From Terriglobia bacterium (GTDB lineage: Bacteria; Acidobacteriota; Terriglobia; Terriglobales; Acidobacteriaceae): a DNA stretch of 40,671 bases. Below the pieces are notes generated by a model. That model saw only the letters and a program-made list of their open reading frames with translations. It searched no databases and had not been told where the DNA came from. The stretch covers positions 1-40,671 of the forward strand of contig JAIQGK010000029.1 of the NCBI GenBank assembly GCA_020072645.1. Reading direction: 5' to 3'. Below are positions 1-40,671 of this stretch, in pieces (the first letter of the stretch is position 1; the number at the start of each line of letters is the position of its first letter). A program made the position numbers and the translations under genes.

Positions 1-47
1 GCAATTTGCTGGAAACTCGGATGAAAATCACAGCCTATAATCTTCAT
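1..47 (-). CDS. IS110-family transposase, N-terminal fragment (runs off left edge)
   Basis: Only 15 codons are in the window, reading MKIIGCDFHPSFQQI towards the left edge. The short GCDFHPSFQQ motif resembles the start of IS110-type DEDD transposases, where the Asp in this first strand is the first catalytic acidic residue. These enzymes are RNA-guided recombinases that move the element without classic terminal inverted repeats. An AAAGGAG ribosome site (54-60) lies 6 nt upstream of the ATG, which supports the start. The identification rests on a very short peptide, so other RuvC-like nucleases cannot be excluded. Confidence 0.6.
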   Translation of the reverse strand, partial: MKIIGCDFHPSFQQI

Positions 48-130
48 TGGCGGCTCCTTTCGTTCCGAGTCTTGGTTTTCGTCAACTCAAGTTTACTCGG
101 CACTCGTTAGGAGCCGTCGTTGTTATGAAA
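48..130 (-). ncRNA. Structured leader of IS110-like element, candidate bridge RNA region
   Basis: The non-coding DNA just upstream of the transposase contains nested inverted repeats. CGGCTCCT (51-58) pairs with AGGAGCCG (109-116). Inside it CCGAGT (65-70) pairs with ACTCGG (95-100), and CTTG (71-74) with CAAG (88-91), leaving a 3-nt bulge. IS110-family elements are known to encode a guide (bridge) RNA in the non-coding end next to the transposase, so the position and fold fit. The RNA ends, the guide loops and the element's outer boundary cannot be set from one copy. Confidence 0.35.
54..60 (-). promoter_or_regulatory. Shine-Dalgarno of the IS110-like transposase
   Basis: On the minus strand this reads AAAGGAG, 6 nt before the ATG at 47. 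It lies largely within the 51-58 arm of a perfect 8-bp inverted repeat (partner 109-116), so a transcript starting upstream could mask it. Confidence 0.6.
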
Positions 131-486
131 TCAAGCCGAAGCGCAGCATTGTCTTAATTTCTCGATACTTACAGCGCGAAGGCGAAGGATCAGCTCCGCT
201 GCTTTTAAGTGCAACCCTCATTCAGATCAGGATTGGTTTTGGATAGACGAGACGCTCGCTCTTGCCTCTGTCAAGAAAGCAAAAAATGAATAGCACATAA
301 CAGCGAGGGTTGGCGGCAATATTTGCAAAACCCAGAACTGGCGTAATCGTCAACCTTCAGAGTAGCGGAGCGATCCCTCAGCTTCGCCCGGAGCTTATGA
401 AAGAACACCGCACTCTCGATGGCTCCGCTTCGGGATGGCGTCTTCTGATTAAGACGGAGGATAAAAACGGCAGGCAGCGCGGTTAC
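131..486. other. Intergenic region between IS-like end and dipeptidase
   Basis: No convincing gene was seen. The stretch at about 366-378 (GCGGAGCGATCCCT) resembles a shortened copy of the interspersed repeat found at 4960-4984 and 13521-13546. The outer boundary of the IS110-like element probably lies somewhere here but cannot be located without a second copy or an empty site. Confidence 0.4.
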
Positions 487-1959
487 CTACTTCCTTCTCG
501 CCTTTATCATTGCATCCAGCACCGCATCCTCTACTCGCTCAGCTTTGAGCCGCGCCCGCCGTTCCGGCGTCAATTCAAAATTCACGCCATGCTGTCTCAT
601 GCGATCTATCAATTGTGCGGGGCTCACGCGATTCCCCAGCATCAACTCGATATCTTCAAAGCTAAGTGCGTCTGACTCTTTACGTTCAGCCTGGAGCCTC
701 TTGGCAGTGGCCTCAACTTCACGCATCACGCGCATAAAGTTTCCGCCCAGAATCTTGAGGATCTGCTCACGCGTATAGCCACGCTGATATAAAGCTTGTG
801 TGATCTTGGGCAAATCAGCCACGGAATCGATTCCGTCTGGAAGGGAAGTAACGCCGTCAAAATCCGATCCCAGTCCCACATGGTCAATCCCCGCAACTTT
901 GGCGATGTGATCTATGTGGTCGATTAACGACTTCAGCGGCGGACGCGGAAACTGTGCCGCCCACTTCTTTTCAATGGCTGCCGTTTCGTCGTATGTCACC
1001 GGACTGCCATCGGGATGGGGATGAGCTTTCTTGTATGCTTCGACCTCGGCATCGCGCTGTTTAATCTTTTCAGGATCAGACGACGCCTTGCGGTAGTTCT
1101 CATCGATAAACGCGGAATAGAAATTCACCATGACCACGCCGCCGTTATTGGTCATGGCGCGGAGCATGTCGTCAGTCATGTTGCGCGGCTGGTTGGTCAG
1201 CTCGCGCGACGAAGAATGCGACGCGATCACCGGCGCCTGGCTGACCAGTAGTGCCTGATAAAACGTAGCATCGGAAACGTGGGAGATGTCCACGATCATG
1301 CCCAGCCGGTTCATCTCACGGACCACGTCTTTCCCAAAGTCCGTCATGCCGTTGTGGTGCTTGACGTTGGGATCCTGAATGTCGCCGGAGGAGTCGGCCC
1401 ACTCATTGGTGTTCGACCATGTCAGCGTCATGTAGCGGACGCCCATGCGATAAAAATCGCGCAGCAGACGCATGTCATTTTCAATGGCATGGCCGCCTTC
1501 AATACCCATCAGCGCGGCGAATTTGTGCTGGTCGCGCGCGCGGGCGATATCGTCGGCAGAGAATGCCATTGTCATTTTGTCAGGATGCCGTGCTGCCTGC
1601 TGGTAAACGCTGTCAATCAGGTCCATGGCGCGTTGGCTGTAATGGCCCTTGAACTCCGGTTCTACCCAGATGGAGAAAAACTCCGCTCCCAGATTACCCT
1701 GCTTGATCTTGTCCAGATCGATGTGGCCTTCGGCTACGGGCGTGTTCTGGCCGAGATCGAAGTTTTCGTCCAGGAAGCGTTGAGGCGTGTCCGCGTGAGT
1801 ATCTACGATGAGGGTAGACTGGTGGATGGCCGCGACGGGATCAGCCTTAGGCCGCAATGCACGAGCGGCCCTGGCAGGTTTTTTATGAGGAGCTGGATGT
1901 TGTGCGAGCGTTAAGCCTGAAAGCAGAAGAACACAGATCAGCGAATGTTTTAGGTTCAT
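487..1959 (-). CDS. Exported membrane dipeptidase (peptidase M19, renal dipeptidase family)
   Basis: A 490-residue zinc dipeptidase that cleaves dipeptides, in this family often including D-residue or modified ones. Residues 1-19 form a signal peptide ending LTLAQ. The mature part shows the M19 landmarks: VDTHADT (metal ligands H55 and D57), GIEGGHAIEND (bridging E154), DISHVSD (H227), ASHSSSR (H248) and GLGSDFDGV near the C-terminal third. Length is slightly above the usual 350-450 because of a basic linker after the signal peptide and a C-terminal extension. Its ATG overlaps the stop of the upstream gene (ATGA), so the two are probably one operon. Substrate is not determined. Confidence 0.93.
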   Translation of the reverse strand: MNLKHSLICVLLLSGLTLAQHPAPHKKPARAARALRPKADPVAAIHQSTLIVDTHADTPQRFLDENFDLGQNTPVAEGHIDLDKIKQGNLGAEFFSIWVEPEFKGHYSQRAMDLIDSVYQQAARHPDKMTMAFSADDIARARDQHKFAALMGIEGGHAIENDMRLLRDFYRMGVRYMTLTWSNTNEWADSSGDIQDPNVKHHNGMTDFGKDVVREMNRLGMIVDISHVSDATFYQALLVSQAPVIASHSSSRELTNQPRNMTDDMLRAMTNNGGVVMVNFYSAFIDENYRKASSDPEKIKQRDAEVEAYKKAHPHPDGSPVTYDETAAIEKKWAAQFPRPPLKSLIDHIDHIAKVAGIDHVGLGSDFDGVTSLPDGIDSVADLPKITQALYQRGYTREQILKILGGNFMRVMREVEATAKRLQAERKESDALSFEDIELMLGNRVSPAQLIDRMRQHGVNFELTPERRARLKAERVEDAVLDAMIKARRK

Positions 1960-2654
1960 TCTCTGGCAATTTTATCAGCCAGTTGGTTCGCTTCACGCCA
2001 TTCGGTATAGCGGTCTGAAACCATCACGTGGAAGCACGCCTGACGGCGCTCTTCCGCGGCTTCTACCAAGCCCTGATCGCGCAGGTTCTTCAGGTATTCT
2101 TCAATCCATGCATGCTGGGCGCGCGTCAGTCCGCGCTTGGCCAGGTCAATCGTGATGCCGGCCAGGTGAGAAGAGGCATGTTCGCCAACTTCCGGCGCCG
2201 CATTGCCATTGTGGCGGCGCAGCTTCTGCTGCTGCTCCATGGTGCGCACTGCGGAATTAACCTGTAGCGGCGTGCGAAATTCTTTGTAGTACGCTTCGCT
2301 CATGTCCTGGAGAAACTGATTGCACCAGGGACGGCAATATTTCTTGTCGGCCTGCAGGGACGGACTCACGTGCAATGCACGGGTTTCCTGGATCGGCACT
2401 AACTCCTGTGTGCGCTCGAGTTCAAGCAACTGGTCATTGTCCGCAATACGCGGAAGTTGCAAGCGATCAATTTCTTCATTCTGGCGGACCATGGAATCCA
2501 TAGAGCCTTTCAGAACGGGGTTCCATGCCACGCGGCGAACGTGTCCGCGATGGTGACGGGTGGTGGTATAGCGGCTGGTGGCAAAAGCCGGCACTGTGGC
2601 GGCTAGCGCCATCAGGCAAATCGACGAAGTGATTAAGATCTTCTTAGCGCTCAT
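1956..2654 (-). CDS. Exported M15-like peptidase domain protein (DUF5715-type)
   Basis: A 232-residue protein with a signal peptide (about 1-25, ending VPAFA). The C-terminal half carries the metal-site pattern of D-Ala-D-Ala carboxypeptidase-like M15 enzymes: SSHLAGITIDL (His and Asp ligands in SxHxxGxxxD) and a late CFHVMV His. The N-terminal half (about 30-110) is charged and unlike any catalytic domain I know. It probably acts on or binds peptidoglycan stem peptides in the periplasm. It is the first gene of a pair with the M19 dipeptidase, overlapping it by 4 nt, which suggests stepwise cleavage of cell-wall-derived or other short peptides. An AGGACC ribosome site precedes the ATG. Confidence 0.75.
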   Translation of the reverse strand: MSAKKILITSSICLMALAATVPAFATSRYTTTRHHRGHVRRVAWNPVLKGSMDSMVRQNEEIDRLQLPRIADNDQLLELERTQELVPIQETRALHVSPSLQADKKYCRPWCNQFLQDMSEAYYKEFRTPLQVNSAVRTMEQQQKLRRHNGNAAPEVGEHASSHLAGITIDLAKRGLTRAQHAWIEEYLKNLRDQGLVEAAEERRQACFHVMVSDRYTEWREANQLADKIARE

Positions 2655-3210
2655 CGGGTCCTGTTTCGGTGCAGATGTCAGACACTCCCAACATCGGCAT
2701 TAGATGACAAATTTTAAACCAGAGCTGCCGCATCTGTACCCAGCTATTTACCTGAATTTTCACAAATTTACGGAACCCTGGACCATTTGCAAGCAGAGAC
2801 TTTGGTAATCAACAGCTTAGGCTGTCTGACAAAATTTGCTAGTTTCCAGCCCTGTTCGCCTAAATTTTTTTTGATCGATGATCTGGCCTTCGAAACAGCC
2901 TAAAATGCGTCTCTATTTGAGACAAACCGCACATTTAACGAACGATCCTATCTCGCCGATTGGCGGATGGAGCACAAGTTGGCTGATGAATTTGGTTATG
3001 CCTTCAGCGCTTGTTCTGGACGAGGAAATATCATTGCAATGGGTCTCGCTTTTCCGCGCGGAGATGCCTCTTTGTATCCTCGCACCCACCTGATTTTCAC
3101 TGATGCCATGCGTATACGCCAGCGTGAAACGATGTGTTATTCTCCGGCACTATCCCGATGATCGATGCCCAGCACATTCCAAGTCTTGCCATAGAAAGGC
3201 TACTACTACC
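2655..3210. other. 556-bp divergent intergenic region
   Basis: This separates the minus-strand peptidase pair from the plus-strand gene at 3211. It holds an A/T-rich tract with an 8-T run (2865-2872) and a small hairpin (GTCTC 2909-2913, GAGAC 2919-2923, 5-nt loop). Short open frames here lack ribosome sites and recognisable sequence. Promoters for both flanking genes are expected but no clear -35/-10 pair stood out. Confidence 0.4.
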
Positions 3211-3981
3211 ATGAAGCTGAGATTCCTGATTTTGTTGTTGCTCGCCACTTCCGGAACCGCGGCCCTCGCCATGCAATCGGCTCCGGCTTTGCACCTGCAC
3301 GCAATCCGTGTAAATCCTGAAGCACAGGCGGCGCAGAACCAGGCTGTGGATGCCCGCAAGCGACTCTTGCTTGTCAGTGAAAACGTGCAGAAGGCAATTG
3401 CAAAAGCGGAGACGGACAAGAGTCCAGCGGCCCAGGCAGATGCTGCCAAGGCACAGCAGCAGGTTGCTTCCGCGCAAAATGCCGCTGACGATGCACAGAA
3501 AAAGGCACGTGCAGTAGAGTCACAACCTGTGACGGCCCAGGACTGGAAGCAGATACAAAATGTATTGCAGACTTACAAAAACCGTTATGAGAGCAGCATG
3601 AACCATTACGGCGTGCTTGCCACAACGCTGCTTCTGGCTGGCATTGTGCTGGCCGCGGCTTCCGCTATTGCCGGATTCATGCGCAAAAGCATCGCCGCAG
3701 GTATCGTCTCGATTATTGTTACATGTGTGGTGGGCGTTCCCAAGGTCATTCCGATCAACCAGCGCGCTGACTATTACCGTGCCCTGTTCGGACAGAGTTC
3801 CGCGCTGCTTGTCCGATCACAGTTGCGGCTGCATCCTACGACCGCCGACTATAACGAATTTGTAGATGACATTAACGTGCTTTCAGACTATGAGACGAAT
3901 AAATTTCCATCCGGCGGAGATGTAGCGGCAAACACAGAGAGCCTAATCAAGGACATTGCAGCAACATCAGTCGCGCAATAA
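3211..3981 (+). CDS. Exported coiled-coil protein with two membrane segments
   Basis: 256 residues, not recognised as a named family. The start was set at the ATG followed by a typical signal peptide (MKLRFLILLLLATSGTAALA) rather than the longer upstream frame, which would bury it. Residues about 35-110 are rich in Ala, Gln, Lys and Glu and look like a coiled coil. Two hydrophobic segments follow (about 137-157 and 161-178), then a soluble tail of about 75 residues. The layout (signal, coiled coil, hairpin of two membrane helices, tail) suggests an envelope structural or scaffold protein. Its stop is 13 bp from the convergent sdhB stop. Confidence 0.7.
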   Translation: MKLRFLILLLLATSGTAALAMQSAPALHLHAIRVNPEAQAAQNQAVDARKRLLLVSENVQKAIAKAETDKSPAAQADAAKAQQQVASAQNAADDAQKKARAVESQPVTAQDWKQIQNVLQTYKNRYESSMNHYGVLATTLLLAGIVLAAASAIAGFMRKSIAAGIVSIIVTCVVGVPKVIPINQRADYYRALFGQSSALLVRSQLRLHPTTADYNEFVDDINVLSDYETNKFPSGGDVAANTESLIKDIAATSVAQ

Positions 3982-3994
3982 TTCTTTTTGACAG

Positions 3995-4753
3995 TTAGCC
4001 GCGGAAGAAATCTTTGATCGCCTGCTTCATGACCTCACGGCCTGTATCGGCAATGGCTTTGGTGAGCGGAATGTCTTTGGGGCACACCTCAACGCAGTTC
4101 TGGGCGAAGCCGCACTCCTGAATGCCGCCATCGCCCATCAACGCCTGCAGACGCTCGTGCTTGAGCGCTTTTCCAGTAGGATGCTGGTTGAACAGTCGAA
4201 CTTGCGCGATGGTCGCGGCGCCAACAAAGCCGGTGCTCTCATTGAACTGAGGGCAAGCTTCCATACAGCAGCAGCAGGAAATGCACCGCGAGACTGGGTA
4301 GGCCTCTTCCTGTTCGGTGGGAGAGATACGCAGACCTGCCCCGAGATCATACGTGCCATCGATCGGCACCCAGGCTTTCACGGCTTTCAGGTTCTCAAAG
4401 ATCACGCTGCGGTCAACGGCCAAATCGCGAACGACAGGGAACTTGCTGAAGGGTTCCAGGCGGATTGGCTGCTCCAGCTTATCGACCAGAGCCGAGCAAG
4501 CCATGCGCGCTTTGCCATTGATCAGCATGGCGCAGGACCCGCAGACTTCTTCCAAACAGTTGGAATCGTAAGCAATGGGTGTGGTGGTTTTGCCGTCACG
4601 CGTCACGGGATTGGCGGCGATTTCCATCATGGCAGAAATCACGTTCATCCCCGGCTTCCAGGTGAGCTCAAATTCTTCCCAGCGTGGGCTGGATTTGGGA
4701 TTCTCCTGGCGTTTGATCTTGAGAATGACGGTCTTTGCGCCAGACTGGGTCAT
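3995..4753 (-). CDS. sdhB: Succinate dehydrogenase iron-sulfur subunit
   Basis: 252 residues passing electrons from the flavin to quinone via [2Fe-2S], [4Fe-4S] and [3Fe-4S] centres. The N-terminal ferredoxin domain has NCLEEVCGSCAMLINGKARMAC-type cysteines, and the C-terminal domain has CISCCCCMEACP followed by CVEVCPKDIP. The run of four adjacent cysteines is striking but the canonical spacing is preserved. I chose the ATG at 4753 (MTQSGAKTV) over a longer frame because it overlaps the stop of the preceding small ORF as TAATG and a GGGAG lies upstream. Last gene of the operon sdhC, sdhA, small ORF, sdhB. Confidence 0.95.
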   Translation of the reverse strand: MTQSGAKTVILKIKRQENPKSSPRWEEFELTWKPGMNVISAMMEIAANPVTRDGKTTTPIAYDSNCLEEVCGSCAMLINGKARMACSALVDKLEQPIRLEPFSKFPVVRDLAVDRSVIFENLKAVKAWVPIDGTYDLGAGLRISPTEQEEAYPVSRCISCCCCMEACPQFNESTGFVGAATIAQVRLFNQHPTGKALKHERLQALMGDGGIQECGFAQNCVEVCPKDIPLTKAIADTGREVMKQAIKDFFRG

Positions 4754-4959
4754 TATTGTTTTGTCTCCCGTAGCGAAATGAGCTTCAACGTGGTCATGAG
4801 TGCATTGAGAAATGTGATTCCCGCAAACGCGCCAAAAATCCAATCATGATGCACAATGGCCTGCCAAACCAGCACGCAGCCGATCACAAAGAACAGAATC
4901 GCGGCATTCTTGTAAAACTTCGGCGATGTACTGCGCTGTGGCTGATCCATTTTCAACAT
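4753..4959 (-). CDS. Small two-helix membrane protein between sdhA and sdhB
   Basis: 68 residues (or 65 from the second ATG at 4950). The N-terminus is polar (QPQRSTSPKFYKN), followed by two hydrophobic segments (about 19-34 and 40-58) and a basic tail. The stop codon overlaps the sdhB start by one base (TAATG), which implies translational coupling with sdhB. Its position inside the operon suggests a role in assembly or stability of the complex, or an extra anchor subunit, although the full diheme SdhC anchor is already present upstream. I do not recognise the family. No strong ribosome site is visible; the upstream gap holds an interspersed repeat that ends right at its start. Confidence 0.7.
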   Translation of the reverse strand: MLKMDQPQRSTSPKFYKNAAILFFVIGCVLVWQAIVHHDWIFGAFAGITFLNALMTTLKLISLRETKQ

Positions 4960-4984
4960 CCCGGGCGGAGCGAGCGATCCCTAC
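4960..4984. repeat. Interspersed GAGCGGAGCGAGGGATC-type repeat, copy A
   Basis: The sequence CCCGGGCGGAGCGAGCGATC and the next bases CCTA match copy B (13521-13546) with about three differences over 25 bases. It sits in the 124-bp gap between sdhA and the small membrane ORF. Such short intergenic repeats are scattered in acidobacterial genomes. The remaining gap (4985-5083) shows no gene. Confidence 0.5.
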
Positions 4985-5083
4985 CGGCTCTTGCATCCTC
5001 ATTTCCCACACTTGTCGAACCCCGAACTATTCCAAGACCCTTCAGGCTAAAGGGTTCCCTCGCTTGCGCTTGGGATTTCACAA

Positions 5084-6874
5084 CTACTTCGCCATGTCAT
5101 ACCGCCGCGGCCTTGGCGGCAGCAGAGAAATGTCCACTGGCTCAAATTCAAACCGGGGCTCGTCGGCATCGGGCGCAAAGTAAGCCTTGGTAGTCTTCAG
5201 GAAATTCTTGTCGTCGCGGTCAGGGAAGTCCGGCTTGTAGTGCGCGCCGCGTGATTCATTCCGCATGGCCGCTCCCTGCGCAATCACACGCGAGAGCTGC
5301 AGCATATTGTAGAGCTGCCGCGTAAAGACAAACGAAGTATTGGCCCACTGGCTCTTGTCGCTCAGGTTGATGTTGTTGAATCGTTCCAGGAACTCAACCA
5401 GCTTGGCGTCAGTCTGTTGCAGGTTTTTGTTGTAGCGGATGACGGTACAGTTGCGCGTCATCAGTTCGCCTAGTTCCCGCCACAGGCGGAACGGGTTCTC
5501 TGTGCCATTTGAAGTTAGTAGTGCTGCGTTGGCCTCTTCCTGACGCTTGCGTTCGGAATCAAATACCGTGCTGCTCACGCCATCAGCAGACTTGCTATTG
5601 TTCTTGGCGTACAGAATTGCTTGCGGGCCCGCCACGAAGCCTCCATAGATGCACGAAACCAGAGAGTTCGCTCCCAGCCGATTTGCACCGTGGTAACCGT
5701 ATTCGCATTCGCCGGCGGCAAAGATGCCTTTGATGTTAGTGGCCTGATTGAAATCCACCCAAAGGCCGCCCATGGTGTAATGCATTCCGGGGAAAATCTT
5801 CATGGGGACGTCGCGGGGATCGTCGCCCACAAACTTCTCGTAAATTTCCAGAATGCCTTCAAGCTTGCGATTGAGTGTTTCACGATCAATGTGTGTTAGA
5901 TCAAGATAGACCATCGGCTGGCCATCAATGCCAAGGTCGTGCTCGTACACAACTTTGTGAATCGCACGGGTAGCCACATCACGCGGGACCAAATTGCCGT
6001 ATTTCGGATACCACTCTTCCAAAAAATACCAGCGCTCGGATTCAGGAATGCTCTTCCAGTCGCGCTTGTCGCCTTTGGTCTTTGGCACCCAGACCCGGCC
6101 GCCTTCACCGCGCGCCGACTCCGACATCAACCGCAGCTTGTCCTCGCCGGGAATTGACGTGGGATGAACCTGGATGAATTCACCGTTAGCGTAATAACAG
6201 CCCTGCTGGTACAGCGCGGACTGTGCCGATCCGGTGCAGACAACGGAGTTGGTCGATTTGCCAAAAATCGCCCCGATGCCGCCGGTTGCCATGATGATGG
6301 CGTCGGCAGGAAATGTGCAAACTTCCATGCTGCGCAGATCCATGGCGCAGATGCCACGGCAGACGCGATTCGTGTCCAGGACTGCGCTCAGGAACTCCCA
6401 ATGCTCGTATTTAGTGACCTTGCCTTCGGCTTCATAGCGGCGAACCTGCTCGTCCAAGGCATAAAGAAGCTGCTGGCCCGTGGTAGCCCCGGCAAATGCC
6501 GTGCGATTGAAAAGAGTGCCGCCAAAGCGACGGAAATCCAGCAACCCCTCAGGCGTGCGGTTGAAAGTGACGCCCATACGGTCAAGCAAATCGATGATCG
6601 CTGGCGCAGCCTCGCACATGGCCTTCACCGGTGGTTGGTTCGCGAGGAAGTCTCCACCGTAAATAGTGTCGTCAAAGTGCTGCCAGGGCGTGTCGCCTTC
6701 TCCCTTAAGGTTCTTGGCGGCATTGATGCCGCCCTGCGCGCATACGGAATGCGATCGTTTGACCGGCACGATGGAAAACAAATCGACGTGACCGCCGGCT
6801 TCTGCAATCTTGATAGTCGCAGCCAGCCCTGCTAGCCCGCCGCCTACCACGATAATTTTTGGTGTCGTTGCCAT
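5084..6874 (-). CDS. sdhA: Succinate dehydrogenase flavoprotein subunit
   Basis: 596 residues, the catalytic subunit that oxidises succinate to fumarate with covalently bound FAD. The N-terminus has the dinucleotide motif VVGGGLAGLAATIKIAEAGG. SHSVCAQGGINAA carries the His that normally binds FAD covalently. The substrate region includes HYTMGGLWVDFN and FAAGECEYGYHGANRLG. Length and the diheme partner SdhC suggest the B-type (Bacillus/epsilon-like) enzyme rather than the proteobacterial SdhCD type. It lies 161 bp downstream of sdhC, with a long inverted repeat in that gap, and 124 bp upstream of the next ORF. Confidence 0.96.
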   Translation of the reverse strand: MATTPKIIVVGGGLAGLAATIKIAEAGGHVDLFSIVPVKRSHSVCAQGGINAAKNLKGEGDTPWQHFDDTIYGGDFLANQPPVKAMCEAAPAIIDLLDRMGVTFNRTPEGLLDFRRFGGTLFNRTAFAGATTGQQLLYALDEQVRRYEAEGKVTKYEHWEFLSAVLDTNRVCRGICAMDLRSMEVCTFPADAIIMATGGIGAIFGKSTNSVVCTGSAQSALYQQGCYYANGEFIQVHPTSIPGEDKLRLMSESARGEGGRVWVPKTKGDKRDWKSIPESERWYFLEEWYPKYGNLVPRDVATRAIHKVVYEHDLGIDGQPMVYLDLTHIDRETLNRKLEGILEIYEKFVGDDPRDVPMKIFPGMHYTMGGLWVDFNQATNIKGIFAAGECEYGYHGANRLGANSLVSCIYGGFVAGPQAILYAKNNSKSADGVSSTVFDSERKRQEEANAALLTSNGTENPFRLWRELGELMTRNCTVIRYNKNLQQTDAKLVEFLERFNNINLSDKSQWANTSFVFTRQLYNMLQLSRVIAQGAAMRNESRGAHYKPDFPDRDDKNFLKTTKAYFAPDADEPRFEFEPVDISLLPPRPRRYDMAK

Positions 6875-6885
6875 AAATCTTTTTT

Positions 6886-7029
6886 AACCACAAAGGGCAC
6901 GAAGGAATGTTTCCGCTTTGCTTCATTTTTCGTACGAGCTAAAAAGACGCTTGAAAGTTCAGAATCCAGAGTCAAAGATTCGCGACCGATTCATCCCTTC
7001 CTTTGTGTTCCTTCGTGTCCTTTGTGGTT
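6886..7029. repeat. Inverted pair of CACAAAGGACACGAAGGA-type repeats
   Basis: The 21-bp arms at 6886-6906 and 7009-7029 are reverse complements at 20 of 21 positions (core CACAAAGGRCACGAAGGA). The right arm continues into a second partial unit (7000-7010). They flank about 100 bp in the sdhC-sdhA gap, so the operon mRNA could form a long hairpin. This may be two inverted copies of a dispersed repeat, or a transcript-processing or attenuating structure. Confidence 0.7.
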
Positions 7030-7035
7030 CAGTTC

Positions 7036-7767
7036 CTAATGTCTGCTTTGCTCCGCGCTTTGCTGCGCTGGAAGTTCAGCCGGGGTGTTCTTCCACTGTG
7101 GCCGGAAAAATGCCGCCATGGTGACCCATCCGACGATAATCAAAGTGAGAGCAAGCACCGTGCATGCCCGGCCCATCCATTTGCGCGATCTCTCGCTCAC
7201 GGTGATGCCCCATTTTGCGCAGAAAAGATATATGCCGTAAGCAAAGTGCCATGATGCGGCAATGATCCCAATCAGATAAAACACCCCTGCCCACCAATGC
7301 TGCAATTCCATTTGCACCTTGTGAAAGGCGGCGTCTGAATTCGTTAAAAGATGGATCCCCGTGAAACGCATTGTGTAGGTGTGCCACACGATGTAAACGA
7401 AAGCGATTGCGCCGGTCCAGCGCTGCGCGGCATACATGAAATTTCCCGCCCACGGATAATCGCTCACATTCGATTCACCGCGGAACCAGATGTAAAAGCC
7501 GTATAGAGCGTGATAAAGCAGCGGAATATAAATTCCGACTGTCTCCAATACGGGCACAAACGGTAACCCGGTGAGAAATTTCACCTGGTCGGCATACGCC
7601 TTTGGGCCATTGGTAGCAAATGCGTTTGAGATGAAATGCTCAAGCAGAAACGCGCCAACCGGGATGATCCCGCTTAACGAATGCAGGCGACGAAGGAGAA
7701 ACGAGTGGCCTTTACCGGCACGAATCGGGGGGACTCCGCGCTCGACAGGCGAGGCAATGCTAGCCAT
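7036..7767 (-). CDS. sdhC: Succinate dehydrogenase cytochrome b subunit (diheme, B-type)
   Basis: 243 residues with five hydrophobic segments, the membrane anchor that carries heme b and reduces quinone. Four His in membrane segments fit the two-heme arrangement of Bacillus-type SdhC: in RRLHSLSG, LYHALYGF, VWHTYTM and SWHFAYG. No separate SdhD is present, as expected for this type. It is the first gene of the operon. A GGAG lies about 11 nt before the ATG. The 200-bp upstream region contains a direct/inverted repeat cluster (7845-7870) that could be regulatory. The C-terminal Gln/Pro/Ala tail is unremarkable. Confidence 0.92.
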   Translation of the reverse strand: MASIASPVERGVPPIRAGKGHSFLLRRLHSLSGIIPVGAFLLEHFISNAFATNGPKAYADQVKFLTGLPFVPVLETVGIYIPLLYHALYGFYIWFRGESNVSDYPWAGNFMYAAQRWTGAIAFVYIVWHTYTMRFTGIHLLTNSDAAFHKVQMELQHWWAGVFYLIGIIAASWHFAYGIYLFCAKWGITVSERSRKWMGRACTVLALTLIIVGWVTMAAFFRPQWKNTPAELPAQQSAEQSRH

Positions 7768-7844
7768 GTACTGCTATGCTCCGATCAGATTGCTAGGCAA
7801 ACTCTATATTATGAAACGTGAATTTGGCCGCGTCAAACTGTGAG

Positions 7845-7870
7845 CCTCATCACACCTCATCACTGATGAG
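7845..7870. promoter_or_regulatory. Operator-like repeat cluster upstream of sdhC
   Basis: CCTCATCAC occurs at 7845-7853 and again at 7855-7863, a 10-bp period, directly followed by the inverted half TGATGAG (7864-7870). Same-face spacing of two half-sites plus an inverted one is typical of protein-binding sites. It lies about 80-100 bp upstream of the sdhC start and about 100 bp past the phosphoesterase stop. It could instead be part of a terminator or chance. Confidence 0.3.
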
Positions 7871-7967
7871 AGGACGCAACGCGGGGGCAGCATTAGCTTT
7901 CGTAAAAAAACAAATTCGCGACGCTTTAAAACGCCGCGAAACTGCTTTCATTTGGCGACCAGTGTCT

Positions 7968-9353
7968 TCATCCTATCGGAACACCAAAAGTACAAGGCAG
8001 GTTCACCGGCTGCGTAGGAGGCGTGGGAGGGGTAGCCCACGGCCCAGTATCGGTAGTGAAATCGAAGAACTCGGTCATATCTGGCATGGAAAAGTCTCTC
8101 TTGGTAAGAGCGGGCAACTTAAACCGTGTTTCAATCAGCTTGAGCGCCGCGGTGTAATCCATCGGGGTGTGAGATACGAAATTCTTCTTGGAAAACGGCG
8201 AGATGACCATGAGCGGCACCCGGAAGCCGGTCAGGGTAAAGTCGCCCGGCTGGTTCGTTGCCGGCATAATTGGCGGTATACCGTCCGGACTGGGAACAGG
8301 AATTGGCGGAACGTGGTCGTACAGCCCCCCGCCTTCGTCAAACGTTTCAATCATGACAGTATCTTTCCACGATGGGCTGTTCATGAGTGCATTGATAAGT
8401 TTCGCGGCGAATTGCGCACCCAGTTGAACATTGCTTTTCGGGTGCTCATCGACGCCGCTGCTGCTGGTGTCATTCACCTCGATACCGGTTTCTATGTACG
8501 CAACCTGAGGCAGCGTGCCGTTTTTCACGTCAGAAAAATATTGGCTGAGCGGGACCACGTTCGCGTGGTGCGCGTTGAAATAAGAGAAATAAGAGAAGTA
8601 CGTATGCCCATCCGTCGTATAGATCTTCCAGGAGATGTGGTTGTTGTCCATCACCTCAAAGATTGTTTTCGCCGTTATTTGCTGAAGCGGAGGCACCACA
8701 AGACCTTGCGAGGTGGCGGCCATCCAGTAAAAGCGGTTCGGATGCGTGCGCGTGGGAGCCGGAGAAAACCAACGGTCGGATGTCGCAAAATTCGATGCGA
8801 TGAAGTAGTAAAAAGGCAGATTGCTGTCGTCGTAATAACCCATGGCGCGCTTGCCGGTGAAGTCCGTAAAATTCGGCACGCCGTTCATAAACTCATCATG
8901 CGCAAACTTTCCCTCTATGAAAGCATTGCCATTCATGGTGAAAGGACCGGAGAAGTTGAATATTCGGTGAGTTTCATTCCATGAAGGCGTCAGGTTTTCT
9001 GAACATGCGCTCTGCATGTGGAATGCTTTGATGGGCGGTCCTGCCTTTCCGGTATCTGGGTCATAGCTGGGAGTAGAGACGTTTGTCGGAGTCTTGTCCG
9101 TTCCGGAAGTCCATGTATCAACGTCCTGGGGCAGAGGCGGAGTCTGTTTTGCCCGGTATGCGTTCAATTGACCGAAGTAGGTATCGAAGGAGCGGTTCTC
9201 CTGCATGAAAAGCACAATGTGGTTAATTGAATTCAAGCTCCCCGGCGTAGGTGTGGGAGTTGGCGCGGGACCTCCGCCCAGCCCCTGGCACGCGGACATC
9301 AACAAAGAGAGAAGGACTACACAGCAAAATCCTGCAGCACGACGATACAACAT
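7968..9353 (-). CDS. Lipoprotein phosphoesterase (phospholipase C / acid phosphatase family)
   Basis: 461 residues of the bacterial phosphoesterase family that includes non-haemolytic phospholipase C and acid phosphatase. Start set at the ATG with AGGAG 6 nt upstream (in GGGCCCAGGAGTTTCC). It gives a lipoprotein signal: hydrophobic VVLLSLLMSAC with lipobox Cys at about residue 22, followed by a Pro/Thr linker. Family motifs: QENRSFDTYFG near the mature N-terminus, HPNRFYWMAATSQG, DEHPKSN, and TFDEGGGLYDHVPP. It probably releases phosphate from phospholipids or other phosphoesters outside the cell. It is transcribed divergently from the permease gene at 9571. Confidence 0.9.
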   Translation of the reverse strand: MLYRRAAGFCCVVLLSLLMSACQGLGGGPAPTPTPTPGSLNSINHIVLFMQENRSFDTYFGQLNAYRAKQTPPLPQDVDTWTSGTDKTPTNVSTPSYDPDTGKAGPPIKAFHMQSACSENLTPSWNETHRIFNFSGPFTMNGNAFIEGKFAHDEFMNGVPNFTDFTGKRAMGYYDDSNLPFYYFIASNFATSDRWFSPAPTRTHPNRFYWMAATSQGLVVPPLQQITAKTIFEVMDNNHISWKIYTTDGHTYFSYFSYFNAHHANVVPLSQYFSDVKNGTLPQVAYIETGIEVNDTSSSGVDEHPKSNVQLGAQFAAKLINALMNSPSWKDTVMIETFDEGGGLYDHVPPIPVPSPDGIPPIMPATNQPGDFTLTGFRVPLMVISPFSKKNFVSHTPMDYTAALKLIETRFKLPALTKRDFSMPDMTEFFDFTTDTGPWATPPTPPTQPVNLPCTFGVPIG

Positions 9354-9560
9354 GGAAACTCCTGGGCCCGAAGCCTGCGTGCAGACGCACGGAAGGCTAT
9401 TAATCTGAGCATGTGATAGCTGCTGCTGGAAGCAGGTTGCCACAGCTGCTCTGACTCAGCAGTTCCCCTCTGAAATTAACGGTTTGGGCCCACGATGTTT
9501 GCTCTGTTCGACCGTTCACTCACTGCTGGGATTAAACTATGGGGTTCATCAACTTCGGCG

Positions 9561-9565
9561 GGAGG
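9561..9565 (+). promoter_or_regulatory. Ribosome binding site deciding the permease start
   Basis: GGAGG lies 5 nt before the ATG at 9571. It selects MNSLLQELRYAARQL as the N-terminus, which is the usual beginning of this family, over a frame that opens about 87 bp earlier. Confidence 0.75.
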
Positions 9566-9570
9566 CATGT

Positions 9571-12060
9571 ATGAATTCATTGCTCCAGGAACTCCGCTAT
9601 GCTGCGCGGCAGTTGCGCAAGGCCCCGGGTTTTGCCGTGCTGGCGGTAATAACTTTGGCCCTTGGAATCGGAGCAAACACGGCCATGTTCACGGTAATTG
9701 AGAGCGTGCTCTTGCGGCCACTGCCTTACCAGCATTCTGATCGAATGGTCTACATTGGGCCGGCGGAGGGAGACAGCTTTCAATCCACTTCATGGGTCAC
9801 CTACCGCGACGTTCGCGATCAAGCGCAAAAATTGGAAAGTGTCGCCCTGTTTTCAGAGGACGTAGGCGTGGTACAGGGTAAAGAAGGCTCAGTGAGTGTA
9901 GTTACACCCGGCATTACGCCGAATGCCTTTAAGCTGCTTGGCGTTCAGCCGCTTCTGGGCCGGACGTTTACCGAGGATGAAGGCCAGTCCGGCGGCCCGC
10001 AGGTAGTGCTTCTTTCTGAAGGACTATGGAAGCAAGCGTTCAATGCCGACCAGCAAATCGCGGGCAAGACAATTCGTGTCAATGGCAAAGCGCGGACTGT
10101 GGTGGGAGTGATGCCTGCGAGCTTTCATTTTCCGGAAATAATGGGACAGGACTTGCACAAAGGGTTGTGGTTACCAATTCAGCCGACAACTGAGATGCAA
10201 AAGGATCGAGGGAGTCACTTTTTTTATATCGTTGCAGGGCTGAAACCTGGCGTTGCAATGGGGCAAGCGAAAGCCGAGTTGGCTTCGATTGCGCAATACA
10301 TCCATCAAACGGACCCAGAGAAGGGCAAAGATATTGCTTTTCGGATTGCCAGCTACCAGGAGATGCTGACGGGTTCAGTGCGCGACGTTTTGCTCGCTTT
10401 GGTCATTGCACTGGGTCTCGTTCTGTTGATCGCCTGCGGAAACGTGGCGAATCTCTTGATTGCGCGGTGTCTGGGCCGTCAGCAGGAGTTTGCTGTGCGC
10501 TCCGCGTTAGGAGCCGGGCAGTTCCGCCTAGTGCGTCAACTTTTTGTAGAAGGCGGACTATTGAGTATCCTGGGATGTGTTTTCGGACTGGGTATAGCGC
10601 GGCTTGCAATCAGCCTGATTCATAAATTGCCCCCCGACACAATCCCGCGCGATGAGACCATCGCGATCCATTGGCCGGTATTGCTGGCCCTTGCAGGAAT
10701 CGCAACCCTTACCACCGTGTTGACCTCAGTTCTGCCTGCACTCTTTGTAGCTCGGACTGATCCCCAACCCGCGCTGCAGGCTGCGTCGCGGGGCCTGGGG
10801 TCGCGCTCCATCAGCTCGCGCGTAAGCGGCTGGCTGGTTGCGGCAGAAGTGGCCCTTTCAACTCTGTTGTTGATCGCCACCGGTCTGCTTTTTCACACGC
10901 TGTGGAACCTGGAGCACACCAAGCTGGGCTTTGATGTGACGCGCGTGACCACCTTCATGTCCATGCCGGCCGATGCCTCAGGTTTCGCAAATATGAGCGC
11001 GTCGAAGAGCAACGAGCCATCCTCAACCTCAGTGGCAACGCTCTTTTATCAGCCAGTCCTGGAACGGATGAGGCATGTGCCCGGGGTACAGGAAGCAGCG
11101 CTCATTACCTCTCCTCCTCTTTCCGGTATCGACATGAATACCAGCTTCGTCGTGGTTGGTCAGCCGAAAGACCCCGCACACGCTCTAGAGGCCAGGATTT
11201 CCGCAGTGAGTGAGGGATATGAACGGCTCATGGGAACGCCGGTTGTCCGTGGCAGGATGATCACCAATGACGACAGCGCAAATGCGCCCTACGTTATGGT
11301 GATCAATGAAACATTGGCGCGCAAGTATTTTGCGGGGAAAGACCCACTAGGACAACAAATAGACCTGGGCGGCGAAGACACTGGAGCTATTAAGCCATAT
11401 ACCATTGTCGGGATTGTTGGCGATCAGGTGGACAATGGCGTGTCACATCCGCCCAAGCCTCTGCTTCTAGTGCCATATGAACAGGTGCCAACCACTTCAA
11501 TCTATTACCAGCTTCTGATCAAGACGATTGTCTTTTTCGCCGTAAAGACCCGCGGAAATATTGCCGTGGCGCCGGCAATGCGAGACGTTTTCCGGCAGAC
11601 CGCTCCAGACTTCGCTCTGGATAATTTTCAAACCATGCAGCAGGCAGTGGATGGCAGCAATTTCAGCCAGCGGCTGGGACTCTACCTTACAGGCTCATTT
11701 GCCGGTATGGCCGTTCTGATGGTGATTGCAGGACTGTATGGAGTTCTGGCCCAGTTGGTGAGCTATCGCAGGCGCGAAATTGGCGTTCGGCTGGCATTGG
11801 GCTCCACGCGCGAAAAGATTCTTGGCATGTTCCTGAAACAAGGTTTGACGTTTGTCCTGGCTGGCCTGGTGCTGGGCGTCATATGCGCGTTGTGGGCAGG
11901 ACGGTTGGTGAAAGCCTTCCTCTATCAAGTGAAGCCTCTGGATGCCTGGACCTATGCCGGCGTGGCGGTCGTGTTGATCGTGGTGGGGGCTTTGGCGGCA
12001 GCTATTCCAGCACGACGGGCTGCGGCGGTTGAACCAATTGAGGCCCTCAGGGACGAGTAA
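9571..12060 (+). CDS. MacB/FtsX-type ABC permease without ATPase (acidobacterial duplicated orphan permease)
   Basis: 829 residues. The N-terminal MNSLLQELRYAARQLRKAPG leads into a first membrane helix (LAVITLALGIGANTAMF), a periplasmic MacB core domain (about 50-270), three FtsX-type helices (about 275-430), then the same arrangement again: helix, second periplasmic domain (about 450-690) and three terminal helices ending RRAAAVEPIEALRDE. The internal duplication and absence of a neighbouring ATPase match the 'ADOP' family, which is strongly expanded in acidobacteria. MacB-type permeases transmit mechanical work across the membrane rather than forming a channel; the substrate here is unknown. 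The next gene is 76 bp downstream on the same strand. Confidence 0.93.
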   Translation: MNSLLQELRYAARQLRKAPGFAVLAVITLALGIGANTAMFTVIESVLLRPLPYQHSDRMVYIGPAEGDSFQSTSWVTYRDVRDQAQKLESVALFSEDVGVVQGKEGSVSVVTPGITPNAFKLLGVQPLLGRTFTEDEGQSGGPQVVLLSEGLWKQAFNADQQIAGKTIRVNGKARTVVGVMPASFHFPEIMGQDLHKGLWLPIQPTTEMQKDRGSHFFYIVAGLKPGVAMGQAKAELASIAQYIHQTDPEKGKDIAFRIASYQEMLTGSVRDVLLALVIALGLVLLIACGNVANLLIARCLGRQQEFAVRSALGAGQFRLVRQLFVEGGLLSILGCVFGLGIARLAISLIHKLPPDTIPRDETIAIHWPVLLALAGIATLTTVLTSVLPALFVARTDPQPALQAASRGLGSRSISSRVSGWLVAAEVALSTLLLIATGLLFHTLWNLEHTKLGFDVTRVTTFMSMPADASGFANMSASKSNEPSSTSVATLFYQPVLERMRHVPGVQEAALITSPPLSGIDMNTSFVVVGQPKDPAHALEARISAVSEGYERLMGTPVVRGRMITNDDSANAPYVMVINETLARKYFAGKDPLGQQIDLGGEDTGAIKPYTIVGIVGDQVDNGVSHPPKPLLLVPYEQVPTTSIYYQLLIKTIVFFAVKTRGNIAVAPAMRDVFRQTAPDFALDNFQTMQQAVDGSNFSQRLGLYLTGSFAGMAVLMVIAGLYGVLAQLVSYRRREIGVRLALGSTREKILGMFLKQGLTFVLAGLVLGVICALWAGRLVKAFLYQVKPLDAWTYAGVAVVLIVVGALAAAIPARRAAAVEPIEALRDE

Positions 12061-12136
12061 GTTCGTCAATTTTCCAGAGCCGATGTTGTGCTTTGGAACC
12101 GGGGTGGTACTCTATCCAGTCGAAAAGGAGAGTGCC

Positions 12137-13510
12137 ATGCCTTCGATCAGTCGCTTGCGTGGTTTCAAGATTGTCGCATTTTCAGTGTTGCTTCTTTCTC
12201 TCATAGCGGTGCGTGCTTCGGTGCAGAATTCGCCGCTCGATAAACAGGTCAGCTCCGTGCTTCCAGAAGCGCAGAGTTTGCATCTGGATCTGCACCAGCA
12301 TCCTGAACTTTCATCGCATGAGACGAGGACAGCCGCGGAGCTGGCGAACCGCTTGCGCACGCTAGGCTATGAAGTCACGGAACATGTGGGCGGGACCGGC
12401 GTCGTCGCCATCCTTAAGAATGGTCCCGGCCCAACCGTGATGCTGCGTACCGAGTTGGACGCGCTGCCTGTGGAAGAGAAAACGGGGCTGCCGTATGCCA
12501 GTAAAGTTCGCGCAAAAGATGACAGCGGACGCGACGTAGGCGTGATGCACGCTTGCGGGCATGATGTTCACATGGCGGCTTTGTTTGGGACCGCTTCCAT
12601 CATGGTGCATAACAAGGATTCATGGCACGGAACGCTGATGCTGATTGGCCAGCCTGCGGAAGAAACCATTACCGGCGCAGACAAGATGATTAAAGACGGG
12701 CTTTTCACGCGCTTTCCAAAACCGGATGTCGGCATTGCGCTGCATGACACAAACAATCTTCCCGTCGGCAAGGTCGGGATCACTCCCGGCTATGCCAAGG
12801 CGGCGGCGGATTCCATTCGCATCACCGTTTACGGAAAGGGCGGACATGGAGCGCAGCCTCACACCACCATCGACCCTGTGCTGATCGCAGCTCGGATTGC
12901 CGTGACGGTGCAGTCGATTATTTCGCGGGAAATTAAGCCGGGCGACGCGGCAGTGATCACCATTGGCTACATTCAGGCAGGAACTAAAAACAACATCATT
13001 CCTGACGACGCGCAGATGGGATTCACTGTTCGTTCATTCAAACCTGAGGTGCGTCAGCACCTGCTGGCATCGATTGAACGCGTAGCCAAAGGTGAAGCCA
13101 TGGCTGCCGGCGCCGAGAAGATGCCACTGGTGGAAAAATATGAATCGACAGGCGCTGTCTCTAACGATCCAGTGTTGACCAGGCATCTGGCGGCGACTCT
13201 GGAGGGTGTGCTGGGCAAGGGAAGTGTGGTGACGGAAGATCCGATCATGACATCAGAAGATTACGCATATTTTGTGGAGCAGGGAGTGCCATCGTTTTAT
13301 TTCACGCTCGGCGTTGCCGATCCACAGAAGCTGGCGGAAGCCAAGTCAGCGGGCAAACAGTTGCCAAGCAATCACTCGCCACTGTTCGCTCCTGTTGCGG
13401 AACCGTCCATAAAAACTGGTATGACGGCCGAGGTTACGATTCTGCGCGATCTGTTGAAGGGAACGCCGGCGGACGTGAAGAAGTACACTCAGTCGGCCGC
13501 AGGGAATTAA
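12137..13510 (+). CDS. Exported M20-family amidohydrolase / peptidase
   Basis: 457 residues of the M20D aminoacylase/IAA-amino-acid-hydrolase group that removes acyl groups from amino acids or cleaves short amide bonds using two metals. The start is set by AAGGAG 6 nt upstream and gives a signal peptide (about 1-29). Motifs: MHACGHDVHMA (138-147, with the metal-binding Cys and His), QPAEET (E175-E176), GKGGHGAQPHTTIDP in the dimerisation domain, and NIIPDDAQMGFTVRSF. An exported form is less common than cytoplasmic homologues and fits the other secreted hydrolases nearby. The C-terminal 20 residues are a family-poor tail. Confidence 0.92.
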   Translation: MPSISRLRGFKIVAFSVLLLSLIAVRASVQNSPLDKQVSSVLPEAQSLHLDLHQHPELSSHETRTAAELANRLRTLGYEVTEHVGGTGVVAILKNGPGPTVMLRTELDALPVEEKTGLPYASKVRAKDDSGRDVGVMHACGHDVHMAALFGTASIMVHNKDSWHGTLMLIGQPAEETITGADKMIKDGLFTRFPKPDVGIALHDTNNLPVGKVGITPGYAKAAADSIRITVYGKGGHGAQPHTTIDPVLIAARIAVTVQSIISREIKPGDAAVITIGYIQAGTKNNIIPDDAQMGFTVRSFKPEVRQHLLASIERVAKGEAMAAGAEKMPLVEKYESTGAVSNDPVLTRHLAATLEGVLGKGSVVTEDPIMTSEDYAYFVEQGVPSFYFTLGVADPQKLAEAKSAGKQLPSNHSPLFAPVAEPSIKTGMTAEVTILRDLLKGTPADVKKYTQSAAGN

Positions 13511-13520
13511 CTTTCCCGAC

Positions 13521-13546
13521 GTCCCGAGCGGAGCGAGGGATCTCTA
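13521..13546. repeat. Interspersed GAGCGGAGCGAGGGATC-type repeat, copy B
   Basis: GTCCCGAGCGGAGCGAGGGA followed by TCTCTA is near-identical to copy A at 4960-4984. It occupies the 165-bp gap between the M20 and M24 genes. A shortened relative is at about 366-378. Confidence 0.5.
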
Positions 13547-13675
13547 TAATAGCGAAGAGTTTTCGGTAACAGATCGTGACGCTTGAAAAGCGTAGAGGAA
13601 CGTAGAGATCACACGCAAATCCGCCGCGTTCGGGATTCAGAAAGACCGCAAGATTCCTAAGGAGCCCTTGATCCG

Positions 13676-14971
13676 ATGAAATTTTCTCGCCGCAGTTTTC
13701 TTCAGAACGCTGGACTCGCAACGACTGTAACGCTGGCGCAGCCGGGGGTGGCGTTTGGCGCTGGCCACGACCACAAAAGCAAACAGCCTGATGCGATCGC
13801 AAAGTTGAAATCGCGCAAGGGCGAAGCTCAGCCCATTACCACCGCTGAACGCGAGCAGAGGATGGAGCGGGCACGGCAACTGATGTCGGAAAACAAGATT
13901 GACGCCATCATGGTGATGGGCGGAACTTCATTGGTTTATTTCACCAACATTCACTGGTGGATGAGCGAGCGGCTGTTTGCGGTGATTCTGCCGGTGAAAG
14001 GGAATCCGTTTTACGTCTGCCCGGCGTTTGAAGAAGACCGCGCGCGTGAGCAGATTGCCGGCGGCCCTGGCGGAAACAACGCGGAAGTCCGCACGTGGCA
14101 GGAAGATGAAAGCCCTTATCAGCGGATTGCCGAAGGGCTTAAAGATAGAAACCTTACGACGGGAAACATCGGGATGGAAGAGACTGTCCGCTATGTTTTC
14201 AGTGAAGGGCTGAGCAAAGCCGCGCCGGGCCTGCACCTGGTAAGCGCCACGCCTGTCACGGCAGGCTGCCGGATGATCAAGAGTCAGCACGAACTGCAGT
14301 TGATGAAGCTGGCGAATGAAGTTACTCTTGCGGCCTACGAGGCGGCTTATCGCTCCACCAAAGAAGGCATGACACAGAACGATTTCGGCGCCATGGTTCA
14401 AGCCGCGCACTCACAGCAGGGCTTTCAGGGTGGCGCGAGCATACAGGTGGGTGAGAACTCCGCCCTGCCGCACGGCTCAGCCAAACCGCAGGTGATTCGT
14501 GAAGGTACGATCCTCTTGATGGATGGCGGTTGCGTCGTGGAAGGCTATGAATCCGACATCAGCCGCACTGTCGTGCTGGGCAAGCCGACAGACAAGATGA
14601 AGCAGGTGTTTGACATCGTGCACAAGGCGCAATCCGCGGCGCTGGCTGCGGCAAAGCCCGGCGTCGAGTGCCAGGCGGTTGACGCCGCAGCGCGCAAAGT
14701 GATCACCGACGCCGGTTACGGTCCAGACTACAAACATTTCACGCATCGCGTGGGACACGGGATTGGAATGGACGGGCATGAATGGCCTTATCTAGTCCGC
14801 GGCAATACTCTGCCACTGGCCCCGAATATGACTTTCAGTGACGAGCCGGGAATTTATATCCGGGGCGAATTCGGCGTGCGCCTGGAAGACGACATGCACA
14901 TCACGGAGAACGGAGCAGAACTGTTTACGCCGCAAAGCCAAGATCTGGAGAAACCATTTGCCAGACCTTGA
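13676..14971 (+). CDS. Tat-exported Xaa-Pro peptidase (M24 family)
   Basis: 431 residues. The N-terminus MKFSRRSFLQNAGLATTVTL is a twin-arginine signal (RRSFLQ), so the enzyme is exported folded, which fits a metal enzyme. The C-terminal pita-bread domain has the five metal ligands: MDGGCVVEGYESDISRT (two Asp), HRVGHGIGMDGHEW (His), FSDEPGIY (Glu) and VRLEDDMHIT (Glu), with the substrate His in NSALPHGSAKP. The N-terminal creatinase-like domain spans about 60-190. It should release N-terminal residues before proline. An AAGGAG lies about 11 nt upstream of the ATG. The gene follows the M20 hydrolase on the same strand and may share its transcript. Confidence 0.93.
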   Translation: MKFSRRSFLQNAGLATTVTLAQPGVAFGAGHDHKSKQPDAIAKLKSRKGEAQPITTAEREQRMERARQLMSENKIDAIMVMGGTSLVYFTNIHWWMSERLFAVILPVKGNPFYVCPAFEEDRAREQIAGGPGGNNAEVRTWQEDESPYQRIAEGLKDRNLTTGNIGMEETVRYVFSEGLSKAAPGLHLVSATPVTAGCRMIKSQHELQLMKLANEVTLAAYEAAYRSTKEGMTQNDFGAMVQAAHSQQGFQGGASIQVGENSALPHGSAKPQVIREGTILLMDGGCVVEGYESDISRTVVLGKPTDKMKQVFDIVHKAQSAALAAAKPGVECQAVDAAARKVITDAGYGPDYKHFTHRVGHGIGMDGHEWPYLVRGNTLPLAPNMTFSDEPGIYIRGEFGVRLEDDMHITENGAELFTPQSQDLEKPFARP

Positions 14972-15145
14972 AGATGCCTATATGCGAATTCACGCGCTAA
15001 GCTCAACGCAGATCGTAATTTAGCGGCGTTAAAAATTACAGGTTTGTAATTGAAAAAATAGGCGAGAATTGTGTTCCAGGCAGAATAGATACCCCCTTGC
15101 TGCCGAACCGGGACTGCCACCGCGGTGTCCGGTGCAAGGAGCGTT

Positions 15146-15550
15146 ATGGATTCGTGGATGCCTTGGACAGTCACGCGCAACTTCATTCGCGCGTTTTGTC
15201 CTACCTTGATAGTGTTGCTCCTATATGACCTTTTGCGCAATTTGAATCATTCAAGCCCTATGAGACAGCTGGGATTGTTTGCCGATATGGTTGCGTTGGG
15301 CGTTGTTTTGTTCATCAAAGTGGCCCCTCCATTCGGCGGCATGCGCAAGGAGTTTGCTCATCTTTTTGGCTGGTCCTACGAGATGATTTATCGGTTAGGC
15401 TATGTTGGCGCATTCCTGTTCGGTAACCTGTGGCACCTTAACCTGCAGAAAGGTTTATTGCTGGCTGCCGGATATGCATTTTTTGCGGATATGGCCAAGT
15501 TTGTAAAACCTCAGTGGAGGACTCTGAACGGGTTGTCAGGAGCGCTATAA
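15146..15550 (+). CDS. Small integral membrane protein, unknown function
   Basis: 134 residues with about three to four hydrophobic segments (about 14-27, 40-58, 80-92, 100-115). The ATG at 15146 is preceded by AAGGAG 4 nt away, which favours it over a GTG 21 bp upstream. I do not recognise the family. The 170-bp region before it contains the palindrome CACCGCGGTG (15118-15127). Its 3' end overlaps a second hydrophobic frame (15514-15741) by 37 nt, which raises the possibility that the two encode parts of one system. Confidence 0.65.
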   Translation: MDSWMPWTVTRNFIRAFCPTLIVLLLYDLLRNLNHSSPMRQLGLFADMVALGVVLFIKVAPPFGGMRKEFAHLFGWSYEMIYRLGYVGAFLFGNLWHLNLQKGLLLAAGYAFFADMAKFVKPQWRTLNGLSGAL

Positions 15551-15741
15551 CGGCGTGCGGCATCGTGTCATGCTTTGTTTATGGTCTTTGGAGGCTCTGT
15601 CAGAGCGTGATTCCATTAACAGGTTTTTTGAATGAGATTGTTAGTGTGTTCGCAGCACTGGTGATAATCGCGCTATTGGGGTGGTGGGCCGTAAGGCAAA
15701 CGGATGCTTCTACTATCCAAGAACTGAAGTTGAATGAATAA
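15514..15741 (+). CDS. Putative small two-helix membrane protein overlapping its upstream neighbour
   Basis: 75 residues from a GTG at 15514, with two hydrophobic segments (about 12-33 and 37-60) and an acidic end. The GTG has no ribosome site. An AGGAG at 15539-15543 instead precedes ATA/GTG codons in this frame, so the true start may be later, around 15565. A frameshifted continuation of the 134-residue membrane protein is also possible. The hydrophobic pattern and the terminator right after its stop suggest the frame is translated. Confidence 0.45.
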   Translation: MEDSERVVRSAITACGIVSCFVYGLWRLCQSVIPLTGFLNEIVSVFAALVIIALLGWWAVRQTDASTIQELKLNE

Positions 15742-15767
15742 AGGGCTTGATCATTCGCCAAGCCCTT
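15741..15767. terminator. Hairpin between convergent genes
   Basis: AAGGGCTTG (15741-15749) pairs perfectly with CAAGCCCTT (15759-15767) around a 9-nt loop. It sits in the 40-bp gap between the plus-strand membrane ORF and the minus-strand S10 gene and could end transcription from both sides. There is no long T-run on either side. Confidence 0.6.
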
Positions 15768-15781
15768 ACCAAATCCAAATC

Positions 15782-17350
15782 TCACTTCAGCGCGTTCGCA
15801 ATAAACGTCCCCACGTCCCTCTTCAGATCCGCCAGCGACGAATCCTGGATATACATCATGTGTCCAGCGCCGTAATATCCAAGGCTTACCTTGGCATGCT
15901 GCGCCTGGTCAAGATTCATGTGGTTGAGCGTATATTGCGTGGCGAAATATGGCGTTGCCAGATCGAAATAGCCGGAGCCGACAAAAAGCTTCATGAAGGG
16001 GTTCTTGTCAAAGGCGTCTTTCAGCGAGCGGGCGGTATCAGGGAAGCCGCCGCGCTGGACGCCCCAATCCCATTCATCGAAACGGAAGCCGCCGCCCAGG
16101 ATGTAATACTCCAGATCTGATTTGTAGCCGAGTTCACTGCGCACATATTGATTGAACATGGCTGTGTATGGTGGACGAATCGCGCTCATGCTGGGATCGA
16201 AGCTGGCGGTGTCATCGACGTTAGAACTTGAAGTGCCGGTGAAACGGCTGTCGAGCCGACCGATAGTCAGTCTCTTGTCGCGCAAAAGCTCTTTGGTGAA
16301 ATGCGATTCCTCAATGCGGAGATTGCTTTCGTCTATATAGGTCTTGCTCAGGCCGGTGTAGCGCGCCAGATGATCGATCACGTCTTGTCGTTCTTGCGGC
16401 GTAAGGCGGTCGCCTTTAGCCAGCGCATCCGCATACGGGCCGGCGGCCCATTGCTCAACTTCAGCTCGGAGCTTGTCAAAATTCTGCTCATACTCAGGAC
16501 CCAGCTTTTTGTGATACCACGCGGCGCTGGCGTAAGTCGGCAGAAAGAGAATGAAGGGAAGATCATTGCCGGGAGAGCCGTCAGTGGTCTGGAAATTCAG
16601 GATGCTGGAGATCAGCATGATTCCATTGAAAGCGATGCCATGTTCCACCAGGTAGCCAGAAAGACCGGCAGCGCGCGTGGTGCCGTAGCTTTCACCCACC
16701 ATGAAGAGTGGAGAGGACCAGCGCTCATAACGTCCGAGATACAGACGGATGAACTCACCCACGGACTCGATGTCGCCGCGCAGGCCGAGGAATTTTTTAG
16801 TCTGATCGCGTTTTACGGCGCGGCTGTAGCCAGTGCCCACCGGGTCAATGAAAACAAGATCGGTCTGGTCAAGCCAGGTTTGCTCGTTATCCACCAATTG
16901 ATATGGCGGAGGAGGCATCATGCCGTTGGGCTGCATGCGCACGCGCTTGGGACCAATGGCTCCCATGTGAAGCCAGACTGACGCGGAACCTGGACCGCCA
17001 TTGAAAGAGAAAGTCAGCGGCCGGTGCTCGTTCTGGCCGTCGAGCGTATAGGCGATAAAGAAGATGTGAGCTTCAACCTCGCCGGTGTCATTGTTCTTGA
17101 GTGGCATCATTCCCGTGGTGGCGGTGTAATGCAGCGTTTTGCCGCCAACATGGATTTCATGGTGGGTGACTACTGGTGGAACTTCCGGTTGTTCTTTCTT
17201 TGCTTCGGCGGCGGCAGTGCCGGAGGGCTTGGCTGGTTCAGCAGGACTGGCCGCGGACGCAGGAGCTGGTGGGCGGTTTCTTTGGCCGGTAGCACAGAGC
17301 GAAAGGACCATTACGACGATTAAGAAAGACGAGGTGCGACGCAGCAGCAT
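15782..17350 (-). CDS. Exported serine carboxypeptidase (peptidase S10)
   Basis: 522 residues. The ATG at 17350 is preceded by AGGTGGAG about 9 nt away and begins a signal peptide (about 1-21). A Pro/Ala-rich linker (25-60) follows. The alpha/beta-hydrolase core has FSFNGGPGSAS (oxyanion region), GESYGTTRAA with the nucleophile S221, GSGYFDLATPY with the catalytic Asp, and YGAGHMMY with the catalytic His. S10 enzymes remove C-terminal residues, usually at acidic pH, which suits an acidic-soil organism. It complements the exported M20 and M24 enzymes encoded just upstream on the other strand. Confidence 0.93.
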   Translation of the reverse strand: MLLRRTSSFLIVVMVLSLCATGQRNRPPAPASAASPAEPAKPSGTAAAEAKKEQPEVPPVVTHHEIHVGGKTLHYTATTGMMPLKNNDTGEVEAHIFFIAYTLDGQNEHRPLTFSFNGGPGSASVWLHMGAIGPKRVRMQPNGMMPPPPYQLVDNEQTWLDQTDLVFIDPVGTGYSRAVKRDQTKKFLGLRGDIESVGEFIRLYLGRYERWSSPLFMVGESYGTTRAAGLSGYLVEHGIAFNGIMLISSILNFQTTDGSPGNDLPFILFLPTYASAAWYHKKLGPEYEQNFDKLRAEVEQWAAGPYADALAKGDRLTPQERQDVIDHLARYTGLSKTYIDESNLRIEESHFTKELLRDKRLTIGRLDSRFTGTSSSNVDDTASFDPSMSAIRPPYTAMFNQYVRSELGYKSDLEYYILGGGFRFDEWDWGVQRGGFPDTARSLKDAFDKNPFMKLFVGSGYFDLATPYFATQYTLNHMNLDQAQHAKVSLGYYGAGHMMYIQDSSLADLKRDVGTFIANALK

Positions 17351-17472
17351 GGTGACACACTCCACCTAAAGGAATTGGCAAGACGCGATCTTATTTAGAC
17401 GTGCCTGAAGAAAACAGGTGAGTGTAGCTGGCAAGACTGAAAAGGGCAAATTTTAACGCCCGAGCCGTCGTC

Positions 17473-17640
17473 TCAGCGCGCGTAGAGTATTCCCGGTGGC
17501 CGCTGCGGTAGCGGCTGGGAACTCTCATGGCCTTTGAAATACCACAGAAGCAAGATCAGGAAGAAGACCACGACGAGCATAAAAATTCCGAAGTTGTGTC
17601 CCGCGGTATCAGAACGGCGCCCTTGGGAGCGTGGAGTCAT
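17473..17640 (-). CDS. Small single-pass membrane protein (55 residues)
   Basis: A short frame of 55 codons plus stop: a basic N-terminus ([11 protein letters not shown]), one strongly hydrophobic helix (about 18-35) and a Pro-rich tail ([10 protein letters not shown]). The basic-then-hydrophobic layout is typical of a real tail- or signal-anchored peptide and not of chance frames. No good ribosome site precedes the ATG, so the call is tentative. It lies between the S10 gene and the glycine-zipper gene, all on the minus strand. A competing plus-strand frame over the same DNA is highly charged and unconvincing. Confidence 0.5.
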
Positions 17641-17797
17641 AGTAACTTAGACGCGATTTCTGCGACTAAGTGTCGGTGGAAGACGAAACTTAAGGAAACT
17701 TTGCCCTTTAAAATATTTTGCGCTTGAGGCAACACTTAGGGCCATGAATGACGGTTATGACCTCTAACCGCGTCCATGGCCCTTCGATGTGATGGTC

Positions 17798-18541
17798 TTA
17801 GTGAGTTGGAACGACTAGATCGCGGTCAAGACGGACTTCAAGCTGCGTGCCTTTCTCCAGCTTCATCTCACCGCCTTTAAAGAGATAACTGGTTCCAGTT
17901 CCCAGACCAGCGCCCGCTGCAGCGCCAATAGCCGCGCCCTTTTTCCCGCCGATCACCGATCCAGAAACCGCGCCCACAGTTGCGCCAATAGCCGCATCAG
18001 TAATCACTTTTCTCTTGTCCGGACCTTTGCGGTAGACTTCGCCTTCTTCACCAGAGGCCTTGATGGAAGGATCTCCGGGAACGCCGGTGACGGTCCCAAT
18101 CAGCGGAACCCATCCGTTTCGGGTCTCGATTTCATCCAGCGCCAGCTGCATCTTGGAACCCGTAAAACCGTGTTCAAATCGGCCTACGTGGCCCTTGATT
18201 GTCCGGCCCTTGGGAATAATCAGTCCGCTGGGCGTCACCAGATCCTCACGAAGCTCGGCTTTAAAGTGCTTGCCGTCCTGCATCTTCTTAGTGTCAAGGG
18301 TATCTTTCAGCTTGATGATGAACCGTGATCCATCAGGAATAGCATTTGGCGCGCCATAGGTGGAAGAGGGGCTGCCCTGTCCTGGGTAAGCCGCCGGCCC
18401 TTGCTGCGGAGCCGGAGTATTTCTGTCATTAGGACGTGTCTTAAGAATCGGATCGTTGGGATTGCCGCTTTCCTGGCCAATCGCACCCAGACCAAGAATC
18501 AACACAACGGCACAAACGGAGGCTGCCCACTTTGCCTGCAT
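17798..18541 (-). CDS. Exported glycine-zipper protein
   Basis: 247 residues with a signal peptide (1-22). A Pro/Gly-rich linker (25-65) precedes a beta-rich domain (about 70-165, containing DGSRFIIKLKDTLDTK and LIIPKGRTIKGHVG), then a glycine zipper (about 180-220, GATVGAVSGSVIGGKKGAAI) and a last beta strand pair (LEVRLDRDLVVP). The IPKG-type strand turn recalls the C-terminal domain of VirB10/TrbI proteins, but no other secretion genes are nearby. Glycine zippers commonly oligomerise in membranes, so it is probably an outer-membrane or envelope-associated protein. GAGGTGGG lies about 8 nt upstream of the ATG. Confidence 0.75.
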   Translation of the reverse strand: MQAKWAASVCAVVLILGLGAIGQESGNPNDPILKTRPNDRNTPAPQQGPAAYPGQGSPSSTYGAPNAIPDGSRFIIKLKDTLDTKKMQDGKHFKAELREDLVTPSGLIIPKGRTIKGHVGRFEHGFTGSKMQLALDEIETRNGWVPLIGTVTGVPGDPSIKASGEEGEVYRKGPDKRKVITDAAIGATVGAVSGSVIGGKKGAAIGAAAGAGLGTGTSYLFKGGEMKLEKGTQLEVRLDRDLVVPTH

Positions 18542-18790
18542 GGCGTTCCCACCTCAATGGATTTATTAGAAGTCTTGACCCGTGAGATGCGCAAAAGTTC
18601 CAGAAATGCTGCTTTCGAATCCACAATTTTTGTAAAGCCAAGGCTCGTCCTAAGGGTGATCCCTGAATCCGGCCATCGGGTTCCAGGAATCAGGACATTA
18701 CCTAAGTAACTGGCCAGAAGTACAATTCGAGGCCATTTTGAAGCATCATATTGTCAGCAAGTGCCGATTCCCCCGGAAAGGGAATGTGAC

Positions 18791-19015
18791 ATGAAAAATT
18801 GGTTTCTGCCCGCAACACTGCTGGGCTTAAGTGGACTGGCGCTGGTATTCGCCAGCGAGAAGGGCCGCGAACGCGTTCGCCATTTTCTGGACGATTTGAT
18901 GGAACACGGCGATCCATTGGGCGAATTCAACAAGTTTTGTGAAGACCAACTGGAAGTGATCCAACAGAACCTGGATCGCGTGGCCAAAGCTCTGGAAGAG
19001 GCACAACCAGGCTAA
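18791..19015 (+). CDS. Small membrane-anchored protein, unknown function
   Basis: 74 residues from the ATG at 18791 (84 from an earlier frame start). One N-terminal hydrophobic helix (about 3-18) is followed by an amphipathic, acidic helical tail (EKGRERVRHFLDDLMEHG...). The layout resembles YtxH-like small stress proteins, but similarity cannot be established by eye. A GGAAAGGGAAT stretch before the ATG can act as ribosome site. Its stop overlaps the stop of the convergent dehydratase gene. Confidence 0.6.
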   Translation: MKNWFLPATLLGLSGLALVFASEKGRERVRHFLDDLMEHGDPLGEFNKFCEDQLEVIQQNLDRVAKALEEAQPG

Positions 19016-19296
19016 CCAGCTATTTTGTTGATCGTGCCGGCCATCCGAACGTCACGTTGTGTCACGCCCCCTGAATCATGTGACACCAGCGCCATAGTGA
19101 CCGTGTTGTAGCGAATATCGATGTCAGGATGGTGGTTGGCCTGTTCCGCCGCCTCAGCAATTTTGTTTACGAACTGCATTGCCGCTTTGAAGTCAGGAAA
19201 ACGGAAGACCCGCTGAATCGCGTTCCCGTTACGTTGCCAGCCATTCAAAGAAGTGAGTTCCTTCTGGATTTCTGCATCCGTGAGTACAGCCGCCAT
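19012..19296 (-). CDS. Pterin-4a-carbinolamine dehydratase
   Basis: 94 residues, the usual length. It dehydrates 4a-hydroxytetrahydrobiopterin in the recycling of the pterin cofactor used by aromatic amino acid hydroxylases. The active-site motif EQANHHPDID (H55, H56) is followed by H73 in LVSHDSGGVTQRD, giving the three expected His. Start chosen at the ATG 5 nt after AAGGTG. No phenylalanine hydroxylase is in the window, so the partner may lie elsewhere; in some bacteria the protein acts in molybdopterin or folate metabolism. Confidence 0.92.
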   Translation of the reverse strand: MAAVLTDAEIQKELTSLNGWQRNGNAIQRVFRFPDFKAAMQFVNKIAEAAEQANHHPDIDIRYNTVTMALVSHDSGGVTQRDVRMAGTINKIAG

Positions 19297-19414
19297 AGAG
19301 CACCTTTCCAATCTAAGTAAGCAGTGATTTTAGTGCCTCCGCCGGAAAAATGCAGCACTGCGGGGTATTCACATTCGGGATTGAAAATCGTATCGAAGGC
19401 AGGGGGAATTGAGA

Positions 19415-20533
19415 TTAAGTGGTGCGGCTTGTGCCGGCCAGTGCCGCGACTTGCTTCATGGGATAGGTGAAATGATCAATCTGGGAATTGATCTCCTTGC
19501 GAAGATCTTCCCAGATGGTATCGGGCATTTCCAGGAAGACACGCACGACTTCCGGATCAAACTGGCGGCCGGAGAACCGCTCTACCTCTTCACGAGCCAC
19601 CTGAATCGTTTGGGCCGCGCGATAAGGCCGGTCAGAGGTGATGGCATCCAGCGTGTCCGCAATAGAGAAAATACGTGCGCCCAGAGGTATGCTTTGCCCA
19701 CTCAAGCCGCGCGGGTAACCCGTACCGTCAAAACGTTCCTGATGGGAGTACACAATTTCAGAGGCTTCAGACAGGAACGGAATCTTCTTGAGCATCTGGT
19801 ATCCGCGGAAGCAGTGCTCACGCATGATTTCCGTTTCAGCTTCAGTGAGCGCGCCCGGCTTGCGCAGGATAGCGTCTGGAATGGCCATTTTGCCGATGTC
19901 ATGCAGGAAGGCGCCGCGGGCGATGACACGAATCTTGTCACCTGAAAGCCCCATCGCCCGGGCGATGGCGATGGTAAACGCCGTAACCCGTTTAGAGTGA
20001 CCTTCGGTTTCCGCATCTTTCAGATCAAGGGCATCGCCCAGAGCTTCCAGCGTGATGTCATAGGAGCGCTCAAGATCGGTCATGGCCTGGCGAAGCTGCT
20101 CCGTGCGGGCCGCAACCAGGGACTCAAGATTCGACTGATAAGCCCGGTTTTCCAGTTTTAAGCGGCGATGCTCCAGGGCTCGCCGCACCATGGCCAGAAG
20201 TTGCTCACGCTCAAAGGGTTTCAGTAGATAATCATACGCGCCATTGCGGATGGCCGCCAGCGCTACTGAAATGTCATGGACCGCGGTGACCATAATCACC
20301 GGCATGTCTGGGTATTTTTCTTTCGAGCGCTCAAGTAAAGCGATTCCGTCGAGTTCCGCCATCATAAGGTCAGACAGCATCAATTCGAACTCGCCGGTCG
20401 AATTTAGAATGGCCAGGGCTTCCATGCCGGACGCTGCCTGCCGGGTCTTGTACCCCGCGGCATTCAGCATGGAAGAGATGATCTCCCGGATCGGCTCTTC
20501 GTCGTCCACAACCAATATGCGCTCTGTGGCCAT
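19415..20533 (-). CDS. Response regulator with HD-GYP phosphodiesterase domain
   Basis: 372 residues. Receiver domain 1-122 with acidic pocket DDE (10-12), phospho-acceptor D55 and K105. A coiled linker (122-160) leads to an HD-GYP domain (160-360) with H211-D212 in FLHDIGK, H264 in YSHQERFDGTGYP and the GYP signature at 272-274. HD-GYP domains hydrolyse cyclic di-GMP to GMP or pGpG, so phosphorylation probably tunes c-di-GMP levels. It is divergent from the hybrid kinase gene at 20686 with 152 bp between, which makes that kinase a likely partner. Confidence 0.93.
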   Translation of the reverse strand: MATERILVVDDEEPIREIISSMLNAAGYKTRQAASGMEALAILNSTGEFELMLSDLMMAELDGIALLERSKEKYPDMPVIMVTAVHDISVALAAIRNGAYDYLLKPFEREQLLAMVRRALEHRRLKLENRAYQSNLESLVAARTEQLRQAMTDLERSYDITLEALGDALDLKDAETEGHSKRVTAFTIAIARAMGLSGDKIRVIARGAFLHDIGKMAIPDAILRKPGALTEAETEIMREHCFRGYQMLKKIPFLSEASEIVYSHQERFDGTGYPRGLSGQSIPLGARIFSIADTLDAITSDRPYRAAQTIQVAREEVERFSGRQFDPEVVRVFLEMPDTIWEDLRKEINSQIDHFTYPMKQVAALAGTSRTT

Positions 20534-20685
20534 TTCGGAAAGTTTACCTGTGGGGGAGCATTAATGTAACCCAGAGTTCCAGAAAATACAATGGTACTAG
20601 CACCTTAAAAAAGGGCTGAAAACCGGGAATCCATGGTATACAGAGATTACCCCTACTCGGACCAAGAAACCCAGTTGAATAGACC
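20534..20685. promoter_or_regulatory. Divergent promoter region of the two-component pair
   Basis: A 152-bp gap between the HD-GYP regulator (minus) and the hybrid kinase (plus). TATACA at 20637-20642 could be a -10 for the kinase with a poor CTGAAA at 20616-20621 (15-bp spacing). Neither gene has a clear ribosome site. Both promoters must lie here, but only their presence, not position, is well supported. Confidence 0.35.
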
Positions 20686-23600
20686 ATGAACCTAACCCTC
20701 CAATCGGCATTTCTGGCTGAAATGTCGACATTGTTGATCCTGCTGGCAGGCGCAATACTTTTGTACAGCAGTTTCCGGGAAAAATACCTGGTTCCATGGA
20801 TAGCTGGTTGGAGCGTGCTCACCGTCTCCAAAGTGTTTCTGGCCATGAGCGCTTCCAGCTCCGGCCGACCGCTTTGGGCCGCTCTGGCTTACAGCACGCA
20901 CATCATTGCGGTTGGGCTTTTCGCTGCCGCGGTTTTCTTCTACGTTTCGCATCAAAAGCTGCTGTTGCCGGCCGTAATTGCCCTGAGCGCCGCATTGCCT
21001 CTGGAAATTGCCTACTCTTTGTGGCGACCCTATCCGGGGCTGCACTATACCGCGTTCGCTCTTTGTTCAGCCGTTGGAATCATCGCTTCAACCCAGCTTG
21101 TTCGTTTTGCCTGGGGCAGGGCCAGCCTGGGGCGCTGGCTGCTGGCCGTGATGCTGGTTCTGTTGCATCTAGATACGGCGGGTCATGTCCATCAAATTGT
21201 GGGCACCGACTTAGTATTGGATTTACTGCTGGGACTGGGCATGATGACAATCGTGCTGGAAGATTCCCGGACCCAGGTGCAGAGGCTTGACGCGCTCAAT
21301 ACCATCACGCATCAGATTTCCGACTCGCGTGAATTTGATCCCACAGTTGGCACCATTCTGGAAGAACTCAGAAGATTGACGCGAGCGAAAGCCGCATGGT
21401 TTCGCACGCTTAGCGGTGGCAGACTGGAGTTGGCCGCCCACATCGGGCTCTCACAGGCTTTCGTGGACAGAGTTACAACCATTGAAACGGCCCGAAGCGT
21501 GAGCGGCTTTGCTCTGCGTGAAGGCGAGGTTTACGTTCTTCGGGCGGCCGAATCAATACCAGAGATCCGTGCAGCGCTGGCCAGTGAAGGAATGCATCAT
21601 CTTTTGCTCGTACCGGTGGAAGGGAAGAATTCGCCGGTTGGCATGTTTGTTCTGGGCATGCCCCGGTTCCGCGAATATACCGTACCCGAAAAGAAATTTC
21701 TCAAGCTGGCAGGCAAACAGCTGGGAATGGCGGCGGAGAATCGCCAACTGCTGCAACAACTGGTGCATTCACGCAATGAATGGGCGAGCACGTTTGACTC
21801 TATCCCGGACTGCATTCTTGTCCATGACCTGAACTACCGGATTTTGCGGGCCAACGGCGCTTTGCTGGGAAGGCTGCAGCGCACTCGGGATGAAGTTGTG
21901 CACAACCTTTGTAAAGAGGTATTGCCGGGCGCGGCCACCAACTGGAGCGGATGCCCTTATTGCGCGCACGCTGATTGTGCCGGGGAAGAAGATCCGTGCT
22001 TTGGCGGCTATTCCGTGGTTTCCACATCGGCGTACACGGGTGAAGATCACGCCCGGGTAGGCACGGTGCATGTGATCAAGGACATTACAGAGTCCAGAGC
22101 GGCTGAGGAACGCTTCACCTCACTCTTTAACCACATGCATGAGGGCGTGTTCCTTTCCACGCCGGAAGGTAACATTCTGGACTGCAATGAAGCATTTGTG
22201 CGCATGCTGGGCTATGACAGCAAAGAGGAGATACTTAAGCTGGATGTGGCACAGTCTGTTTACGTGGATACAGAAGACCGGAAGAAATTCCTGAGCGAAA
22301 TCTCACGGCAGGGCTTTGTAAGAAATTTTGAGCTCCTGCTGCGCTGCAAAGATGGACGCAAGATTACCGTGATTGAGAGCAGCTTTGCCACGCGCGCTCC
22401 CAGCGGCAAGATTGAGCGCTACCAGGGCGTGGTGCTGGATGTAACGGAAATGAAGCGCGCGGAAGACGAGATCCGGCGGCGCAATCGCGAGTTATACGTG
22501 CTGAATAATATCGCGGTCACGTTTAACCAGTCTTTTGACCTGGACGAAATTCTGCAATTGATCATGCTGCAGATGGTGGAGCTGTTCTCCACCGACACGG
22601 CTGCCGTTTACCTGTTCGATGAGGAAACGAACACGCTCAATAAGAAATCCTCCTACGGGCACCGCACCACCTGGGCGGTGGAAAGCGAAAGTGTTGTACT
22701 GCCGCCGGCATTTATCGATTTAGTCAAGGCCAAACATGCAGAGATTATCGATCAACAAGACCTGCCGCGCTTGCCTGATGTGCTGCAAAGAGCGGTAGAG
22801 CTGGAAGGCCTGCGTTCATGGCTTTGGGTGGTCTTGTGGCGTAAGGACCGGATTCTGGGCGTGCTGGCCACCAGCAGCCGGGCTGCGCGTGAGTTTTCCC
22901 GGTCTGAGCAAGGCGTGATGATTGCCGTGGGCCGCCAACTGGCCACCACTATTGAAAAAGTGCAGCTCTACAACGAGACCAGGCAAGCTTATGAAGACCT
23001 ACGCCGGACGCAGGAACAATTGTTGCAAAGCGAGAAGATGTCCGCCGTGGGACAACTGATTTCAGGTGTGGCCCACGAGTTGAACAATCCTCTGACCGCG
23101 ATTCTTGGATACACACAATTACTGGAAAGCGAAAAACTGGAACCACGAATAGAAGAATTCATCCAGAAGCTGCGTAAACAGGCGCAGAGGACGCAGAGGA
23201 TCGTGCAGAACCTGCTGTCATTTGCGCGCCAGCACAAGCCGCAGCGGGTGCACGTGGATTTGCGCAGCGTTATTGAGGATACGATTGCGCTTCGCGACTA
23301 CGATCTGAAGGTCAACAACATCAGAGTGGAACGGGAATTTGAAGCCGTGTTGCCCTCGGTGGTGGCTGATCCGCATCAGCTTGAGCAGGTCTATCTCAAC
23401 ATCATCAACAATGCGGCCGACGCAATGATGGAAAGCGGGCGCGGAGGCCAGTTGCGCGTTAGCATCGCCACGGAGAACGGAAGCGTAGTCACGTCGTTCC
23501 ATGATTCGGGGCCAGGAATTTATGATCCGAAACACGTTTTTGATCCTTTCTATACCACCAAGCGCGTGGGTAAAGGCACAGGACTGGGTCTGAGCATCTG

Positions 23601-24144
23601 CTACGGGATTGTGAAGGAGCACGGCGGCGAGATTTCCGCGCAGAACCATCCTGCCGGCGGCGCGCTGCTGCAAGTACGATTGCCGGTTGCTGTTGGGGAG
23701 AAGCCAGTCACGGAGCGCGAGCGCATTGTGGCGCGGCGGGAATCACGGCTGGAAGGCAATGTGCTGCTGGTGGACGATGAAGAAGCGGTGCTCGACTTTG
23801 AGCGGGAAGTTCTAAGCGCCGCGGGCCTGCAAGTAGTCACCGTTTGCTCAGGCGCGGATGCGGTGGACTGCTTGAAAAACGAGGATTTCGACATCCTGTT
23901 GCTCGACAGCAAGATTCCAGGAACATGGTCCAGCGAGCAGGTTTTCCAGTGGATGCAACAAAATCGTCCGGAACTGGTGCCGCGGACCGTGTTTGTTCTT
24001 TCCGATGTATCTGATCCGAGCGTTCGCACTTTTGTGGACTCCACCAAGATATTCTGCCTGGTAAAACCTTTTGAGGTTTCCGATCTGCTCGCGGTGGTGC
24101 GCCGCGCGTTGCGCCGAGTCAGGGCCGCATCAGCTTCGCATTAA
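20686..24144 (+). CDS. Membrane-bound hybrid sensor histidine kinase (7TM-GAF-PAS-PAS-GAF-HisKA-HATPase-REC)
   Basis: 1152 residues. An N-terminal block of about seven helices (8-195) is followed by a GAF domain (about 205-355), a Cys-containing PAS domain (about 360-465), a second PAS domain (about 470-590), a second GAF domain (about 600-760), the dimerisation domain with phospho-acceptor H797 in GVAHELNNPL, an ATPase domain (DPHQLEQVYLNIINNA, DSGPGIYD, GTGLGLSI) and a C-terminal receiver (LLVDDEE, D1074 in LLDSKIPG, LVKPF). It probably phosphorylates its own receiver and the adjacent HD-GYP regulator. The stop overlaps the stop of the convergent oxidoreductase gene. Confidence 0.93.
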   Translation: MNLTLQSAFLAEMSTLLILLAGAILLYSSFREKYLVPWIAGWSVLTVSKVFLAMSASSSGRPLWAALAYSTHIIAVGLFAAAVFFYVSHQKLLLPAVIALSAALPLEIAYSLWRPYPGLHYTAFALCSAVGIIASTQLVRFAWGRASLGRWLLAVMLVLLHLDTAGHVHQIVGTDLVLDLLLGLGMMTIVLEDSRTQVQRLDALNTITHQISDSREFDPTVGTILEELRRLTRAKAAWFRTLSGGRLELAAHIGLSQAFVDRVTTIETARSVSGFALREGEVYVLRAAESIPEIRAALASEGMHHLLLVPVEGKNSPVGMFVLGMPRFREYTVPEKKFLKLAGKQLGMAAENRQLLQQLVHSRNEWASTFDSIPDCILVHDLNYRILRANGALLGRLQRTRDEVVHNLCKEVLPGAATNWSGCPYCAHADCAGEEDPCFGGYSVVSTSAYTGEDHARVGTVHVIKDITESRAAEERFTSLFNHMHEGVFLSTPEGNILDCNEAFVRMLGYDSKEEILKLDVAQSVYVDTEDRKKFLSEISRQGFVRNFELLLRCKDGRKITVIESSFATRAPSGKIERYQGVVLDVTEMKRAEDEIRRRNRELYVLNNIAVTFNQSFDLDEILQLIMLQMVELFSTDTAAVYLFDEETNTLNKKSSYGHRTTWAVESESVVLPPAFIDLVKAKHAEIIDQQDLPRLPDVLQRAVELEGLRSWLWVVLWRKDRILGVLATSSRAAREFSRSEQGVMIAVGRQLATTIEKVQLYNETRQAYEDLRRTQEQLLQSEKMSAVGQLISGVAHELNNPLTAILGYTQLLESEKLEPRIEEFIQKLRKQAQRTQRIVQNLLSFARQHKPQRVHVDLRSVIEDTIALRDYDLKVNNIRVEREFEAVLPSVVADPHQLEQVYLNIINNAADAMMESGRGGQLRVSIATENGSVVTSFHDSGPGIYDPKHVFDPFYTTKRVGKGTGLGLSICYGIVKEHGGEISAQNHPAGGALLQVRLPVAVGEKPVTERERIVARRESRLEGNVLLVDDEEAVLDFEREVLSAAGLQVVTVCSGADAVDCLKNEDFDILLLDSKIPGTWSSEQVFQWMQQNRPELVPRTVFVLSDVSDPSVRTFVDSTKIFCLVKPFEVSDLLAVVRRALRRVRAASASH

Positions 24145-25214
24145 CGCGCTCTCGTTCCCCTAACCAGTATCCTTCCCACCCCAGGCACAGCCGCGCACGT
24201 TAATGCGGCGCTACGAATCCACCTGGGGGCAGCCAAGGCCCTGCGTAGGCGGGCAGCGTTGCGAAATGCCGGCGCAAACCGCTGACGATATGCCGCGCGA
24301 TATTGCTGGTGCGCCTGCTTCAATAGACACGATCCTTGCAAAAGGGGAAGAATGGATTGGGCGGCGAGCGTTCCGCTTTGCAGAGCCAGAGAGATCCCGT
24401 CGCCCGCGAACGGATCAATAAATCCGGCGGCATCGCCCGCAAGGAACATGCCGTCCGATTCAGTCTCCGGCTCGTGGAAATAAAGCGGCGAAGTGGTAAC
24501 CGATGGAAACAATGGCTGCCAGGCGCGGCTTCGCTGGTACAAGTGTGGTTCTTTGGTGAAAACATCTTCCAGTGTGTGTGCCGCATCGGCGCGGACCATG
24601 GCGCAGGCATTGATTGAATTTGGTCCAACAGGCGTCACTCCGCAATAGCCGCCGGGAAAAAAATGAAGATCGACCGTTTGCGGTGGTGAGGGCTCAGTGA
24701 AATGCGCTTTCAGGCCGATCCACCTGTCTTTTCCAGCAACATCAAATTGCGTGAGCTTTGACCATCGTCCAGTGGCATTTACCACCGCACGCGTAGAATA
24801 TGTGTTTTCCGCTGTGCGGACGTGGAAAATCGTGTTCTGCTGCACCTCGACAACTGCAACGCCTTCATGCGCTGTTACGCCCGCGCTCTTTGCTGCTGCA
24901 AAAAGCGCTGGGTCAAGATCGAAACGCGGAATACTTTGCGCGGCGGGAGAGACAGGAATCACGAGAGTCTTATTGTCCAGAAATATCCGCGACGAGACGA
25001 CCTGCGGGCAAGATTGAAACCTGCCATCTTCGAGGAAGCCATTCAGCAGTCCCAAAGATTCCGGTGATACAAATTCACCGCAGACCTTCTGCCGTGGGAA
25101 GCGATCTTTTTCCAGAAGCAACACCTTCGCCCCCACACGCGCAGCGGTAATCGCGCAGGCAGAGCCTGCCGGTCCCGCCCCGACAACGATCAGATCAAAT
25201 TGGGCTGCTTCCAA
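24141..25214 (-). CDS. FAD-dependent oxidoreductase (geranylgeranyl reductase / FixC-like)
   Basis: 357 residues. The Rossmann motif VVGAGPAGSACAITAARVGA (11-30) binds FAD, PRQKVCGEFVSPE follows the family's conserved Cys-Gly-Glu region, and FLAGDAAGFIDPFAGDGI is the second FAD motif. Such flavoproteins reduce or hydroxylate polyprenyl, quinone or polyketide substrates. It is the last gene of an operon and its start overlaps the methyltransferase stop by 25 nt. In other bacteria this pair often follows a type III polyketide synthase, but none is seen here. Length is slightly short for geranylgeranyl reductases. Confidence 0.87.
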   Translation of the reverse strand: MEAAQFDLIVVGAGPAGSACAITAARVGAKVLLLEKDRFPRQKVCGEFVSPESLGLLNGFLEDGRFQSCPQVVSSRIFLDNKTLVIPVSPAAQSIPRFDLDPALFAAAKSAGVTAHEGVAVVEVQQNTIFHVRTAENTYSTRAVVNATGRWSKLTQFDVAGKDRWIGLKAHFTEPSPPQTVDLHFFPGGYCGVTPVGPNSINACAMVRADAAHTLEDVFTKEPHLYQRSRAWQPLFPSVTTSPLYFHEPETESDGMFLAGDAAGFIDPFAGDGISLALQSGTLAAQSILPLLQGSCLLKQAHQQYRAAYRQRFAPAFRNAARLRRALAAPRWIRSAALTCAAVPGVGRILVRGTRAR

Positions 25215-25870
25215 ACGATCACTCCCATGCGGTAAAGGAAAAACTTTCTGATCTCGATGTTTTCTGCCGCCGCGACTGGAGCCAATATCCGCCTAACCTC
25301 GTCCACAGTGTAAGCCCGTTTCACGGAGGCCACTGCATCATGCCGGGTGATGCGGCTGCGGTACAGAGGCATGCCAAGATATCCGAGCGCAAGGTGCAGC
25401 GGATGACGTTGCAGGTCGTGAACGAGAAACGCATGGCGCGCCACGCGCAGGCCTTCGCGGACGAATCGAACAATCTCCGCGGGCTCAAGGTGATGCAAAA
25501 AGAGGGAGCAGCCCACGGCGTCAAAGCTGTTGTCGCGGAAAGGAAGCGCCAGCGCGTCCCCGCAGACGGCAGGGTGAGTGTTGCCAAGATGTGTGGGAGC
25601 GCGGTCCAGAATGACCGGTTGTGACACAATGCCTGATCGAGCCAGGGCACTCTGAGTTTGCGTGGCAACATATCCTTCACTGCCGGCCACGTCAATCCAG
25701 GAAATTTGCTCTAGTCCGCGCTTCAGCGCCACCCGGCGCAGCAAGCTGGACATGGTATGCACGCCGCCAAACCAGCTATTGAACATGCGCAGGTCTTGCA
25801 GGGAACCCGCTACTTCGGCGGGCGTACCGGCGTCGCTATCGAGCAGTTCTTCCACCACGACGCGCTTCAT
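25190..25870 (-). CDS. Class I SAM-dependent methyltransferase
   Basis: 226 residues. The core motif I is WIDVAGSEGYVA (about 58-69), with ALPFRDNSFDAVGCSLFLHHL as motifs II-III in UbiE-like methyltransferases. The N-terminus (LQDLRMFNSWFGG) is the helix that caps the substrate pocket. The substrate is probably a small lipophilic or polyketide-like molecule given the flavoenzyme and exporter in the same operon. It begins 3 nt after the exporter's stop codon, a spacing that indicates coupled translation. Confidence 0.87.
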   Translation of the reverse strand: MKRVVVEELLDSDAGTPAEVAGSLQDLRMFNSWFGGVHTMSSLLRRVALKRGLEQISWIDVAGSEGYVATQTQSALARSGIVSQPVILDRAPTHLGNTHPAVCGDALALPFRDNSFDAVGCSLFLHHLEPAEIVRFVREGLRVARHAFLVHDLQRHPLHLALGYLGMPLYRSRITRHDAVASVKRAYTVDEVRRILAPVAAAENIEIRKFFLYRMGVIVWKQPNLI

Positions 25871-25873
25871 GCG

Positions 25874-27625
25874 TTAGACCCGGGCCAATTCTTCTTCGAG
25901 CAATTGCTTGTTGTAAAGATCAGTGTAGTATCCGTTGCGCTCAAGCAGCTCTTCATGTGTACCCAGTTCCACAACGCGGCCTTCATGGAGCACGGCAATG
26001 CGGTCAGCATTGCGCACAGTAGAAACGCGGTGCGAAATGAAAATCGTAGTGCGGTCACGCATCACTTCGCGCAGGTGATTGAGAATGGTTTCTTCTGTAT
26101 AGGTATCGACGCTCGAAAGCGCGTCATCCAGCACCAGTATGCGCGGATCGCGGATGATCGCGCGGGCAATCGCGCTGCGCTGTTTCTGCCCGCCAGAAAG
26201 CGTGATGCCGCGCTCACCCACCATCGTCTCGTAGCCTTCAGGGAAGCCTTCAATGTCGATAGCGATATTGGCTGCCGCAGCGGCGCGCTGTACTTGGTCG
26301 TCGGTCGATGTCTCGACGCCAAAGGCGATGTTCTCGCGCACGGAGTCGCTGAATAGAAAAGTCTCCTGCGGAACAAAGCCAATGTTCTGGCGCAAAGTTT
26401 CCAGCGGATATTCGCGTATAGGACGGCCATCGATCAACAGAGAACCGGGCCGCGTGTCATAAATGCGCGGCAACAGGTTTACCAGCGTGGTCTTGCCGGA
26501 GCCGGTCGGGCCCACGATTGCAAGACTGCTGCCCGCCGGTATCGTGAGATTCACGTCCTTAAGGACGGGCGTGCCGTCATAGCTGAAATCAAGATGCCGG
26601 AATTCAATTTCGCCGCGCAAGGTGGTGGCATTTTTCAGGTCAGGCGCAACCCCCACATCGGTAATTTCAGAACGGGCCACTAGAATTTCATTGATGCGGC
26701 CCATGGAAGCGGTCCCGCGCTGGAAGAGATTGATGACCCATCCAAGCGCAATGATCGGCCACGTAAGCATCATGATATAGGTATTGAAAGCGACGAAATC
26801 ACCCAGGCTGATCTTGTGCAGAAGCACTTCACGTCCACCCAGCCAGAGCACAAGCACCAGGGCAAAGCCAAGCAGCAGCTCCAGAGTCGGCCATAGCATG
26901 CCGGTAAGGCGTGCAAGTGGAAGGCTGCGCGTTACGTATTCCTCATTACTGGTTTCAAACAGCGCGATCTCGGCTTCTTCCTGTGCGTATGCCCGGACCA
27001 CACGCGCGCCGGAAAAATTCTCTTGCGCCCGGGCAGAAATATCAGAAAACTGCGCCTGGATCTTTTCAAAACGCTCATGGATCCGCCGTCCAATGTATTG
27101 CACCACAATGCTGGCGATAGGCAGCGGCGCAAAAGCATACAGCGTGAGCTTGGGGCTGATCTGCCACATAAAGACCAGCGCCACGGCAGTAAATACCAGC
27201 GTGTTGGCTGTATACATTATCGCCGGCCCAAGCAGCATGCGCACCGCATTCAGGTCATTCGTCGCGCGGGCCATAATGTCGCCCGTGCGGTTCTTCTGGT
27301 AGTAAGAATAGGAAAGCGACTCCAGATGGCGAAACATGTCATTGCGCAGATCGTATTCAATCTCACGCGAGACGCCGATCACCAGCCAGCGGGTAAGAAA
27401 CTGGAACACACCCTTGCCCAGCGCAAGCCCCACCAGGAGCGACGCAAAAATCAGGATCTTCTGATGCGTGATGCCGTCATGGTTCAGATCGTCCACGGCG
27501 CGGCGCACCACCTGCGGCCAGAGTACCCACAGTCCGTTATTGAAAAGCACCGTAATCGCGCCCCAAAACAGCGTCGCGCGATACTTACTCAGGTAGGGCC
27601 ACAGCGGCTTGAGATTTTTGCCCAT
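25874..27625 (-). CDS. ABC exporter half-transporter (MdlA/MsbA-like) with non-canonical Walker B
   Basis: 583 residues: six membrane helices (1-310) and one nucleotide-binding domain. Walker A GPTGSGKT (372-379), signature LSGGQ (476-480), Walker B ILVLD (496-500) and H-loop H532 are intact. The residue after Walker B is D501 instead of the catalytic Glu (LDDALSSVD). This Asp is characteristic of the degenerate half of heterodimeric exporters such as MdlA/YheI, whose partner carries LDEAT. No partner is in the window. It heads an operon with a methyltransferase and a flavoenzyme and may export their product, or a lipid or drug. Confidence 0.93.
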   Translation of the reverse strand: MGKNLKPLWPYLSKYRATLFWGAITVLFNNGLWVLWPQVVRRAVDDLNHDGITHQKILIFASLLVGLALGKGVFQFLTRWLVIGVSREIEYDLRNDMFRHLESLSYSYYQKNRTGDIMARATNDLNAVRMLLGPAIMYTANTLVFTAVALVFMWQISPKLTLYAFAPLPIASIVVQYIGRRIHERFEKIQAQFSDISARAQENFSGARVVRAYAQEEAEIALFETSNEEYVTRSLPLARLTGMLWPTLELLLGFALVLVLWLGGREVLLHKISLGDFVAFNTYIMMLTWPIIALGWVINLFQRGTASMGRINEILVARSEITDVGVAPDLKNATTLRGEIEFRHLDFSYDGTPVLKDVNLTIPAGSSLAIVGPTGSGKTTLVNLLPRIYDTRPGSLLIDGRPIREYPLETLRQNIGFVPQETFLFSDSVRENIAFGVETSTDDQVQRAAAAANIAIDIEGFPEGYETMVGERGITLSGGQKQRSAIARAIIRDPRILVLDDALSSVDTYTEETILNHLREVMRDRTTIFISHRVSTVRNADRIAVLHEGRVVELGTHEELLERNGYYTDLYNKQLLEEELARV

Positions 27626-27950
27626 GAAAGGTAATAGATGATTTTAACAGGGCTAAAGGATCGAAGAATCCGCATCCCTCAATCACCGATCCTGGTTCGA
27701 TTGTCTAAATCCGTCTTGCACTGTATGAGGTTGCACTGTATGAGCCAGACGGATTCTAAAGCGTTCTTGCGATTTCATTTCATGCCGCTCTCGGCTGTGA
27801 GCCTCTCGTACCATTGTTCAGGGCATGATGTACTCTGAAAATGGCTTGTCTTGTTTCACATATGCGCTGTCGTGGAAGCTTAAGCGTTTGATCCACTATC
27901 TCGCCGGCAGTGCAGAAGCACCAGACATCTGTTTCGCTCTGAGGTTTGTA
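27626..27950. other. 325-bp divergent region with a tandem 15-bp repeat
   Basis: It separates the ABC exporter (minus) from the alpha/beta hydrolase (plus). TTGCACTGTATGAG occurs at 27716-27729 and 27731-27744, a perfect tandem of 14 bases with one spacer base. No gene is convincing; an in-frame extension of the hydrolase upstream of its signal peptide is not protein-like. Promoters for both genes are expected. Confidence 0.5.
27716..27744. repeat. Tandem TTGCACTGTATGAG direct repeat
   Basis: Two identical 14-base copies separated by a single G. It may be a binding site or a replication-slippage product; it lies about 90 bp upstream of the ABC exporter start and about 205 bp upstream of the hydrolase start. 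Confidence 0.7.
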
Positions 27951-28922
27951 ATGAAGCCTTTGCTTCTTGTTCTTTTTGTTGTGGTTGCGTTTGGCGGTTT
28001 GAATGCGCAGCAGAATATCTGGCAGCCATCGCCGGGGCATACGCAAGTGCCAATATGGCCGGGGAAGGCGCCGGATGAACAGCCCGTCGCGGGACCGGAA
28101 GATGCGACGCCCAGAATGAACGACATCAGCAATGTTACGCTTCCCACCATGACGGTCTATTCTCCCACGGGGAAGAATACGGGCGCTGCTGTCGTCGTGT
28201 TTCCTGGCGGGGGTTATGAGGATCTGGCCATCGTACTTGAAGGCACCGAAGTCTGCGATTGGCTGATCACAAAAGGAATTACGTGTGTGCTGCTGAAATA
28301 CCGCGTGACGGCTGTGGGGCCTTATCCCAGATCGGGGCCGTACCCGGAATCACCCATGGCGCTGGAAGATGCGCAAAGGGCCATGGGGCTGTTGCGCCTC
28401 AACGCGGCCAAGTGGCAGATCGATCCGCACAAGATTGGCGTGCTGGGTTTCTCGGCGGGTGGGCACTTGGTGGCCGCGATCAGCACGCATTTTGAGAAGC
28501 GCCTGTATCCTGCTGCGGATGCTGCCGATCAAGAGAGCTGCCGTCCGGATTTTGCGGTGGCGCTCTATCCCGGGCACCTGACCATCAGGGCCGCGATATC
28601 GGATGCCAGACATGGCACTAAAAAGTTTGTGGTTCAATATCCGGAGAATGCCGATATACAGCTCGGATTGAATCCTGAAGTTCCTGTTACCAGCCAAACA
28701 CCCCCTACGTTTTTGCTGCAGGCAGAAGATGATCCTGTGGATAGCGTAAACAACTCGCTGGCTTACTATATCGCGCTCAAGAACGCAGGTGTTCCCGTGG
28801 AGATGCATTTGTACGCGCAGGGCGGGCATGCCTTTGGGCTGCGGCGCACGAAATTTCCAATAACCGAATGGCCCCAACTGGTGGAGAGGTGGTTGAGGAC
28901 AATCGGGATGACTTCGGAATAG
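27951..28922 (+). CDS. Exported alpha/beta-hydrolase esterase (acetyl-xylan-esterase-like)
   Basis: 323 residues. The ATG at 27951 was chosen because it begins a clean signal peptide (MKPLLLVLFVVVAFGGLNAQ) with GAGG upstream. The core shows the oxyanion PGGGYE (85-90), nucleophile S168 in GFSAGGH, a candidate acid D261 in AEDDPVD and the catalytic H293 in QGGHAFG. This pattern fits secreted esterases that deacetylate hemicellulose or other plant polymers. It is single-gene, with its own promoter region, and convergent with the lptFG fusion 100 bp downstream. Confidence 0.88.
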   Translation: MKPLLLVLFVVVAFGGLNAQQNIWQPSPGHTQVPIWPGKAPDEQPVAGPEDATPRMNDISNVTLPTMTVYSPTGKNTGAAVVVFPGGGYEDLAIVLEGTEVCDWLITKGITCVLLKYRVTAVGPYPRSGPYPESPMALEDAQRAMGLLRLNAAKWQIDPHKIGVLGFSAGGHLVAAISTHFEKRLYPAADAADQESCRPDFAVALYPGHLTIRAAISDARHGTKKFVVQYPENADIQLGLNPEVPVTSQTPPTFLLQAEDDPVDSVNNSLAYYIALKNAGVPVEMHLYAQGGHAFGLRRTKFPITEWPQLVERWLRTIGMTSE

Positions 28923-28944
28923 ACCGTCTCATTGTGAATTTGTA

Positions 28945-28974
28945 AATCCGCGCTAATCCGCGTTCATCCGCGGT
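28945..28974. repeat. Three tandem 10-bp AATCCGCGYT units
   Basis: AATCCGCGCT, AATCCGCGTT and CATCCGCGGT follow one another at 28945-28974 between the convergent hydrolase and lptFG genes. A diverged relative appears near 37105-37125. It looks like a dispersed intergenic repeat and may also serve as a termination region. Confidence 0.5.
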
Positions 28975-29022
28975 AAGATTTGCCTTCTTTGATCACGGCG
29001 ATTACGCGCGATTCCGGCGATT

Positions 29023-31398
29023 CTACGAGGGCGTCTTCATAATCAGATACCCGCCCGCCAACCCAAAAATCAAATCCGGCGACCACGCGGCGATCAGCGG
29101 AGGAAGCTGGCTTACGTTGCCCATGGCTTCAAACAGGCTGGAAGTCAGAACGTAGGTCACGCCGATGACCAGCGCTACTACCACGCCGCTGAGAGCTCCG
29201 CGGCGTCCGCCGGAAAGCGCGAAAGGCACAGCCAGCACGGCCATGACAAGCGTGATCAACGGGAACGCAATCTTTTTCTGCAACTGAACGCGCAGACGCA
29301 CCACGTCAAAGCCACCCTGCTGAAGATCGTAAATATAGCGCTGCAGTTCGTCATAGTTCATCTCAGACGATTGCAGGACTTCTTTCTTGAAATAGGTTGG
29401 CGGCTCGTTCAGTTCGGCAAAGGTGCTCACGTCAAACTTTTGCAGGTCTTCCTTACGCAGGTCTTGCTGAAGATCGGCGCCGGCAGAAATGCTCCAGGAG
29501 CGCTGCCAGCCATTTTCAAACGTCCACTTTGATAGGTGTTCCGCCCAGCGTGCTCGCGCGGCATAGACTCGCTTGACCATCTGGAAAGAATGCGGATTCA
29601 GCTCAAAGACTGAGATGCTGCCGAAAGTGTTGCGGTCCGGGTCAAAAGCCTCGTAGTAATAAATTTTGCGGTTTTCCACCGTGCCGTCAGATCTCTTCTT
29701 GCTTTCGCCAAAAATCCACTTGCGGTCAGGACGCAGATAAGTCTGCGCCGGCTTGCCTTTAATCATGTTGCGTAATGTTTCAACGCGTTTGTTGGCGTAA
29801 GGCAGATACCACTGGTCCAGAACAAAGAGGCCGCCGGCCAGCGTGGTGGCGATCACCAGAATCGGAATCACCGTGCGATAAATGCTGACGCCCGTCGCTT
29901 TCATGGCCGTAATTTCATTCGATTTCTGCATTAATCCGAACATCACCAGCACGGTCAGCAGCACGGCCAGAGGAGTGATCTGGTAAAGCACTGAAGGAAC
30001 AAAGTTGAGCAGGTATTCAAGCTGCGTGAGCAGCGGAATCTTCTTTCTCACGATGTCAGAGAGCAGCTCAAAATAAGTAAAGACCAGGAACAGCACCAGC
30101 AGGCTGGAAAGGATGAGCAGCAGATAACTCACAAAGCTGCGCAGAACGTAGTCGTCGAGAATCAGCGGAAAGCGGGTGCTGAAAAGACGACCGCGACGGC
30201 GGTTGCCATTCGTTGCAGGCTCTTCCGTTCTGGAGTTGAAGAGCTTGCCAAAGATGTCCTTAAACTGGCCAAGCAGCATTTGTCCCAGACCCAGCTCAAC
30301 AGGAATTCTGTCCGTGCGGCTGAGCAGAACCAAGCCGATGAGGCCAAAGACAATATTGGCCATCCAGACGCCCAGCACCGGAGAAATTTTTCCTCCGCGC
30401 GCCAGGGAGACGCCGATGATCGAAACAAAATAGTAGATGAAGACCAGGACGATAGTGAGCACAAAGCCTGCGCCCTTGCCGCCTTTCTTGGCGGAAAGGC
30501 CCAGCGGAATTCCAATCAGCACCAGCACCAGGCACGCAGTCGGAAGCGCAAGGCGGCGATTAAATTCTATCCAGTACCAGCGGGCAAATTCTTTATTGGG
30601 ATTGTATTTCTGGCGGTAGAGCTCCTGGGTGCTGAGCTGCGCCACGGGCACAGCGTCCTGCGCGGGCTTAGGAATCGGTGGCTGGCTGATGGCGATGTCG
30701 GTTTCCTGAAACGTCGTAATCGTGTACTGGTCAGGAGCGCGCGAATTAGTGTCGTGCGTTTCGCCGTTAATCAGATGCAGCCGGATGGCGTCGGCGCCGG
30801 AAGCGCTGACAATAGCTTCTTTGGCGATGGTGATCTTGGGAGCGCCGGGAGTGCTGATGTCGGCGTCAAAAACATTTTTCCAGACCGCCGCGCCGCCAGC
30901 GCTGGAAACGTCTTCCACATAAAGCACATGGTTCTTAAATCCTTCATAGAAAACGTGCGGCTGGACTTCAAAAGAAATCTGCGTGGCAGCCAGCTTGTTT
31001 TGCAGTCCTGCCAGCGCCGCGGCGGAGCGGGGTTCAACGATGACTGTATTGACCAGCGCAAGACACCATGCAGCAAAACCGAATACCGAGATGATTTTCA
31101 GGAATTTACGAACACTCACCCCGGAAGCGCGCATCGCCGTGACTTCACTATCGGCGGCCATGCGGCTGAGCCCCAGCAGGATTCCCACCAGCACTCCCAT
31201 GGGGATAGTGACTTTTAAGGCGGCAGGTAGCGTAAGAAAGAAAATTTCCGCAACGCTGGGAAAGGGAGCGCTGTTGCGCACCACGGCTTCAAGGATGCGC
31301 GTGAGTTCGCGCATAAAAATGACGAAAGTGAACACTGAGGCCCCAATGAGCCCGTGCCAGAGCACTTCCTTCAGTATGTAGCGGGTAAAAATGCGCAC
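29023..31398 (-). CDS. LptF-LptG fusion, lipopolysaccharide export permease
   Basis: 791 residues containing two consecutive YjgP/YjgQ domains. The LptF-like half (about 1-380) begins MRIFTRYILKEVLWHG and has six helices around a periplasmic domain. A linker rich in charged residues (about 380-410) leads to the LptG-like half (about 410-791), which repeats the six-helix arrangement (LDDYVLRSFVSYLLLI at its start). In most bacteria these are two genes forming the permease that, with the LptB ATPase, pulls LPS from the inner membrane. The start is a GTG at 31398; no LptB is in the window. Confidence 0.9.
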   Translation of the reverse strand: MRIFTRYILKEVLWHGLIGASVFTFVIFMRELTRILEAVVRNSAPFPSVAEIFFLTLPAALKVTIPMGVLVGILLGLSRMAADSEVTAMRASGVSVRKFLKIISVFGFAAWCLALVNTVIVEPRSAAALAGLQNKLAATQISFEVQPHVFYEGFKNHVLYVEDVSSAGGAAVWKNVFDADISTPGAPKITIAKEAIVSASGADAIRLHLINGETHDTNSRAPDQYTITTFQETDIAISQPPIPKPAQDAVPVAQLSTQELYRQKYNPNKEFARWYWIEFNRRLALPTACLVLVLIGIPLGLSAKKGGKGAGFVLTIVLVFIYYFVSIIGVSLARGGKISPVLGVWMANIVFGLIGLVLLSRTDRIPVELGLGQMLLGQFKDIFGKLFNSRTEEPATNGNRRRGRLFSTRFPLILDDYVLRSFVSYLLLILSSLLVLFLVFTYFELLSDIVRKKIPLLTQLEYLLNFVPSVLYQITPLAVLLTVLVMFGLMQKSNEITAMKATGVSIYRTVIPILVIATTLAGGLFVLDQWYLPYANKRVETLRNMIKGKPAQTYLRPDRKWIFGESKKRSDGTVENRKIYYYEAFDPDRNTFGSISVFELNPHSFQMVKRVYAARARWAEHLSKWTFENGWQRSWSISAGADLQQDLRKEDLQKFDVSTFAELNEPPTYFKKEVLQSSEMNYDELQRYIYDLQQGGFDVVRLRVQLQKKIAFPLITLVMAVLAVPFALSGGRRGALSGVVVALVIGVTYVLTSSLFEAMGNVSQLPPLIAAWSPDLIFGLAGGYLIMKTPS

Positions 31399-31454
31399 GC
31401 GTTTTTCTTCTGAAAGTCTAGCAGAAGCCCGCTTGTGTTATTAATGGATAATCA

Positions 31455-33668
31455 ATGGGGACGCCTGCAATCCATCTGTTATTCCTCTGGCACATGCACC
31501 AGCCGTATTACAAGGACCTGGTCACCGGGAAATATCGCCTACCCTGGGTGCGCCTGCATGCGCTCAAGGATTATTACGGCATGGTGAAGCTGCTGGATGA
31601 ATTTCCCGGCTTGCACCAGACATTTAATCTTGTCCCGTCACTCATCACGCAGCTACAGGAGTATGTGACCGGAACAGCGCAGGACCCCTTTTTGCAGGTG
31701 GCAGCCATGCCCGCGCCGGAGATGGACCTCTCCGAGCGGCTGTTTGCGGTCCAATACCTTTTTCAAGCGAATGCGGAGAACATGATTGGCCGTTATCCGC
31801 GTTATCGTGAGTTAGCGCAACAGTTTAATGGCCGCCCGCAGGACGCGCAGAACAATGCCCGGCGCATGACGGATGGCGACATTACCGATCTTCAGGTGCT
31901 CTCACAGATTGCATGGATGGATGAATTTTTTCTCGACGATCCCACCGTCGCTGAACTAATCAGCAAAGGCCGCGAGTTTTCACTGAAAGACCAGGAGCAG
32001 GTGATCGCGATCCAGCAGCATTTTCTGGCCAAGGTCCTTCCGGCCTACGCCGCGGCAGGGAAGCGCGGCGCCATTGAGATTTCCACCTCGCCTTTTTACC
32101 ATCCCATTCTGCCGCTGGTGTGTGACACAAATATTGGCGAAGTGTCACACCACGGCCTGCCGCTGCCGTCACAGGGCTTCCGCCACCCGGAAGACGCGCG
32201 TGAGCAAATCGAACGCGGGCTGACATTGCATGAACAGGTATTTGGCGCGAGACCAAAAGGCATGTGGCCGTCAGAAGGAAGCGTATCCAATGAAGCTCTA
32301 ACCATCGCGCATGACCTGGGCGTGAAGTGGATGGCCACCGACGAGGGCGTGCTCTGCCGTTCTCTGGGAACCATTTTCCAGCGCAATGGCAGCGGAATGC
32401 TGGATGCCGAATGCGCCGCCCAGCTTTACCAGATTTTTCGCTGGCAGCAGGGCGCGGCAGAAATGAGCATGGTGTTCCGCGACCATTCGCTCTCTGACCT
32501 GATTGGCTTTGTTTATTCCGGCGTGCCCGCCAGAGAAGCGGCAGATGATTTTATCCGTCGCGTGAAGCAAGCGGCCGAGCCCGTGCTGGCGAAGGGCAAG
32601 ACAGCGGTGGTGCCAATCATCCTTGATGGCGAGAACGCGTGGGAGTATTACCCGCAGTCCGGACGGGAGTTTTTGCGGCGGCTGTACGATGGCATTCAAA
32701 AAGATCCATCGATCGCGGCACTGACAGTTTCTGAAGCCATTGAGAGGGAAGCCTCACCGGCTGCCATCGAATCGATAGTTCCGGGCTCGTGGATCAACTC
32801 AAATTTTGACGTATGGATCGGCGCGCCGGAAGACAACGTGGCGTGGGACCAGCTTACGGCTGCGCGGGAGTTTTTTACGGCGAATGCGGGCAAGGCTTCC
32901 GCACAACAGGCCGCCCTGGCGTATGAAGAATTGCTGATTGCGGAAGGCAGTGACTGGAACTGGTGGTATGGGCCGGAGCACCACTCGGCGAATGATCGCG
33001 ATTTTGACGAGCTTTACCGCAAGCATCTTTCCAACGTCTATCTTGCGCTGGGCGGCACGCCGCCTGACGTGCTGGCGCAGCCGATTGCGGGAGCTCATGC
33101 CAAGCCGCAGTTCACGCCGCAAACCGCGTATATCCATCCGGCGGTGGATGGAAAAAACATTGGCTACTTTGAATGGCTGGGCGCGGCTTCCCACGTGGCT
33201 GACCGGCATTCTTCCGCCATGCATGGAAAGCTTTTTCTGCTGGACACCGGCTATGCCGGCATCGACGAAGAAAATCTTTACTGTCGCGTGGATTTCATCG
33301 ACGATCCGGCGGAGTGGGCCACCGGAGACACGCGGCTGGTGGTAGCAATAGAAACCGTGAGTCCAGGCGGCAATGGCAGCCAGACCGTGCGACTGGAAGC
33401 CGATATTTCACAGGGCAAGCTTGGCGGATGGAAGCTAGGCGACAATGGCCAGCCGCAAGACGCCGCCTTTCAGGTTGGAATTGAGTCGATCTTTGAGTGC
33501 CAGACGCCGCTCAAGCGGCTGAACGCAGCCATGGGAGCCCGCCTGCGCGTTCGCTTCTCTTTGTGGCGCGATGGCCTGCCGCTGGACGCGCTGCCGCAGG
33601 AAGGCGCCATTGAAGTGCAAGTGGCCCCTGAAAGCGAGTTAAGCGCGCTGCCTTACGCGAAGCCGTAA
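31455..33668 (+). CDS. Glycoside hydrolase family 57 (alpha-amylase / branching-enzyme type)
   Basis: 737 residues. The N-terminal TIM-like barrel begins HLLFLWHMHQPYYKD, the first conserved region with the HxHQPYY motif. The nucleophile is E274 in GMWPSEGSVSNE and the acid/base D391 in IILDGENAWEYY. FNLVPSLITQL and ISTSPFYHPILP are other conserved regions. A C-terminal beta-rich extension (about 550-737) is typical of the longer GH57 proteins. Substrates are alpha-glucans such as glycogen or maltodextrin. There is no signal peptide, so it acts in the cytoplasm. It is divergent from the lptFG fusion with 56 bp between; no ribosome site is visible. Confidence 0.93.
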   Translation: MGTPAIHLLFLWHMHQPYYKDLVTGKYRLPWVRLHALKDYYGMVKLLDEFPGLHQTFNLVPSLITQLQEYVTGTAQDPFLQVAAMPAPEMDLSERLFAVQYLFQANAENMIGRYPRYRELAQQFNGRPQDAQNNARRMTDGDITDLQVLSQIAWMDEFFLDDPTVAELISKGREFSLKDQEQVIAIQQHFLAKVLPAYAAAGKRGAIEISTSPFYHPILPLVCDTNIGEVSHHGLPLPSQGFRHPEDAREQIERGLTLHEQVFGARPKGMWPSEGSVSNEALTIAHDLGVKWMATDEGVLCRSLGTIFQRNGSGMLDAECAAQLYQIFRWQQGAAEMSMVFRDHSLSDLIGFVYSGVPAREAADDFIRRVKQAAEPVLAKGKTAVVPIILDGENAWEYYPQSGREFLRRLYDGIQKDPSIAALTVSEAIEREASPAAIESIVPGSWINSNFDVWIGAPEDNVAWDQLTAAREFFTANAGKASAQQAALAYEELLIAEGSDWNWWYGPEHHSANDRDFDELYRKHLSNVYLALGGTPPDVLAQPIAGAHAKPQFTPQTAYIHPAVDGKNIGYFEWLGAASHVADRHSSAMHGKLFLLDTGYAGIDEENLYCRVDFIDDPAEWATGDTRLVVAIETVSPGGNGSQTVRLEADISQGKLGGWKLGDNGQPQDAAFQVGIESIFECQTPLKRLNAAMGARLRVRFSLWRDGLPLDALPQEGAIEVQVAPESELSALPYAKP

Positions 33669-33982
33669 GGAGCAGTAGTTAGTATTTAGTACTTGGCCGT
33701 AAGTCCGCAACGGTTGACCTATCCTAAAAATGTGGGAATGGTGGAGACAGGAAACGCCAAAGATCGTGTGACATGGAACAGCAACTTCCGCATTGGCGCA
33801 CCACCGTTGCAGTTGTCGTCCGGCTTCCCAAAGTGGAATTTCAGCTCGCAAAAATTTAGTCCGGCAAGCCGCGTGAAAGAATTTTCTTGTTACGATTGCG
33901 GTCTCTCATTTTGAAGGGCCGCTTCCGCCTCCTTACTGGACCAACGGTTTTGTGGCGAATGGCGGCAGAAAGGACTCATGAC
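33669..33982. other. 314-bp region upstream of the double-glycine peptide
   Basis: After the GH57 stop there is an A/T-rich stretch (AGTTAGTATTTAGTACTT) and then mixed sequence. A 73-codon frame (33693-33914) has no recognisable sequence or ribosome site and was not annotated. The promoter of the peptide gene is expected here. Confidence 0.4.
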
Positions 33983-34132
33983 ATGACAAACGATAAAGAT
34001 AATCGAGTACTGGGTAGAAAAGGCGCGAGAACGTTATCGAATGAAGAACTGCTGCAGGTACCCGGCGGAAGTGGAACGCTCAAGATCACGCATCTTCCTA
34101 ACGGCCTTGCCGATGCCCTGGCAGATTTTTAG
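33983..34132 (+). CDS. Short peptide precursor with double-glycine leader (putative bacteriocin/RiPP-like)
   Basis: 49 residues. The leader (1-29) contains LSNEELLQVPGG, which matches the double-glycine leader consensus at every key position: Leu-12, Ser-11, Glu-8, Leu-7, a branched residue at -4, and Gly-Gly at -2/-1. The predicted mature part is 20 residues (positions 30-49, SGTLKITHLP... to the C-terminal Phe), with no cysteine and acidic overall. AAAGGA about 8 nt upstream of the ATG supports this start. Such leaders are normally cut by a C39 peptidase of an ABC exporter, but none is in the window. It may be a signalling peptide, bacteriocin or an orphan of a dispersed family. Confidence 0.72.
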   Translation: MTNDKDNRVLGRKGARTLSNEELLQVPGGSGTLKITHLPNGLADALADF

Positions 34133-34202
34133 AGCTGCCGAAGAACCATGCGAAGCTCAAACTGTTGAACCCACCCTTTCGCCGGAAGCTGAAGAAACAA
34201 GG

Positions 34203-34258
34203 GCCAGCATCCGCGAAAGAGTGGGGCACCGGAGGCTGGCTATTAGCTCTTAGCTAAT
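34203..34258. terminator. Hairpins between peptide gene and permease
   Basis: GCCAGC (34203-34208) pairs with GCTGGC (34235-34240), and immediately after it ATTAGCT (34242-34248) pairs with AGCTAAT (34252-34258) around a 3-nt loop. They sit between convergent genes, the second overlapping the permease 3' end. No T-run follows, so they may be weak or act on both strands. Confidence 0.4.
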
Positions 34259-35724
34259 GGTTCGCCTAACGCCCTTTGCCTGTGGCTTCGTCTTTTGCCA
34301 CCTTTGTAAATCGCCAGGCCCAGCATATTGCTCAGCACCACCACGGCGCAGATCTTTGCCGCGTACACGCCAGGGTCAGCCACGTCGATAATTGGGTAAA
34401 CCATGATTACCAGCGAGACCAGGCTGGAAACCAATCCTACCAGCGACAATACCTTCACCCATGTGGGCAGCGCGCTTCGCAGTGCGCGGCGGCCCAGCAG
34501 CGGCAACGCGAACAATGCCACATAGGCGATCGCGTAAAGAGCAATCGACGAGCCGGCCAGAAGCTGGCTTGCTTCCTGTTCGCGCACGCCCAGCATGCTG
34601 AAGAAGATAAGCAGCATGACCAGCGCGGCTACAAAGAGAATCGAATTCACCGGGGTCCGTCGATTCGGATGAAGGCGCGCGAACCAGCGTGGCACCAGGT
34701 TGTCCCACCCGGCGGTCATCGGCAGGCGTGTGAGGCCGGTAAAGATCAGGCTGGCGCTGGCCACTGCGCGCATCATCAGCAGAGAGATTGCCAGCGGCGC
34801 GGCCCAACCCGCGTCGCCAAAGGCGCTCCGCATGGTCTGGGGAATGGGGCCAATCACGTTGATGGGCTGTGATCCGACAAAGGTCAGCACTGAACTGGTT
34901 CCCAGAATGAACATCAGCGCAATGATAGGAGCTGAAATCACCACGGACTGCCCAATGGTGCGCGCCGCGTTGCGAGACTCGCCTGCCAGAATGGCCACGT
35001 ATTCGAATCCGCTCAGCGCTCCCACGGTCATCTGGCCGAAAATTGCCAGACCAAACCATGATGGCCGCGGGGGCTGCCACGGTATTGGCTCATAGTGTGT
35101 GATGGTGCCGCGCAGCAGCGCCCACAGCGGCAGGCCCAGCAGAATCACGTACGCGGCCATCACTCCTATGCTGCCCACGTTGTGCAGCCATTTCCCAATG
35201 TCCAGGCCTCGGATCGCAACCAGAGTGATGCCGGCCATTACTCCCCCGGTCAGCACAAGCGTCGCGAGTTTGCTTGCGGGAATCCACGCTCCGGCCGCGC
35301 CCAGAATGTAGCCCAGATCTGTGGGGACAACGAAGATGATGGCGCCAGTGACAATGACCGCGTAGACCCATAGGTTCCACGCCGTGAGAAATCCGGCCAT
35401 TTCGCCAAAACCGGATTTTGCCCATTGGTAGAGACCGCCCTCCAGAGGCATCATCCGGTTCAGGTATATGACCACGGCTGCCAGCGGAATGTAATAGAGA
35501 ACCATCGCGCCCAGCCAGAAGGCCACGTGCGCGCGCCCTAATTTTGCCGCGATGCCCACCCACGTCGAGCCAACTACGCATAGCACCTGCGCCATGACAA
35601 GATCGCCAAGACCTAGTTCCTTACGCAGGCCTGCCTGTTCGCTCGTTGTAGTGTCTGGCACGGTCAACAATGATGCCACAATACGGCAATACCAGTCTTG
35701 CCAGCGGACGGGAGACTGTTTCAA
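34243..35724 (-). CDS. APC-family amino acid/amine permease
   Basis: 493 residues with about 12-13 helices and the first-helix pattern GLGDLVMAQVLCVVGSTWVGIAAK seen in APC-superfamily transporters, plus GFEYVAILAGESRNAAR in the region of helix 6 that binds the substrate amino group. It imports amino acids or polyamines, probably with protons. The start is uncertain: the TTG at 35724 follows the upstream stop closely, but no ribosome site is seen and a GTG about 48-63 bp later is possible. It is probably co-transcribed with the zinc-ribbon gene (7-bp gap). Confidence 0.87.
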   Translation of the reverse strand: MKQSPVRWQDWYCRIVASLLTVPDTTTSEQAGLRKELGLGDLVMAQVLCVVGSTWVGIAAKLGRAHVAFWLGAMVLYYIPLAAVVIYLNRMMPLEGGLYQWAKSGFGEMAGFLTAWNLWVYAVIVTGAIIFVVPTDLGYILGAAGAWIPASKLATLVLTGGVMAGITLVAIRGLDIGKWLHNVGSIGVMAAYVILLGLPLWALLRGTITHYEPIPWQPPRPSWFGLAIFGQMTVGALSGFEYVAILAGESRNAARTIGQSVVISAPIIALMFILGTSSVLTFVGSQPINVIGPIPQTMRSAFGDAGWAAPLAISLLMMRAVASASLIFTGLTRLPMTAGWDNLVPRWFARLHPNRRTPVNSILFVAALVMLLIFFSMLGVREQEASQLLAGSSIALYAIAYVALFALPLLGRRALRSALPTWVKVLSLVGLVSSLVSLVIMVYPIIDVADPGVYAAKICAVVVLSNMLGLAIYKGGKRRSHRQRALGEPLAKS

Positions 35725-35731
35725 TCGCGCA

Positions 35732-36052
35732 TCAGGCGCATCTTTTCTCGACCGCGAGCGCCAGGACCGGCGCGTTGCGTCCTACGTTGGTCCGTGAACG
35801 TCGCGGCTTTTGTGAAATGAGAACTGCGCTCGGCGCGCCATCTTCGTACGGCAGATCATTGGGGATCCAGAACCGTGTGTCACCCACGTTGATCCAGCGG
35901 CCAACGTTCTCCAGCACCATAAACTGCATTACCGCATTCGATCCGCATCGGGGGCATCTGCCATGTTCGTTGAGCCTGGCCACAATAGAACAATCCAGGC
36001 ACTCAAATTCTTCCGATGGATGATCGATCGGGCTGATCAATGTACCGGTCAT
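35732..36052 (-). CDS. Zinc-ribbon protein, unknown function
   Basis: 106 residues from the ATG at 36052, selected because GAAAGG lies 6 nt before it; an upstream ATG overlaps that site. Four cysteines in CLDC (C18, C21) and CPRC (C33, C36) form a rubredoxin-like or zinc-ribbon knuckle pair. The C-terminal part is basic (KPRRSRTNVGR). It could bind nucleic acid or act as a small metalloprotein. It is immediately upstream of the permease and may be co-expressed. Confidence 0.7.
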   Translation of the reverse strand: MTGTLISPIDHPSEEFECLDCSIVARLNEHGRCPRCGSNAVMQFMVLENVGRWINVGDTRFWIPNDLPYEDGAPSAVLISQKPRRSRTNVGRNAPVLALAVEKRCA

Positions 36053-36245
36053 TTCCATCCTTTCCGTATCGCATTTCCTGTTGCTTGCAGCGAATCCCTG
36101 TTTACTCTGTGAACTCGCGGTTTTGTCATCTACTACCAATCAAAGTAACTGGATTCCACGCGGCTGCGAACTGGCAAGTCTTACAGTGGGCGGCGAGAGA
36201 ACGTAGGGAGAAGAATTTGATGCGGTCACGCTGGTTTGTGAAAAC

Positions 36246-36292
36246 GGGCCCGCTCATCCTTCTGCCTGATTTGCCGGAAGGATGAAGAGCCC
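36246..36292 (-). terminator. Rho-independent terminator after the 141-residue gene
   Basis: TCATCCTTC (36254-36262) pairs perfectly with GAAGGATGA (36277-36285), and an outer GGGC/GCCC (36246-36249 with 36289-36292) extends the stem across an internal loop. On the minus strand it is followed by CGTTTTC, a short T-run. It lies 27 bp past the stop of the gene at 36319. Confidence 0.7.
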
Positions 36293-36318
36293 GCTAAGAA
36301 GTGACGAGCACGAAGGAT

Positions 36319-36744
36319 CTAGCTGGCCTTGGCAGTAACCGCGACGGGCTGAAACACTGTCACGATGAAACGCGCGGTGCCATTCATCGGGATGAAATTG
36401 TATGTTTCACGGACTCCAGTAGCAGGAAACGAGTCCGGTCCCTTGAAATGCGTGTTAATGCCGCCCGTGGAGAAAGCCTGCGATTTTCCAATGGCCGGAA
36501 GTTCAATGACGGGAAGCAGAACGCTGAAGTCGTTTCCGCCCGTATCAATACTCATGTGAGTTGTCACGGTGACCAATGTGCCTATGCCGGTCTCCAGGAC
36601 GCGAACGGCGCTGCCGGAAAAGGTCTTGGTCTGGCCGTTCTCAGTGTAGGAAACAAATGGCTGGCCCAGGAAGTTGTGTTTCAGGTACGTGAAGGTGAGG
36701 TTACCGCCTTGCAGAGTGTATTCATTCGGCTGTACGCCTGGCAT
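36319..36744 (-). CDS. Unrecognised 141-residue beta-rich protein
   Basis: 141 residues from the ATG at 36744, preceded by AAGGAG (36750-36755) with 5 nt spacing. There is no signal peptide or membrane segment. The sequence is rich in Thr, Gly, Val and Phe with alternating hydrophobic residues (TLQGGNLTFTYLKHN, GTLVTVTTHMSIDTGG), which suggests a beta-sandwich. I recognise no family or catalytic motif. It has its own terminator and stands alone between the zinc-ribbon gene and the integrase region. Confidence 0.65.
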   Translation of the reverse strand: MPGVQPNEYTLQGGNLTFTYLKHNFLGQPFVSYTENGQTKTFSGSAVRVLETGIGTLVTVTTHMSIDTGGNDFSVLLPVIELPAIGKSQAFSTGGINTHFKGPDSFPATGVRETYNFIPMNGTARFIVTVFQPVAVTAKAS

Positions 36745-37256
36745 ATTTACTCCTTTTTCTTTATCGATCATTAGTCTTGAGGGCCGCGTATCTTCCTTGC
36801 CGATGCGCCGTGAAATCGACCTATGGACGAAGGTCAACGATAGGCGGCCGAAGGCGCATCATTCCGGGGAGCCGGCAGTTTTTTCGGCTATAAGAGGAGT
36901 GATTCATAAGAAGAAAGTGTTTCAAAAGAAAATTACCTTAGACGTGGAGAAGAGCCTTACCACTGATAGATATGGCAGAGCGATCAGAAAGCCTAGGTTT
37001 TACAGCGGATAAACGCGATGAGCGCGATTCGGTCCGGCATCTCGCGAATATAAGGTAAGCGTGATCCCCTTGTTATGAATGTTATTCGGTTTCAAATCCT
37101 GGTCAGCGCTGATCGGCGTAATCCGGTAAAGTCTTGGCTTTTCCGGGCGGTATTATCCATCTTCATTAGTGGTGAGCTTTTGTTCTTTCTCTGCACATGC
37201 GCGGGCCGATGCGTGGTCTCATGCCGCCGCGAAAAACGTGCATCGAATCGCAACTC
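36745..37256. other. 512-bp region between the chromosome-like part and the integrase
   Basis: No gene is convincing. A short basic frame (about 36899-37012) is preceded by AGAGGAG but is only 37 codons. GGTTTCAAATCC at 37088-37099 resembles a tRNA T-arm with an extra base, with no cloverleaf around it. AATCCGGTAAAG near 37117 recalls the dispersed AATCCGCG repeats. If the integrase belongs to an integrated element, its attachment site should be here. Confidence 0.45.
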
Positions 37257-38528
37257 TTAGTAAGCTATTAAAGTTTCACGCCTTTTACTGTCCCCCACAA
37301 CTATCAACGTGTCAATACTTTCCGGCGCATTTGCGTCAGCCGCGTTACCCTGCGTTTGCGCCTGGTTTGCGTCCAGTGGCGCCGGAGAATCGAGCCTGTC
37401 AATCAAGCTCACGTTCGCGCTGGGCTGCAGCCGTCCGTAGACATCGGCCGTAATTTTGATAGAGCTGTGACCAAGCTGCTCACTCACATATTTCATCGAT
37501 GCGCCGCTCTGGATCATCAGTACCGCAAACGTGTGACGGAGGCAATGCGGAGTGAATCTTTGGATCCCCGCTGCTTGGCAGGCTGGGTCCATGAAGCGCA
37601 GCCCGATAGTGCGCGGCGTCAGGGGCTCGCCATCTTCACGCGGAAAAAGTAGCTGCTCGGAAAAACTCTCATCGGTTCCAAGCTGCATCGCGGCCAGCAT
37701 CCGGGCCTCGCGCAATTCGAGCAAGACGGCGCGGAGCTGCCTGGACATATCCACTCGCCTTTTGCTGCCGATGGTCTTGGGTGTCTCAAAGCCGTACACC
37801 GTGAACTGCCGCGACACCATGAAATACCTGTTGGGATCGTTCTCGTCTTTTCCAAAAGCACAATCTCCCCACTTCAGCCCGATCAGTTCACCGCGCCTCA
37901 TCCCGGTACGCAGCGCGGTTAGGAACAGCGGATAGCGTTCAGGGAAAAGATCACGTACCGCATCAAGGAACAATTCAGATTCCCGCTGCGTCATGCTTTC
38001 GATCTCTCGCGCCGGTTTATCTGACTTCACCATGCGGCCCAGGCAGGATGCAGGATTGCTGGTTGCCACCTTGTGCTTCACGGCATAGGTAAAAAAGCTG
38101 CGCAGGCATCCGACTATCAAGCTAATGGTCTTTTGCGCGTGAACGCATTGCCCGTTCTCTTTCTTTGTCGCCAGGGCATAAACGAAGTCCTCAACGCGCT
38201 CCGCGGTGACGGCGCTCACGCGCTGTTTTCCGAAGTAGGGTAGGATGTGGCAGTCCATGAGCCACTTGTAAAGCGCGAGGGTGGCCGGCTTCGTGTTTAT
38301 CTCGATGTGTTTCTTGAGCCAGCGGTCGGCGTATTCTGAAAAGATAACGGCTCGGGCATCGTCCTCTCCGAAGATACCCATGTCGCCCTGAGCCAGTCGT
38401 CCCTCAACCTTGCGGGCGACCTCTCGCGCAATCTCAAGCGAGTTGCCGATCTTCTTCGTTTTGCGGTGGCCCTTGTAGTTGATTACCAGATACCACGATC
38501 CGCGAATCTTCTTTACCTTCACGCCCAT
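37257..38528 (-). CDS. Site-specific tyrosine recombinase (phage-type integrase)
   Basis: 423 residues. An N-terminal arm-binding region (about 1-50) and core-binding SAM-like domain (60-170) precede the catalytic domain with the expected set: R211 in RTGMRRGELIGLKW, K256 in IGSKRRVD, H328 and R331 in HCLRHTF, H354 in LGHSS and the nucleophile Y364 in DVYGRL. It cuts and rejoins DNA at an att site. The C-terminus extends about 50 residues beyond the Tyr. It is the third gene of an operon whose first two genes overlap; the gap to the excisionase-like gene is 3 nt. Confidence 0.93.
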   Translation of the reverse strand: MGVKVKKIRGSWYLVINYKGHRKTKKIGNSLEIAREVARKVEGRLAQGDMGIFGEDDARAVIFSEYADRWLKKHIEINTKPATLALYKWLMDCHILPYFGKQRVSAVTAERVEDFVYALATKKENGQCVHAQKTISLIVGCLRSFFTYAVKHKVATSNPASCLGRMVKSDKPAREIESMTQRESELFLDAVRDLFPERYPLFLTALRTGMRRGELIGLKWGDCAFGKDENDPNRYFMVSRQFTVYGFETPKTIGSKRRVDMSRQLRAVLLELREARMLAAMQLGTDESFSEQLLFPREDGEPLTPRTIGLRFMDPACQAAGIQRFTPHCLRHTFAVLMIQSGASMKYVSEQLGHSSIKITADVYGRLQPSANVSLIDRLDSPAPLDANQAQTQGNAADANAPESIDTLIVVGDSKRRETLIAY

Positions 38529-38531
38529 GTG

Positions 38532-38816
38532 TTACTTTCCCCCGGTGACGCTGGAAAAGATTTCATCTACCAGCCGGTCCACGTCAACGCGCTCGATCTT
38601 CACCGATTGCCGCTCCATCCATGAATCGAAGGTCTGACGATTGACGCGAATCTTACCCCTGGCCTGACTCGCTGGCAATGGATCATTGTGCCGGTGTATC
38701 CATTCGCGGAGCGTCCGCTCTCCGGCACACGCATAACGGGACAGAGTTTTTAAATCCATCCACTGCGGCCATGCTGGTAGGAGTTGAGGCTGGCGAATTG
38801 TGTCTGGTGCTGCCAT
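38532..38816 (-). CDS. Excisionase-like helix-turn-helix protein
   Basis: 94 residues. MDLKTLSRYACAGERTLREW and GKIRVNRQTFDSWM form the winged-helix pattern of small MerR/Xis-type DNA-binding proteins that bend att DNA or direct the integrase. The start ATG at 38816 overlaps the stop of the upstream gene by one base (TGATG). It lies directly before the integrase, the usual place for a recombination directionality factor. A transcription-regulator role is the alternative. Confidence 0.75.
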   Translation of the reverse strand: MAAPDTIRQPQLLPAWPQWMDLKTLSRYACAGERTLREWIHRHNDPLPASQARGKIRVNRQTFDSWMERQSVKIERVDVDRLVDEIFSSVTGGK

Positions 38817-39133
38817 CACGCCGCCTCGCCCTCTTGCGCAGCGGCCAGGGCTACAATCCCGCGAGTCTCATCAAGAACAGTGGCCCGGTTTTGCTCAATG
38901 AGTCGCGCCATAGTATCGGCGTTCACATGGACGTGGCGCGCGCGGTTGATTCCTTCGCAGCTCCACTCCTGAGGACTGCGCCGGAAATGCGCAATCTGAT
39001 CACCTAGCAATAAGCAGTACGTGCGCCGGACTTCTGAGGCCGCCACCAGTTCAACGGGGCGATCCTGATCGGCGAGTGGCGTAGCGTTGCTTCGGAAGGC
39101 TTGCAGTTTGTCTTTACGGATTTGTGATTTCAA
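38816..39133 (-). CDS. Unknown element-borne protein, TTG start
   Basis: 105 residues, basic near the N-terminus (MKSQIRKDKLQAFRSNATP) and otherwise without recognised domains; a HVHVNADTMARLIEQ segment could be a helix-turn-helix part. The start is a TTG preceded by AAGGAGG at a spacing of 6 nt, the strongest ribosome site in the window, so the unusual codon is well supported. It heads the operon with the excisionase-like and integrase genes. Confidence 0.65.
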   Translation of the reverse strand: MKSQIRKDKLQAFRSNATPLADQDRPVELVAASEVRRTYCLLLGDQIAHFRRSPQEWSCEGINRARHVHVNADTMARLIEQNRATVLDETRGIVALAAAQEGEAA

Positions 39134-39139
39134 AACTCT

Positions 39140-39146
39140 CCTCCTT
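39140..39146 (-). promoter_or_regulatory. Strong ribosome site fixing a TTG start
   Basis: Reads AAGGAGG on the minus strand, 6 nt before the TTG at 39133. It decides the start of the first gene in the recombinase operon. Confidence 0.75.
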
Positions 39147-39341
39147 TTCGCACTGTGCCTGCACCTTCCGGATACTTCTGAGATTGGGAACTGCTCTGAC
39201 TGACTTTAAGTTTCAATGCACGGGCGCTGTTGCGCCTGCTTCTTTCCTTATCCTGATACACGCCATTCCCTTCGGGAAATTGTGTCTACTCCCAAAGTCG
39301 GAAGCCGGAAAAAACAAAACTCCCAGCTTCCAGAATATTTC

Positions 39342-39905
39342 TTACCCCAAGAGCAAAGGTCTTAAAAAAGAGTCGCGCTTATTTGAAGCAGCAAAAGCTG
39401 CCTTCCCATTACGACCGGGACGTATGGCGATTGCAGGATCAAGTACCTGCCCGTTGCCCGGAATTTCGTCCGCGGCCTGGTTGGGCGATCTTTCCGTCAC
39501 CGTGATAAAAGTCTGGAGGGCCGACCCGCCGGCGAAAATGGCGAGGAAAAACAAGCCGGCGCAAATCGGGAAGACGACCATCTCCACGAATCCACCACGG
39601 GGATGTTTCTGCAGATCGACCACGTCGCGAATGCTGATGAGGGAAATCACGCCGGCCGCAGTGGCCATCAACCTACCGTGCGCGACCCCAATCCACTTCC
39701 CACCAATCGCGGTATGCAGAATTGCTGACCCAATCAGCGCGAGGCCACCCGCGAGACCGAGGACCCCAAGAACCTTGTCCCGGTTGGCCGCAACGCCTCA
39801 AGAGTCGATCGTCGACACCAGATTACACAGGGCGAGAACCACGACGATTGACGAGATTACGGCTGAGACCACTGACCCGACGCGAAGCTCACGGCGACCG
39901 TACAT
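39342..39905 (-). pseudogene. Membrane-protein gene interrupted by an in-frame TGA
   Basis: One frame runs from the ATG at 39905 (MYGRRELRVGS) to the stop at 39342, about 187 codons, with a single in-frame TGA at 39798-39800. Hydrophobic segments lie on both sides of it: SVVSAVISSIVVVLALCN before, then VLGVLGLAGGLALIGSAIL, MATAAGVISLISI and MVVFPICAGLFFLAIFAGG. Past the TGA there is no start codon before a TTG/ATG at 39671, so the second half would lose a helix if translated alone. TGG (Trp) to TGA is the simplest change. It could be a decayed gene, a read error or two small proteins. The tail after about residue 140 is not membrane-like. Confidence 0.5.
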
Positions 39906-39909
39906 TTTC

Positions 39910-39975
39910 GCCCAACGTTGAAGGCCGCCACGCCCGGGCGCCAGTTCGGACGTGGGCTGCGAGGATTGGTTGGGC
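39910..39975 (-). repeat. attC-like imperfect palindrome (integron cassette recombination site)
   Basis: The ends are GCCCAAC and GTTGGGC (39910-39916 and 39969-39975), matching the RYYYAAC/GTTRRRY boxes. Inside, GCAGCCCACG and CGTGGCGGC on the minus strand pair with a mismatch and a bulged C, like the L boxes with an extrahelical base, leaving unpaired spacers and a terminal loop. The 66-bp length is in the attC range. The membrane ORF starts 4 nt past the end box, as cassette genes do. A lone GTTGGGC (39480-39486) marks the other end. It might instead be a dispersed palindromic repeat. Confidence 0.45.
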
Positions 39976-40125
39976 GTTCTTTTCATCACGCTCGAACGCA
40001 GTTCTGTGCCTCGGAGGAAAAGCGACCGTGCCGCCGCTTGGGCGCAACTGCGTTTGGTCGGTGGATTATTTTGCCTTGGTGATTGTTCATTCGCGGATAT
40101 GCGCGTTATTAGTGGGCATTCCAAC

Positions 40126-40671
40126 ATGCGCAAAATCGGACTCAGCGCAGCTCTGTTCGCGATCTCGTTGACCGGCCTTGCCGGGCTCAGCTTCGTCTAC
40201 GGCAATTTCGCGCCGCTCCTCGGTCCGATGCCCTGGCCGAGAGGCTGGACCTACGGTCTGGGGGCGATTCTCGTGGCGGCCTGCGCCGGCCTGTTCCTGA
40301 CGCGAACCGTTGCCGCAAGCACAATCACCATCGCCATGTACGCCGTCGCTTGGGCGATGGCGCGCATCTCGCCCATCGTCCATGCCCCGCTCAGCGTCGG
40401 CTCCTGGTACGGGATTAGCGAAGCGGTGACCATGCTGGCGGGGGTGTGGACACTTTACGCGCTGCACCGGCGCCGCGATCACCCGACCGTCGCCACGGCG
40501 CTCACGGGTGACCGGGCGCTGCTGGCGGGACGGGTTCTCTTCGGCGGCGCCTGCCTGGTGTACGGCAGCGCGCATTTCGCATACGCGACGTACTCGTTGC
40601 CTTTCGTGCCGACGTGGCTCCCGGCGCGGATGCCGCTGGTTTACCTGACGGGGGCCTGCCACGCCGCCGCC
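40126..40671 (+). CDS. Multi-pass membrane protein, partial (runs off right edge)
   Basis: 182 codons without a stop before the window ends, from the ATG at 40126 (or 40099 for nine extra residues; no ribosome site separates them). About six hydrophobic segments are visible. Two stretches look alike: LSFVYGNFAPLLGPMPWPRG near the start and CLVYGSAHFAYATYSLPFVP near the end, suggesting an internal duplication of a DoxX-like fold. G+C is clearly higher than in the genes up to 37 kb. Function unknown; possibly a respiratory-chain or stress-related membrane protein. Confidence 0.65.
   Translation, partial: MRKIGLSAALFAISLTGLAGLSFVYGNFAPLLGPMPWPRGWTYGLGAILVAACAGLFLTRTVAASTITIAMYAVAWAMARISPIVHAPLSVGSWYGISEAVTMLAGVWTLYALHRRRDHPTVATALTGDRALLAGRVLFGGACLVYGSAHFAYATYSLPFVPTWLPARMPLVYLTGACHAAA

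Follow-up and report, generated by a model that had tools for sequence, protein, structure and literature searches.

A dispersed double-glycine leader peptide gene of an acidobacterium as a probable graspetide precursor modified in trans

What does a 49-codon gene with a double-glycine leader encode when no gene for the maturation of its product lies beside it? Such a gene is found in the DNA analyzed here, a stretch of 40,671 bases (the window) that is an entire contig (C29) of a Terriglobia genome (6.44 Mb, 42 contigs, 99% complete) whose genus appears to be Candidatus Angelobacter. Since the window is the whole contig and is bounded by contig ends, the view of the neighborhood is limited to 34 kb on the left of the gene and 6.5 kb on the right, and neither a ligase gene nor a C39 gene is present in either part. 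The original prediction, which held that the window lacks a C39 peptidase, an exporter and a modification enzyme, was correct as to the ligase and the C39 peptidase; it missed an ABC exporter-like ORF, which is probably unrelated to the peptide. The features of the locus are listed below (G006 and G001 are two congeners).

33824..33982, + strand: probable promoter or regulatory block, 95% identical to G006 over its last 150 nt
33969..33974, + strand: ribosome-binding site AAAGGA, ending 8 nt before the ATG
33983..34132, + strand: precursor peptide gene, 49 amino acids plus stop (translation, leave-one-out HMM, relatives in G006 and G001)
33983..34069, + strand: leader NRVLGRKGARTLSNEELLQV, residues 1-29 with GG at the end (family alignment)
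34070..34129, + strand: predicted core SGTLKITHLPNGLADALADF, 20 residues (core comparison)
34076-34078 and 34088-34090, + strand: candidate donors T32 and T36 (TxxxT-x7-DxxxD pattern; linkage predicted)
34082-34084, + strand: less likely candidate donor K34 (core comparison; linkage predicted)
34112-34114 and 34124-34126, + strand: candidate acceptors D44 and D48 (TxxxT-x7-DxxxD pattern; linkage predicted)
25874-27625, - strand: ABC exporter-like ORF, recognized by eye; no C39 match on the contig

The ORF translates as MTNDKDNRVLGRKGARTLSNEELLQVPGGSGTLKITHLPNGLADALADF and is real, as had been proposed. A profile made from 31 other members of its family finds it with E=1.6e-12 as the sole significant match among the 1160 stop-to-stop frames of the window, the second best of which reaches E=0.42. 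Because this leave-one-out profile finds it, the ORF is a family member and not a chance likeness to a double-glycine leader. The AAAGGA sequence is the good ribosome site that had been said to fix the start, and the start codon is consistent with the family alignment. All eight invariant or nearly invariant family positions are retained in the leader (R8, V9, L10, R12, A15, R16, L18 and E22). The predicted product is free of cysteine, as claimed, and only mildly acidic, with two Asp and one Lys. Searches of Pfam and NCBIfam with the peptide gave no match above cut-off; the curated ComC model scored 13.3 bits (cut-off 20.4, E=0.073) and the EntF model 11.9 bits (cut-off 35, E=0.22). The gene is genuine and conserved, and the precursor that it encodes probably gives a ring-forming secreted peptide.

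The family is large in the window's own genome (G000), where the family profile finds 34 members at E<=0.001, 26 of them in four clusters and 8 dispersed (window copy included). The clusters comprise an array of 14 on contig C2 (one truncated to 27 amino acids), 7 on C3, 2 on C10 and 3 on C19, while the dispersed copies are located on C1, C5, C6 and C7, at C3:121519, C3:212238 and C19:62883, and in the window. The gene had been called an orphan, which is true of the locus only; the peptide belongs to a set of about 34 genome-wide. The window peptide alone, used as a query against the same genome, also gives 34 matches at E<=10, a list that differs from that of the profile in holding one probable false match (C3:507028, a 202-amino-acid frame) and in lacking C19:71782. 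The own-genome alignment contains 32 of the 34 members, with one truncated and one later-found member left out.

Members of the family have a common leader of the pattern NRVLxRxGARxLxxxE...V.G[GA] and variable cores, in keeping with the dispersed family that was originally envisaged. The leader was examined in 77 peptides from seven genomes of the genus. These are derived from 85 family rows, 80 of which were kept for a script-found M start and E<1e-8 (the five dropped include a genuine member, C10:107054, whose start was missed by the script, and G006 C330 fragments); three more were then left out, one because it lacks the RVL pattern and two because their cores are shorter than 14 residues. 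The conserved positions are R in 77, V in 76, L in 75, R in 75, A in 75, R in 75, L in 74 and E in 76 peptides, the first four of these counts being partly a product of selection as the anchor pattern fixes R and limits the next positions. The leaders end in GG (43), GA (15), AA (8), GS (4), AG (3), GQ (2), AS (1) and GD (1). The idea that the family is acidobacterial at large did not hold, as a member at E<=1e-5 was present in 3 of 396 genomes in a sample of the phylum, including the window's own, with at most 17 candidates scored per genome. Homologous leaders in related genomes and a C39 peptidase elsewhere in the genome, whose absence the original prediction had named as counting against it, were both found, so that absence is excluded.

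Each of the four clusters is followed by an ORF of 364-394 amino acids. Three of the four were scanned against NCBIfam and matched TIGR04187 (E=4.5e-47 to 3.2e-42), MvdD, MvdC and TIGR04184, all below the curated cut-offs; Pfam gave no match to the ligases scanned. A profile of all four matches six PDB sequences (CdnC, MdnC, MdnB, AMdnB, 9bou and PsnB), including CdnC (7mgv) with E=4.2e-30 and MdnC (5ig9) with E=5.2e-29. The DWR and E-x-N motifs are invariant in the ligases. A predicted model of a homologue that is 97% identical to the C2 ligase (pLDDT 86) was used in a fold search, in which PDB ranks 1-30 are RiPP-type ATP-grasp ligases (nine entries), with RimK from rank 31. The chains in the top 30 are CdnC, AMdnB, MdnB, MdnC, PsnB and PruB, the last of which we take to be a RiPP-type ATP-grasp ligase. 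To judge by sequence and predicted fold, the four ligases are likely of the graspetide synthetase type (MvdC/MvdD/PsnB-like). The genome encodes two further, remote ligases at 30-34% identity.

The ligases and the peptides occur together. Ligase genes were located in 8 genomes, 15 in all, and each has a match to a family peptide 69-169 nt upstream of it; the nearest upstream peptide is truncated at G006 C24, and the match is weak in G048 (E=6.4e-4). Among 61 genomes (the window's own and 60 relatives), a ligase at E<=1e-30 is present in 7, and all 7 have peptides. Peptides at E<=0.001 are found in 10 of the 61, and the three without a ligase are G005, which is 81% complete in 850 contigs and has peptides with no ligase found, and G039 and G045, in which weak peptide matches lie inside 270-amino-acid frames. 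In another genus (G296, one of the 396 phylum genomes sampled), a weak peptide match found by profile only (E=5.3e-6) was followed by the finding of a ligase 123 nt downstream, a prediction from the peptide profile that held. Short ORFs with related leaders are also located upstream of remoter ligases (30-38% identity) of other acidobacteria, a proteobacterium and a myxobacterium, in a scan of 15 of 79 loci; the 64 left out are mostly gammaproteobacterial and actinobacterial at <=32% identity, and locus L106 was taken as the same contig as G048. At the loci L107, L108 and L171, which are not of the genus, short ORFs with such a leader (RVLAYTLAKxVSHEEL in L107) precede remote ATP-grasp relatives. 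The leader type may reach beyond acidobacteria.

The cores also point to a ligase substrate. Thirty-five of 36 non-redundant cores have at least two Thr before at least two Asp/Glu, whereas 2000 shuffles gave 17.6 such cores on average and 26 at most; because the cores have a common ancestry, the shuffles overstate significance. In the same 36 cores, the first halves contain 95 Thr and 12 Asp/Glu, and the second halves 30 Thr and 95 Asp/Glu. This is the donor-acceptor order of graspetides. When all cores are considered, 75 of 77 have it; the two that fail are identical dispersed peptides (G000 C5:124371 and G006 C338:12486) with one Thr and one Asp each, which suggests that dispersed copies may not all be ligase substrates. 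Over 502 between-genome core pairs, which are not independent, conservation is 0.86 for Cys, 0.78 for Asp, 0.70 for Thr, 0.69 for Glu and 0.66 for Gly, and Ser (0.30) and Lys (0.21) are poorly conserved. The high conservation of Cys suggests disulfides in many family members, the window core being one without Cys, and the poor conservation of Lys speaks against K34 as a general donor. Ligase linkage together with cores in which Thr precedes Asp/Glu leads us to read the window peptide as a cross-linked graspetide, instead of the plain secreted or signal peptide that had been suggested. The earlier idea of a family processed in trans holds as far as the dispersed family is concerned; it overlooked the ligase, which would make the product a macrocycle.

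Relatives of the window peptide are 88% identical in G006 and 57% identical in G001. In none of the three genomes does the gene share a contig with the ligases, from which it has thus remained separate. The core SGTLKITHLPNGLADALADF and its G001 counterpart SGTFKVTGCFRCTTDVITD are identical at 7 of 19 positions, namely S30, G31, T32, K34, T36, D44 and D48 only. The six Thr, Ser, Lys and Asp residues are all identical, as opposed to 1 of 13 other residues (p=2.6e-4, or p=0.009 for Thr and Asp only, both tested after the pair had been seen). T32, K34, T36, D44 and D48 are retained in both the G006 and the G001 relatives. The dN/dS of the window/G001 pair is 0.55 for the full gene, 0.25 for the leader and 1.43 for the core. 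The core value indicates that a few side chains are held, not the whole core, and that the loops change fast.

The spacing TxxxT-x4..8-DxxxD occurs in 12 of 77 cores (mean 0.65 and maximum 4 in 1000 shuffles). A C-terminal DxxxD is present in 14/14 C3-type and 5/5 C19-type cores, in 1/31 C2-type, 0/2 C10-type, 0/9 other cluster and 7/16 dispersed cores, where types were assigned by ligase identity (78-97% to the own-genome ligase of the type) and, in G005, by the peptides. As C3-type cores are without Cys (0/14) and C19-type cores have it (5/5), the window core seems nearest to the C3 kind; a C19 pairing is also possible from the sequences, and G001 has a C19-type ligase (78% identity) and no C3-type. 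Since DxxxD is common to both types of core, the motif does not assign the window copy to a single ligase. In its THLP segment, the window core is also similar to the first gene of the C2 array.

Upstream of the C2 array, the own genome encodes a 716-amino-acid C39 peptidase/ABC exporter (C2:96561-98711). Such an exporter adjoins the main array in G000, G001, G004, G005, G006 and G008. The gene order is exporter-peptides-ligase in G000, G004, G006 and G008; G001 shows it too, with an additional ligase. In G005, the exporter and two peptides lie on a contig that stops 31 nt past the last match, and G007 has one ligase and one peptide with no C39/ABC beside them. A short ORF with an HlyD-like start (by eye) and no Pfam or NCBIfam match precedes the C2 exporter and recurs in G004, G005, G006 and G008. 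A C39 gene was not found beside the C3, C10 and C19 clusters of the own genome, so on the graspetide reading they too would rely on an exporter from another part of the genome. One more C39 ORF, without a known partner, is located at C1:329561. With a leader ending in GG and a C39 ABC exporter in the genome, the window peptide has what a double-glycine precursor requires, and cleavage is predicted. A PPK2 polyphosphate kinase follows the C2-cluster ligase in G000 (C2:103415-104308; L022 5416-6309), and G006 has a like ORF; this is probably incidental.

We propose, with a probability of roughly three in four, that the gene encodes a graspetide (omega-ester/amide) precursor that is cross-linked in trans by an ATP-grasp ligase, cut after GG by C39 and exported. 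Family membership, the ligase linkage of the family, the exporter linkage of its main array, selection and the core pattern support this reading by computation; modification in trans, the ring connectivity, cleavage and the activity of the product are what we infer. The leader NRVLGRKGARTLSNEELLQV would be bound by an MvdC/MvdD-like ATP-grasp ligase from one of the four clusters on other contigs, most likely of the C3 or C19 type. With ATP, the ligase would activate D44 and D48 at their side-chain carboxylates and join these to T32 and T36 (or K34), and the TxxxT-x7-DxxxD arrangement would most simply give two nested rings. The C39 domain of the C2-array peptidase/ABC exporter would then cut after GG29 and export the 20-residue product, whose site of action would be extracytoplasmic, where it might inhibit proteases or serve in competition. 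Microviridins and plesiocin are serine protease inhibitors according to PMC13097080; by analogy, protease inhibition may be guessed for the window product. The window core has candidate donors and acceptors in the order expected of a graspetide precursor, and the link to a ligase is made through leader homology only, with no ligase near this copy. Phhx(1,2)h, a common motif of graspetide leaders, occurs in 0 of the 77 leaders examined, which counts against the graspetide reading.

The double-glycine leader, the C39/ABC exporter of the genome and the weak, sub-threshold likeness to EntF and ComC could also be those of an unmodified peptide, similar to a pheromone or bacteriocin, that uses the family leader only to be cleaved by C39 and exported. 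Within C19:59899-62883 (L024), a histidine kinase and a LytTR response regulator are encoded as a pair, and the dispersed relative C19:62883 is located about 0.9 kb upstream of them, an arrangement known from peptide signaling, but no two-component system was seen by eye directly beside the window copy. However, the EntF and ComC matches score far below the curated cut-offs, the ligase-linked peptides (15/15 ligases) have the same leader, and the conserved core residues are those that a ligase would join. An unmodified product is thus unlikely, and a simple bacteriocin or pheromone was rejected as the first choice on the ligase-linked leader and the core residues.

Detachment from any ligase, a position that is rearranged between species (inverted relative to a permease in G006, elsewhere in G001) and a core dN/dS of 1.43 against G001 might be the marks of a relic, a precursor transposed out of a cluster that has become separated from its ligase and is now in decay. 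Decay is quite improbable given that the gene is intact in three species, that the upstream 150 nt are 95% conserved and that dN/dS relative to G006 is 0.10 for the whole gene (16 synonymous and 7 non-synonymous changes), 0.16 for the leader and 0.05 for the core. The ligase may also recognize the leader and carry out a chemistry other than ester/amide macrocycles, such as amino-acid addition or another condensation, given the versatility of the ATP-grasp superfamily, the RimK-type ligases that come next in the fold search and a leader without the common graspetide motif; as RiPP-type ATP-grasp ligases fill the first 30 places of that search and the donor/acceptor order is seen in the cores, we regard this as very improbable. 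The genome may hold, at even odds, a prochlorosin-like graspetide repertoire in which some 34 precursors share one leader, 8 have loci of their own with separate upstream regions, and all are served in trans by four ligases and a common C39 exporter.

Graspetides such as microviridin, plesiocin and chryseoviridin are made by enzymes (MdnB/MdnC, PsnB and CdnC) with the same ATP-grasp macrocyclase sequence and predicted fold, and their precursors likewise consist of a leader and a Thr-rich, then Asp/Glu-rich core. The family described here has a different leader, and its precursors number up to 14 per array and 34 per genome, with 8 away from clusters. According to PMC8939145, a GG site and a C39/ABC exporter are also known from many graspetide loci, chryseoviridin loci have four distinct precursors, and the Phhx(1,2)h motif is present in about half of known graspetide precursors and is not strictly defining. 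Class II bacteriocins and ComC/EntF-type peptides follow the same logic of double-glycine leader and C39 ABC exporter, whereas here there is no family match above cut-off, the family is linked to a modifying ligase, and over the longer distance the window core is kept almost only at cross-linkable residues. Prochlorosins are lanthipeptides whose many dispersed precursors, with one leader and variable cores, are modified in trans by few enzymes (the LanM enzyme ProcM). The window family is similar in its many dispersed precursors, single leader and variable cores, but its enzyme is an ATP-grasp ligase and not a LanM, and action in trans is here a deduction.

PMC13001092 reports a few group 13 (PIMT-associated) graspetide clusters from Acidobacteria. 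Candidatus Angelobacter is noted for NRPS and PKS clusters. In PMC9723581, a shared ribosomal peptide cluster family is mentioned, and the main text does not contain the words "RiPP", "graspetide", "microviridin" or "bacteriocin". No description of the family leader, of the precursor expansion or of dispersed or ligase-free graspetide loci was found in the literature within reach, which did not extend to supplementary tables and subscription papers. The chemistry class is already known; the leader, the expansion and the ligase-free loci seem new, though earlier notice is possible. Graspetides are usually discovered by inspecting the surroundings of a ligase gene, and detached precursors are invisible to such a search. 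Here, searching with a leader profile recovers detached copies and led to a ligase in another genus (G296). If the reading is true, dispersed peptides under separate control would all depend on a single hub of ligase and exporter, and combinatorial RiPP biosynthesis by ATP-grasp chemistry could be tested on this case. With such a maturation hub, a soil acidobacterium could deploy its different cross-linked peptides independently of one another.

The upstream block of the window gene has a sharp left border and is conserved above the gene's synonymous sites (95% over 150 nt against a dS of 0.64, both relative to G006); it is probably a promoter or regulatory region. The block may hold a regulated promoter or RNA element. 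Rfam at gathering thresholds gave no match in the whole window, and a search for an upstream motif common to the eight own dispersed copies (promoter, sigma-54-like) gave nothing clearly beyond shuffles. The block 33824-34132 is inverted relative to the neighboring amino-acid permease in G006, where its left neighbor differs; the wider region noted for this inversion is 33824-34276. The G001 relative is located at a different genomic place. A mobile cassette was considered and rejected, as the sole inverted pair around the block (33724-33734 and 34122-34132, 91%) is only 11 nt and could be chance. Elsewhere in the window, a 791-amino-acid ORF (29023-31398, - strand) has two LptF/LptG permease stretches (PF03739) and is apparently a fused LptF-LptG, not two genes. 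A phage-type integrase (37257-38528, - strand) is located about 3 kb from the peptide gene.
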